Shown: positions 1-36,170 of the stretch, one piece after another | How the letters are laid out: each line of letters begins with the position of its first letter | Numbering within the stretch: position 1 is the first letter of the stretch | Origin: PVC group bacterium | GTDB lineage: Bacteria > Verrucomicrobiota > Kiritimatiellia > PWTM01 | Direction of reading: 5' to 3' | DNA length: 36,170 bases | Assembly: GCA_003563855.1 (NCBI GenBank) | Contig: PWTM01000225.1 | Location: 1-36,170, forward strand | Position numbers and translations under genes: made by a program | The notes under the pieces: model-generated | Told to the model about the DNA's origin: nothing | The model's database searches: none | Seen by the model: only the letters and a program-made list of their open reading frames with translations

Positions 1-243
1 GCCGGGCGGCTTCGGCGGTACGTGGGCTCCGAGCTGCCGGTACTGGTGGACCGGCCCGCCCGCTCCGGCGAGGGGCCGGCCGGCGCCGGTTGGGTGGCGC
101 GCACCCGGTTCCAGGCCCCGGAGGTCGACGGCGTCACCTGGCTTCCTGAAGGCCGCGGGCTCCGGCCCGGGCGATTCGCGCGTGCGCGGATCGGCGCGGT
201 GCGCGGCGTCGATCTCGTTGCCGCCGATGCGCGGCCTGCGTGA
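1..243 (+). CDS. rimO: C-terminal TRAM-domain end of a MiaB/RimO-type methylthiotransferase (5' end outside window)
   Basis: Open frame from nt 1: AGRLRRYVGSELPVLVDRPA...GWVARTRFQAPEVDGVTWLP...LRPGRFARARIGAVRGVDLVA; the R(T)R..APEVDG.....PG.F..ARI....DLVA pattern resembles the RimO TRAM domain. Confidence 0.75.
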   Translation, partial: AGRLRRYVGSELPVLVDRPARSGEGPAGAGWVARTRFQAPEVDGVTWLPEGRGLRPGRFARARIGAVRGVDLVAADARPA

Positions 244-256
244 GCGCAGGGTCCGG

Positions 257-2182
257 TCACGAACCCCGGCGGCGTCGTCGGCCGAGCGCTTCGGCGCGCG
301 CCCGGGCCTGCGCGGCGGCCTCCTCCTCGCCGAGCGCGGCGCGCGCCTCGGCCAGCATCGCCCAGGCCTCGCGATGACGGGGGCGCCGCGCGACGACCGC
401 TTCGAGCCGCCGGGCGGCTTCGGCATGGCGGCCGATCCTGCCGAGGCTGTGCGCGCGCTGCAGCGGGGCCGAGATCATGCGTGGGGCCGCCTGTTCCACC
501 AGCCCGAGCACGTGTGCGGCCTCGCGGTGCCGTCCCATGGCGGAGAAGAAGAAGCCGGCACCAGCCAGGCGCGGCGTGAGCCGGGGCCGCCGGCCCTGCC
601 GGACCGCCGCCTCCGCCTCGCGGATGGCGGCCTCGAGCCGCGCCAGGCCGTCCGCCGATGCGTCCGCCGCGGCGTCCGCCGCGCCGGGCCGCACCAGTAC
701 GACCGTGACGCCGTCGACGTAGCCGATCTGCCAGCGGCCGGAGTTGACCATCCAGCGGGCGAGATCGGCGCCGCCGGGCCAGAGACAGGAGAGGATGGCG
801 GCGTCGAACGACCAGTCGTCCTCGAGCTCGTCCAGCGCCGCGGCCTCGCCGGCCAGCGCGCGATTGAGCGTCCGGTGGAGTTCCGGTTCGTTCAGGCCCC
901 GGCGAACATCCGCGAAGATGCGGCGTTCCGGGTGCGCCCATCGCAGGTAGCCCCCGTCGAACGGGAGGTTCAGCGCCCGTTCCGGGAATCCCTCCCGCCC
1001 GACGAACGCGGCCGCGGCGGCGGGGAACGGTTCGGTTTCCGCGTGCAGCCCGGGCCGCGCGAGGGTGCCCGCGGCACGATCGTAGGCGCCGCCGGCCAGG
1101 CCGCCGATGGAGAGCAGCGCCAGGACCGCGGCCGCGGCGGGACCGAGGCCGCGGACGGCGGGAAGCGGAAGGCGCAGGCGTGCGCGCAGCAGCTCGCCCG
1201 CGCTCCCGCCCGCGGCCTGAAGGCTCAGCGCAAGGAACGGAAGCGAGAGGACGGCGAAGAACGGCCGCAGGTAAGGCGTGCGCAGGGCGGCGATGGCCGT
1301 ACCCATGGCCAGGCCCGCGGGGATGGCCGGGAGTCGGCCCTTGTGCGCCACCAATCCGGCCGCGCCGAGCAGCAGGGCCAGGAGGAACAGGGGGGCATGG
1401 GGCAGCGAAAGGTAGAGCGGGGCCAGCGGGGAGGCGAGCGCGTCCGCCGCCGCGTCCGGCCGTGTGAGGCTGTGCCACGCGAGGCGGTGGAGCGCGATCC
1501 CGTAGGGGTTGACCAGCGTTACAACGGCCAGGCCGCCCGCCAGCGCGAGGCCGCGCATCGAGCCCGGCGCCTCGAAACCCGGTCGGCGCAGGGCAGGGGT
1601 GCGGGGCGCGCGACGCCCCAGCCAGGCCAGCAGCGCGATGGCCGGGCCGAGCAGGAAGGTGGGATGCATCTGCGTCCATAGCAGTTGGAGCGGGACCAGC
1701 AACGCCGCGAGCCGCCGGTCCGGCGGGCGATCCGCGAGCTGCCGGGCGAACAGGGCGGCCAGCAGGAGCGCCGGCGCCTGCGGGCCCGCCGGAGGGTGCG
1801 GAAGCAGAAGCCCGGCGGCCAGCAGGGCGGCGCCCGCAATGGCCGCCGGGCCGGCCCAGGCGCGGGCCGCGCGCATGAGCAGCGCGGCGGCGGCGACCAG
1901 CAGCGCGGCGTGGAGCAGCACGATCAGTGGCGCGCCGCCGATACGCCATAGCGCGAAGAGCGCGCGGTCGTAGAGCCAGGTGGCGTTGATCCAGGGCGCA
2001 TCGGCGTGCGTGAAGGTGAAGACATCGGTGCGGGGAAGCCCCGCGAGCGCGATCTGCCGGCCGGTGGCCAGGTGGCTCCAGAACGCCGGCCCGGCGATGG
2101 AACGCAGGCCGACCGCGAACAGGGTTGCGCCCGCCAGCCAGGGCACGACCGCGGTCCACCCGCGTTGCGACTCTTTGCTCAT
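257..2182 (-). CDS. Polytopic membrane protein with C-terminal TPR-like repeats
   Basis: 641-aa ORF with many hydrophobic segments and a C-terminal A/L/R-rich helical repeat region (RHREAAHVLGLVEQAAP...RHAEAARRLEAVVARRPRHREAWAMLAEARAALG). Confidence 0.75.
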   Translation of the reverse strand: MSKESQRGWTAVVPWLAGATLFAVGLRSIAGPAFWSHLATGRQIALAGLPRTDVFTFTHADAPWINATWLYDRALFALWRIGGAPLIVLLHAALLVAAAALLMRAARAWAGPAAIAGAALLAAGLLLPHPPAGPQAPALLLAALFARQLADRPPDRRLAALLVPLQLLWTQMHPTFLLGPAIALLAWLGRRAPRTPALRRPGFEAPGSMRGLALAGGLAVVTLVNPYGIALHRLAWHSLTRPDAAADALASPLAPLYLSLPHAPLFLLALLLGAAGLVAHKGRLPAIPAGLAMGTAIAALRTPYLRPFFAVLSLPFLALSLQAAGGSAGELLRARLRLPLPAVRGLGPAAAAVLALLSIGGLAGGAYDRAAGTLARPGLHAETEPFPAAAAAFVGREGFPERALNLPFDGGYLRWAHPERRIFADVRRGLNEPELHRTLNRALAGEAAALDELEDDWSFDAAILSCLWPGGADLARWMVNSGRWQIGYVDGVTVVLVRPGAADAAADASADGLARLEAAIREAEAAVRQGRRPRLTPRLAGAGFFFSAMGRHREAAHVLGLVEQAAPRMISAPLQRAHSLGRIGRHAEAARRLEAVVARRPRHREAWAMLAEARAALGEEEAAAQARARAEALGRRRRRGS

Positions 2183-2249
2183 GCCCGTTCCCCCCTGTCC
2201 GGTCCCGCCCGGGCGAACCGCGGGCGCGCGGGGATGCGTCGGGTCGTGG

Positions 2250-2957
2250 TCAGAACCGCAACGCGAACCCGAGCGCCAAGACCGGGAAGTACCGGATCCG
2301 GCGCAATTCCCGCTCCCCGTCGCGGCGCCGTCTCTCGAGTTCGGCCTCGAAAAGCGGGTTGTCGGCCGCCAGCCCGTCGGCCGAAGCGACCAGATCGATC
2401 CGCTCGAGGAACATCACCCCGGCATCGCCGAAGAACATCCACCGCCGCCGCCCGCCCAGCGGGCGTCCGAATCCGAGCCCGGCATAGCCCACGCCGGCAT
2501 TCTTCGGGTCCGCGCGGGCCGATATCGTTCCGATCTCTTCCGGGGTCAGCGACAGGGGCCCCCATTGCCGGCGTTCCCGAGGGGTGGCGGTGCCCTCGAG
2601 GTACAGGCCGTGGTGGACCCAGCCCGCGCTGAGGCGGAAGGCGTTGCCGAACGGATGGACATCGACGAGCAGGCTGACGGGCCGCGCGCGGAAGGCCGCG
2701 TCGAAGTTCAGGTTGTCCTGCGTTGCCCGGTAGCGGACGCCGATCTGCGAGGCATGCGCCCGCACGCCGACGAACCGCGTGAGGCCGCCGGAGACCTGCA
2801 CACCGGGCCCGGTCGTGCCGACCCGCGCGCCGACCGTGACCCGTCCGCGCCGCGGCGCCGCGTCCGCGGCGACCGCGGAAAGCAGAACGAAGACGGCGGC
2901 GACCGCGCTCCCGCCGATCCCCGGCCAACCGCGTTTGCTGCTCAAACCCGCGCTCAT
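2250..2957 (-). CDS. Outer-membrane beta-barrel-like protein
   Basis: Signal peptide (GGSAVAAVFVLLSAVAADA), alternating beta pattern, terminal aromatic residue (ALGFALRF). Confidence 0.65.
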   Translation of the reverse strand: MSAGLSSKRGWPGIGGSAVAAVFVLLSAVAADAAPRRGRVTVGARVGTTGPGVQVSGGLTRFVGVRAHASQIGVRYRATQDNLNFDAAFRARPVSLLVDVHPFGNAFRLSAGWVHHGLYLEGTATPRERRQWGPLSLTPEEIGTISARADPKNAGVGYAGLGFGRPLGGRRRWMFFGDAGVMFLERIDLVASADGLAADNPLFEAELERRRRDGERELRRIRYFPVLALGFALRF

Positions 2958-3055
2958 CGCCCGGAGCCTAGCGCGCCGGCCCGCCCGCGTCAACGCGTCG
3001 GCCCTTGCCGAAGCGGGGCGATGGCGCGAGGATGGGCCCGGGTAAGGAGGAGCTC

Positions 3056-3550
3056 GTGGATCGTGTCGCCGTCCTGATCGACGCCCGGAACGTCTTCGCG
3101 CGACCGTTGCTCGAGGCGTTTCTCGAAGCCGCCCGCGACCGCGTGGACCTCGCCGTGGCCGTCGTGGTCGAGACGCGTCCCGCAGGCTGGCGGGCGCGGC
3201 TCTGGACCGCGGCCACGGCAGGCGCCCTGCGCCGGTTCAACCCCGATGCCGCCGTGCGGTTCTGCTCCACAGGCCGGGTGCGCCGCCTTTGCCGCCGGTA
3301 CGGCGCCGTCTTCCTCCACACCCCGGCGCGGGCCGTCGCGACGCCCGCGTTCGGCGACCGGTTGCGGGGCGCGCTCCGCGCGAATGTCCTTCTCTCGATC
3401 GGCTGCCTTGTCCCGCTGCCGGGCCGCTTCATCGACGGGCGACGCGGCTCTGCCACCTGCCGCGGCCCTGGTATGCCCTCGCGGCCCCCCTGCTGCGCGG
3501 CCGCCGCTAGGGGGCGTTTTGGGCTGGACAAACAGGCGTCCGTTGGGTAG
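3056..3550 (+). pseudogene. Truncated formyltransferase-like N-terminal fragment
   Basis: VDRVAVLIDARNVFARPLLEAFLEAARDRVDLAVAVVVETRP...YGAVFLHTPARAVATPAFGDRLRGALRANVLLSIGCLVPLPGRFIDG resembles the N-terminal half of formyltransferases; the HN..LLP catalytic region is absent. Confidence 0.35.
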
Positions 3551-3623
3551 CCACAGACTCGGGCTCGGTCCCGGTGCGTTCTTCGTCCCCGGCAACCGAG
3601 TCTGCCAACCAGGGGGGCAGGCG

Positions 3624-3905
3624 ATGCGCTACCGACACAGCAGCGGAATTCACGGCCAGACCGTCGGCGAGGAGCGCATGCTCTTCGACGACGCGGCCGA
3701 CGCGGTTCACGTCCTCAATGGAACCGCGGCCTTTATATGGGACTGCCTTCGCAAACCCGCTTCGGCGCACGGCATCGAGGTGCGGCTGCACGAGGTGTAC
3801 GACCTGCACGACGTGCCGGACGTGTCGGACATGATCGCCCGCACACTGGCGGACTTTCTGGATCGAGGCATCATCGAGCCGGTTCCGGACGAGGGCCACC
3901 CCTGA
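3624..3905 (+). CDS. PqqD family peptide-binding protein (RRE-like)
   Basis: MRYRHSSGIHGQTVGEERMLFDDAADAVHVLNGTAAFIWDCLRKP...DVSDMIARTLADFLDRGIIEPV: PqqD-like core (..LFD...VHVLN.TAAFIWDCL...). Confidence 0.8.
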   Translation: MRYRHSSGIHGQTVGEERMLFDDAADAVHVLNGTAAFIWDCLRKPASAHGIEVRLHEVYDLHDVPDVSDMIARTLADFLDRGIIEPVPDEGHP

Positions 3906-3914
3906 AGCGAATTC

Positions 3915-4319
3915 GGGCGCATCTCACTTCTGGCGGTCTCTGCCCGAAAGGCCTCGCGGCGGCTATCTTAGCATGTGCGCATGGCCATGCGTCGGCGCAC
4001 GAAAGGCGGACGGAGACGATTCTGCTTGCCCCGACTCGGTGGAGTTCGCGGCAAAGATAGCGTTGGAGTTCGTCTCGCCGGAGTTGTCGAGGCAATTAAC
4101 GAAGGAGGACGACCTTCAAACGCCTGGTGGGCGCTTCCGTATAGGAATGGATTCTCGTGCGGAAACGACATTGCGACCATTCTTCCCACGATTAACTACG
4201 GCGTCAACTTCCTCCTAAACTCCACCGGATCTAACGTGTCCGTCAACGTTGCCGCGAACTACATCGGCTCCCATGCCCCGTCCATGCGGGTGTTGCACCG
4301 CCCGAAGTGAGATGCGCCC
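3915..4319 (+). mobile_element. MITE-like element copy A, 405 bp
   Basis: Perfect 16-bp terminal inverted repeats GGGCGCATCTCACTTC...GAAGTGAGATGCGCCC; flanks AGCGAATTC/GGCGAATTC (9 bp, 8/9 identical); near-identical to 23526-23930. Confidence 0.9.
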
Positions 4320-4335
4320 GGCGAATTCCCGGGGC

Positions 4336-4364
4336 TTGACAGACGACCGACTTAACGGTAGAGG
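4336..4364 (+). promoter_or_regulatory. Candidate sigma70-type promoter of peptide gene 1
   Basis: TTGACA (4336-4341), 17-nt spacer, TAGAGG (4359-4364), 57 nt upstream of ATG 4422. Confidence 0.45.
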
Positions 4365-4421
4365 TTGAATGTGATCGGCGTCCGGGCGTCCGGGCGTAAC
4401 GAAGAAAGGCGGGGGGTGGCC

Positions 4422-4607
4422 ATGAACAGGAAGAAGCGGTTCGAGCCGCCGGTGATCTTGACCTACCGGCGCGAGGAACTGGTCGTAGAGACCGTGTTCA
4501 CCGGAGAGGATCCGTCGGAAGTCCTGGTCAGCGATCGGTGCCTGAAAAGGGACGTCCGCCCGGCCCGGGGTTGCGCGGTTCTGGATGCCGTGCTCCGCGT
4601 CGCCTGA
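4422..4607 (+). CDS. Leader-like short peptide 1 with C-terminal S74-start-like segment
   Basis: MNRKKRFEPPVILTYRREELVVETVFTGEDPSEVLVSDRCLKRDVRPARGCAVLDAVLRVA; N-terminal block shared with 10642-10758 and 16389-16514. Confidence 0.75.
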   Translation: MNRKKRFEPPVILTYRREELVVETVFTGEDPSEVLVSDRCLKRDVRPARGCAVLDAVLRVA

Positions 4608-4791
4608 CGGTGGCCGCGGTTCGCCTGTGAAGCGAACGCGCCGCGATGGGGTACGGCCGGTTGCCGGGATTTCCCGCGGCGCGGAGGGTGGATTTCTCCC
4701 CGAGGTTCCAGTGCCGGACGCGGCGAAGGTCTTCGCGGAACTCGGGCTCGGCACGGGGGAAGGTTCGGTTCATCCCGCGGATTCTTGCGGC

Positions 4792-4947
4792 ATGACACTC
4801 GGCGCCCTGCAGGAGCTTCTGGTGCGGGTCGAACGCCAGCGTCGGGCGATCCACCGTCTCTCGGCCCGTGTGGACCGGCTTCGCGCGGCGGAGTCCCGCC
4901 CGGTCCCATCGGCGACCGCGCGGGGAAGGGGGGCGGCCCGGCGATGA
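4792..4947 (+). CDS. Short coiled-coil-like protein
   Basis: MTLGALQELLVRVERQRRAIHRLSARVDRLRAAESRP...; its TGA overlaps the next ATG (ATGA at 4944-4947), suggesting coupling. Confidence 0.4.
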   Translation: MTLGALQELLVRVERQRRAIHRLSARVDRLRAAESRPVPSATARGRGAARR

Positions 4948-5342
4948 AGCGTCCGCAGTCCCGCACGCCGAAGGGGCCGGCCCGCACCGCGGTCGACCCG
5001 GCCGATATCCTGGAGCGGCTGGCTCGGCTTCGCATCCAGACGTGGAGTTACACCTTCGAGCCCGGGGTCCGCCACATCGGGCCGATGGCGCAGGAGTTCG
5101 CGGAGGTATTCGGCCTGGGCGGGGACGCCCGCCGGATCCGGCTGAACGACGCGATCGGTATCGCCTTTGCCGCGATCCGCGGCCTGCACGCGATGCTCGA
5201 GGAGAACGAGGCCCGGTTGACTGCGCTGCGCGCGGAACTGGAAGCGCTCCGCGGCGGCGTGCCGCGCCCGGGGCCCGGGAACATGGGCGGCGCCGGGCGC
5301 CGCGGCGGGAAGAAGCGCGCGCCTGGCGCGCCGCCCACCTGA
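4944..5342 (+). CDS. S74-type intramolecular-chaperone-like domain protein
   Basis: VDPADILERLARLRIQTWSYTFEPGVRHIGPMAQEFAEVFGLGGDARRIRLNDAIGIAFAAIRGLHAMLEENEARL matches the Peptidase_S74 pattern (ILERL..L.I.TW.Y....VRHIGPMAQ.F...FGLG......D..G.A.AAI.GL). Confidence 0.75.
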   Translation: MKRPQSRTPKGPARTAVDPADILERLARLRIQTWSYTFEPGVRHIGPMAQEFAEVFGLGGDARRIRLNDAIGIAFAAIRGLHAMLEENEARLTALRAELEALRGGVPRPGPGNMGGAGRRGGKKRAPGAPPT

Positions 5343-5349
5343 GGCCGAC

Positions 5350-6177
5350 GTGCCGATGGGAGAGCCCCACGTCCGTTCGGTTGAGGTTCGGTCGCCCGCT
5401 TCGCTTCCGGAGGCGATGGCGAAACTGGTCGCCGACCTGGACCCGGGCCTCCCGGCGGAATTCGCAGGCCGGCGCGTGCTGCTGAAGGCCAACTTCAACA
5501 GCCCGCACCGCTATCCGGCGACGAGCGCGCCCGAAGCGCTCGCGGCGCTGGTCGCGCTGCTGCGCTCCGCCGGGGCGGCGGAGATTCGCATCGGGGACAG
5601 TTGCGGACTGCGCTGGGCGCCGGCGGCGCGCGTGGCCGAGGCCCTGGGTGTGCCGGCGCTCGCCGCGCGGCTGGGCGTGGAATGGGTCGATTTCGATGCC
5701 GGCCCCTGGGTGGACGTGCCGGTCGGCGGGCGCTTCTTCCCGAAGGTCCGCCTCGCGGAGGCGGCGGTCCGGGCCGAGTGCATCGTCTACTGCTGCTGCG
5801 TGAAGACGCATCCGGCGGCCCGCTTCTCGGCGAGCCTGAAGCATGCGATCGGGTTCCTCGCGCCCGAGCAGCGCGCGGCGATGCACCGCGGTGACATGGC
5901 GGAGCGGATCGCGGAGATCAACGCCGCGGTCACGCCCCGCCTCGTCGTGGCCGACGCCCGCAAGTGCTTCGCGGCCGGCGGTCCCGCGGTCGGCTGGGTA
6001 CGGCGGTCGGGCCTGCTGCTGGCCTCGGCCGACCGGGTCGCGCTGGACTGCGAAGCCGTGCGCATCCTGCGCGGGTTCCGTCCGCGGCTGCACCGGTTGG
6101 CGGCCGATCCCGAGGACGAGCCGCAGATCCGCGCGGCCCGTGCGCTGCGCCTCGCCCCGGCGGGCGGCGGCTCGTGA
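5350..6177 (+). CDS. DUF362 family protein
   Basis: RRVLLKANFNSPHRYPATSAPEALAALVALLRSAGAAEIRIGDSCG...CIVYCCCVKTHPAARFSASLKHAIGFL resembles DUF362. Confidence 0.75.
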   Translation: MPMGEPHVRSVEVRSPASLPEAMAKLVADLDPGLPAEFAGRRVLLKANFNSPHRYPATSAPEALAALVALLRSAGAAEIRIGDSCGLRWAPAARVAEALGVPALAARLGVEWVDFDAGPWVDVPVGGRFFPKVRLAEAAVRAECIVYCCCVKTHPAARFSASLKHAIGFLAPEQRAAMHRGDMAERIAEINAAVTPRLVVADARKCFAAGGPAVGWVRRSGLLLASADRVALDCEAVRILRGFRPRLHRLAADPEDEPQIRAARALRLAPAGGGS

Positions 6178-7616
6178 ACGTCGCGCTCGTCGAGCTCGCG
6201 CCGCGTTCGCGCCTGCTGCGGGTTCCGCTCTGGTGGCCGGTCTACCTGCCCCAGCTCGCGGCCGTGCTGCGCGCCGGCGGGCACGCGGTCGAGATCCTGG
6301 AGCCGTGGGCGGACGGACCGGAGAGCGCCGCGCCGGAGCGGCTTTCCCGCGCGCTGCGCACGCGGCCGCCGGACCTGGTCGTCTTCGACGCCGGGGCGGA
6401 AGGGTGGGGCGCCCTGCGCGCCTGCGCCCGCGCAGCCCGGGCGACGGCGCCGTCCGCCCGATTGCTGGCCGGCGGCCGGTACGTTTCGCCGTGGCCGGCC
6501 GGCATCCTGGAACACGCGCCGGAATTGGATGCCTCGCTCGTCGGCGAGTCCGAACGCGCCGTCGAGGCGCTGGCGGACGGCGCCCCGCCGGCGTCGGTGG
6601 CCGGGGTCCACGTCCGCGGCGCCACGGCCGCGCAACCTTCGGCGCCGGTGCCCGATCTCGATGCGCTGCCGTTCCCGGCCTGGGATCTCCTGGACCTGCC
6701 GTACTACGCGCGGCGGACGCCGCGCGTGATCCCCTGCCTCCCGCTCCGGACCGCGACGTTGCAGAGCGCGCGCGGGTGCTCGGGCGCGTGCCGCTTCTGC
6801 GTCGAGGGCCGCCTGCACGCGCGGCCGCACCGGTTTCACGGCGCGGCCTACGTGGTCGAGGCGGTGGAACGGCTGGCGGTCACCCACGGCATCGAGGCGC
6901 TGTACTTCTCCGACGAGAGCTTCCTCGCCGACCGCGCGCGCGTCGCCGGGCTCTGCGAGGCCCTGTTGCGGAGCCCGGTCGCGCGGCGGCTGCGCTGGGC
7001 GGCCCAGGTGCGCGCGGACACGGTGGATGCCGAAATCCTGGCGCTGATGCGCCGGGCCGGCTGCGTCCAGCTCGAGTTCGGCGTCGAGAGCGGATCGGAC
7101 CGGATGCTGGCCGCCCTGGGCAAGGGGCTCGATGCCGCGCGGAACCGCACCGCGCTGCGGCTTGCGCGCGCAGCCGGCATTCGCTCGCTGGCCTACGTCA
7201 TGGTGGGCCTGCCGGACGAGACGCGCGAGGATCTCGCATGCACCCGCCGGTTCCTCGCCGAGGCCCGTCCGGATGTCGTCCGCCTCAACCCGTACATGAT
7301 CCTCCCCGGCACCCCGCTGGCGGGCCGGCTGGCGGCGGAAGGCCGAATTCCGCCGGACGGACCCGGCGGCGCCGATCGGGCGCTGACCGCGTTGTCCGGC
7401 GAGGCGACGAACGTCACCGCGATGCCACTCGGGGAGCTGCGTGCGGCGGTCCGACAGCTCGAACGCGAGGCGGTGCTCGCCCGGCTCGCGCGGGATTTCC
7501 TCGTTCACAATCCGCCCTGGGCGCTGGCGCGCTACTTCCGGGTGCGCGCGGTGCCGGCCTGGATCCGGCACAGGCGGCGCGGGCCGGGCGCGCGACCGGC
7601 GCCACTCCGCGGCTGA
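6174..7616 (+). CDS. B12-binding-type radical SAM protein
   Basis: GTG start overlaps upstream TGA. CxxxCxxC motif SARGCSGACRFC; N-terminal half LPQLAAVLRAGGHAVEILE...; VQLEFGVESGSDRML. Confidence 0.85.
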   Translation: MNVALVELAPRSRLLRVPLWWPVYLPQLAAVLRAGGHAVEILEPWADGPESAAPERLSRALRTRPPDLVVFDAGAEGWGALRACARAARATAPSARLLAGGRYVSPWPAGILEHAPELDASLVGESERAVEALADGAPPASVAGVHVRGATAAQPSAPVPDLDALPFPAWDLLDLPYYARRTPRVIPCLPLRTATLQSARGCSGACRFCVEGRLHARPHRFHGAAYVVEAVERLAVTHGIEALYFSDESFLADRARVAGLCEALLRSPVARRLRWAAQVRADTVDAEILALMRRAGCVQLEFGVESGSDRMLAALGKGLDAARNRTALRLARAAGIRSLAYVMVGLPDETREDLACTRRFLAEARPDVVRLNPYMILPGTPLAGRLAAEGRIPPDGPGGADRALTALSGEATNVTAMPLGELRAAVRQLEREAVLARLARDFLVHNPPWALARYFRVRAVPAWIRHRRRGPGARPAPLRG

Positions 7617-7648
7617 CGAATGCAGGCGGCATCGCTATCGTCCGGACG

Positions 7649-8839
7649 ATGAGTACACGGGAGGAACTGGAGAGCGTTGACCTGGCGCCCGGCGCGCGCG
7701 CCGAGGCGGCGGCGCGCTGCACCGCGACATTCGACTTCGCGATACTCGGCGGCCGGGTGCGGCTGCGCACCAATGTGCCGGACGTCCTGGGCGGCTTCCT
7801 TCGCACCTACGCGACGTTTGCGCAGCCGACCGATTCGGCCGCGCCGGCCGACCTCGAGATCGTCGCGGTCCGGCCGCCGGGCGCCGGACCCGAACTGCTC
7901 TTCCTGGCGCGCGACCGCGCCTACCGGACGGCGTATCCGCGGCTGGTCGCGGATCCCGAACCGGTGATCGAGTATCTCGCAGTCACCCACAACCGGTCCC
8001 ATTACCTGGTCCACGCCGGCTGCGTCAGCCGGGCCGGCCGCGGCCTCGCGATCGCCGGCGCTTCGCGCATGGGCAAGACCACGCTCACCGCCTTCCTCGT
8101 CGCGCGCGGCTTCCGCTACCTCTCCGACGAGGTCGCGCCCGTCTCGCGTGCCGACGGAACCCTCTCGCCCTATCCGCTCGCGCTGGGCATCCGGGCCGGT
8201 CCCGCCTCGGCCCTGGTCGCAGACCTGCCGTACACGGAGTTCGTCAGCGAGACGGACCGGAAGGCGATGGTGAACGCCTGCGACTTCACGCCGGCCATCG
8301 CGCAGGCGCCCGTGCCGCTGCACGCGGTTGTGTTCCTCACGAACCGGGTGGCGCCCGACGTTCGTACGCCGCACCGCTTCGACGGCAAGGCGTCCGTGTG
8401 GTTCAACGCGATGAACCCGGCGTTCCGCGCCGCGGTGCTCGAGCGGACGGGGTCGGAACGGCTGGCCGAGCGCAGCATCGGAGACCAGGTTCACGTACTG
8501 ACCCTGCGCAGCCGCGCGCCCGACGGCTTCCTGGACGCGCTGCGGGCCGTGGCCCGGACGCACGGCATCGGGATCGTATGGATGCAGGTCGAAGATCTCG
8601 ATCCCGCCGACTTCGATGCGGCGCCGCGTCTATTGCGGCTCCCCATCGCGGTTGGACTGGTCGAGCTGATCAAGAAGCTCCCGTCCAGCCAGAAGGCCGA
8701 GCTTGTGCGGACGCAGTTCGGCGGGCGGATGACGGGCCTCGTCGGGGAACTCGCGCGGCGGGTCGGCCACGCGGCCTTCTACAAGCTCTCGCCGGGCCGG
8801 CTGGAAGCCATGGTCGAAACGCTCGAGCGCCTCGCATGA
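7649..8839 (+). CDS. HPr-kinase/phosphorylase-like (HprK-like) protein
   Basis: YLVHAGCVSRAGRGLAIAGASRMGKTTLTAFLVARGFRYLSDEVAPV: HprK-like P-loop and downstream motif. Confidence 0.75.
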   Translation: MSTREELESVDLAPGARAEAAARCTATFDFAILGGRVRLRTNVPDVLGGFLRTYATFAQPTDSAAPADLEIVAVRPPGAGPELLFLARDRAYRTAYPRLVADPEPVIEYLAVTHNRSHYLVHAGCVSRAGRGLAIAGASRMGKTTLTAFLVARGFRYLSDEVAPVSRADGTLSPYPLALGIRAGPASALVADLPYTEFVSETDRKAMVNACDFTPAIAQAPVPLHAVVFLTNRVAPDVRTPHRFDGKASVWFNAMNPAFRAAVLERTGSERLAERSIGDQVHVLTLRSRAPDGFLDALRAVARTHGIGIVWMQVEDLDPADFDAAPRLLRLPIAVGLVELIKKLPSSQKAELVRTQFGGRMTGLVGELARRVGHAAFYKLSPGRLEAMVETLERLA

Positions 8840-10551
8840 GCGGCGTTCCCGAGACGGGCCTGGCGACGCCGGAGTTCGTTCGTACGTCCGGCCGCAGCAT
8901 GTGGCCGCTCATCCGACACGGCGCGCTCATCGCCCTTCGTCCCGCGACTCCCGAGACGGTGACCCCGGGCGAGATCGTCGCTTTCCGCCGGGACGGCCGG
9001 CTCTTCGCACACCGCCTGTTGGCCGTCCGCCGCGGGGCGGGCGGGTTCGAACTGCGCGAGAAGGGCGACCACAACCGCGGCGCTTCCTGGATCGAGGGCG
9101 ACCGGCTGGTCGGCGCGGCCGTCGAGTTGCGCGAGGGTCCTTGCCGACGGTCGTTGGGCGTCGATCCGCGCGGCCGCCGTATCCGGTGGCTGACCGCGCT
9201 CCTGCGCCTCGAGGCCGACCTCGTCGAGCGCTGGATCCGCGTGCGCTTGCGAGGTGGCGCGCCGGCCCGGCTCCGCCCGCTGCTGCTCCCGGCCGCGCTG
9301 CTCCTGGCGCCGGCGCGCGCCCTGCTGGTCCGGCTGCTGCTGACCGCCTACCCGCGGCCGACCACGGTCGAGGACGCCGGCGCGCTGGTCGCGCTGGTCC
9401 GTTCTTTCCGGGCGCTGTTCCCCGGCGCCCGGGCGGAGGGCGACGCCGAAGCCGGAACCGTACCCGGCGATGGCGTCGCGCTGATCGAGGCGGCCGCGGC
9501 GCACGGCCTCGTGCCGTCGCTCGTCGCCGTCGGATCGCTGCCGCCCACCCTCGCGCGGGCGGTGCGCCGGCAGTCCTACCGCACGGCGCTCGACCACGAG
9601 CGCGCGAAGCCGGCGTTGCGGTCGGCGACCCGCGCGCTGGATGCGGCCGGCGTTCCCTACGCGGTGCTCAAGGGGCCCGCCCTCTACGAGGCCTTCTACC
9701 GGGACCGGTTCCCTCGCGCGTACTGCGATCTCGACCTGCTCGTTCCGCGCGACCGGATCGAGGTCGCGCTTGCCGCACTGGCCGGGGCGGGGTACGCGGT
9801 GGAGGGGGGGGCGCGCCGGCAGGCCTTTCTCCGCCGTTTCCACTTCCACCTCGCGCTGACCTCGCCGCGGCCCGGCTGGCCGCCGATCGAGCTGCACTGG
9901 GCCCTGGTCGACCGCGCCAACCTCTACCGGTTACCCGCCGACGCGGGCCTGGCGCGGCGGCAAACCCTGGGCGCCGGGGACGATGCCTTCGCCGTGCTCG
10001 AACCCGGGGATGCGCTGCTCTACCTCTGCCTCCATGTCGCCAAGCACGCCCCCTTCAACGCGAACGGCCTTCGCCGCGGCGTCGGCGCCGAGTGGTTCAT
10101 CCGGGCTTCCGTCGGCAACCGCCTGCTCTGGTTCGCCGATATCGCCCTGCTGCTCGAACGCGCATTCGACCGGTTCGACTGGCCGGAACTGCGTCGCCGG
10201 GCGCGGGACTGGAATACCACCGAAGATGTCGGGGTCACGCTGCGGGTCCTGCACCTTCTCGCGCCCGGTTCGCGCGCGGGCGCGGCGCTCGAACGGCTGG
10301 GCCTTCCCGCCGTGGCGCCGGTGCGGATGCGGCGGCGGGCGTGGTCCGGCGCGGGGCCCGCGCCGGAGTGGGCCCTGCGCATGAACCCCGTCGTGCTCTT
10401 CCGCCCGATCCGGGTCCTGCTGGCCTTCCGCCTGCTGTTCCCCCCGCCGGGCCGGCTCCTCGCATACTACGCCGGCGTCTCGCGATGGCGGTTGCCCCTG
10501 CTCGTCCTGGTCCATCCGTTCCACATGGCCGGCCGGCTCCTGCGGAAGTAG
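8836..10551 (+). CDS. S26 signal-peptidase-like domain fused to NTP_transf_5-type nucleotidyltransferase
   Basis: ATGA overlap with upstream gene. N-term GRSMWPLIRHGALIALRP...FAHRLLAVRR...EKGDHN (SipW/Sec11-like); C-term YAVLKGPALYEAFYRDRFPRAYCDLDLLVP...IELHWALVDR (NTP_transf_5). Confidence 0.75.
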   Translation: MSGVPETGLATPEFVRTSGRSMWPLIRHGALIALRPATPETVTPGEIVAFRRDGRLFAHRLLAVRRGAGGFELREKGDHNRGASWIEGDRLVGAAVELREGPCRRSLGVDPRGRRIRWLTALLRLEADLVERWIRVRLRGGAPARLRPLLLPAALLLAPARALLVRLLLTAYPRPTTVEDAGALVALVRSFRALFPGARAEGDAEAGTVPGDGVALIEAAAAHGLVPSLVAVGSLPPTLARAVRRQSYRTALDHERAKPALRSATRALDAAGVPYAVLKGPALYEAFYRDRFPRAYCDLDLLVPRDRIEVALAALAGAGYAVEGGARRQAFLRRFHFHLALTSPRPGWPPIELHWALVDRANLYRLPADAGLARRQTLGAGDDAFAVLEPGDALLYLCLHVAKHAPFNANGLRRGVGAEWFIRASVGNRLLWFADIALLLERAFDRFDWPELRRRARDWNTTEDVGVTLRVLHLLAPGSRAGAALERLGLPAVAPVRMRRRAWSGAGPAPEWALRMNPVVLFRPIRVLLAFRLLFPPPGRLLAYYAGVSRWRLPLLVLVHPFHMAGRLLRK

Positions 10552-10565
10552 CCTCGCTGCCGCGC

Positions 10566-10594
10566 TTGACACGCACGGGCGAATGCGCGACAAA
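10566..10594 (+). promoter_or_regulatory. Candidate promoter of peptide gene 2
   Basis: TTGACA at 10566-10571; weak -10 candidate GACAAA after 17 nt; hairpin AAGGCCA-TGTT-TGGCCTT at 10601-10618 in the leader. Confidence 0.3.
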
Positions 10595-10641
10595 GGATGA
10601 AAGGCCATGTTTGGCCTTCCACCAGCCGGGGAGCGGAAGAC

Positions 10642-10758
10642 ATGAAAGAGAAGAGGCGCTTCGAGCCACCGAAGATCGAAACATTCCGGCGCGACGAGCT
10701 CATCGTCGAGACGGCGTTCACCGGGGTCGTCATGAAGTCCCCGGTGTTCCGCGACTAA
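10642..10758 (+). CDS. Leader-like short peptide 2
   Basis: MKEKRRFEPPKIETFRRDELIVETAFTGVVMKSPVFRD (38 aa), purine-rich GGGGAGCGGAAG upstream; not in the supplied ORF list because of length. Confidence 0.75.
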   Translation: MKEKRRFEPPKIETFRRDELIVETAFTGVVMKSPVFRD

Positions 10759-10774
10759 CGTCGCCCCGGCCGCG

Positions 10775-12064
10775 CTAGAAATACCACGTGGCGGTAACGA
10801 AGAGCTGGGGTCGTCCCAGGTCGAGGCCGTTCACGCGTCCGTCGAACTCGCTGGCTTCCGGCCCCGCGAAAAGGGAGGCGCCCAGTCCGACGAGGAGATC
10901 CGGCCGCCATTCGTACTCCAGCTCCGGGATCAGAACCATGCTGCGGTCGTTGAGATTTCGCAGCGCCGCCAGTTGCAGCCGCAGGGTATCCCGGGCCATC
11001 GAGGCCGTGCCGACGGCGACCAGGTAGTCCCGCGCCGCGAGCCGTCCGGTCAGGCGGTCGGCCGGCGCGTAGTCCTCGGGCCGCGCCGCCCCCCGGCCCC
11101 GGCGGTGGTACTCGGCCTGGAGCAGGATGTGGTCGAACGGATCGACCCGGAGCCCGAGGGCCGCATCGAGCGCGCGCGAAAGGCGGCCGGCATCGCGCCC
11201 CGTCCGTAGCGCGGATTCCGCGTAGACCACGGTCGCGCCGATCGAGCCGGCGACCTCGGCGGTGACCCGCTCCTCGACGCGTAGCGCAAGGTTCCCGTCC
11301 GGCCCGGCGACGCCCTCCACGGCGCGCACGAATCCCGCGCCGATGTCCCAGACGCCGGCGAACGCGCGGGCGCGTACACCGAACGGCAGTTGATCCGCCG
11401 AGGCGATCCCCCGCCCGGCCGTCGCGCGGCGGGTCCGGTCCTCGAAGCCCACGTAGCCCTCGACGCCCCAGGAGGCGCCGGGCGTGAGGCTCGCCGTGAC
11501 CGCGGCGATGCCCGGGGGTTCGATCCCGGCGAAATCCGCCAGGGAGTCCGGGTTCGCCAGGTCGGTCGGATTGAACGCGTAGGCGGTGCCCCAGGCCAGC
11601 GGCTGGCGGCCGACGCGGAGATCCAGCGGGCCGAAGGACGCGGCCCCGTAGAGATAGTCCAGGTCGATACTCCGGGCCGCGTCGCCCGCGCGGGAATCCG
11701 CGGGCGGCACATCCTCCGCGCCGAGCGCGAGCCATCGCGTCCGCGGATCGGCCGCCCCGCGCAGGTCGCGCAGTTCGGCCTCCAGGACAACGCTCAGGTC
11801 GGGATCCGGCTCGAACCGAGCCCGGAGACGCACGATGCTGGAAAGGCCGACGAGCGCATCGTCCCCGCTCCGCGCGCGCGGCAGGACCAGGAGCCCGGTG
11901 GTCTCGAGATAACCCGACCACCGGATCCCCCCGTTCTCCGCCCACCCGCCGTTCCAGTCCCCGCCGCCGGGCTCCGGGGAATCCCAGTCGTCGGCCCAGT
12001 CGCCCGCGCGCGCGCCGCCGGCGGCCAGCACCGCGAGCAACAGGCCTCTATGCCAGGCCTTCAT
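10775..12064 (-). CDS. Outer-membrane beta-barrel protein (DUF1302-like, RND-associated)
   Basis: Signal peptide, beta-barrel pattern, terminal ...PQLFVTATWYF; next to outer-membrane lipoprotein-sorting and MMPL genes. Confidence 0.65.
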   Translation of the reverse strand: MKAWHRGLLLAVLAAGGARAGDWADDWDSPEPGGGDWNGGWAENGGIRWSGYLETTGLLVLPRARSGDDALVGLSSIVRLRARFEPDPDLSVVLEAELRDLRGAADPRTRWLALGAEDVPPADSRAGDAARSIDLDYLYGAASFGPLDLRVGRQPLAWGTAYAFNPTDLANPDSLADFAGIEPPGIAAVTASLTPGASWGVEGYVGFEDRTRRATAGRGIASADQLPFGVRARAFAGVWDIGAGFVRAVEGVAGPDGNLALRVEERVTAEVAGSIGATVVYAESALRTGRDAGRLSRALDAALGLRVDPFDHILLQAEYHRRGRGAARPEDYAPADRLTGRLAARDYLVAVGTASMARDTLRLQLAALRNLNDRSMVLIPELEYEWRPDLLVGLGASLFAGPEASEFDGRVNGLDLGRPQLFVTATWYF

Positions 12065-12085
12065 GACGGACGCCGGCCGGGCCGG

Positions 12086-12868
12086 CTAGCGGTGGAACCG
12101 GTTCGGGTGGAAGAGATCGTCATCGAGCGGGACATCCCATTCGACCTCGTGCATGCGGATTTCGGTGCGGGAATCGCCGGCGATGTTCACCATGACGAGG
12201 TGCGTGGCGACATGGCGTCCGCCGATCTCGCGGATCCGATCGGCTTCGAGGCGCTTCGCCGGCGCGTCGTTCTCGTAGTAGTCGATGCGGACCGGAACGT
12301 AGGTCGCGCGGTCGATGTGGAAGACGAGCCGGCTGTACTGGCTGTCGGACGAGCGCGGTTCTCCGGCGATCACCCAGCGGTCTTCGTTCTGGATCACGAA
12401 CTCGAAGCGGTGATAGTCGCTCGTGAAACCGCTGCCGCCCATGTCCTCGTAGGAAAAGTCCCCGCCGACCCCGCCCACGGAGCCGCGCCGGCCGGCGCCG
12501 CCGATGTTGCGCACTCTTCCCGTGGACGGGAAGAACACGCGCACCGCGCCATCCAGGTCCAGCACGCGGAGGCCCGCGATGCTGCGCGGGCTGGCGAACT
12601 CGATGTGCGTCGCGTCCATGCCCCGCGTGTAGGTGAGCAGCCGCAGTTCGCGGTCGTGGCGTTCGGCGTCGCGCCGATGGTAGATGCGCATGGTCATGCG
12701 GCTGCGGGCCGTGTCCGGACCCCGCTGCGCATCGACGCGCTCCATGATGGCTTCCGCCTCCGGCGATTCGGCCGTCGCTGCCGGCGCCCCGGCCAGCAGC
12801 GCGAGTCCGGCGCTCGCGAGGCACGCCGCGCGACGCCGCGCGGCGCGGGTGAGCAGCGTTCGGTTCAT
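12086..12868 (-). CDS. Outer membrane lipoprotein-sorting protein (LolA-like, PF17131-type)
   Basis: Signal peptide; SRMTMRIYHRRDAERHDRELRLLTYTRGMDATHIEFASPRSIAGLRVLDLDG...DYHRFEF...LVFHIDRATYVPVRIDYYENDAPAKRLE. Confidence 0.8.
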   Translation of the reverse strand: MNRTLLTRAARRRAACLASAGLALLAGAPAATAESPEAEAIMERVDAQRGPDTARSRMTMRIYHRRDAERHDRELRLLTYTRGMDATHIEFASPRSIAGLRVLDLDGAVRVFFPSTGRVRNIGGAGRRGSVGGVGGDFSYEDMGGSGFTSDYHRFEFVIQNEDRWVIAGEPRSSDSQYSRLVFHIDRATYVPVRIDYYENDAPAKRLEADRIREIGGRHVATHLVMVNIAGDSRTEIRMHEVEWDVPLDDDLFHPNRFHR

Positions 12869-15654
12869 GGCGTCTCCTTTCGTTCCCTTCGGTTCCGCCG
12901 GCGCTGCGCAAGGCTGAGGCAGGCCGGCAGGACGATCACGGTGGCCAGGAAGCAGGTGCCCAGTCCCACAAACAGCAGCGAACCCATGGCGGCGATGGTC
13001 GCCATTTCGCCGACGACGGCGAGCGACCCGAACGCCAGCATCGTTGTGACCGTGGTCAGCAGGACCGCCTTCCCGCTGTAGCGCAACGTGGGCTCGATCC
13101 GGCCGCCCTCGTGGCGGTACCGGTGGAGGATGTGCAGGGCGTCGTCCGTGCCGATCCCGATGAGCAGCGGGAACACGAGCCCCGCGGTCAGGGCCAGGTG
13201 CGTCCCCGCCAGCGGCAGCAGCCCGAACATCCAGGCGAGCCCGAGCACGACCATGGTGAAGGCCAGCAGCACCTGCCCGATCCGGCGGAAGGCCAGGAAC
13301 AGGAGCGCGAACACGGCCAGCGCCACGTAAACCCCGGCCCGTGTGGCCTCGGTGAAAATCTCGCGGGTCAGCTCCACGTAGAGGGGCACGGAGCCGGTGA
13401 CCCCGGGATCCACCCGGGTCGTCGCGGTGTGAAACGCGAGCACGGTGGCGCTGTCTTTCTGGGCGGCCGCGGTGGGGATGACGGTGACCAGGAAGCGCGA
13501 GCCATCGGCGGAGACGAGTTGCGGGCGGAGGGTTTCGGGCAGGTCGTCCACGGTTGGCGCGCGCGTGACGGCCATGTGACGCTGCTGGGCCGCCAGTGCC
13601 GGCGCGAGGGCCTCGTCCAGCGCCGCCAGCCGGCCGGCGGCCGCGTCGGCATCGGCCGTCACGGCGGCGATGGCGCGCTGGAAGACCTCGCGGCCGGGTT
13701 CGCCCACCTCCGCGCCGATGATCTCGCGGATCATCGTGTCGCGCCGCCGCGCCACGAGGTTGCCTTCGCCCATGCCGGCCACCGCGAGATCGCCCAGCTC
13801 GATCGCGTTCCACTCCAGGCGCTGGAGTTGCTCGGCGACCTCGCGCACATGGTCGGCGGTCCGCACTGTGCCTTCCAGTTCCGCGGCGTCCTGCGCGCCG
13901 CCGGGTCCCGCGGGGCCGCCCCGGGCGATCAACGCGAGCCGCTCGGAAACGTCGTCGGCCGGCGGGAGAAGGTCCGACACGGCGACCGCGCGGCTGACCA
14001 GGCGCTCGCGCCGGAAGGCCTCGGCCAGCTCGCGGGCGTCCTCCACCGAGGCGCGCGTCGCGAACGCGATGAAGGGCGAGACCTCCATGTGCGCCATGAT
14101 CGCCCGCTGCGTCGCCGTGTACCGGTGTGCCCGGGGCGCGTTGTTCATGGGGTCATAATCGACCACGTTCCGCGGGATGGCCCAGGCCGCGACGGCGGTC
14201 AGCGCGGCGGCGGCCGCCAGCGCCGCCCACGGATGTCGCTCGATCGCGCGGCCCAGGCGGCCCATGAAGCCGAAGTCGATCATCGGCCGCCAGCGGGCGC
14301 GGCGCAGTTCGCCCTTGCCGCCGAAGGAGAGGAGCAGCGCGGGGAAAAGCAGCAGCATCACGGCCAGCGTGATCAGCACGCCCATGCCCGCCACGAACCC
14401 GAACTCGCGGACGGCCGGCGAGCCCGAAAGGGAGAGGGAGGCAAACGCGACCGCCGTGGTCACGCCGCCGAGCATGATCGGGGCGCCGCCGGCCTGCATG
14501 GCCCGGCGCAGCGCCTCCGCGCGGTCCAGCCCCTCCAGGCGGAAGTCGTCGTAGTTGCTTACCAGGTGGATGCCGAAGTCGATGCCGAGGCCCATCAGGA
14601 TGACGGCGAAGATCGAGGTGATCATCGAGACGTGCCCGATCGTCAGCACGATGGCGCCCATCGTGAGCAGGATGCCGACGATCAGCGCCCCCAGGGCCAG
14701 CAGCATCTTGCGCAGGCGGGTGAAGGAGAAGAAGAACAGCACGACGATCAGCGCCAGGGCTACCAGTGTCGGGACGAAGGTGTCCGCGCCCGCGCCCTGG
14801 TGCCGCGCCACGGCCCAGGCGACTTCACCGCCCAGGCCGAGGCGGACGCCCTCCATGTCCCGCTCCACCGATTGGGCGATGGCATCCACGCCGTCAACGG
14901 CCCGGTAGAGCGCGTCGAAGTCGAGCATGTCGAAGGCGGGGACCAGGCTGAAGGTCAGCATGCCCTGCGTCGGCGACCAGGCATAGCGCTCGCCCACCAG
15001 CACGCTCTCGACCGCCTCGCGCGCCAGGTCCGCGGCCGCCTCCGGCGCCAGGTCGTCCCCGCCGGCGAGCGCCGCGCGCACCGCGGTCGCGAGCCGCTCA
15101 AAGCCGCCGAGCACGGCGAGCCCGCTCCACTGGTCCTGGTTCGTTGCGAAACGGTCGTCGTCGGCGAGTACCACGTCCTCGAGCGTGTCGTTCAGCGTCG
15201 TGAGCAGGCCCAGCAATGAGCGCTGCTCGAGCATCCGTTGAACCCGCTCCGCGTCCTCCGGCTCGTCGGCCAGCATCAGTCCCCAGCGCAGCGGGTACTC
15301 GGACTCGGTCTCGGCGCGGACAGACCGGAACAGCGCGGCCAGCTCGGCATCGGCGCGCAGGCGCTCCGCCGCCTCGCGCGCGGCGGCCTCGACCGCGTCG
15401 CGGTCGTCCCCCGTAACCGCGACGATCAGGGTCGAGGCGAACCCGAAGGCCTCCTCGATCTCGAAGAACTGCGAAGCGACCGGGTTGTCTTCGCCCAGGA
15501 GTTGTTCGGGTTCGACCACGAGCCCCAGCCGCTGGCTGAGCGCGAGGCTGGCGACGAGCAGGACGCCAAAGACCGTGTAGACCCACCCGCGCCGCCGGAT
15601 CGCCACCTCCGCCATCCAGGCGGTCATCCGCTCTTCGCGTGTCAGCTTCGCCAT
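12865..15654 (-). CDS. MMPL/RND family transporter
   Basis: 929 aa, two RND repeats; SMITSIFAVILMGLGIDFGIHLVSNYDDFR and GLVFPLLIGIGTDDALHILHRYRHEG. Confidence 0.9.
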   Translation of the reverse strand: MAKLTREERMTAWMAEVAIRRRGWVYTVFGVLLVASLALSQRLGLVVEPEQLLGEDNPVASQFFEIEEAFGFASTLIVAVTGDDRDAVEAAAREAAERLRADAELAALFRSVRAETESEYPLRWGLMLADEPEDAERVQRMLEQRSLLGLLTTLNDTLEDVVLADDDRFATNQDQWSGLAVLGGFERLATAVRAALAGGDDLAPEAAADLAREAVESVLVGERYAWSPTQGMLTFSLVPAFDMLDFDALYRAVDGVDAIAQSVERDMEGVRLGLGGEVAWAVARHQGAGADTFVPTLVALALIVVLFFFSFTRLRKMLLALGALIVGILLTMGAIVLTIGHVSMITSIFAVILMGLGIDFGIHLVSNYDDFRLEGLDRAEALRRAMQAGGAPIMLGGVTTAVAFASLSLSGSPAVREFGFVAGMGVLITLAVMLLLFPALLLSFGGKGELRRARWRPMIDFGFMGRLGRAIERHPWAALAAAAALTAVAAWAIPRNVVDYDPMNNAPRAHRYTATQRAIMAHMEVSPFIAFATRASVEDARELAEAFRRERLVSRAVAVSDLLPPADDVSERLALIARGGPAGPGGAQDAAELEGTVRTADHVREVAEQLQRLEWNAIELGDLAVAGMGEGNLVARRRDTMIREIIGAEVGEPGREVFQRAIAAVTADADAAAGRLAALDEALAPALAAQQRHMAVTRAPTVDDLPETLRPQLVSADGSRFLVTVIPTAAAQKDSATVLAFHTATTRVDPGVTGSVPLYVELTREIFTEATRAGVYVALAVFALLFLAFRRIGQVLLAFTMVVLGLAWMFGLLPLAGTHLALTAGLVFPLLIGIGTDDALHILHRYRHEGGRIEPTLRYSGKAVLLTTVTTMLAFGSLAVVGEMATIAAMGSLLFVGLGTCFLATVIVLPACLSLAQRRRNRRERKETP

Positions 15655-15670
15655 GATCCGGCCCTCCGGT

Positions 15671-16183
15671 TCAGCCGCGCACGAACGGAATCGTCATCGG
15701 GTACTTCCATGCGGTCCCCTGTCCCGCCTTCACGGCCGCGACGATGCAGAAGATCAGGTCCATGACGTATATCGCGAGCAGCAGGAGGACGCCGACAAAG
15801 ACGAAGACCAGGATGATCGAGATGATCGAGTAGAGGATGAGACTGAGCTGCCAGTTCAGGGCGGCCCGCGCGTGCTGCTTGACCCGCGGTTCCGGTGAGG
15901 CGAGCAGGATGACCAGCGGGCCGATGAAGCCGGTCAGGAGGCCGAGCACGTGGGCCAGCACGCAGAGCGTCACGTCCGGCCGGGCGGCGGCCGCCGGGGG
16001 CGGCAGAGGAGGCGCGCCCGGCACGCCCGTGAAGAGGGGGGTGGCCCCCGCCTCCTGCCAGGCGTCCATGCCCTCGGTCCAGACCAGCGTTCGCCGTCCG
16101 ATAACCCCCGACCGGACCCGCTCGGCCGCCTCGGCCTCCGGGATCGGTCCGACCGCCCCGTTCTCCCCCGCGTAGTACCACAT
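15671..16183 (-). CDS. GYF_2 plus DUF4870-like membrane protein
   Basis: MWYYAGENGAVGPIPEAEAAERVRSGVIGRRTLVWTEGMDAWQEA (GYF_2) followed by hydrophobic DUF4870-like region ending AAVKAGQGTAWKYPMTIPFVRG. Confidence 0.8.
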   Translation of the reverse strand: MWYYAGENGAVGPIPEAEAAERVRSGVIGRRTLVWTEGMDAWQEAGATPLFTGVPGAPPLPPPAAAARPDVTLCVLAHVLGLLTGFIGPLVILLASPEPRVKQHARAALNWQLSLILYSIISIILVFVFVGVLLLLAIYVMDLIFCIVAAVKAGQGTAWKYPMTIPFVRG

Positions 16184-16310
16184 CGCATACCCCCCCCGAA
16201 ACCGGCGGCGCTGGCCGACGGTCGCAGGCGCAACATGCGACGAGGCGCTCCTCCCGGTCAAGTCCGCGCCGGACTCCCAGCTTGCCGCGTTCCCGGCCAC
16301 CGGGTGTATT

Positions 16311-16339
16311 TGACACCGACGCGAAAAGACGCTAGTCGT
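16311..16339 (+). promoter_or_regulatory. Candidate promoter of peptide gene 3
   Basis: TTGACA (16311-16316), 17-nt spacer, TAGTCG (16334-16339). Confidence 0.35.
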
Positions 16340-16388
16340 AGAGACGGTGCGGGTGCCTGTTGGTGGCGTCCGCGAGGGAGTATGCAAG

Positions 16389-16514
16389 ATGCAAGAGAAG
16401 AAACGCTTCGAACCGCCGAAGGTCGAGACGTTCCGGAGCGACGAGTTGATCGTCGAGACGGCGTTCACCGGGGAGGTGTGGATCGACTCGCCACCCAACG
16501 ACGTCCCGGTGTAA
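16389..16514 (+). CDS. Leader-like short peptide 3
   Basis: MQEKKRFEPPKVETFRSDELIVETAFTGEVWIDSPPNDVPV (41 aa); N-terminal block shared with peptides 1 and 2. Confidence 0.75.
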   Translation: MQEKKRFEPPKVETFRSDELIVETAFTGEVWIDSPPNDVPV

Positions 16515-16530
16515 GGCGGCCTCTGGGCCC

Positions 16531-16702
16531 CGCACGAACGGCAGAGTGATCGGGCCGTCCGGGCGACGTTCCGGAGCGGATGCGCCTGCACGTAAGCCAT
16601 TGCAGGGGCACGAAGGGCGGTCCTGCCGCTTGGCCGACCCTGGGCAGGAGCCGGCCTTTTCCATGCGGTCCCCTGTCCCGCCTTCACGGCCGCGACGATG
16701 CA
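16531..16702 (-). pseudogene. Remnant of a second DUF4870 3' end
   Basis: 44-nt exact direct repeat (15705-15748 = 16659-16702) plus CGCACGAACGG..GAGTGATCGGG-like sequence matching the TIPFVRG end. Confidence 0.65.
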
Positions 16703-16720
16703 CAGAAAGGGATACGAGCC

Positions 16721-17842
16721 ATGATCGCACCGACGCCGCCCATGGGCTGGAACAGTTGGAACACCTTCGGTCGCGAGATCGACGAGGACGTGATCCGCTC
16801 GACGGCCGACGCGATGGTCGCGACCGGGCTGAAGGATGCCGGCTACCGGTACGTCTGCATCGACGATCTCTGGGAGGCTGACGAGCGTGTCGACGGGCGG
16901 CTGACCTGGGATGCCGCGAAGTTCCCGGGCGGCATCCCGGCGCTCGCCGACTACATCCACGGCCTCGGGCTCAAGTTCGGCATCTACTCCTGCAGCGGCA
17001 CGCATACCTGTGCGGGGAAACCGGCCAGCTTCGGCTACGAGGAGATCGACGCGCAGACCTTCGCGGACTGGGGCGTGGATTTCCTGAAGTACGATCACTG
17101 CTACTTTCCGCCCGGGGCGGATCCCCGGGCCGCCTATGCCCGCATGGGACAGGCGCTGCGCATGACCGGGCGGCCCATTCTGTACAGCCTGTGCAACTGG
17201 GGCGGGAACGAGGTCTGGACCTGGGGCGCGGCGGTCGGCGGCCACATGTGGCGTACCGGCGGCGACATCAACGACTCCTGGGAATCCATCGTCCACCTGG
17301 GCTTCCGGCGCCAGAAGGACCTCCATCCCTGGGGGCGCCCCAACGGCTGGAACGATCCCGACATGCTGGTGGTCGGGATGCGCAACCGCGGAAACGTGGC
17401 CCGGGAAGGCTGCTCGGAGGACGAGTACCGCTCGCACTTCGCGCTCTGGTGCCTGCAGGCCGCCCCGTTGATGATCGGGTGCGACGTCCGCGACATGGAC
17501 CCGGCCACCAAGGCGATCCTGCTGAACCGGGACCTGATCGCTGTCAACCAGGACCCGCTGGGCGTCCAGGCGGCGTGCCTTGGCAGTCACCGCCGCTGCG
17601 AAGTCTGGGCCCGACCGTTGGCCAACGGCGACCTCGCGGTCGGGTTCTTCAACCTTCACGAGAAACCCCAGGGCAACGTCCCGGTCGCCTGGGAGCAATT
17701 GCACCTGCACGACCGCCGACCCTGCCGCCTCACGGACCTGGGCTCCGGCGAGGACCTCGGAACCCACAGCCGCGTCTTCACCAGCGGCTCCTTGGCGCCC
17801 CACGCCTGCCAGGTTGTCCGGATTTCGCCCCAGCGCACCTGA
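16721..17842 (+). CDS. GH27-type alpha-galactosidase
   Basis: PTPPMGWNSWNTFG...DAGYRYVCIDDLWE...GLGLKFGIYSCSGTHTCAGKPASFGYEEIDAQTFADWGVDFLKYDHCY...GWNDPDMLVVG. Confidence 0.9.
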   Translation: MIAPTPPMGWNSWNTFGREIDEDVIRSTADAMVATGLKDAGYRYVCIDDLWEADERVDGRLTWDAAKFPGGIPALADYIHGLGLKFGIYSCSGTHTCAGKPASFGYEEIDAQTFADWGVDFLKYDHCYFPPGADPRAAYARMGQALRMTGRPILYSLCNWGGNEVWTWGAAVGGHMWRTGGDINDSWESIVHLGFRRQKDLHPWGRPNGWNDPDMLVVGMRNRGNVAREGCSEDEYRSHFALWCLQAAPLMIGCDVRDMDPATKAILLNRDLIAVNQDPLGVQAACLGSHRRCEVWARPLANGDLAVGFFNLHEKPQGNVPVAWEQLHLHDRRPCRLTDLGSGEDLGTHSRVFTSGSLAPHACQVVRISPQRT

Positions 17843-17849
17843 CCCGTAC

Positions 17850-17912
17850 GGGCACGGCACGCCGTGTCCTTCGCTGCACGGGGCGCCCCATCGGGCACGG
17901 CACGCCGTGCCC
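17850..17912. repeat. Two copies of a 20-bp palindrome
   Basis: GGGCACGGCACGCCGTGTCC (17850-17869) and GGGCACGGCACGCCGTGCCC (17893-17912). Confidence 0.75.
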
Positions 17913-18067
17913 TCCGCCCTGCGCCGTGGCACCCCCGTCGGCACGCGTACGCGCCCCCCGGTTGTTTCTGCCCATTTATGGCTTGTGCCCCGCGACACCG
18001 GCCTGCTAGGCTCCGCGCACGGTTGAAGCGTGGCGTGCGCAAACCGTACAGGTAAGGAGAATCGGGC

Positions 18068-18853
18068 ATGAAGAAACGATGGGCGGTTCTGGGAGCAGCG
18101 GTGGGATTGGCCGCCACGGCAGGCGCGCAGGCCCCGCCACATTTCGATGCGCGTCTGCGGGCCGAGCGGACCCTCGAGGTGCGCGAGCATTCGGCGCTGG
18201 AACGGGGCCGCTGGGAAGTGGGCGTGGTTGCCGCGTACGAGGATCAGGACGCGGCCGCGGCCGAGCTCTTCACCGTGACGCCCTACGCGCGCCACGGACT
18301 GACCCGCAACCTGCGGGTTCGCCTCGACGTTCCGGTCGCCTACCGCGACCGCGAGATCGGCGGCGAGGTTGCGGGGCCTGGCGATCTCCGGCTCGGCGCC
18401 GAGCTGCTGGTGCACGAGGACAGCTTCCGTTTCCCTTATGTGCTGCCCTACCTCAGCGTGTCGTTTCCTACGGGGAGTTCGGGCGACGGGCTCGGCCTGG
18501 GCGATGCGGCGACCGACCTGGGTATCGCGTTGGGCACGACGCGCTGGCGCGATTGGCACTTCCGGCTCGATGCACGCTACGCGCTGCGCTTCGGGGACCT
18601 CGACAACATCGCCTCGGTGGGCGGCGCCCTGATCTGGGACGTGAACCCGCAGTTCGCGGTGCTGGCCGAGGGCCGGATCTCCCAAGGCGACGTGGACGAC
18701 ACCGGAACGCCGAAGGTCGCCCTGGGCGGGATGGTCTATCGCCCATCGCCCCGGTGGTCGCTCAGCGTGCACGGCGGCATGGAATTCGACGGCACCCGCG
18801 AGGCCTTGGCCGCGGTCCGGGTCGCGTACCGCCTTCCCGGCGTGGGTCGCTGA
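18068..18853 (+). CDS. Outer-membrane beta-barrel-like protein
   Basis: Signal peptide (MKKRWAVLGAAVGLAATAGAQA), beta-rich sequence ending ALAAVRVAYRLPGVGR. Confidence 0.65.
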   Translation: MKKRWAVLGAAVGLAATAGAQAPPHFDARLRAERTLEVREHSALERGRWEVGVVAAYEDQDAAAAELFTVTPYARHGLTRNLRVRLDVPVAYRDREIGGEVAGPGDLRLGAELLVHEDSFRFPYVLPYLSVSFPTGSSGDGLGLGDAATDLGIALGTTRWRDWHFRLDARYALRFGDLDNIASVGGALIWDVNPQFAVLAEGRISQGDVDDTGTPKVALGGMVYRPSPRWSLSVHGGMEFDGTREALAAVRVAYRLPGVGR

Positions 18854-18875
18854 CGCGTGACCGGGAGGCAGACGC

Positions 18876-19835
18876 GTGAGCGGCGTCGGTCCGGAAGGCG
18901 CGGTCGACCGGGCGGACGCCGCCGGAGCGGCGGACGCGGGTGCGCCCGCGTTACGTCGCGTGCGGGTGCTCTTCAACCCGCGCTCGGGTCCGCACTTCTC
19001 TTTCGAGCGCCTCTGTCGCGCGCTCTCCCCGACCTGGGACGTGCCGGGGATCGACTTGGTCTACCAGCCGAGCCTCTCGGCCGATGACGGCGCGGAGAAG
19101 GCGCGGCGGGCCGTCGCCGACGGCGTGGATACCCTCCTCGTAGCCGGCGGCGACGGGATGGTCAACTCCATCGGCGCGGCCGTGGTCGGGAGTCCGGTCG
19201 CGTTCGGCGTCATTCCCGCCGGCAGCGCCAACGGGTTTGCCCGCCATTTCGGGATCCCGCTGGACTGGGAGGAGGCGGCCGCATGCCTTGCCACCGCGCG
19301 TCGGCAGGCGATTGACGTGGGGGTGGCCAACGGCCGGCCCTTTTTCGTGACGTGCAGCATGGCCTGGGAAGCCGCGCTCGTAAGGGCCTTCGAGCGCTCG
19401 CCCGTGCGCGGTGTCCTGCCCTACCTCTTCTCCGGCGCCGCCGGTTTTCTCGACTACACGCACCAGCCCTTTCGCGTGGAAATCGACGGCGAACCCGAGG
19501 CCGTCTACGAGGATCCGACCGTCTTCACTGTAGCCAACCTCACCCAGTACGGCGCCGGCGCGCGCATCGCGCCCAGCGCGCGCGAGGACGACGGACGGCT
19601 CGAGCTGGTCGTGATCGGCCGCAGGGATGTCCCCTCCGTCGTCGCCCGACTCGCCCGGCTCTTCGACGGGACGATCGAGGGGCTGCGCGAGGTCCAGTTC
19701 CGCGCCTTTCGCGCCCTGACCGTCCGTCGCGAGCGTGCGGCGCCGATCCAGATGGATGGCGAACTGCTCCTGCCGGTGAAGGAAATCCGTATAACCTTGA
19801 AAGCCAAAGCTTTGCGGGTACTCGTGCCCCGGTGA
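18876..19835 (+). CDS. Diacylglycerol/lipid kinase family protein (DAGK catalytic domain)
   Basis: RVRVLFNPRSGPHFSF...DTLLVAGGDGMVNSIGAAVVGSPVAFGVIPAGSANGFARHFGIP. Confidence 0.85.
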   Translation: MSGVGPEGAVDRADAAGAADAGAPALRRVRVLFNPRSGPHFSFERLCRALSPTWDVPGIDLVYQPSLSADDGAEKARRAVADGVDTLLVAGGDGMVNSIGAAVVGSPVAFGVIPAGSANGFARHFGIPLDWEEAAACLATARRQAIDVGVANGRPFFVTCSMAWEAALVRAFERSPVRGVLPYLFSGAAGFLDYTHQPFRVEIDGEPEAVYEDPTVFTVANLTQYGAGARIAPSAREDDGRLELVVIGRRDVPSVVARLARLFDGTIEGLREVQFRAFRALTVRRERAAPIQMDGELLLPVKEIRITLKAKALRVLVPR

Positions 19836-19845
19836 GCTTGCGGCG

Positions 19846-19988
19846 GCGCAGGAAAAGGGAAAAGAAAGAGAGCGGCGCGGGCCAAGGAGGTCAGGGTGAG
19901 GAACCCATGAGAAAACCCGCAACCGCTCTCGGGGAATACCCTATGCCACACCTTCGGAGAATGCAAGCGTCTGCGCGAAACTTTTTTT
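19846..19988 (+). ncRNA. Possible structured RNA or short ORF between lipid kinase and purB
   Basis: Nested pairing GCGCAG(19846)/CTGCGC(19971), GAGAGCGG-C-GCGGG(19868)/CCCGC-AA-CCGCTCTC(19916-19930), then T7 at 19982-19988. Same region encodes MRKPATALGEYPMPHLRRMQASARNFFSTRESPVVARAGGAA. Confidence 0.3.
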
Positions 19989-20082
19989 CGACGCGTGAAT
20001 CCCCGGTCGTTGCGCGGGCGGGCGGGGCCGCGTAGGATTCGAACCGGCCGCGCGCGGAGGCGCGGCCGGGAGGCCGGCGCAG

Positions 20083-21408
20083 ATGATTCCACGCTACACC
20101 CGCCCCGCGATGGGCGCGATCTGGACGGACGAGCACCGGTACGCGACCTGGCTGCGCATCGAGGTGCTCGCCTGCGAGGCGATGCACCGGCTCGGGATCG
20201 TGCCGGCCGCCGATCTCGATCGCATCCGTCGTCGCGCGCGCTTCGACACGGCGCGGATCGAGGCGATCGAGGCCGAGGTTCAGCACGACGTCATCGCCTT
20301 CCTGACCAACGTCGCGGAATACGTCGGCCCCTCCGCGCGCTTCATCCACCGGGGGTTGACCAGCTCCGACGTGCTCGATACCGCGCTGGCCGTGCAGATG
20401 GTCGAGGCGGCCGACCTGCTGATCGCCGGGGTGCGCGCGGTGCGCCGGGCGGCCGCCGCGAAGGCGCGCCGCTACCGGCGCACGCCGATGATCGGCCGCT
20501 CGCACGGCGTGCACGCGGAGCCGACCACGTTCGGGCTCAAGATGGCCCTCCTCTACGACGAGTTCGGGCGCGCGCTCGCGCGGCTCGAGGAGGCGCGTCG
20601 GACGGTTGCCGTCGGCCAGCTCTCCGGCGCCGTCGGGACGCATGCGCACCTCGATCCGTCGGTCGAGGCGTACGTCTGCCGCAAGCTCAAGCTCCGGCCC
20701 GCGGCGATCTCCACCCAGGTCCTGCAGCGCGACCGCCACGCCGCCTACGCCGCCGCCCTGGCCCTGGTCGGCGCCAGCGTCGAACGCTGGGCGCAGGAGT
20801 TCCGCCACCTCCAGCGCACCGAGGTGCTCGAAGTCGAGGAACACTTCGGCCGCGGCCAGAAGGGCTCTTCGGCCATGCCGCACAAGAAGAACCCGATCGT
20901 CGGGGAACGGCTCTGCGGCATGGCGCGGCTGCTGCGCGGCTATGCCCTCGCGGCCATGGAGAACGTGGCGCTCTGGCACGAGCGCGATATCTCGCATTCC
21001 TCCGCCGAGCGCGTGCTCCTGCCCGACGCGACGATCGCGCTCGACTACATGCTCGATAAGCTCGCTGCGCTGGTGCGCGACCTGCGCGTCTTCCCGGACC
21101 GCATGCGCCGGAACCTCGGCCAGACCCGCGGGCTGATCCATTCCCAGCAGGTGCTGCTGCAACTGACCGAGAAAGGCGTCAGCCGCGAGGAGGCCTACCG
21201 GCTCGTGCAGCGGAACGCCCTGCGGGCCTGGGAGGAGGGGGCGGATTTCCAGGCGCTGCTGGCCGCCGATCCCGAGGTGGCCGCCTGCCTTCCGGCCGAC
21301 GAGCTCGCCAAGGCGTTCGACCTCGAGGTTCACTTCCGCGACATCGACCGCACCTTCGCCGAAGTCGGCCTCGACCGCCGGCGACGTCGGACGGCGGGGA
21401 GGGCGTGA
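20083..21408 (+). CDS. purB: Adenylosuccinate lyase
   Basis: MIPRYTRPAMGAIWTDEHRY...HDVIAFL...GLTSSDVLDTAL...GRSHGVHAEPTTFG...GSSAMPHKKNPIVGERLCG. Confidence 0.92.
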   Translation: MIPRYTRPAMGAIWTDEHRYATWLRIEVLACEAMHRLGIVPAADLDRIRRRARFDTARIEAIEAEVQHDVIAFLTNVAEYVGPSARFIHRGLTSSDVLDTALAVQMVEAADLLIAGVRAVRRAAAAKARRYRRTPMIGRSHGVHAEPTTFGLKMALLYDEFGRALARLEEARRTVAVGQLSGAVGTHAHLDPSVEAYVCRKLKLRPAAISTQVLQRDRHAAYAAALALVGASVERWAQEFRHLQRTEVLEVEEHFGRGQKGSSAMPHKKNPIVGERLCGMARLLRGYALAAMENVALWHERDISHSSAERVLLPDATIALDYMLDKLAALVRDLRVFPDRMRRNLGQTRGLIHSQQVLLQLTEKGVSREEAYRLVQRNALRAWEEGADFQALLAADPEVAACLPADELAKAFDLEVHFRDIDRTFAEVGLDRRRRRTAGRA

Positions 21409-22226
21409 TGAGCTGGCTGGAACTCGAGGGGAAGACGGCGCTGGTGACCGGGGGGGCGCTGGGACTGGGCCGCGCGATCGGGCTGGGCCTCGCCGGGGTA
21501 GGCGTCCGCGTGGTCGTCGCCGACATCAACGAGGACGCCGGGCGGGAGGCGGTCACGGAGATCGAGGCCGCGGGCGGCGAATCCCGTTTCGCAGCCTGCA
21601 ACGTGGCCGAGCCGGATTCCGTCGAGGCCGCCGTCCGCGCCGCCGTCGAGGCGTTCGGCCGGCTCGATATTCTCGTCAACAACGCCGGCGTCATCCTGCC
21701 GCGCCTGCTCGTCGACCCGGCCGGCCGCGAGGAGCTGGACGCCGCGATGTGGGATCGGGTCTTCGCCGTCAACACCCGCGGCCAGTTCCTGTGCGCGCAG
21801 GCGGCGGCCCGGGCGATGATGGCCGACCGCCAAGGCGGCGTGATCGTGATGATGAACTCGGAAAGCGGGCTCGAGGGGTCCGAGGGCCAGAGCGTCTATG
21901 CGGCCACGAAAGCGGCCGGCATCTGCATGACGCGGAGCTGGGCCAAGGAACTCGGCAAGCACGGCATCCGTGTGGTCGGGATCGCGCCCGGGATCATGGA
22001 GGCGACGGCGCTGCGGACCGAGTCCTACGAACGGGCCCTGGCCTATACGCGCGGTAAGACCGTCGAGGAGCTGCGGGCGGGCTACGTGAACAAGAGCTCA
22101 ATCCCGCTCGGGCGCGACGGGAAACTCGCCGAGGTTGCCGATCTCGTCTGCTTCCTCGCCAGCCGCCGCGCCAGCTATATTCACGGCACGACGGTCAACA
22201 TCAGCGGCGGAAAGTCCCGCGGCTGA
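21405..22226 (+). CDS. Short-chain dehydrogenase/reductase (SDR)
   Basis: KTALVTGGALGLGRAIGLGLAG...LDILVNNAGV...YAATKAAGICMTRSWAKELGKHGIRVVGIAPGI. Confidence 0.88.
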   Translation: MMSWLELEGKTALVTGGALGLGRAIGLGLAGVGVRVVVADINEDAGREAVTEIEAAGGESRFAACNVAEPDSVEAAVRAAVEAFGRLDILVNNAGVILPRLLVDPAGREELDAAMWDRVFAVNTRGQFLCAQAAARAMMADRQGGVIVMMNSESGLEGSEGQSVYAATKAAGICMTRSWAKELGKHGIRVVGIAPGIMEATALRTESYERALAYTRGKTVEELRAGYVNKSSIPLGRDGKLAEVADLVCFLASRRASYIHGTTVNISGGKSRG

Positions 22227-22310
22227 GACCGGCCGGGCTGCCGCGAGCGGAGCGTCTGCGCGCCGCGGCTCAGGGGCCAGGAACGGCAGTTCGTTGCGTA
22301 TGCTCGTGAT

Positions 22311-22574
22311 GGGCGTATCTCACTTCTGCCGGCGCATATACCGCATTGACGGGGCCTGGGGCCGATGTAGTTCGCGGCAAAGTTGACGGATACTGCCTCG
22401 ACAACTCCTGCGAGACCAACTCCAACGCTATCTTTGCCGCGAACTCCACCGAGTCGGGGCAAGCAGAACCGTCTCCGTCGGCCTTTCGTGCTTCGGCGCA
22501 TTGCACAATGCCCACATGCTAAGATAGCCGGGGCCAGGCATTTCGGGCAGAGACCGCCAGAAGTGAGATGCGCC
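22311..22574 (-). mobile_element. MITE-like element copy C, internally deleted, 264 bp, inverted
   Basis: GGGCGTATCTCACTTC...GAAGTGAGATGCGCCC ends; exact 9-bp duplication GCTCGTGAT at 22302-22310 and 22575-22583; reverse complement of copies A/B with about 141 bp net loss. Confidence 0.9.
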
Positions 22575-22583
22575 CGCTCGTGA

Positions 22584-22652
<69 letters not shown>

Positions 22653-22688
22653 AGTGAAGAGGTCCCGCGACGTTTCGACAGGGTGCGC

Positions 22689-23405
22689 TCAGTCGAAGTA
22701 GAGATCCTCGAGCCGCGCCCAGGCGCCCGGGGCGCCGAAGAGCGGCAGACCGCGCGTCCGCATCACGTTCCCGAGGTTGGCGACGTCCTCGCGCGAGAGC
22801 TCCTTGAGCGGGTAGCCCATGCTGCGGGCCAGGATGATGTGCTTGGCGGTCATCTCGATCAGGTCCGTGCACATCTGCACCCAGCGCAGGTCCCACGGGC
22901 TCATCATCACCATGCCGTGGTTCTCCATCAGGAACGTGTTGTATTTCGTGAGCACGGGCGAGAAGTGGTCGGCCAGCCGCTGCGTCAGGGGCTCGCCGTA
23001 GGGCACGAGCGGGACGGGGCCGACCTCGGTGATGGTCTCGGGAAAGAACGGCCGCATCAGTTCCTCCGCGCCGTCGGCGATGGCGAAGGCGTTCAGGTGC
23101 GGGGGGTGGCAGTGCAGTACGGCCTGGACGTCGGGCCGCTCGGCGAAGAACTTCAGGTACATCGGCGTCTCGCCGGTCGGCCGCTCGGTCCCCTCGATCC
23201 GGTTCCCGTCGCGATCGAGGAAGACCACCGTTTCGCGCGTGACCTCCCCCTTGTTCCGCTGCGTCGGCGTGATCAGGATCGCGTCCTCCTCGAGCTTCCA
23301 GGCCAGGTTCCCGCCATGGCCGGTGACGTACTGGTGGCGGGCAAGGTGATGGCAGACGTCCACGAAGACATCGACCTTTGCGGCGTGTTTCTCGAGCAGT
23401 GTCAT
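22689..23405 (-). CDS. Class II aldolase/adducin family protein
   Basis: MTLLEKHAAKVDVFVDVCHHLARHQYVTGHGGNLAWKLEEDAILITPTQRNKGEV...QAVLHCHPPHLNAFAI...NTFLMENHGMVMMS. Confidence 0.87.
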   Translation of the reverse strand: MTLLEKHAAKVDVFVDVCHHLARHQYVTGHGGNLAWKLEEDAILITPTQRNKGEVTRETVVFLDRDGNRIEGTERPTGETPMYLKFFAERPDVQAVLHCHPPHLNAFAIADGAEELMRPFFPETITEVGPVPLVPYGEPLTQRLADHFSPVLTKYNTFLMENHGMVMMSPWDLRWVQMCTDLIEMTAKHIILARSMGYPLKELSREDVANLGNVMRTRGLPLFGAPGAWARLEDLYFD

Positions 23406-23525
23406 GGCCTTCCTTTCGCGGCGCATTCCCGTCCGACCGGAACTCTGCCCGGCGCCTGGCAACCCGGCCCTTCTACCCGCACCCGCCGTCCGCGGCAAGC
23501 CCTGTGCTTGTTGTGTGCCGGTGGG

Positions 23526-23930
23526 GGGCGCATCTCACTTCTGGCGGTCTCTGCCCGAAATGCCTCGCGGCGGCCATCTTAGCCTGTGCGCATGGTCATG
23601 CGCCGGAGCACGAAAGGCCGACGGAGACGATTCTGCTTGCCCCGACTCGGTGGAGTTCGCGGCAAAGATAGCGTTGGAGTTAGTCTCGCAGGAGTTGTCG
23701 AGGCAGTTAGCGAAGGAGGTCGACCTTCAAACGCCTGGTGGGCGCTTCCGTATAGGAATGGATTCTCGTGCGGAAACGACATCGCGACCATTCTTCCCAC
23801 GATCAACTACGGCGTCAACTTCCTCGTAAACTCCACTGGATCTAACGTGTCCGTCAACGTTGCCGCGAACTACATCGGCTCCCATGCCCCGTCCATGCGG
23901 GTGATGCACCGCCCGAAGTGAAATGCGCCC
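23526..23930 (+). mobile_element. MITE-like element copy B, 405 bp
   Basis: GGGCGCATCTCACTTC...GAAGTGAAATGCGCCC ends; exact 9-bp duplication GCCGGTGGG at 23517-23525 and 23931-23939; same length as copy A. Confidence 0.9.
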
Positions 23931-23989
23931 GCCGGTGGGGAGGGCACTCGACGCTCGCCAGGGCGGGGCGGATCTGGCAGGCTGGCGCC

Positions 23990-24042
23990 GGCGTCCAAGG
24001 CTTGGACGCCATGCGGGCGCGGGCTTCCAAGGGTTGGAAGCC
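23990..24042. repeat. Pair of 21-bp palindromes
   Basis: GGCGTCCAAGGCTTGGACGCC (23990-24010) and GGCTTCCAAGGGTTGGAAGCC (24022-24042), centres 32 bp apart. Confidence 0.8.
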
Positions 24043-24062
24043 GGCCCGCCGGGGGATGGGGC

Positions 24063-25034
24063 GTGGACTTCGCCGCGCGCGCCAGAGAGACGCTCGATAT
24101 CGAGATCGCCGAGCTGCGCCGCGTGCGGGACGGACTCGGCGCCGCCTTCAACGAGGCGCTGGCGCGCATGCTGGCCGCCCTGCAGGCGGGCGGCAAGCTC
24201 GTGCTGACCGGCGTCGGAAAGAACCTCCCGATCGCGCAGAAGATCGCCGCGACCTTCACCAGCACCGGCGCCCCCGCCGTCGTGCTCGACCCCTCGGCCG
24301 CGATGCACGGGGATCTCGGCCTCGTGCTGCCGGCCGACCTCGTGCTCGCCTTCAGCTACAGCGGGGCCTCGGACGAGCTGCTCCGGCTGCTCCCGCCGCT
24401 GCGGCGGATCGGGGTCGGCGTCGTGGCCGTCACCGGCGTGCCGGACAGCCCGCTGGCGAAGCTCTGTGACGGAACGGTCCTCGTGCGCGTCGAGCGCGAG
24501 GCCTGCCCCTTCAACCTGGCGCCGACCGCCAGTACGACCGCGACGCTCGCGGTCGGCGACGCCATGGCGATGGCGCTGCTGACCGCGCGCGGCTTCTGCC
24601 GCGAGGACTACGCGCGGCTGCATCCCGGGGGGGCGATCGGGCGCACGTTGCTCGTGAAAGTCGCCGATATCATGCGCACCGGCGACCGCGTCGCGCAGAT
24701 CGGCCCCGACGCGCCCGTCCGCGAGGCGATCCTCGCCATGACCCGCTCGCGCTCCGGCGCGGTCGCCGTCGTCGACCCGGACGGCCGCGTGCGCGGGGTC
24801 TTCACCGACGGCGATCTGCGCCGGCACCTGGACGATCCCGGCGGGCTCGGCGATCGGCCCATCGCGCAGGTGATGACGCCCGACCCGGTCGCGGTCGGCG
24901 CCGACCAGCTTGCCGCCGAGGCGCTGCGCCTCTTTGAGCGACACCGGATCGACGACCTCGTGGTCGTCGACCGGGACGGCCGGCTCGCCGGCATGGTCGA
25001 CCTCCAGGACCTTCCGCGGATGAAGATTCTCTAG
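24063..25034 (+). CDS. kdsD: KpsF/GutQ-type sugar-phosphate isomerase (SIS + two CBS domains), probable arabinose-5-phosphate isomerase
   Basis: GGKLVLTGVGKNLPIAQKIAATFTSTGAPAVVLDPSAAMHGDLGLV...LAFSYSGASDELLRLLP...LHPGGAIGR plus CBS repeats. Confidence 0.87.
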   Translation: MDFAARARETLDIEIAELRRVRDGLGAAFNEALARMLAALQAGGKLVLTGVGKNLPIAQKIAATFTSTGAPAVVLDPSAAMHGDLGLVLPADLVLAFSYSGASDELLRLLPPLRRIGVGVVAVTGVPDSPLAKLCDGTVLVRVEREACPFNLAPTASTTATLAVGDAMAMALLTARGFCREDYARLHPGGAIGRTLLVKVADIMRTGDRVAQIGPDAPVREAILAMTRSRSGAVAVVDPDGRVRGVFTDGDLRRHLDDPGGLGDRPIAQVMTPDPVAVGADQLAAEALRLFERHRIDDLVVVDRDGRLAGMVDLQDLPRMKIL

Positions 25035-25085
25035 AAATGGCCCCGGCGGCCGCGATGCCGCCGTTGCCCGGAGGAACGAAGCCCT

Positions 25086-26477
25086 ATGCTCCGGCGCCGT
25101 ATACCGAAGATAAACCGGTGGGCGCTCGGCCTGGCCCTGCTGCCGGGGCTCCTGCTCGCTGCGCGGCCCGCGGCATCGGAAACGGCGGGCGCCCTGGTCT
25201 TCGACGAGGCCGACGCCGCCCTCGACGCGCGGCTGCAGCTCATCGGCCAGGCGGAGCACGAGATCGACGTGATGGTGTACCAGATGAACATGGACGAGGC
25301 GGCGGCGCTGCACCTCGCCGCGCTGCGCGCCGCGGCGCGGCGCGGCGTACGGGTGCGCATCCTTCTGGACGGCGTGGGCAGCATGTTCCTCACCCGCCCG
25401 CCCATGGCCCATCTCGAACAGGAAGGGATCGCCTTCCGGCTGTACCATCCCTGGCCGAGCCTGCGGCCGCGGCGCTGGACCCGGCGCCTGCACGACAAGC
25501 TCCTGCGCGTGGACGACCGCGTCCTGCTGATCGGCGGACGGAGTATCACGGACCGTTTCTACGGTCCCGCGGAGGCCGAGGAGCGGAGGGTCACGCTTGA
25601 CCGTGAGGCGCTCGTGACCGGGCCCGTGGTCGACGCGGCCCGGACCTACTTCGAGACGGTCTGGACCAGCAACCGGGTACGCCCGCCGCAGTCCTTTGCC
25701 TGGATGGAGGATGCCCCGACGTGGCCGGATGACTTCGCGTTCGGCGATGGCGATCCCCGGGCGCCCGGGGCGATCCGCCGCGCCGTGGCGCGGGCGGACC
25801 TCGACCGCGTCGCGCAGGCGCTCGACCGCGCGGAGGCGGAGATCGAACGCCGGCTTCCGGCGGAACCCCACCGGTTGCCCGACCCCACGGAGGCCGAGTT
25901 TCTGGAGAGCGGCGTTTCGCCCTCGGCGGAGCACACCATCGCGCACGACATCCACGTCCTCCTCGGCGAGGCGCGCGAGAGCATGGTCATCGAAATGCCC
26001 TACTTCATCCCCACCCGCGCCTTCCTGCACGCCCTGGACGATGCGCTGGATCGCGGGGTTCGCGTGGAGGTGCTCGTCAACTCGCTGCAGTCAACGATGA
26101 ACTTCCTGGCCCATGCCGCCTACGTCAACCGCCGGCCGTCCCTGGCCCGTCGGGGGGTCAGGCTCTGGGAATACCGCGGGCCCGAAGCGCTGCATGCCAA
26201 GACCTTCGTCCTGGACGGGCGGGTCACGGTGATCGGCTCGTACAACGTCAACCGGCGCTCGGAGACCCGCGACACGGAGAGCGTGGTGGTCATCGACGAC
26301 CCGGAGGTGGCCGCGGCCGTCGCGGCGATCATCGCCGAACGCATGGAACGGGCCGACCTCGTCTGTCCGGAGCGCGGCACGCCCGTCGGCGGCCGTCATC
26401 CCGGGGCGCGCTTCCGCCGGCGTGCGGCGACGCGCTTCCTCCAGGTGTTCACCCGGTTGATCGCCCGGCAGATCTGA
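25086..26477 (+). CDS. Phospholipase D family / cardiolipin synthase-like protein
   Basis: Two HxK motifs: LHDKLLRVDDRVLLIGGRSITDRF and LHAKTFVLDGRVTVIGSYNVNRRS; N-terminal signal sequence. Confidence 0.88.
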   Translation: MLRRRIPKINRWALGLALLPGLLLAARPAASETAGALVFDEADAALDARLQLIGQAEHEIDVMVYQMNMDEAAALHLAALRAAARRGVRVRILLDGVGSMFLTRPPMAHLEQEGIAFRLYHPWPSLRPRRWTRRLHDKLLRVDDRVLLIGGRSITDRFYGPAEAEERRVTLDREALVTGPVVDAARTYFETVWTSNRVRPPQSFAWMEDAPTWPDDFAFGDGDPRAPGAIRRAVARADLDRVAQALDRAEAEIERRLPAEPHRLPDPTEAEFLESGVSPSAEHTIAHDIHVLLGEARESMVIEMPYFIPTRAFLHALDDALDRGVRVEVLVNSLQSTMNFLAHAAYVNRRPSLARRGVRLWEYRGPEALHAKTFVLDGRVTVIGSYNVNRRSETRDTESVVVIDDPEVAAAVAAIIAERMERADLVCPERGTPVGGRHPGARFRRRAATRFLQVFTRLIARQI

Positions 26478-26769
26478 GCGGCCGCGGGCCGCGCAGCCCG
26501 GAGGACATTCCCCAGTTCTCGCCCGACGGTCTGCGTAAAGTGTGGAGTGGAACGGCGTATCGCGTTTCCGAAGTGCGAGAGCCCGCAGGTGGTGCGCGGC
26601 GTGATTCGCGGGTGAATCCCGCTCGGAGGGGAGGCAGGCGTGGGGCGCCGGGCATCGCGGCTCGCACGCCCGGTCACCCCGTGCGCGGCGTACTCGGGCC
26701 GGGGGCGGGGCAAGACACCTGAGGAAGAAGCTGAAACGCTGAAAGGGGAAGGCCGGAGGCCGTCGTGAT

Positions 26770-26827
26770 CCGTAGTCGTCGGCGTAGTCGTCGACCGGAA
26801 AGCGACGAGCCGGTCTACGACTACGGC
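26770..26827. repeat. GTAGTC-type hairpin
   Basis: CCGTAGTCGTCGGCGTAGTCGTCGACCGGAAAGCGACGAGCCGGTCTACGACTACGG; inverted arms. Confidence 0.6.
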
Positions 26828-27115
26828 TGACGACGGAGCAAGCGCAGGCCGGGCGAGCGGCACGCAACCCTTGCGAAGCCATGGGCTCTCCCGCCCCGGG
26901 AACGCCACGCTCCAGCGTGGCACGGTCCTGGTCCTCGATGTACTCGTCGCCCGCTCTCGCCTGCCGCGCCGAAGCGCGAAGCGCGTAGGCGGGTCGTCCG
27001 CTCTCGTCGCCCGAGCGCGCGGGGCTGGCGCTCGGTTCCCTGTCGTGGCCGGTCCTTGAGGGTGGCTTTCGTGCGACGATAGGGGTGGACGATTGGAGCC
27101 CGGGCTCCTCCCGCT

Positions 27116-27172
27116 CGTCCTCGTCCTCGTCCTCGTCCTCGGATCTCGAAAAACGAGGACGAGGACGAGGAC
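27116..27172. repeat. GAGGAC hexamer hairpin
   Basis: CGTCCTCGTCCTCGTCCTCGTCCTCG, loop GATCTCGAAAAA, CGAGGACGAGGACGAGGAC. Confidence 0.85.
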
Positions 27173-27475
27173 CGCTCGCTTCGCTCGCTGAGGACGAGGA
27201 CGAGCAGGACGGTCGGCGGCGCAGGACTCGTGTCCGCGCCGCGCCGCCGCAACGCCGCTCACGGCTTGCCCGCCGTAGCCTTGGCGAAGGCGGGGGCCTT
27301 CGCGGACGCGAGCGGCACGGCCTGCCGCACCACGCCGTCCGTGGAGAAACCACCGCAAGCCGAAAGCCGAAAACTGGGCAAAGCCCACGCGGCGGGCACT
27401 TCCGCGCGGCGACGTTGCCGGTTATACTCCGCCCCGGACGCGCCGCGGCCCTGGCGCGTGAACCGGGATATCTGC

Positions 27476-29761
27476 ATGCGGTTATCGATTCGCGGGTACA
27501 GCATCGAGCGGGAAGTCGCCGTCGGCGAACTCGCCCAGGTCTTCCGGGCGCGCCACGAGGACTCGGGCGATCCGGTGGCCATCAAGCTGCTCCACGCGCG
27601 GCTCTTCCCGGACGAAGCGGTGCGCGAAGTTTTCCTGCAGGAGATGGCCCGCCTCATCCCGCTCGAGCACCCGAACCTCGTGCAGACGCGCGAGACGGGG
27701 GTGACCGCCCACGGCCGCGTCTTCGTCGTGCAGTCGTTCGTCGACGGCCCCTCGACGGCGGAGCGCCTGAACCGGTCCGGCCCATTCGCCGAGGCCGACG
27801 CGCTGCGCCGCGCGGCGGAGGCGGCAGCCGGGCTGGGCCATGCCTGGGCGACCGGTCGGCTCGTCCACGGCCACCTGCATCCGGACAACGTCATGGAAGA
27901 GGCCTCCGGCCGGACCCTGGTCGCGGACCTCGGCCTTTCGCGCATCGTCGCCCGCCTCGCCGGGAGCGGTGCGGTCCGTGGCGCGGTCCGCGGCACGCGC
28001 GCCTACCTCGCGCCCGAGGCGCGGGGCGGACTCGCCGCGCTCGACGTCCGGTCCGACATCTTCGCGCTCGGCCTGGTGCTCTATCACTGGACGACCGGCC
28101 AGGTTCCCTTCGACGGCGTGCCCGAGGACGAACTGCGGGCGGATGCGCCGCCCCCGCCGCTGGCCGATCCGCGCGAGGCGCAGCCCGAACTCTCGGTCCG
28201 GTTCGTCCACCTCCTCGCGGCGCTGACGGCCTGGGACCCGGCCGAGCGGTACGCCGGCTGGGACGAGGTGCGCGCGGACCTGGCGGCCGTTCGGGCCGAC
28301 GGCCGGCCGGCCCGGCCGGCGGACCTTCCCGGTCCGATCGCCCGGGGGCTGGCCGCGGCGCCGCCGGCGGCGGAACTCCGGCCCGTCCCCGATTCCCGTG
28401 AAGCGCGGCGCCCGGTCCGCCGCCGCGTGCCCGCCGCCGCCCCCGGGAGCAACGGCAACGGGGCGAACGCCGCGCGGGCCCGCATCGTGCTCTCGCGCGA
28501 GGAACAGCGCCGCCTGCGCCGCGGCGGTCGCCGGCGGACCGCGCGACCCGGCGCCGTGCTGACGGCCGTCCTTCTGGTCTTCGCCGCCGCGGGCTATGCC
28601 CTGTGGCGGTTCGATGTTCTTCCGATCGAAGAACTTCTGTCTTCGCGGCCCGAGGCGCAGCCCCTGCCGTTCGAGCCGCTGGAACTCCCGTCGGCCGATC
28701 CGCCCGCCGCACCGCCGGGAGTGCCGGATGCGCCGGACGCCCCGGCCGCGCGGCCGACCCCGCCGCGTGCGCCCTCCCCTGCGCCGGCGCCCCGTCCGGA
28801 TTCCCGGACCCCGACCCACCCGCGCTACCGGAGCGGCGCAGCGCGCTTCAACGAGGCGCTCGCGCTCTACCAGCGCTACCGGGAGGATCGCCGCGATCCG
28901 GCCCTGCTGCTCCGCATCGAAGAGCTGGCCGCCGCCGCCATCGAGGATTTCGAGGCCTACCGGGCCGACGTGCCGGACGACCCGGAGACGGCCGGTCATA
29001 TCGACCGCTGCTACGGCATGATCCGCTACGCGCGGCAGAGCCGGCTGATGGACCACGGGCTCGACGGCGGCCGGCGACCGGGAACCGACCCGGGACGCCG
29101 CCGCGCGCCGCCGCGCGACCCGCCGACCCGCCGCTTCGTGCCGCGGCCGGACCTGCGGCTCGGTCCGGGCTGGAGCGCGACGCCGGCCGCCGGGCCCGCC
29201 GTTCGCGATCTCCGCGTTCTCCTGTCCGGTCGCGGCAACGCCCGCGTGCGGCTGGAGGCGGACGACTCGATCCTCGTGCTCCCGGGCATCCCCTACCTGC
29301 TCCCGCTCGAGCGGGCGGCCGAACGCCTCGACCGGCCCCCCCCCGAGGGCCGCCCGCTCGAGCATCCGGCGTTTCCCGCCAATACGATCCGTGCCCACCT
29401 CCTCCCGGGCGTCGCGGCCGGCGGGGCGGACCTGGTCCTGTTCACGGACCGCGCCGGCCAGGTGGTGGCCGCTCGCGTAGCCGAGGAAGGCGCGCTCGAA
29501 CCGCGGCTGCCGGCGGTGCTCTTCTCGGAACGCTGGCAGCTCTACGATCCGGGCATGGGCCTGCTGCGGCCGGAGGGAGACCTGCTCGTCGCCCACCGGG
29601 TACGGAGCGGCGAAAGCGGCCTCGTACAGATCGAAAGCGAGCTGGCGCAACGCGATCCCGAGCAATCCAACGACGTCGGCCGCGTGCTCGCGCGCGCCAC
29701 GCTGGTGCTCCCCCAGCCGATCGTCGACCTGATGCTCGTCCGGCTGGCCGTCGCGCCCTAG
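27476..29761 (+). CDS. Ser/Thr protein-kinase-like protein, predicted pseudokinase, with TM segment and C-terminal extension
   Basis: VAIKLLHARL; LVHGHLHPDNVMEE in place of HRDLKPxN; VADLGLSR; AYLAPEA; DVRSDIFALGLVLYHWTTGQVPF; later TM AVLTAVLLVFAAAGYALW. Confidence 0.85.
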   Translation: MRLSIRGYSIEREVAVGELAQVFRARHEDSGDPVAIKLLHARLFPDEAVREVFLQEMARLIPLEHPNLVQTRETGVTAHGRVFVVQSFVDGPSTAERLNRSGPFAEADALRRAAEAAAGLGHAWATGRLVHGHLHPDNVMEEASGRTLVADLGLSRIVARLAGSGAVRGAVRGTRAYLAPEARGGLAALDVRSDIFALGLVLYHWTTGQVPFDGVPEDELRADAPPPPLADPREAQPELSVRFVHLLAALTAWDPAERYAGWDEVRADLAAVRADGRPARPADLPGPIARGLAAAPPAAELRPVPDSREARRPVRRRVPAAAPGSNGNGANAARARIVLSREEQRRLRRGGRRRTARPGAVLTAVLLVFAAAGYALWRFDVLPIEELLSSRPEAQPLPFEPLELPSADPPAAPPGVPDAPDAPAARPTPPRAPSPAPAPRPDSRTPTHPRYRSGAARFNEALALYQRYREDRRDPALLLRIEELAAAAIEDFEAYRADVPDDPETAGHIDRCYGMIRYARQSRLMDHGLDGGRRPGTDPGRRRAPPRDPPTRRFVPRPDLRLGPGWSATPAAGPAVRDLRVLLSGRGNARVRLEADDSILVLPGIPYLLPLERAAERLDRPPPEGRPLEHPAFPANTIRAHLLPGVAAGGADLVLFTDRAGQVVAARVAEEGALEPRLPAVLFSERWQLYDPGMGLLRPEGDLLVAHRVRSGESGLVQIESELAQRDPEQSNDVGRVLARATLVLPQPIVDLMLVRLAVAP

Positions 29762-29913
29762 CGCCGGGCCGGAAACCCCGTGCTATTCCCGGAGCCCTGG
29801 CTTCCGAGCGACTGGTTGAACATCTCGTAAGTTCTTGATTTGCAATGAAGCGTTCGTGATGCGGGGTGTCTCACGGATAGAATCGAAACTTCCTTGTGAG
29901 TGGCGGGGATGTG

Positions 29914-30240
29914 TATGCGGGTAAGAGTATACGGGTAAGCATGCGGGTAAGCGGTTACGGGTAAGATTGGGCGGGTAAGAGTGGGAAGGTGCTTCTTCGC
30001 GTGGCGGGCATGCTTGCGGCGTCTTCTAAGGCGGTAGCCAGTAAATGACACTCGAACCCCCTTACCCGAACCCCTTTGCCGAACCCCCTTACCCGCATAC
30101 CCTTACCCGCATACCCTTACCCGCATACCCTTACCCGAACCCCCTTACCCGCATACCCTTACCCGCATACCCTTACCCGACCACCCTTACCCGCATACCC
30201 TTACCCGCATACTCTTACCCGACCACCCTTACCCGATCCG
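29914..30240. repeat. Inverted array of 14-bp CTTACCCGNNNNCC units
   Basis: Left arm about five inverted (GGGTAAG) units at 29914-29983; right arm about 13 units at 30061-30240 with exact 14-bp period (CTTACCCGCATACC, CTTACCCGAACCCC, CTTACCCGACCACC). Confidence 0.85.
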
Positions 30241-30321
30241 TTTGCGCTGCTTCCGCTATAGCTTTAGCGACGGGGGAAGCCCCGTCAGTGAACGGTTGTC
30301 CCGTCTCGGAACTCAGGAAGT

Positions 30322-30348
30322 CGAGGACGAGGACGAGGACGAGGACGA
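30322..30348. repeat. GAGGAC hexamer array
   Basis: CGAGGACGAGGACGAGGACGAGGACGA. Confidence 0.8.
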
Positions 30349-30409
30349 ACCGAAGATGCCCGCGCAGTTTCGACAGGGGGGCGCTCCGCGAGTGGCCGGC
30401 AACCCCCTG

Positions 30410-31312
30410 CTATTCCCAGAGCGGCGTGGGGTAGAGGCCCTCGTCGATCCGTGCCTGGATGCCCGCCTTCACGGCCGGCTTGTCCTCCGGGAAGGTGACG
30501 CCCAGCCAGGATTCCTTCGTCGGCAATACCGATACCCGCGCCTCACCGCGCGTGATCAGGTCGCCGACCACCGTCGGGATCAGGAACTCCGCCTTCGGCG
30601 ATTCGCCCTCGCGCGCGAGAAAGTCGCGGAACGCGTGATCGAGCTGATCGAAAAGCGTCGGCGTGAAGCCGAACATGTTCATCGAAACCGGCTCGTCGCC
30701 GGTCAGCGGCCGCCAGTCTCCGCCGTCGAGGTACCGCGCGCCGTCGCCATCCCGCTCCACCTTCAGCCGCTCGACAATCCGGGTCAGCCGCCCCTCCGCG
30801 TCGCAGGCGCAGAGCGCGCGGGCGACCGAGCCGTGATCCGAAAGCGTGTGCCGCAGCGTGAAGCCGACCAGCGCGTAGTCCGTCCCGGCCGGATCGGCCG
30901 TCCGCAGGAACCCGGCAAGCGCCCGGAACGAACCGGCCCCGTAGAAGTCGTCCGCATTGATCACGGCAAACGGCCCTTCCACCTGCGCCCGGCAGGCCAG
31001 GATCGCCTGGCCGGTTCCCCACGGCTTCGTCCGGTCCGCCGGCCGCGCAAAGCCGGCCGGAAGATCGTCGAGCTCCTGGAACGCGTAGGCCAGCGGAATC
31101 CGCCCCTGCCAGTGCGGCTCGACGATCGCGCGGAAGTCCGCCTCGATGTCGCGGCGGATCACGAAGACCGCCGCGCCGAACCCGGCCTGGATCGCATCGT
31201 GGATGGCGTAGTCGAGCACGATCTCACCGGACGGCCCCACGGGGTCGATCTGCTTGAGGCCGCCGTAACGGCTGCCCATCCCGGCGGCCATGATCACCAG
31301 CGTCGGTTTCAT
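30410..31312 (-). CDS. Sugar-nucleotide-type nucleotidyltransferase
   Basis: MKPTLVIMAAGMGSRYGGLKQIDPVGPSGEIVLDYAIHDA...WGTGQAILAC...FAVINADDFYG. Confidence 0.87.
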   Translation of the reverse strand: MKPTLVIMAAGMGSRYGGLKQIDPVGPSGEIVLDYAIHDAIQAGFGAAVFVIRRDIEADFRAIVEPHWQGRIPLAYAFQELDDLPAGFARPADRTKPWGTGQAILACRAQVEGPFAVINADDFYGAGSFRALAGFLRTADPAGTDYALVGFTLRHTLSDHGSVARALCACDAEGRLTRIVERLKVERDGDGARYLDGGDWRPLTGDEPVSMNMFGFTPTLFDQLDHAFRDFLAREGESPKAEFLIPTVVGDLITRGEARVSVLPTKESWLGVTFPEDKPAVKAGIQARIDEGLYPTPLWE

Positions 31313-31326
31313 CGTCCGGTCCTCCG

Positions 31327-32334
31327 TCAGGGCTGCCAGAGATAGGCGAATCGCGGCGGGCGCGGCCGCGGCAGCAGGGCCACGCCGTCCGGTCCCTGCA
31401 GGCGCCCCAGCCAGTCCCCCCACCGTACGGAGTGCTCGTAGCGCACGAACCGCACGTCGCGGTGGTCCAGCAGCTCGTGCACCAGCTCGATGGCCTCCGT
31501 GCGCGACCCGATCCGGTCGATCAGCTTCCGGTCCAGCGCATCGGCCGCCGTCAGGATGCGCCCGTCGGTAACGGCGGCCAGCTCCGCCTCGGTCAGGCCG
31601 CGGCCCTGCTGTACGAGCTGAGAGAAGCGCGCGTGGAGATGGTCCACGATCGCCTGGAGCATCGCCAGGTGCTCGGGGTCCACCTCGCGGAAGGGATTCA
31701 GCAGGTCCTTGTTCCGGCCCGAGACGATGGTCGTGTCGCGCACGCCGATCCGCTCGCTGAGCTCGTGCCAGTTCAGCGTCTGAAGGATCACGCTGATCGA
31801 GCCGAGCACCGCGGTTGGCTCCGCCACGATCCGGTCGCCGGCCACCGCGACGTAGAATCCGCCCGAGGCGGCGATGTCGCGGACGTAGACGACGATCCGC
31901 CGGTCGGGCCGGCTCTCGCGGAACCGGCGCAGGGCGCCGTGGATCTCGTCGACCGGCGTGACCGCGCCGCCGGGCGAATCGATTTCGAGCAGGATCGCCC
32001 CAACCGCCCGGTCGTTCGTCGCCGCCTGGATCTGGCGGAGCAACAGCTCCGTGCGGTCCATCGAGGGCCGGAAAAGCCCGCCCTCGGGCTGGCGCGTGAG
32101 GATGCCGCTGACCGGGATGCGCACGGCCTTGGCCCGGCCGGTCCCGTGCAGGTGGACCTCGCGGAAAGCCGGCGCCTCCTCAACGCCACGGGTGGGCAGG
32201 CGGGCGGCCCGGCGCGAGAGGAGGCGGGCGCCGAGCCCGAGATTGAGGACGAAACTGCCGGCCAGCAGGATGGCCAGCACCGCGATGCCGGCCCAGAACC
32301 CCGCATGCGAACAGCGACGAGCGTTTTCCGTCAT
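31327..32334 (-). CDS. sppA: Signal peptide peptidase SppA-type (S49) protease
   Basis: N-terminal TM; AVGAILLEIDSPGGAVTPVDEIHGALRRF...IVVYVRDIAASGGFYVAVAGDRIVAEPTAVLGSISVI. Confidence 0.85.
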   Translation of the reverse strand: MTENARRCSHAGFWAGIAVLAILLAGSFVLNLGLGARLLSRRAARLPTRGVEEAPAFREVHLHGTGRAKAVRIPVSGILTRQPEGGLFRPSMDRTELLLRQIQAATNDRAVGAILLEIDSPGGAVTPVDEIHGALRRFRESRPDRRIVVYVRDIAASGGFYVAVAGDRIVAEPTAVLGSISVILQTLNWHELSERIGVRDTTIVSGRNKDLLNPFREVDPEHLAMLQAIVDHLHARFSQLVQQGRGLTEAELAAVTDGRILTAADALDRKLIDRIGSRTEAIELVHELLDHRDVRFVRYEHSVRWGDWLGRLQGPDGVALLPRPRPPRFAYLWQP

Positions 32335-32451
32335 GGCGGCTTCCCCCTTCTCCGGCGACGCCCCCCGGACGGGAGGCCGACGCCCAGGTGCGGGCGCCAT
32401 GCTCCCACAGGCCCCGCCGGGAAGACGAGGAAAAACCGTGTCGCCGCCGGC

Positions 32452-33369
32452 TCAGACCGACCGTCGCCGGCTCTCCTCGATGTAGCGCGCGCGCAGCCGT
32501 CGGACCGTCGGCCCCGGCCGGCCGTCGCCGATCGGCGCCCCATCGATCTCGACCACCGGAAGCACGAACGCCGTGGCGCCCGTGACGAAGGCCTCGGCCG
32601 CCGACTGCGCTTCCGCCACGGTGAACGGCCGCTCCTCCACCGCGACCCCCGCCTCGGCGGCATGCGCCAGAATCGCGGCGCGCGTGATGCCGGCCAGGAT
32701 CGCGGACGAAAGGTCGCGGGTGACGATCGTGCCGTCGCGGCTGACCAGGTGCGCATTGCTCGCGGTCCCCTCGGTCACGAGGCCGTCCTCGACGAACCAG
32801 GCGTCGTCCTTCCCGCGCGCGTGCGCGATTTCCTTTGCCATCGAAGCCGACAGCAATTGCACCGTCTTGATGTCGCGCCGGGCCCAGCGGGGATCGTCGA
32901 GCGTGACGATCCGGAGCCCGGCGCGGGCCTCGGGCCGGTCCACGAGCGGCAGCGCCTGCGTGAAGAGCACCAGCGTGGGCCGCGGGTCCGGCGGGTAGAG
33001 GAAGTTGCGCTCAGCGACGCCGCGCGTGACCTGCAGGTACACCAGGCCCTCGGTCAGCCCGTTTTCGCGGACCAGCCGTCGGTGCAGTTCCTCCAGCTCG
33101 GCGTCCGTCGCCGGCCGCGGCAGGCCGATCTCCCGCAGCGAGCGGTCGAGCCGGGCCAGGTGGGCCGGAAGGTCGATCAGCCGGCCGTCGAGCACCGAGG
33201 TCACCTCGTAGACCGCGTCGGCGAAGAGAAACCCGCGGTCAAAAACCGAGACGCAGGCCTCCGCTTCCGGCACGAACGCCCCGTTCACGTAGACGACGCG
33301 GCTCACGCCCGCCCCCAGCCGTCCGCCGTCCCGTCGATCCTTCCCCATCGGTCCGCCATCGAAACGCAT
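32452..33369 (-). CDS. Class IV aminotransferase, D-amino-acid aminotransferase-like
   Basis: VYVNGAFVPEAEACVSVFDRGFLFADAVYEVTSVLDGRLIDLPAHLARLDRS...DIKTVQLL...VTEGTASNAHLV. Confidence 0.87.
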   Translation of the reverse strand: MRFDGGPMGKDRRDGGRLGAGVSRVVYVNGAFVPEAEACVSVFDRGFLFADAVYEVTSVLDGRLIDLPAHLARLDRSLREIGLPRPATDAELEELHRRLVRENGLTEGLVYLQVTRGVAERNFLYPPDPRPTLVLFTQALPLVDRPEARAGLRIVTLDDPRWARRDIKTVQLLSASMAKEIAHARGKDDAWFVEDGLVTEGTASNAHLVSRDGTIVTRDLSSAILAGITRAAILAHAAEAGVAVEERPFTVAEAQSAAEAFVTGATAFVLPVVEIDGAPIGDGRPGPTVRRLRARYIEESRRRSV

Positions 33370-33424
33370 AATCCCACGCTACCCGCCCCCGTCATCCCGC
33401 TCAAGCGTAACCCCCGTCCCCCAA

Positions 33425-33545
33425 AATCGTAGTCCCGATCCTAGTCGCAATCATAGTCTTTGTCCTGCCCCCCCATCTCCACGCCATCCCGACTACGATC
33501 CCGACTACGATTGCGATTACGATTGCGACTACGATTATGATTACG
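33425..33545. repeat. GTAGTC/GACTAC hexamer hairpin
   Basis: AATCGTAGTCCCGATCCTAGTCGCAATCATAGTC ... CTCCACGCCATCCC ... GACTACGATCCCGACTACGATTGCGATTACGATTGCGACTACGATTATGATTACG. Confidence 0.85.
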
Positions 33546-33727
33546 CGGCCTGCGACTGCTTCCTCACCCTGGTCCCTCCGCCGTCCCGAGGGCGGCCACG
33601 GGGGGCCGCCCCTACAGCATCTCGACCGGACCAGGCGGCGAACCGCCGGGGGCAGAGCGCCGCCCTCCAAACGCTACCCCCTCCGCCGCGTCTTCGCTCC
33701 ACTCCGGTGACAGAGCGCAGGAGCATC

Positions 33728-33997
33728 TCATCCTGCACGGCGTATCCGCGGGAACAGCGCAGCGAACGGCAGCGCCATGACACGATCGCCGAGGGGACGG
33801 ATATCGCGTCCGCCATACAGGACGACGCAACGAACGCGCGCCGTTGCGCTCCCGTGAGCGTCGGCGAACCGGTTATGGATATGCCGTACGAGCGTGGACT
33901 TCCCGGTCTGGCGCGCTCGGGCGACCATTACCACCGGCAACGCCTTCAGCGCCCACTCGACCCGCCCCTGTAGCCACCGTGGAACAAATTGTTTCAT
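33728..33997 (-). pseudogene. Collapsed AAA_14/DUF4143-type ATPase (N-terminus joined to C-terminus)
   Basis: PVVMVARARQTGKSTLVRHIHNRF then ADAHGSATARVRCVVLYGGRDIRPLGDRVMALPFAAL; compare VVSVTGARQVGKTTLVRR and RGIVLYGGAEVAPLGDRIVAVPLAFL in 34672-35925. Confidence 0.75.
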
Positions 33998-34400
33998 GGC
34001 GTGAGATATATGATCCGAGAGCCTGCCCTGTCTAGCGCCCCGTACCCAATCAGCCGTTCTTATGTCTGCGCCGCATGGCGAGATGGTGGGGGGGGCTTGC
34101 GGACAGCGCCCCGGGCGATGGCCCCCGAGTGTTGTGCCGTGCGGGGAGAGGTGCATCCTCACGCTGCGCCCGCCGACGTGGAAGGCCATGCCGGCATGGA
34201 CTGCGGCGGCAGAGGGCGAAGCCCGGCAGCTTGCCCTCCGTAGCAAGCGGAGCGCGAAGGAGGGACGCCGCTTTCCCGCCGCGCGCGCCGCCACTCGCGA
34301 CACGGGCCGCGCCGCCCGGCCGGGGGAGGCGAAAGCGCCGTCGCCGCTACGCTCTGCCGGCGCACTCCAAATGGAATGCGGCGCACCCCAGGCACAACGG

Positions 34401-34556
34401 CCCGCGATCCTGTAGCGGCGGGCGATGACCGCCGGGCAGAGGCGAAGATCGCGTTGGGGAGAAAGGGCCGCGGTCGGCGCCCGCGGCTACAGCCAACTCG
34501 CGCCTTTCTCGTCCCCGCGATCCTGTAGCGGCGGGCGGCGACCGCCGGGCAGAGGC
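34401..34556. repeat. Direct 43-bp repeats with an inverted degenerate copy between
   Basis: CCCGCGATCCTGTAGCGGCGGGCGRYGACCGCCGGGCAGAGGC at 34401-34443 and 34514-34556; inverted related copy around 34465-34492. Confidence 0.8.
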
Positions 34557-34633
34557 CGGACTCGGCGTCCTGATCCTCGTCTCCACTGACCCCGCAGACG
34601 CCCCCCCGGTCTCCGCGGAAGCCCCCCCCCGGC

Positions 34634-34661
34634 TTGACACCGCGGCGGAAACCCGTAGAAT
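34634..34661 (+). promoter_or_regulatory. sigma70-type promoter of the AAA ATPase gene
   Basis: TTGACA (34634-34639), 16-nt spacer, TAGAAT (34656-34661), ATG at 34672. Confidence 0.7.
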
Positions 34662-34671
34662 AAAACGCGCC

Positions 34672-35925
34672 ATGTTCAAATATCGAATGCTCGAATCCGT
34701 CATCGACGATGCGCTCGATGCGTTCCGGGTCGTCAGCGTTACCGGCGCCCGACAGGTGGGCAAGACCACGCTGGTGCGCCGGACCTGCGAACGACGCCGG
34801 ATCGCGTACGTTTCGTTGGAAGACGCGACGGCGCGCGCCGCCGCCCAGGCCGATGCGGATGCCTGGCTCGCCGGGTTTCGCGGCCCTGTGGCGATCGACG
34901 AGGTGCAGCATGCGCCAGACCTGTTCCGCGCCATCAAGAAGCGGGTGGATTCGTCGCAGCGCCCGGGCCAGATTCTGATTACCGGTTCTGCCCTCTGGCT
35001 TTCCATGAAAGCCATCGGCGAAAGCCTTGCGGGACGCGTCGCACTCCTGGATCTCTGGCCGTTCAGCCTTGCGGAGTACCTGGAGCGCCCCGCGCCGGCG
35101 TGGGATATGCTCCTCTCCGAAGACTTCGAATTGGACCGGGTACGGGAAGCGGTCCGCGCCGACGGGTCGTTGGAGCCGGATTGGCTGGACCATGCCCTTC
35201 TCCGCGGCGGGTTCCCCGAGCCGTCGAGGTTCACGAAGCCGGGCCTGAGAGCGCTCTGGTTCGACAGCTACCTCAGCACCTATCTTCAGCGCGATGTGAT
35301 CGACCTCGTCCGGATCGAACACGCCGACCGGTTCCTGCGGCTGATCCGACTTCTCGCCGGCCGCACGGGGCAATTGCTCAACGTCTCATCCCTCGCCCGC
35401 GATCTCGGGCTTCCCGCGCCGACGGTGCGTCGGTACACGGACTGGCTTGCCCTGACGTACCAGCGGTTCGACGTGCAGCCGTTCAGCGCCAATGTGGGAA
35501 AGCGGCTCGTCAAGTCCCCGAAGACCTACTGGTGTGACACGGGCATGGCCGCCGGGCTGCTGGGATGGAAGTCCTGGCGCGACGTGCAACAGGCAGGCGC
35601 GGAAGGCGCCCTGCTGGAAACCTGGGTGGCCGGCGAGATCGCGAAATGGGCAAGCGTGCATGCGCGGCGCCCCCTCTACTTCTGGCGGACACACGGTGGC
35701 GGCGAGGTGGACTTCGTCATCGAACAGCAGGGCCGGGTGGTCGGCATCGAAGTCAAGAGAGGCCAGCGCGTGGATGCCCGGGACCTCAAGGGGCTTGCCG
35801 AGTGCAGAGCCGCGCTGGGATCGCGCTTTCTGCGCGGCATCGTTCTCTACGGCGGCGCCGAGGTGGCGCCGCTCGGCGACCGCATCGTTGCCGTCCCCCT
35901 CGCCTTCCTGCGCGGCCGCGGGTAA
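34672..35925 (+). CDS. AAA_14/DUF4143-type ATP-binding protein
   Basis: VVSVTGARQVGKTTLVRR; PVAIDEVQHAPDLFRAIKKRVD; LITGSALWL; C-terminal GGGEVDFVIEQQGRVVGIEVKRGQ. Confidence 0.9.
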   Translation: MFKYRMLESVIDDALDAFRVVSVTGARQVGKTTLVRRTCERRRIAYVSLEDATARAAAQADADAWLAGFRGPVAIDEVQHAPDLFRAIKKRVDSSQRPGQILITGSALWLSMKAIGESLAGRVALLDLWPFSLAEYLERPAPAWDMLLSEDFELDRVREAVRADGSLEPDWLDHALLRGGFPEPSRFTKPGLRALWFDSYLSTYLQRDVIDLVRIEHADRFLRLIRLLAGRTGQLLNVSSLARDLGLPAPTVRRYTDWLALTYQRFDVQPFSANVGKRLVKSPKTYWCDTGMAAGLLGWKSWRDVQQAGAEGALLETWVAGEIAKWASVHARRPLYFWRTHGGGEVDFVIEQQGRVVGIEVKRGQRVDARDLKGLAECRAALGSRFLRGIVLYGGAEVAPLGDRIVAVPLAFLRGRG

Positions 35926-35982
35926 TCCCCGCTCGCTCTCCTGGTAAGGATTTCGAGCACGAGGAGGAGGCCCGCGCCCCCC

Positions 35983-36080
35983 ATCGTAGTCGCAGTCCTA
36001 GTCCCAATCGTAGTCTTCGACCGCCCCCGCCCGGCTCCACGCCATACCGACTACGATTGCGATTACGACTGTGACTACGA
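35983..36080. repeat. GTAGTC/GACTAC hexamer hairpin
   Basis: TCGTAGTCGCAGTCCTAGTCCCAATCGTAGTC ... GGCTCCACGCCATACC ... GACTACGATTGCGATTACGACTGTGACTACGA. Confidence 0.88.
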
Positions 36081-36097
36081 GGCTTGCGCCTTCTCCT

Positions 36098-36170
36098 CAT
36101 CGTAGTCGCAGTCCTAGTCCCAATCGTAGTCTTCGCCTCTCCCCGCACGGCTCCACGCCATCCCGACTAC
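36098..36170. repeat. GTAGTC/GACTAC hexamer hairpin, cut by window end
   Basis: TCGTAGTCGCAGTCCTAGTCCCAATCGTAGTCTTCG ... GGCTCCACGCCATCCCGACTAC. Confidence 0.85.

Follow-up and report, generated by a model that had tools for sequence, protein, structure and literature searches.

Linear polyphosphorylated peptides (LPP), described in 2026 from the lpp cluster of Paenibacillus alginolyticus, were reported as being restricted to Bacillota and as having an unknown final product (PMC13381572). Cleavage at the leader junction FET|AQS after T-1 and phosphorylation of S3 were established experimentally, and the kinase LppK rejected threonine at position 3 (S3T); the leader carries the motif YxxPxVLxHQxIxFETxxS, and Asp70 of LppB binds its tyrosine (PMC13381572). 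Related logic is found in the phosphorylated lasso peptides of the paeninodin/pseudomycoidin type, a PsmN-type nucleotidyltransferase being required in one lasso pathway for placing hexose on phosphoserine (PMC9266682), and in the HPr-rel-A systems (TIGR04352/TIGR04353), in which an HprK-related kinase A adjoins a PqqD-like chaperone. The S74/ICA domain of endosialidase tailspikes and MyRF, with its SDRxLK Ser-Lys dyad (Lys at +5), GPMAQ core and coiled-coil end, is normally one continuous C-terminal fibre domain.

The window, the whole 36,170-nucleotide stretch of Verrucomicrobiota DNA that was analysed, very probably contains a rare gene cluster that makes small modified peptides. A check of open reading frames and profiles found all of the named genes open on the + strand, as follows.

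3624..3905, + strand: PqqD-type discrete RiPP recognition element (RRE), 93 aa; PF05402 above cut-off
3915..4316, no strand: MITE-like repeat between pqqD and peptide 1, from repeat comparison, edges read from the sequence
4336..4341, + strand: TTGACA box, 86 nt ahead of peptide 1
4422..4607, + strand: precursor peptide 1, 61 aa; leader MNRKKRFEPPVILTYRREELVVET, then VFTGEDPSEVLV, then an S74 N-terminal segment starting SDRCLK
4627..4947, + strand: free-standing S74 C-terminal half (the coiled-coil side); S74 profile
4944..5342, + strand: S74 domain without the catalytic SDRxLK strand; PF13884 and S74 profile
5350..6177, + strand: DUF362 protein, optional; PF04015
6174..7616, + strand: B12-binding radical SAM enzyme, CxxxCxxC; PF04055 and PF02310
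7649..8839, + strand: HprK-related kinase; TIGR04352 and alignment
8836..10551, + strand: signal peptidase I (SpI, archaeal/SipW-type) fused to an NTP_transf_5 nucleotidyltransferase (NTase); TIGR02228, PF14907
10566..10571, + strand: TTGACA box, 76 nt ahead of peptide 2
10642..10758, + strand: precursor peptide 2, 38 aa; predicted product AFTGVVMKSPVFRD
16310..16315, + strand: TTGACA box, 79 nt ahead of peptide 3
16389..16514, + strand: precursor peptide 3, 41 aa; predicted product AFTGEVWIDSPPNDVPV

The initial annotation had these genes and their positions right, including the 4-nt overlaps at 4944/4947, 6174/6177 and 8836/8839. Its placing of the genes between peptides 1 and 2 holds for most of them but not for PqqD, which precedes peptide 1, and its S74-like entry comprises two open reading frames. 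The same note had called the cluster type uncharacterised, for which a precedent exists: the LPP family is built around SpI, RRE, HprK and NTP transferase (PMC13381572).

The comparison set comprised 388 genomes of the phylum, all three clusters known being in metagenome assemblies. The full-length SpI-NTase fusion was present in only 3 of the 388, and the radical SAM subfamily (above 840 bits) only in the window genome (G000), G017 and G112; the window-type peptides occurred in the same three, with one weak match elsewhere. The G017 cluster (JAHIZV01) contains PqqD, four peptides, radical SAM, HprK and SpI-NTase, and that of G112 (VGWI01), which is interrupted by the contig end, contains PqqD, two peptides, DUF362, radical SAM, HprK and SpI-NTase. 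DUF362 and S74 are optional components; of the three intact genomes, one lacks DUF362, which therefore falls outside the core. Searching the literature for this combination of genes yielded, apart from the LPP paper, nothing or unrelated work only.

The peptides are genuine genes, because peptides 2 and 3 differ at 0.34 of synonymous but 0.08 of nonsynonymous sites (28 codons) and because three of the five TTGACA boxes in the window stand 76 to 86 nt upstream of the three peptide starts. Among 10 peptides from three genomes, M1, P10, F26 and T27 are the sole invariant positions; the leaders follow the pattern FxxPx[VI]xxxxxxELxVETxFT, and the tails after FT, about 5 to 14 residues long, vary freely among paralogues. 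Two weak peptide-like matches (G000:C139 and G204:C4) were discarded, as they lie inside longer frames without other cluster genes.

Judged by sequence, LPP is the closest described system. Common to both are a discrete RRE, an HprK-like kinase, an archaeal/SipW-type SpI domain (in the window, a putative leader peptidase) and an NTP transferase, together with several precursors that join a constant leader to a variable tail, a leader ending in ET and a hydroxy residue at core position 3 (VET|AFT in the window, FET|AQS in LPP). The cluster is nevertheless not strictly LPP, because the leader has Phe for Tyr, the RRE has Met or Val for Asp, core position 3 is Thr rather than Ser and the MsbA-like ABC transporter of LPP was found neither among the cluster genes nor among the scanned flanking genes. 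The leader retains the proline, the hydrophobic residue and ET but lacks HQ; in addition, SpI is fused to the NTase, a B12 radical SAM enzyme is added, the cores are predicted to span 8 to 17 residues rather than 45, and the host belongs to Verrucomicrobiota rather than Bacillota. MMPL, LolA and DUF1302 genes lie between peptides 2 and 3 but were rejected as a possible exporter, being on the opposite strand and having no counterpart observed in either of the other clusters.

The window PqqD scores 25.0 bits against PF05402 (cut-off, 23.4), and the closest solved RRE structure is LppB (9x8z; E 5.6e-4 with an RRE profile), whose N33 corresponds to the conserved Asn of VLNG. Met occupies the LppB D70 position in the window protein, and each of the four window-type RREs aligned to 9x8z has Met or Val there; in one row of that alignment, G005, Q stands for an in-frame TAG of the DNA. 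The replacement of the leader tyrosine by phenylalanine accompanies loss of the aspartate that binds the tyrosine hydroxyl, and the recognition protein appears to have compensated for the altered aromatic residue, which makes this pair a test case for the evolution of leader specificity.

We favor the reading that the cluster encodes a Verrucomicrobiota RiPP pathway working like that for LPP, to which we assign a probability of about 0.62. From gene content, leader conservation, co-occurrence and the split S74 domain, all read from the DNA, we infer every reaction, the order of steps and the product. Three separately transcribed precursors would supply the same enzymes; PqqD would bind the leader at FxxPx[V/I] and present the peptide, the HprK-related kinase would phosphorylate the invariant Thr27, three residues past the cleavage site, and the SpI domain of the fusion would cut after VET24 to release a short, linear peptide that begins with A/V-F-T and has about 8 to 17 residues. 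The NTase half may then attach a group derived from a nucleotide or a sugar to the phosphate, and the B12 radical SAM enzyme could carry out a further core step, most likely C-methylation; among the core residues, F26 and T27 alone are invariant. In the window genome and G017, one precursor also bears the S74 catalytic strand, the remainder residing on two adjacent open reading frames. Phosphorylation of Thr is an extrapolation, because LppK did not take S3T, and cleavage in G017 need not follow the same rule, since the residues before xFT in its peptides are EM, EE, NT, EL and DI, with exact ET in none. Further points speak against an LPP-like pathway: the kinase lies far under the HprK_rel_A equivalog cut-off, with Glu in place of the second Asp of the His-Lys-Asp-Asp set of lasso kinases, the cluster lacks a fixed transporter, and the known clusters number only three, each of metagenomic origin. 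Should the pathway operate as proposed, the radical SAM enzyme and the fused peptidase-NTase would be candidates for the steps that follow phosphorylation.

By profile matching, an S74 self-cleavage domain is split across peptide 1 and the two downstream frames. The frame at 4944..5342 scores 31.4 bits against PF13884 (cut-off, 22) and 85.7 bits over positions 16 to 105 of an S74 profile that rests on 13 loci, about half of the loci collected having dropped out because they were read in the wrong orientation. With the same profile, the frame at 4627..4947 matches positions 53 to 106 (20.5 bits versus 3.8 in shuffles), and its own profile picks up full-length proteins from over 20 genomes at their S74 ends; the SDRCLK segment of peptide 1 (S37/K42, nt 4530-4547) scores 7.3 bits, the highest score of 1000 shuffles being 3.1. 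The SDRxLK dyad, found only on the precursor, and the GPMAQ core are therefore both present, on separate polypeptides, an arrangement of which no description was found in the literature searched. It is possible, and we raise it tentatively, that these parts form a true three-part enzyme in which peptide 1 provides the Ser-Lys strand, two proteins provide the trimeric core and self-cutting occurs before Ser37. Such a cut, with leader removal after VET24, would leave VFTGEDPSEVLV, of 12 residues, and in G017 AFTQGGSQQPA, of 11, the size of the other precursors' products; the C terminus of this RiPP would be trimmed by a split phage-type self-cleaving chaperone or, if cleavage fails, the peptide would be displayed on the chaperone trimer. 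An unlikely alternative puts the S74 segments outside the pathway altogether, as relics of a tail-fibre gene that decayed beside the cluster, one of them still in frame with peptide 1 at its end: the match in peptide 1 is short, S74 is missing from G112 and the class holds many full S74 proteins, but G017 repeats the order of leader-peptide with SDRxLK, C-terminal half and S74 without SDRxLK at a locus that is unlinked and has a peptide of its own, the middle frame being only 27% identical to that of the window, and at both loci the frames are open, starts and stops are coupled and Ser and Lys at +5 are kept. A possible third case (G032:C4) proved to be a contig end.

The enzymes themselves admit another reading, which we regard as unlikely, namely, that the peptides are carrier scaffolds for small molecules, or that their tails are consumed into a non-peptide metabolite as in PQQ and pearlins, with the kinase, NTase, DUF362 and radical SAM proteins acting on a small group. 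The short tails are compatible with this, as is the radical SAM enzyme (PF04055, 67.0 bits versus 29.5; B12-binding PF02310, 39.1 versus 32.1), whose closest solved relative is the aminoglycoside enzyme AprD4. DUF362 (PF04015, 143.7 bits versus a cut-off of 24; E 9.7e-42), 61% identical in G112 and absent in G017, shares a Pfam clan with the lactate racemase LarA, a weak pointer in the same direction; sequence search gave it no solved relative, and an AlphaFold model (pLDDT 58; best PDB match lactate racemase, E 0.017 only) was too poor to use. Against scaffolds, neither an amino-acyl-tRNA-dependent ligase nor an M16-type protease nor any further enzyme of scaffold pathways occurs in the cluster, the tails vary freely and the SpI core agrees with that of LPP, which has a linear peptide as its intermediate. 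The SpI domain reaches 36 bits with TIGR02228 (archaeal-type signal peptidase I), under the cut-off of 51.85, but its Ser, His and KGD Asp (S21, H59, D78) are kept in all three fusions; it lacks a second Asp about 6 residues on, to which LppS D93 may correspond by spacing only. The NTase domain scores 127.2 bits with PF14907 (cut-off, 31.2; E 1.1e-36).

For the kinase (TIGR04352, E 3.5e-15; PF07475, E 3e-4), alignment identified H122, P-loop K143, D160 and E161, with the P-loop and His conserved; sequence search found no solved relative, and an AlphaFold model (pLDDT 53, pTM 0.37) was too poor for use. The initial annotation had proposed as its targets the serines of the Ser-Pro motifs in peptides 2 and 3 (VMKSPVF, WIDSPPN), which would make the variable tails the signal, and the SD of peptide 1, which turns out to be part of the S74 SDRxLK motif. 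Phosphorylation of the Ser-Pro serines is quite improbable, as the motif is absent from peptide 1 and the homologous peptides, one G017 tail (GVDYNPGG) having neither Ser nor Thr. Thr27 appears to be the likelier site because it is invariant (10/10 peptides), Ser-Pro is not conserved and it occupies the place of the phosphorylated S3 of LPP.

Descent from a degraded or minimal paeninodin-like lasso cluster is highly improbable, for although the RRE, HprK-like kinase, NTase (proposed to act after the kinase in the window) and aromatic-xxP leader are common to both, the macrolactam cyclase (Asn synthetase-like) is absent among the cluster genes, the B2 cysteine peptidase (PF13471) gave no match in the window's genome (completeness about 90%), most peptides lack Asp/Glu at core positions 7 to 9, the kinase site of paeninodin and pseudomycoidin is a C-terminal Ser rather than one predicted near the core N terminus, and the same gene set recurs without B2 or cyclase in two other genomes; the earlier view of a RiPP cluster related to, but distinct from, lasso clusters is upheld. 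The HPr-rel-A systems are also set apart, since the window kinase and PqqD fall below the equivalog cut-offs (55.9 of 200 and 30.5 of 35 bits) and the family definitions do not include an SpI-NTase fusion or a B12 radical SAM enzyme.

Unfused RRE-HprK-SpI-NTase clusters of the same class (G054, G052), with leaders ending VET|QY or VKT|QY, would together with the window cluster place kinase/signal-peptidase/NTase logic in Verrucomicrobiota. The repeat of about 400 nt at 3915-4316 has further copies at about 22311-22576 (inverted) and 23526-23930, with 90-97% identity, in direct and inverted orientation.

The window cluster is a real, rare and coherent RiPP cluster that resembles those of the linear polyphosphorylated peptides (LPPs) in its working; it lacks several defining LPP features and is therefore classed apart from them. 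The genes that the initial annotation had placed together on one strand were all recovered by ORF reading and domain searches, with three 4-base overlaps and the named domains, from a metagenome-type assembly (370 contigs, ~90% complete) in which the window is one entire contig. Relatives of the window PqqD protein, a discrete RiPP recognition element (RRE), led to two further clusters in public metagenome-assembled genomes. That of JAHIZV01 (G017, Verrucomicrobia) comprises PqqD, four small peptides, radical SAM, HprK-like kinase and SpI-NTase, a fusion of signal peptidase I and NTP_transf_5; that of VGWI01 (G112, Lentisphaerae) comprises PqqD, two peptides, DUF362, radical SAM, a flippase-like gene and an HprK-like gene truncated by the contig end, the kinase tail and SpI-NTase lying at the start of a different contig. 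Neighbourhood comparison thus upheld PqqD, radical SAM, HprK-like kinase and SpI-NTase as recurring members of the proposed gene set, but DUF362 is present in two of the three clusters and S74 lies inside the cluster in the window only. Since the peptides (E <= 0.001, one weak extra match set aside), the full-length fusion and the radical-SAM subfamily of window type (scores of 840-910 bits, against 225 for the next best) occur in exactly the same three of 388 Verrucomicrobiota genomes, the core unit is RRE, precursors, B12 radical SAM, kinase and SpI-NTase.

Loss of the system is probable in CALGXT01 (G005), a family-mate of the window genome, because its PqqD homologue carries an in-frame TAG (L018/L021 1228-1533) and a genome search detected no peptides, SpI-NTase fusion or window-type radical-SAM subfamily member. 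Conserved RRE stretches, searched as strict patterns across 84,980 species, matched six loci, two of them distant; on this count the system is rare. An uncultured Lentisphaerae contig (L024 2412-2660) holds an orphan PqqD homologue with no peptides or enzymes detected within 7 kb. In G017, a PhoD-like phosphatase gene overlaps and directly follows the SpI-NTase gene (L012 6342-7439), and the span L019 11458-14890 of the G112 cluster encodes, besides its flippase-like gene, a large membrane protein in which the motif GGWDPGVY occurs. At another site in the window's genome (L043 12424-15431), a radical-SAM protein that bears a PqqD domain neighbours a lone NTP_transf_5 gene; this is a second RiPP-like locus.

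A genome search found three precursor genes, all in the window (peptides 1, 2 and 3 at 4422..4607, 10642..10758 and 16389..16514, + strand). They behave as genuine genes: synonymous exceeds nonsynonymous change, and a TTGACA box lies 76-86 nt upstream of each (3/3), when the two strands of the 36-kb window hold no more than five such boxes in all. The boxes suggest that each precursor probably has its own promoter, an arrangement that would fit a single enzyme set acting on several dispersed substrates. A MITE-like element with ends GGGCGCATCTCACTTC/GAAGTGAGATGCGCCC is present in three copies (3915-4316, 22311-22576 and 23526-23930; mutual likeness, 90-97%), the first of which separates pqqD from peptide 1.

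The LPP leader reads YxxPxVLxHQxIxFETxxS, is cut after T-1 and is followed by a phosphorylated S3 (PMC13381572, 2026). The first four LPP functions, RRE, HprK-like kinase, signal peptidase I and NTP transferase, are all encoded in the window, with the difference that peptidase and transferase are fused. Window leaders read FxxPx[VI]...ELxVET/[AV]FT (slash, predicted cleavage) and share with LPPs an ET at the leader end and a hydroxy residue three positions further. Against solved structures, the RRE profile matched the LPP protein LppB best (9x8z, E 5.6e-4), with the paeninodin RRE PbaB1 behind (9x90, 0.009). In LppB, N33 fixes the proline kink and D70 binds the leader Tyr hydroxyl (PMC13381572). 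Alignment to 9x8z equates N33 with the invariant Asn of VLNG in window-type RREs, whereas the D70 position holds Met or Val in all four. The leader aromatic position is usually occupied by Phe, two G017 peptides having Leu or Ile instead, and from this correspondence we infer that loss of D70 may be paired with a leader Phe, which has no hydroxyl.

Two LPP-like clusters outside Bacillota, in the same class, are unfused:
L084 5064-9374: G054, with HprK, PqqD-TPR, SpI and NTase in a row
L086 3755-6658, 10334-10798: G052, with NTase, PqqD, HprK and SpI
Their precursors are longer (110-150 aa), with leaders ending GPVETQYG and GPVKTQYA, and VET/QY, VET/AF and FET/AQ look like a single cleavage signature. 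LPPs have been stated to be restricted to Bacillota (PMC13381572); given these unfused clusters and their ET-like leader ends, that restriction may be true of the strict LPP family but not of the kinase/SpI/NTase logic. The G052 cluster is flanked by a membrane protein similar to the G112 GGWDPGVY protein (L086 1119-3137).

The Ser-Pro of peptides 2 and 3, suggested at first as possible kinase targets, is not conserved across ten peptides from three genomes, in which only M1, P10, F26 and T27 are invariant. T27 is the natural counterpart of LPP S3 and is the candidate kinase site; its phosphorylation is uncertain because the LPP kinase LppK left an S3T mutant unphosphorylated (PMC13381572) and because exact ET is not kept in G017, where EM, EE, NT, EL and DI stand in its place.

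CxxxCxxC and a B12-binding domain both occur in the radical-SAM protein, which fell below every curated subfamily cut-off in a family-profile search; among solved structures, AprD4 is closest to it over the SAM core. The usual outcome of B12-binding radical-SAM enzymes is C-methylation. The NTase half of SpI-NTase can be modelled on the PsmN-type NTase that placement of a hexose on phospho-Ser requires in pseudomycoidin (PMC9266682); the LPP transferase LppN was inactive in a heterologous host (PMC13381572).

The most striking feature of the cluster is a split S74 domain (a self-cleaving intramolecular chaperone), part of which lies on one precursor and whose parts may assemble. A profile built from 13 full S74 domains of the same class as the window genome matched the 4944-5342 protein at positions 16-105 (85.7 bits), the 4627-4947 protein at 53-106 (20.5 bits; best of 1000 shuffles, 3.8) and the end of peptide 1 at 6-29 (7.3 bits; best of 1000 shuffles, 3.1). 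Counterparts at an unlinked G017 locus scored 101, 26.5 and 15.3 bits against best shuffles of 9.7, 8.3 and 6.2, and an independent search with a middle-ORF profile matched S74 domain ends inside longer proteins in >20 other genomes. Peptide 1 carries S37-D-R-C-L-K42, whose Ser-to-Lys spacing of +5 is shared by MyRF (S587/K592) and endosialidase (S911/K916); MyRF, once trimerised, self-cleaves just before its Ser (PMC8326128). A G017 precursor has SDRNLK between two leader-core modules. Cleavage, were it to occur, would release pieces of 11-12 residues downstream of the leader, a size like that of the other products.

Between peptides 2 and 3, the - strand (10775-16183) carries DUF1302-like barrel, LolA-like, MMPL and GYF/DUF4870 genes, the first three a possible exporter; this group was not seen near the G017 and G112 clusters. 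A 14-nt unit array at 30043-30240 consists of ACCCTTACCCGCAT and variants, and intergenic simple repeats of GAGGAC and GATTACGA/GTAGTC types lie close to several gene ends, at about:
22621-22654
27113-27207
30322-30345
33400-33540
35979-36170

Follow-up and report, generated by a model that had tools for sequence, protein, structure and literature searches.

Three short ORFs in the window (the whole stretch of 36,170 nucleotides that was analysed) are probably, at odds of roughly two in three, precursor peptides for a RiPP-like pathway whose genes lie at 3.6–10.6 kb. Against the general criteria for RiPPs, a conserved leader with an RRE motif was found in 11/11 blocks, and in 3/3 genomes the peptide genes are linked to those for an RRE protein and for modifying enzymes. 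A pathway that operates in the manner of RiPPs, with tailoring enzymes of the lasso type, is well supported, and its peptides are candidate members of the RiPPs proper. The occurrence in only three genomes, the distance of two peptide genes from PqqD, the modest fold matches of PqqD, the scores of kinase and PqqD (NCBIfam) and of the S26 domain below cut-off, the lack of a conserved exporter, and the tails, which are unusually short for RiPP cores, count against this interpretation. An earlier sequence-only reading of the same DNA had proposed RiPP precursors; its proposal stood with regard to homologues, linkage, selection and motif, but not in its lasso comparison or its simple 'variable core'.

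The Peptide Family in the Window

The peptides, named A, B and C, start with a conserved 28-residue block that is followed by a tail:

4422..4607, + strand: peptide A, 61 aa; conserved block at 4422–4505 and a 33-residue tail
10642..10758, + strand: peptide B, 38 aa; block at 10642–10725 and the tail VVMKSPVFRD
16389..16514, + strand: peptide C, 41 aa; block at 16389–16472 and the tail EVWIDSPPNDVPV

All three were read at these positions exactly as they had been quoted before, with about 28 conserved residues, 17 of the 28 being common to A, B and C. They were the sole matches within the 3.27-Mb assembly (E = 2.9e-14, 3.3e-12 and 2.7e-8), and in an unbiased repeat search no direct-repeat family of the region was larger than that formed by the peptide genes, whose 85-nt repeat extends from the ATG to one base past codon 28, with no similarity reported further on. 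The peptides had no match in NCBIfam at E ≤ 1, and peptide A had no domain in Pfam.

The 28-residue block is under purifying selection, with dN/dS of about 0.2–0.3, as the sequence-only reading had anticipated. The dN and dS values were 0.21 and 0.73 for A–B, 0.25 and 0.76 for A–C, and 0.08 and 0.45 for B–C, giving ratios of 0.29, 0.33 and 0.18, respectively, which are approximate over 28 codons. Synonymous changes thus exceed replacement changes, which fits a translated and constrained block with unrelated tails after it.

MITE-like and duplicated sequences were also observed near the peptide genes. A 407-bp MITE-like element with 24-bp terminal inverted repeats is located between the PqqD gene and peptide A (3914–4320), with further copies in the window at 23526–23934 and 22311–22576 and about 40 matches in the assembly, many of them at contig ends. 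The 3′ end of a DUF4870 gene (15674–15748) is partly duplicated beyond peptide C (16527–16702), including an exact 44-nt copy, suggesting local rearrangement around peptide C.

Distribution among Genomes of the Class

A profile of the block, searched against 347 genomes of the class at E ≤ 0.001, detected 11 blocks in 3/347 genomes and nothing else, and these three genomes belong to three different families. Homologues outside the window, for which the sequence-only reading had called, were therefore found: eight further blocks from two other families, in the genomes G017 and G344. G017 harbors four tandem peptide genes between PqqD and the radical SAM gene, and two more blocks on another contig, whilst G344 harbors two tandem peptide genes between PqqD and DUF362/radical SAM. 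Only P10, F26 and T27 are invariant among the 11 blocks. Of the weak profile matches elsewhere in the phylum, one in G122, at E = 0.03 within an open frame of 860 aa, was left out of the block count, and those in G406 and G442, which lie within larger ORFs, were rejected as chance.

The HprK-like kinase of the window was found in 3/347 genomes of the class (E ≤ 1e-20), the same three that carry the peptide; if the two were independent, the chance of this co-occurrence would be 1/C(347,3), about 1e-7. A scan of genome contigs with the kinase alignment, in which just two peptide patterns were usable, recovered only G017. The peptide genes adjoin both PqqD and the radical SAM gene in 3/3 genomes, so the association proposed at the outset was confirmed.

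Genes of the Cluster and Their Order

Five genes, besides the peptides and the S74-like ORFs described below, constitute the cluster in the window:

3624..3905, + strand: PqqD-like stand-alone RiPP recognition element, 93 aa (PF05402, E = 2.4e-5, above cut-off)
5350..6177, + strand: DUF362 protein (PF04015, E = 9.7e-42)
6174..7616, + strand: B12-binding radical SAM enzyme (PF04055, PF02310; the CxxxCxxC motif is CSGACRFC)
7649..8839, + strand: HprK-related kinase (TIGR04352, E = 3.5e-15; PF07475, E = 3.3e-4, below cut-off)
8836..10551, + strand: S24/S26-type signal-peptidase-like domain fused to an NTP_transf_5 nucleotidyltransferase domain (PF14907, PF00717)

The order in the window is PqqD, peptide A, two S74-like ORFs, DUF362, B12 radical SAM, HprK-like kinase, S26-nucleotidyltransferase fusion and peptide B, and the order PqqD, peptides, (DUF362), B12 radical SAM and HprK-like kinase is kept in 3/3 genomes. 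The PqqD orthologues adjoining the peptides in G017 and G344 share 44–49% identity, the radical SAM orthologues across the three genomes 47–51%, and the kinases 38–44%. DUF362 of the window is 61% identical to the G344 copy, which adjoins the peptides; no DUF362 was found in the G017 cluster. The S26-nucleotidyltransferase fusion is present in both clusters not cut by a contig end (window and G017, 40% identity), and the G344 contig ends inside the kinase. In the window fusion, PF14907 was detected at E = 1.1e-36, PF00717 at E = 3.9e-4, just below cut-off, and TIGR02228 at E = 5.7e-9, also below cut-off, and its S26 motifs SMWP, AHRLL and EKGDHN correspond to SMLP, AHRLI and EKGDHQ in G017.

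Peptides B and C lie apart from PqqD, at distances of 6.7 kb and 12.5 kb, respectively. Peptide C is located 5.6 kb past peptide B, beyond DUF1302, LolA-like, MMPL and DUF4870 genes, none of which were seen in the G017 and G344 clusters. The three clusters have no conserved exporter in common. A search of solved structures with the kinase profile gave HprK matches only, all sub-threshold, and the structure model of the kinase (pLDDT 49) was too poor to use.

Other loci with comparable genes were noticed as well. Locus L035 (G017 contig C31, 1840–9968) is a second, different cluster with MKEYQAPEVIEYPALTDVTGGSPLD, PqqD, a Transglut_core3 B2-like protease, an HprK-like kinase, a radical-SAM-like protein, a nucleotidyltransferase-like protein and a flippase; the radical-SAM-like protein looks like the B12 type by eye, no CxxxCxxC was found in it, and no lasso cyclase was seen among the ORFs read there. 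In G022, a peptide with a YQRPEV motif (KEYQRPEVKIIELKAEETLAVGC, L081, 7154–7342) lies directly upstream of an HprK-like gene, which suggests that such leaders accompany these kinases more widely. A more distant cluster in G054 (L073, 8106–12371) contains a 125-aa protein (SYRSNDIAELMGPVETQYG...), an HprK-like kinase and a PqqD-TPR-like fusion, with the S26-like peptidase and the nucleotidyltransferase as separate genes beside HprK and PqqD; the 125-aa protein, starting MIKSYRSNDIAELMGPVETQYG, is a candidate substrate. A 60-aa ORF, MEAQKKKYERPVVTRVRLEDKRVV... (L040, minus strand, start at 404), was detected near another PqqD gene in G344.

The PqqD Protein and the Recognition Motif

The sequence-only reading had compared an F-E-P-P-x-[IV] motif in the block with the motifs bound by RREs, and had pointed to a PqqD gene nearby. 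Both observations are borne out. The motif [FLI]xxPx[ILV] is kept in 11/11 blocks; in a search for [YFWLI]xxPx[ILVM], shuffled N-termini matched at 0.7–8.5% per peptide, and none of the 20,000 shuffled sets of 11 gave more than four motif matches, versus the 11 observed. W/Y/LxxP is the mapped motif that is bound by lasso and PqqD-type RREs (PMC12710340).

The PqqD gene lies upstream of peptide A, and its product scores 25 bits against PF05402 (cut-off 23.4). The structure model (mean pLDDT 67.7) shows three strands followed by three helices (beta-beta-beta-alpha-alpha-alpha), and the top nine PDB matches were all RRE domains or RRE-containing enzymes (E = 0.018–0.4), including the CteB sactipeptide enzyme, TbiB1 with the TbiA leader, and a lasso B1 with its leader. 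With modest confidence, PqqD is therefore predicted to adopt the winged-helix RRE fold of these leader-bound proteins. The motif and the partner PqqD make a good match, so that PqqD might well bind the peptides through it.

Tails of the Peptides and a Proposed Split S74 Domain

Three features connect the tail of peptide A with the S74 (endosialidase chaperone) domain:

4530..4595, + strand: putative S74 N-terminal motif SDRCLKRDVRPARGCAVLDAVL in the tail of peptide A, from shuffle tests, the downstream S74 ORFs and G017 C27
4585..4947, + strand: ORF of uncertain start, of which residues about 39–96 resemble the C-terminal half of S74
4944..5342, + strand: S74 domain without the N-terminal SDRxLK strand (PF13884, E = 2.4e-7)

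The tail of peptide A (SDRCLK...) aligns with SDRNVKENF... of full S74 proteins of G017 and with SDRNLKENLEPID, the peptide of G017 contig C27. Against three S74 N-termini, shuffled sequences scored as well in 11/20000, 67/20000 and 708/20000 cases, which is modest alone. The ORF at 4585..4947, with no match in Pfam, aligned with the ORF at the same position in G017 C27 (score 84, 0/2000 shuffles) and with a full S74 domain (1/2000 shuffles). The ORF at 4944..5342 reaches 31.4 bits against PF13884 (cut-off 22 bits), covering profile positions 14–53 of 58 with the N-terminal 13 positions missing, and no other S74 match was found in the assembly at E ≤ 0.001. A search of the S74 ORF against viral contigs found nothing.

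In both the window and G017 C27, the same pair of ORFs comes after the peptide, and the more distal of them is a PF13884 domain that misses the first strand. In view of the motif on peptide A, this shared two-ORF arrangement and the absence of any other S74 match in the window's genome, we interpret the tail of peptide A as the initial strand of an S74 domain that is split across separate ORFs. The motif on A, assigned by alignment and synteny with no family match, is weak evidence by itself. The S-D cleavage motif would then sit on peptide A, a separate chain from the PF13884 domain. In the S74 intramolecular chaperone of endosialidase and MYRF, the domain stands at the fibre end; the window shares with it the SDRxLK-type start, on peptide A, and PF13884, in ORF 4944–5342, but here the putative domain is divided among short ORFs, with a RiPP-type leader attached. 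That the PqqD pathway modifies this leader-borne strand, which then completes S74 in trans, is a speculative extension that we regard as rather unlikely. If true, a trimeric coiled-coil scaffold would display or release a modified peptide.

The remaining tails are short, with 10–13 residues in B and C and down to four in their relatives (AQPS after FTQ). The tails of B, C and G344 have nothing in common, while in five G017 tails a Tyr stands four positions after FT, and in three of these it forms part of a YN pair. The earlier statement that everything after FTG differs is correct for the three peptides of the window, but for A an origin of the tail can be identified, namely the S74 motif; similarly, of the expected constant leader with a variable core, the conserved leader block was retained, whereas peptide A ends in what appears to be a split S74 strand.

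Discussion

For binding, order of steps, cleavage and chemistry, we infer the following route. The stand-alone PqqD would grip the N-terminal F-x-x-P-x-[IV] motif and pass the peptide to the B12-radical-SAM enzyme and to a kinase and a nucleotidyltransferase acting as a pair (HprK-like, NTP_transf_5). The nucleotidyltransferase carries a fused S26-type peptidase domain, which would most likely cut the block off after the invariant F-T-[G] and so fill the slot of the B2 protease in lasso clusters. The tail of peptide A (the putative first S74 strand) may dock with the remaining part of S74, whose ORF follows shortly downstream.

PQQ (PqqA/PqqD/PqqE) and mycofactocin (MftA/B/C) also combine a small precursor, a PqqD-type RRE and a radical SAM enzyme. 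Unlike them, the present cluster has a B12-binding (BchE/AprD4-like) radical SAM enzyme plus a kinase and a nucleotidyltransferase, and its peptides are without a PqqA-like E..Y or an MftA-like VY end. A sactipeptide or another Cys-dependent thioether RiPP was rejected, as peptides B and C and the G344 peptides contain no Cys. In NCBIfam, the kinase and the PqqD protein come closest to the models of the HPr-rel-A system (TIGR04352 and TIGR04353), but both fall below the curated cut-offs (55.9 vs 200 bits and 30.5 vs 35 bits, respectively); no mention of this system was found in the literature searched.

The closest likeness is to phosphorylated and phosphoglycosylated lasso peptides (paeninodin, pseudomycoidin and BsfA type), which share a short precursor, a YxxPxL-type motif, a stand-alone PqqD-like B1, an HprK-type kinase and a nucleotidyltransferase that may be protease-fused. 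Unlike those clusters, the one described here adds a B12 radical SAM enzyme, shows no lasso cyclase among the genes scanned, and bears an S26-type domain on the nucleotidyltransferase in place of B2. The kinase of lasso clusters phosphorylates a hydroxyl, and the nucleotidyltransferase then adds a hexose to the phosphate; some of these clusters encode the nucleotidyltransferase as a fusion with the B2 protease (PMC8498205). A lasso B1 speeds the action of the kinase on the precursor (PMC10368454).

The peptides are nevertheless very improbable as lasso precursors themselves, and that interpretation is largely refuted, even with an FxxPx[IV] motif, a Thr-Gly at the block end, and homologues of PqqD (B1), kinase and nucleotidyltransferase that are all known from lasso clusters. 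No asparagine-synthetase-like cyclase was found in the Pfam-scanned genes of the window or in the scanned cluster genes of G017 and G344. The B2 protease (Transglut_core3, PF13471) was absent from the scanned window genes and from the whole genome of the window (G000, an assembly about 90% complete), and the PF13471 matches in G017 and in G344 (the latter below cut-off) lie on other contigs. The ring acceptor of lasso peptides is an Asp or Glu at positions 7–9, and neither residue occurs at these positions, counted from Gly28, in A, B or C, whose tails are too short for this class. Lasso leaders carry YxxPxL at −17 to −12 and Thr at −2, with a Gly1-Asp8 ring as an example (PMC10368454), whereas the motif here starts 20 residues before Thr27, versus 15 in lasso leaders. 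The lasso comparison made in the sequence-only reading thus fails as a class assignment, owing to the missing cyclase and B2, the motif spacing and the missing ring acceptor.

A stronger contender, though still unlikely, is that the block is itself the product or the modified site and not a throw-away leader, with enzymes modifying the invariant F-T and the short tail left as a trailing remnant. It would account for P10, F26 and T27 being the sole invariants, for the position of F-T 20 residues after the recognition motif, for tails of down to four residues with no common residue, and for T27 as the only invariant hydroxyl and natural target of an HprK-like kinase. The same features blur the leader/core border that had been drawn after FTG, given that the tails of B, C and relatives measure only 4–13 residues and an invariant F-T closes the supposed leader. 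On the other side, a conserved Thr near the end of lasso leaders serves protease recognition (PMC10368454), so a leader, too, would be expected to have an invariant Thr, and the Tyr shared by several G017 tails suggests that the tail matters there. Considerably less probable is a role for the peptides as small unmodified subunits, adaptors or regulators, linking PqqD and the kinase to an envelope or polysaccharide assembly system, in which the tail would serve for docking (by the S74 strand in the case of A). This would suit the MurJ-like flippase and the large membrane-protein ORF in the G344 cluster and the S74 strand, not a core, on peptide A; against it, the radical SAM enzyme and the S26-type peptidase domain with its conserved motifs are constant or near-constant partners, and tandem copies with differing tails (four in G017, two in G344) better fit substrates.

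In the literature searched, no description was found of a precursor for the gene set of PqqD, HprK-like kinase, S26-nucleotidyltransferase and B12 radical SAM enzyme. As precursors, the peptides described here give this set a defined substrate family, in a host class that is little studied among bacteria. The S74 link, if real, would join peptide modification to a self-cleaving fibre chaperone, and the cluster as a whole suggests that the kinase/nucleotidyltransferase kit of lasso peptides also works without a lasso cyclase.

Follow-up and report, generated by a model that had tools for sequence, protein, structure and literature searches.

A putative split, heteromeric S74 autocleavage module on a RiPP-like precursor peptide

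Results

The stretch of DNA analysed here (the window, 36,170 nucleotides of a draft bacterial genome of 3.27 Mb in 370 contigs) encodes a precursor-like peptide whose C-terminus resembles the opening of an S74 domain, together with two genes that match other parts of the same domain. On balance, we read the locus as a split, heteromeric S74 (intramolecular-chaperone autocleavage) module on one RiPP-like precursor, with the peptide cut in trans. Put more broadly, several proteins probably assemble into one domain that cuts the peptide, or holds it.

An earlier note had drawn attention to two ORFs, and both are found where it placed them: peptide 1 at 4422-4607 and gene 3 at 4944-5342, both on the forward strand. 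Peptide 1 has 61 residues if it starts at the ATG at 4422 (a TTG at 4365 would lengthen the ORF) and consists of a precursor-like leader (MNRKKRFEPPVILTYRREELVVETVFTGEDPSEVLV), of a family present in three genomes, fused to the S74 opening (SDRCLKRDVRPARGCAVLDAVLRVA); the assignment uses the leader family, the opening profile described below and a homolog in another genome, G017. The opening (4530..4604, forward strand), delimited by profiles and an AlphaFold2 model, reads SDRCLKRDVRP...VLDAVL and comprises a predicted cut before Ser (V|SD), the Ser37-Lys42 dyad and the start of helix alpha-1. Its Ser and Lys lie five residues apart, which is, as the note had it, the published spacing (MyRF S587/K592, equivalent to endoNF S911/K916; PMC8326128).

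Peptide 1 has no Pfam match at E<=1, and neither Pfam nor NCBIfam detects S74 in peptide 1 or gene 2, so custom profiles were used instead. They were built from 54 reference S74 domains (13 from the class, 41 from viral contigs), extracted with a pattern that demands S and K in the class and S or C and K in the viral contigs; a few S74 loci outside the pattern were omitted. Position 1 of these domains is Ser in 50 of the 54 and Cys in four, and position 6 is Lys in all 54, partly by construction of the pattern. A profile of the first 14 residues of these ordinary S74 domains was run on the window's 311 ORFs of 25 residues or more. Peptide 1 came out on top (6.8 bits, E 0.23; the runner-up ORF has 2.1 bits), and on the full S74 profile it reaches 2.8 bits, the highest of 500 shuffles reaching 1.4. 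Taken alone, this is a weak match. The G017 homolog scores 21.1 bits (E 4.8e-6) on the opening profile. An S74 profile thus covers the peptide weakly in the window and clearly in G017. Among the viral contigs, the S74 domains of L065, L069, L071 and L087 carry Cys at the position of the catalytic Ser (e.g. CDxNxK), which suggests that they are Cys-Lys variants.

Gene 3 (4944..5342, forward strand; ...VDPADILERLARLRIQTWSYTFEPGVRHIGPMAQEF...) is an S74 domain without an intact Ser-Lys dyad. It matches PF13884 at 31.4 bits (cut-off 22) over profile positions 14-53 of 58, the first 13 positions being absent, is the only match to this family in the whole genome, and scores 97.6 bits on the full S74 profile. 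Its start can be aligned in two plausible ways, of which QSRTPK against SDRNLK loses the Ser and SRTPKG loses the Lys; the S-D-x-x-x-K pattern is thus missing from gene 3 in either case, as the note had stated, and a Ser and a Lys five apart are found not on the chain that carries the rest of the domain but on peptide 1. The W-x-Y at the place of MyRF Y615/Y617 is kept by gene 3 of both genomes (window and G017).

Between the two ORFs, in the +1 frame, lies gene 2 (4627..4947, forward strand), whose start is uncertain (an ATG at 4585 is possible) and which overlaps gene 3 by ATGA. The S74 profile and a G017 homolog identify it as the part of an S74 domain that follows the HIGPMAQ motif, its C-terminal half, with a coiled-coil tail; gene 2 matches profile positions 49-101 at 20.9 bits against a shuffle maximum of 3.5. 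The proposal that the remainder of the domain lies downstream therefore holds for gene 3, but the two-part picture that went with it overlooked gene 2, and the locus has three parts. Of the two ORFs that were to be aligned to PF13884, gene 3 is matched and peptide 1 is not.

AlphaFold2 was run on two chains, gene 3 alone and a read-through of peptide 1, linker and gene 3, in which the TGA was read as Trp merely to join the pieces (30-row alignment A5). In the read-through model, peptide residues 31-50 have a pLDDT of 71-88 with strands at 34-36 and 42-47, gene 3 from its first helix has 85-97, and the linker is mostly disordered. Gene 3 alone reaches 89.8 overall, with 56 for its own start and shorter strands. 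The model thus docks the peptide strand onto gene 3, which speaks for compatibility, not binding, as the alignment holds intact S74 domains and the link is artificial. The four best VIA-align matches of the model are all S74 structures (7dc3, 3gw6, 4uw8 and 3gud, Z 5.0-6.5): the MyRF ICA (7dc3) matches at Z 6.5 over 86 residues at 1.8 A, with the gene 3 part aligned onto residues 597-705, just past the dyad strand; endoNF (3gw6) matches at Z 6.0 over the model range 25-267; T5 (4uw8) and GA-1 (3gud) complete the four. These Z values are moderate, and the S74 claim rests on the sequence match. Lower-ranking entries, the flagellar hook among them, have Z<=3.3 and were treated as unrelated.

The three genes lie in a RiPP-like cluster, in the order PqqD-like gene, peptide 1, genes 2 and 3, DUF362, B12-radical SAM, HprK-like and S24/nucleotidyltransferase, followed by peptides 2 and 3. 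The PqqD-like RiPP recognition element (3624..3905, forward strand, as are all the window genes given here) matches PF05402 above its cut-off (25.0 bits) and TIGR04353 at 30.5 bits, under the curated cut-off of 35; its sequence relates it to the PqqD of the HPr-rel-A system (TIGR04353), without making it an assigned member. It is 54% and 47% identical to the PqqD of sister clusters in G017 and in a further genome, G342. The DUF362 protein (5350..6177; PF04015, E 9.7e-42) has 62% identity with its G342 homolog, and the B12-binding radical SAM enzyme (6174..7616; PF04055 and PF02310) has 46-48% with the enzymes of both sister clusters. The HPr-kinase-like protein (7649..8839; PF07475 at 20.7 bits, under the cut-off of 33.3) also has counterparts in both. 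An S24/signal-peptidase-like domain fused to a nucleotidyltransferase (PF14907; 8839..10551), assigned from domain matches and the G017 homolog, is 39% identical to the latter. Short leader-sharing precursors thus stand beside a recognition element (PqqD) and a modifying enzyme (B12-radical SAM), with three leader peptides in the window and two and four short peptides in the sister clusters; peptide 1 is probably an enzyme-modified peptide. Neither of the lasso hallmarks (an asparagine-synthetase-like cyclase, a B2 transglutaminase-like protease) was recognised among the ORFs read in 3624-10758.

Peptide 2 (10642..10758; MKEKRRFEPPKIETFRRDELIVETAFTGVVMKSPVFRD) and peptide 3 (16389..16514; MQEKKRFEPPKVETFRSDELIVETAFTGEVWIDSPPNDVPV) belong to the leader family and have the leader only, with no S74 opening. 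Peptide 3 lies about 5.7 kb beyond peptide 2, outside the main gene cluster; the leader DNA of the two is 87% identical, that of peptides 1 and 2 75%. The G342 cluster comprises PqqD, two leader-only peptides, DUF362, B12-radical SAM and HprK-like genes, with no S74 genes between them, and contig C65 of G017 carries PqqD, four short peptides, radical SAM, HprK-like and S24/nucleotidyltransferase genes. Since the peptides of both these clusters end without the S74 piece, we regard the piece as an optional addition to one peptide. The S74-less peptides have 31-41 residues, and the predicted V36|S37 cut of peptide 1 would leave 36.

Several repeats were observed in the window. An element of about 300 bp between the PqqD gene and peptide 1 (3915-4214) has a 95% identical copy 19.6 kb downstream (23526-23825), as well as partial inverted copies (22392-22576), and is possibly a small mobile repeat. 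A tandem array of a 14-nt unit (ACCCTTACCCGCAT-like) occupies 30043-30252, and the window ends in a 76-nt direct repeat (35979-36054 and 36095-36170, 91% identical).

A search for relatives found the trio in one other genome of the class, G017, which belongs to a different family; the three homologous genes follow one another as in the window on its contig C27 (L007), which is small and has none of the cluster enzymes. The G017 peptide (MSKDKQPDFSKPELDTYEADELVVDIAFTQGGSQQPA-SDRNLKENLEPIDRKALLD-GPLVASFDRDDLVVDATFTAAIYNPGN) has its S74 opening, SDRNLKENLEP, sandwiched between two leader units (L007:2019-2270), so that cleavage may yield two products, and it ends in AAIYNPGN, a terminus of the family type (compare VDYNPGG). 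The Pfam S74 model is matched by this peptide at positions 1-17 (13.3 bits, under the cut-off). The gene for the C-terminal half encodes 73 residues and overlaps gene 3 by ATGA, as in the window; its further matches are to the C-terminal ends of large proteins encoded on plasmids, for most of which the annotation is 'tail fiber domain'. Gene 3 (104 residues, starting MNDGNAREKQAPVDP; PF13884, 40.5 bits) has NDGNAR at the place of the dyad (Ser to Asn, Lys to Arg). On the full S74 profile the peptide, gene 2 and gene 3 of G017 score 12.5, 40.3 and 118.4 bits, with shuffle maxima of 1.4-7.5 bits for the peptide and gene 2 sequences of the two genomes. In each genome, therefore, the peptide has retained the dyad and gene 3 has not, and this division, with the remainder of the domain encoded in trans, is, as far as the sequences tell, conserved in another family.

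Gene 3 is 42% identical between the window and G017, comparable to the cluster enzymes (radical SAM 46%, PqqD 54%, S24/nucleotidyltransferase 39%). The amino-acid identity of the trio is about 4-7 times the codon-shuffled mean and higher than in all 1000 shuffles. The S74 strands of the two peptides share 9 of 20 residues, with the spacing of the dyad Ser and Lys kept. Values of pN and pS are 0.44 and 0.77 for the peptide, 0.52 and 0.80 for gene 2, and 0.40 and 0.62 for gene 3, pN being below pS throughout, with pS near saturation and a base composition that differs between the genomes. This case for conservation and selection is a single pairwise comparison of the window with G017 and not a family-wide test. 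Of the more than 700 genomes of the phylum that were sampled (the samples overlap), only two have the trio. The order of G017 is represented by one genome, which made a search there uninformative; in the class of G371, S74 openings were found only inside large ORFs (523 and 1386 residues), and no relative of the peptide turned up when plasmids and viral contigs were searched. The only match of the contig scan, L005, was rejected as neither an S74 nor a leader gene, the coding frame there being on the opposite strand or part of an ORF unrelated to them.

Discussion

We lean towards a trans-complemented S74 peptidase-chaperone in RiPP biosynthesis, in which the peptide brings the dyad, two S74-derived partners complete the active site, and processing occurs only inside the complex. 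The N-terminal strand (the 'cable'), with the catalytic Ser and Lys, would come from peptide 1, which would also provide the beginning of helix alpha-1. Gene 3, whose own dyad is lost, would contribute the remainder of the fold together with the W-x-Y/HIGPMAQ 'donut', and gene 2 may contribute only the C-terminal half and the coiled coil. In MyRF, the cable with the cut site comes from a neighbouring subunit and threads the donut, S587 and K592 are essential, and the trimer is needed for cleavage (PMC8326128). By analogy, we would expect the peptide, gene 2 and gene 3 to form a mixed trimer, whose active site would be completed by the strand of the peptide, with cleavage falling between Val36 and Ser37. 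The cut would free a 36-residue leader-family peptide of a length like that of its S74-less sisters; the complex, the cut and its timing relative to the radical SAM step are what we infer. It is because the three genes divide the MyRF-like roles (cable and dyad, donut, coiled-coil half) that we favour cleavage by trans-complementation, also the better of the two readings offered by the earlier note, given that the split is conserved in G017 with identity and frames comparable to those of the cluster enzymes. The support in hand consists of sequence homology, the conserved split, the complementary loss of dyad and donut, and the strand-docking model.

The main rival, to which we give a minor share of the probability, is docking without cutting: the S74 strand would serve as a handle by which a chaperone trimer of genes 2 and 3 takes up the precursor, so that it can be modified, protected or exported, and any cleavage would be incidental. 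The architecture would be identical, S74 domains are chaperones as well as proteases, and the G017 strand lies between two leader units rather than at the terminus, as a linker or handle might. However, both peptides keep Ser and Lys at the exact spacing despite the divergence of the strand, which a pure handle need not do.

The second reading of the earlier note was a decayed fusion. In the form considered here, a leader-S74 ancestor and a tandem copy of S74 would be breaking down into fragments without joint function, which we consider improbable. Gene 2 is indeed a truncated S74 domain, the middle of the domain is missing even when peptide 1 and gene 2 are combined, and peptide 1 by itself matches S74 weakly. 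Yet the gene order and similar fragment boundaries recur in a distant genome with open frames and pN below pS, the trio is about as conserved as the cluster enzymes, and the G017 peptide has a proper family terminus, with the gene 2 frame opening only past the stop of the peptide. Decay is unlikely to have produced similar boundaries at such depth and left the peptide terminus intact. The note had named a single uninterrupted S74 ORF in homologs as evidence against a split, and this is excluded by the G017 locus, which is split and in which fusion by frameshift is impossible.

The window alone would allow a programmed frameshift or stop read-through to join the pieces into one S74 protein, as only one stop codon, a TGA, separates peptide 1 from gene 3 within a shared frame, and the frame of gene 2 has no stop from 4546 on and so overlaps peptide 1. 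We think this very unlikely. The G017 peptide ends at 2270 and the gene 2 frame is open only from 2291, with an in-frame stop between that rules out a frameshift fusion with gene 2; the peptide and gene 3 of G017 are in different frames; and the linker that read-through would translate in the window is an out-of-frame translation of gene 2. Chance resemblance of the opening, conceivable from the low score and missing Pfam match of peptide 1, is effectively refuted, since peptide 1 adjoins the sole S74 gene found in the genome and its G017 homolog has the element at the same place, with 21.1 bits and beside an S74 gene.

If trans-complemented cleavage is correct, the locus would be a natural split protease whose substrate carries the catalytic residues, an S74 domain would be able to act as a heteromeric maturation machine, and an unexpected maturation route would be added to RiPP biosynthesis. 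So far, S74 domains have been known from phage fibres and MyRF, as trimerisation chaperones that consist of one chain and cleave themselves, and in the open literature we found no report of S74 in a RiPP system, nor of Peptidase_S74 with PqqD or radical SAM. The three-part system offers a ready test of trans S74 cleavage between subunits, which the MyRF structure suggests.

Three known systems invite comparison. The PqqD/HPr-kinase/radical SAM RiPP clusters (HPr-rel-A, TIGR04353) share with the window the PqqD-like, HprK-like, nucleotidyltransferase and radical SAM genes and short leader peptides with a FxPPxxxT[FY]-like motif; here, in contrast, an S74 opening is found on one of the precursors, which is accompanied by two partner genes derived from S74. 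The Peptidase_S74/ICA domains of phage tailspikes and fibres (endoNF 3GW6, GA-1 neck appendage 3GUD, T5 pb1 4UW8) have the fold of gene 3, the SDxxxK dyad strand of the peptide and a C-terminal coiled coil, but each of them is one chain that releases itself from a homotrimeric fibre by its own cut, whereas here the dyad strand, the C-terminal half and the main domain are encoded by different genes, and it is a peptide of 61 residues that bears the dyad. The MyRF/MrfA ICA (7DC3; PMC8326128, PMC3742443, PMC3828593) is likewise a reuse of S74 outside phages, with Ser and Lys five apart; its domain is intact within one membrane transcription factor and forms a homotrimer, unlike the split locus described here, for which we propose the same cutting of the cable of one subunit within the donut of its neighbour.
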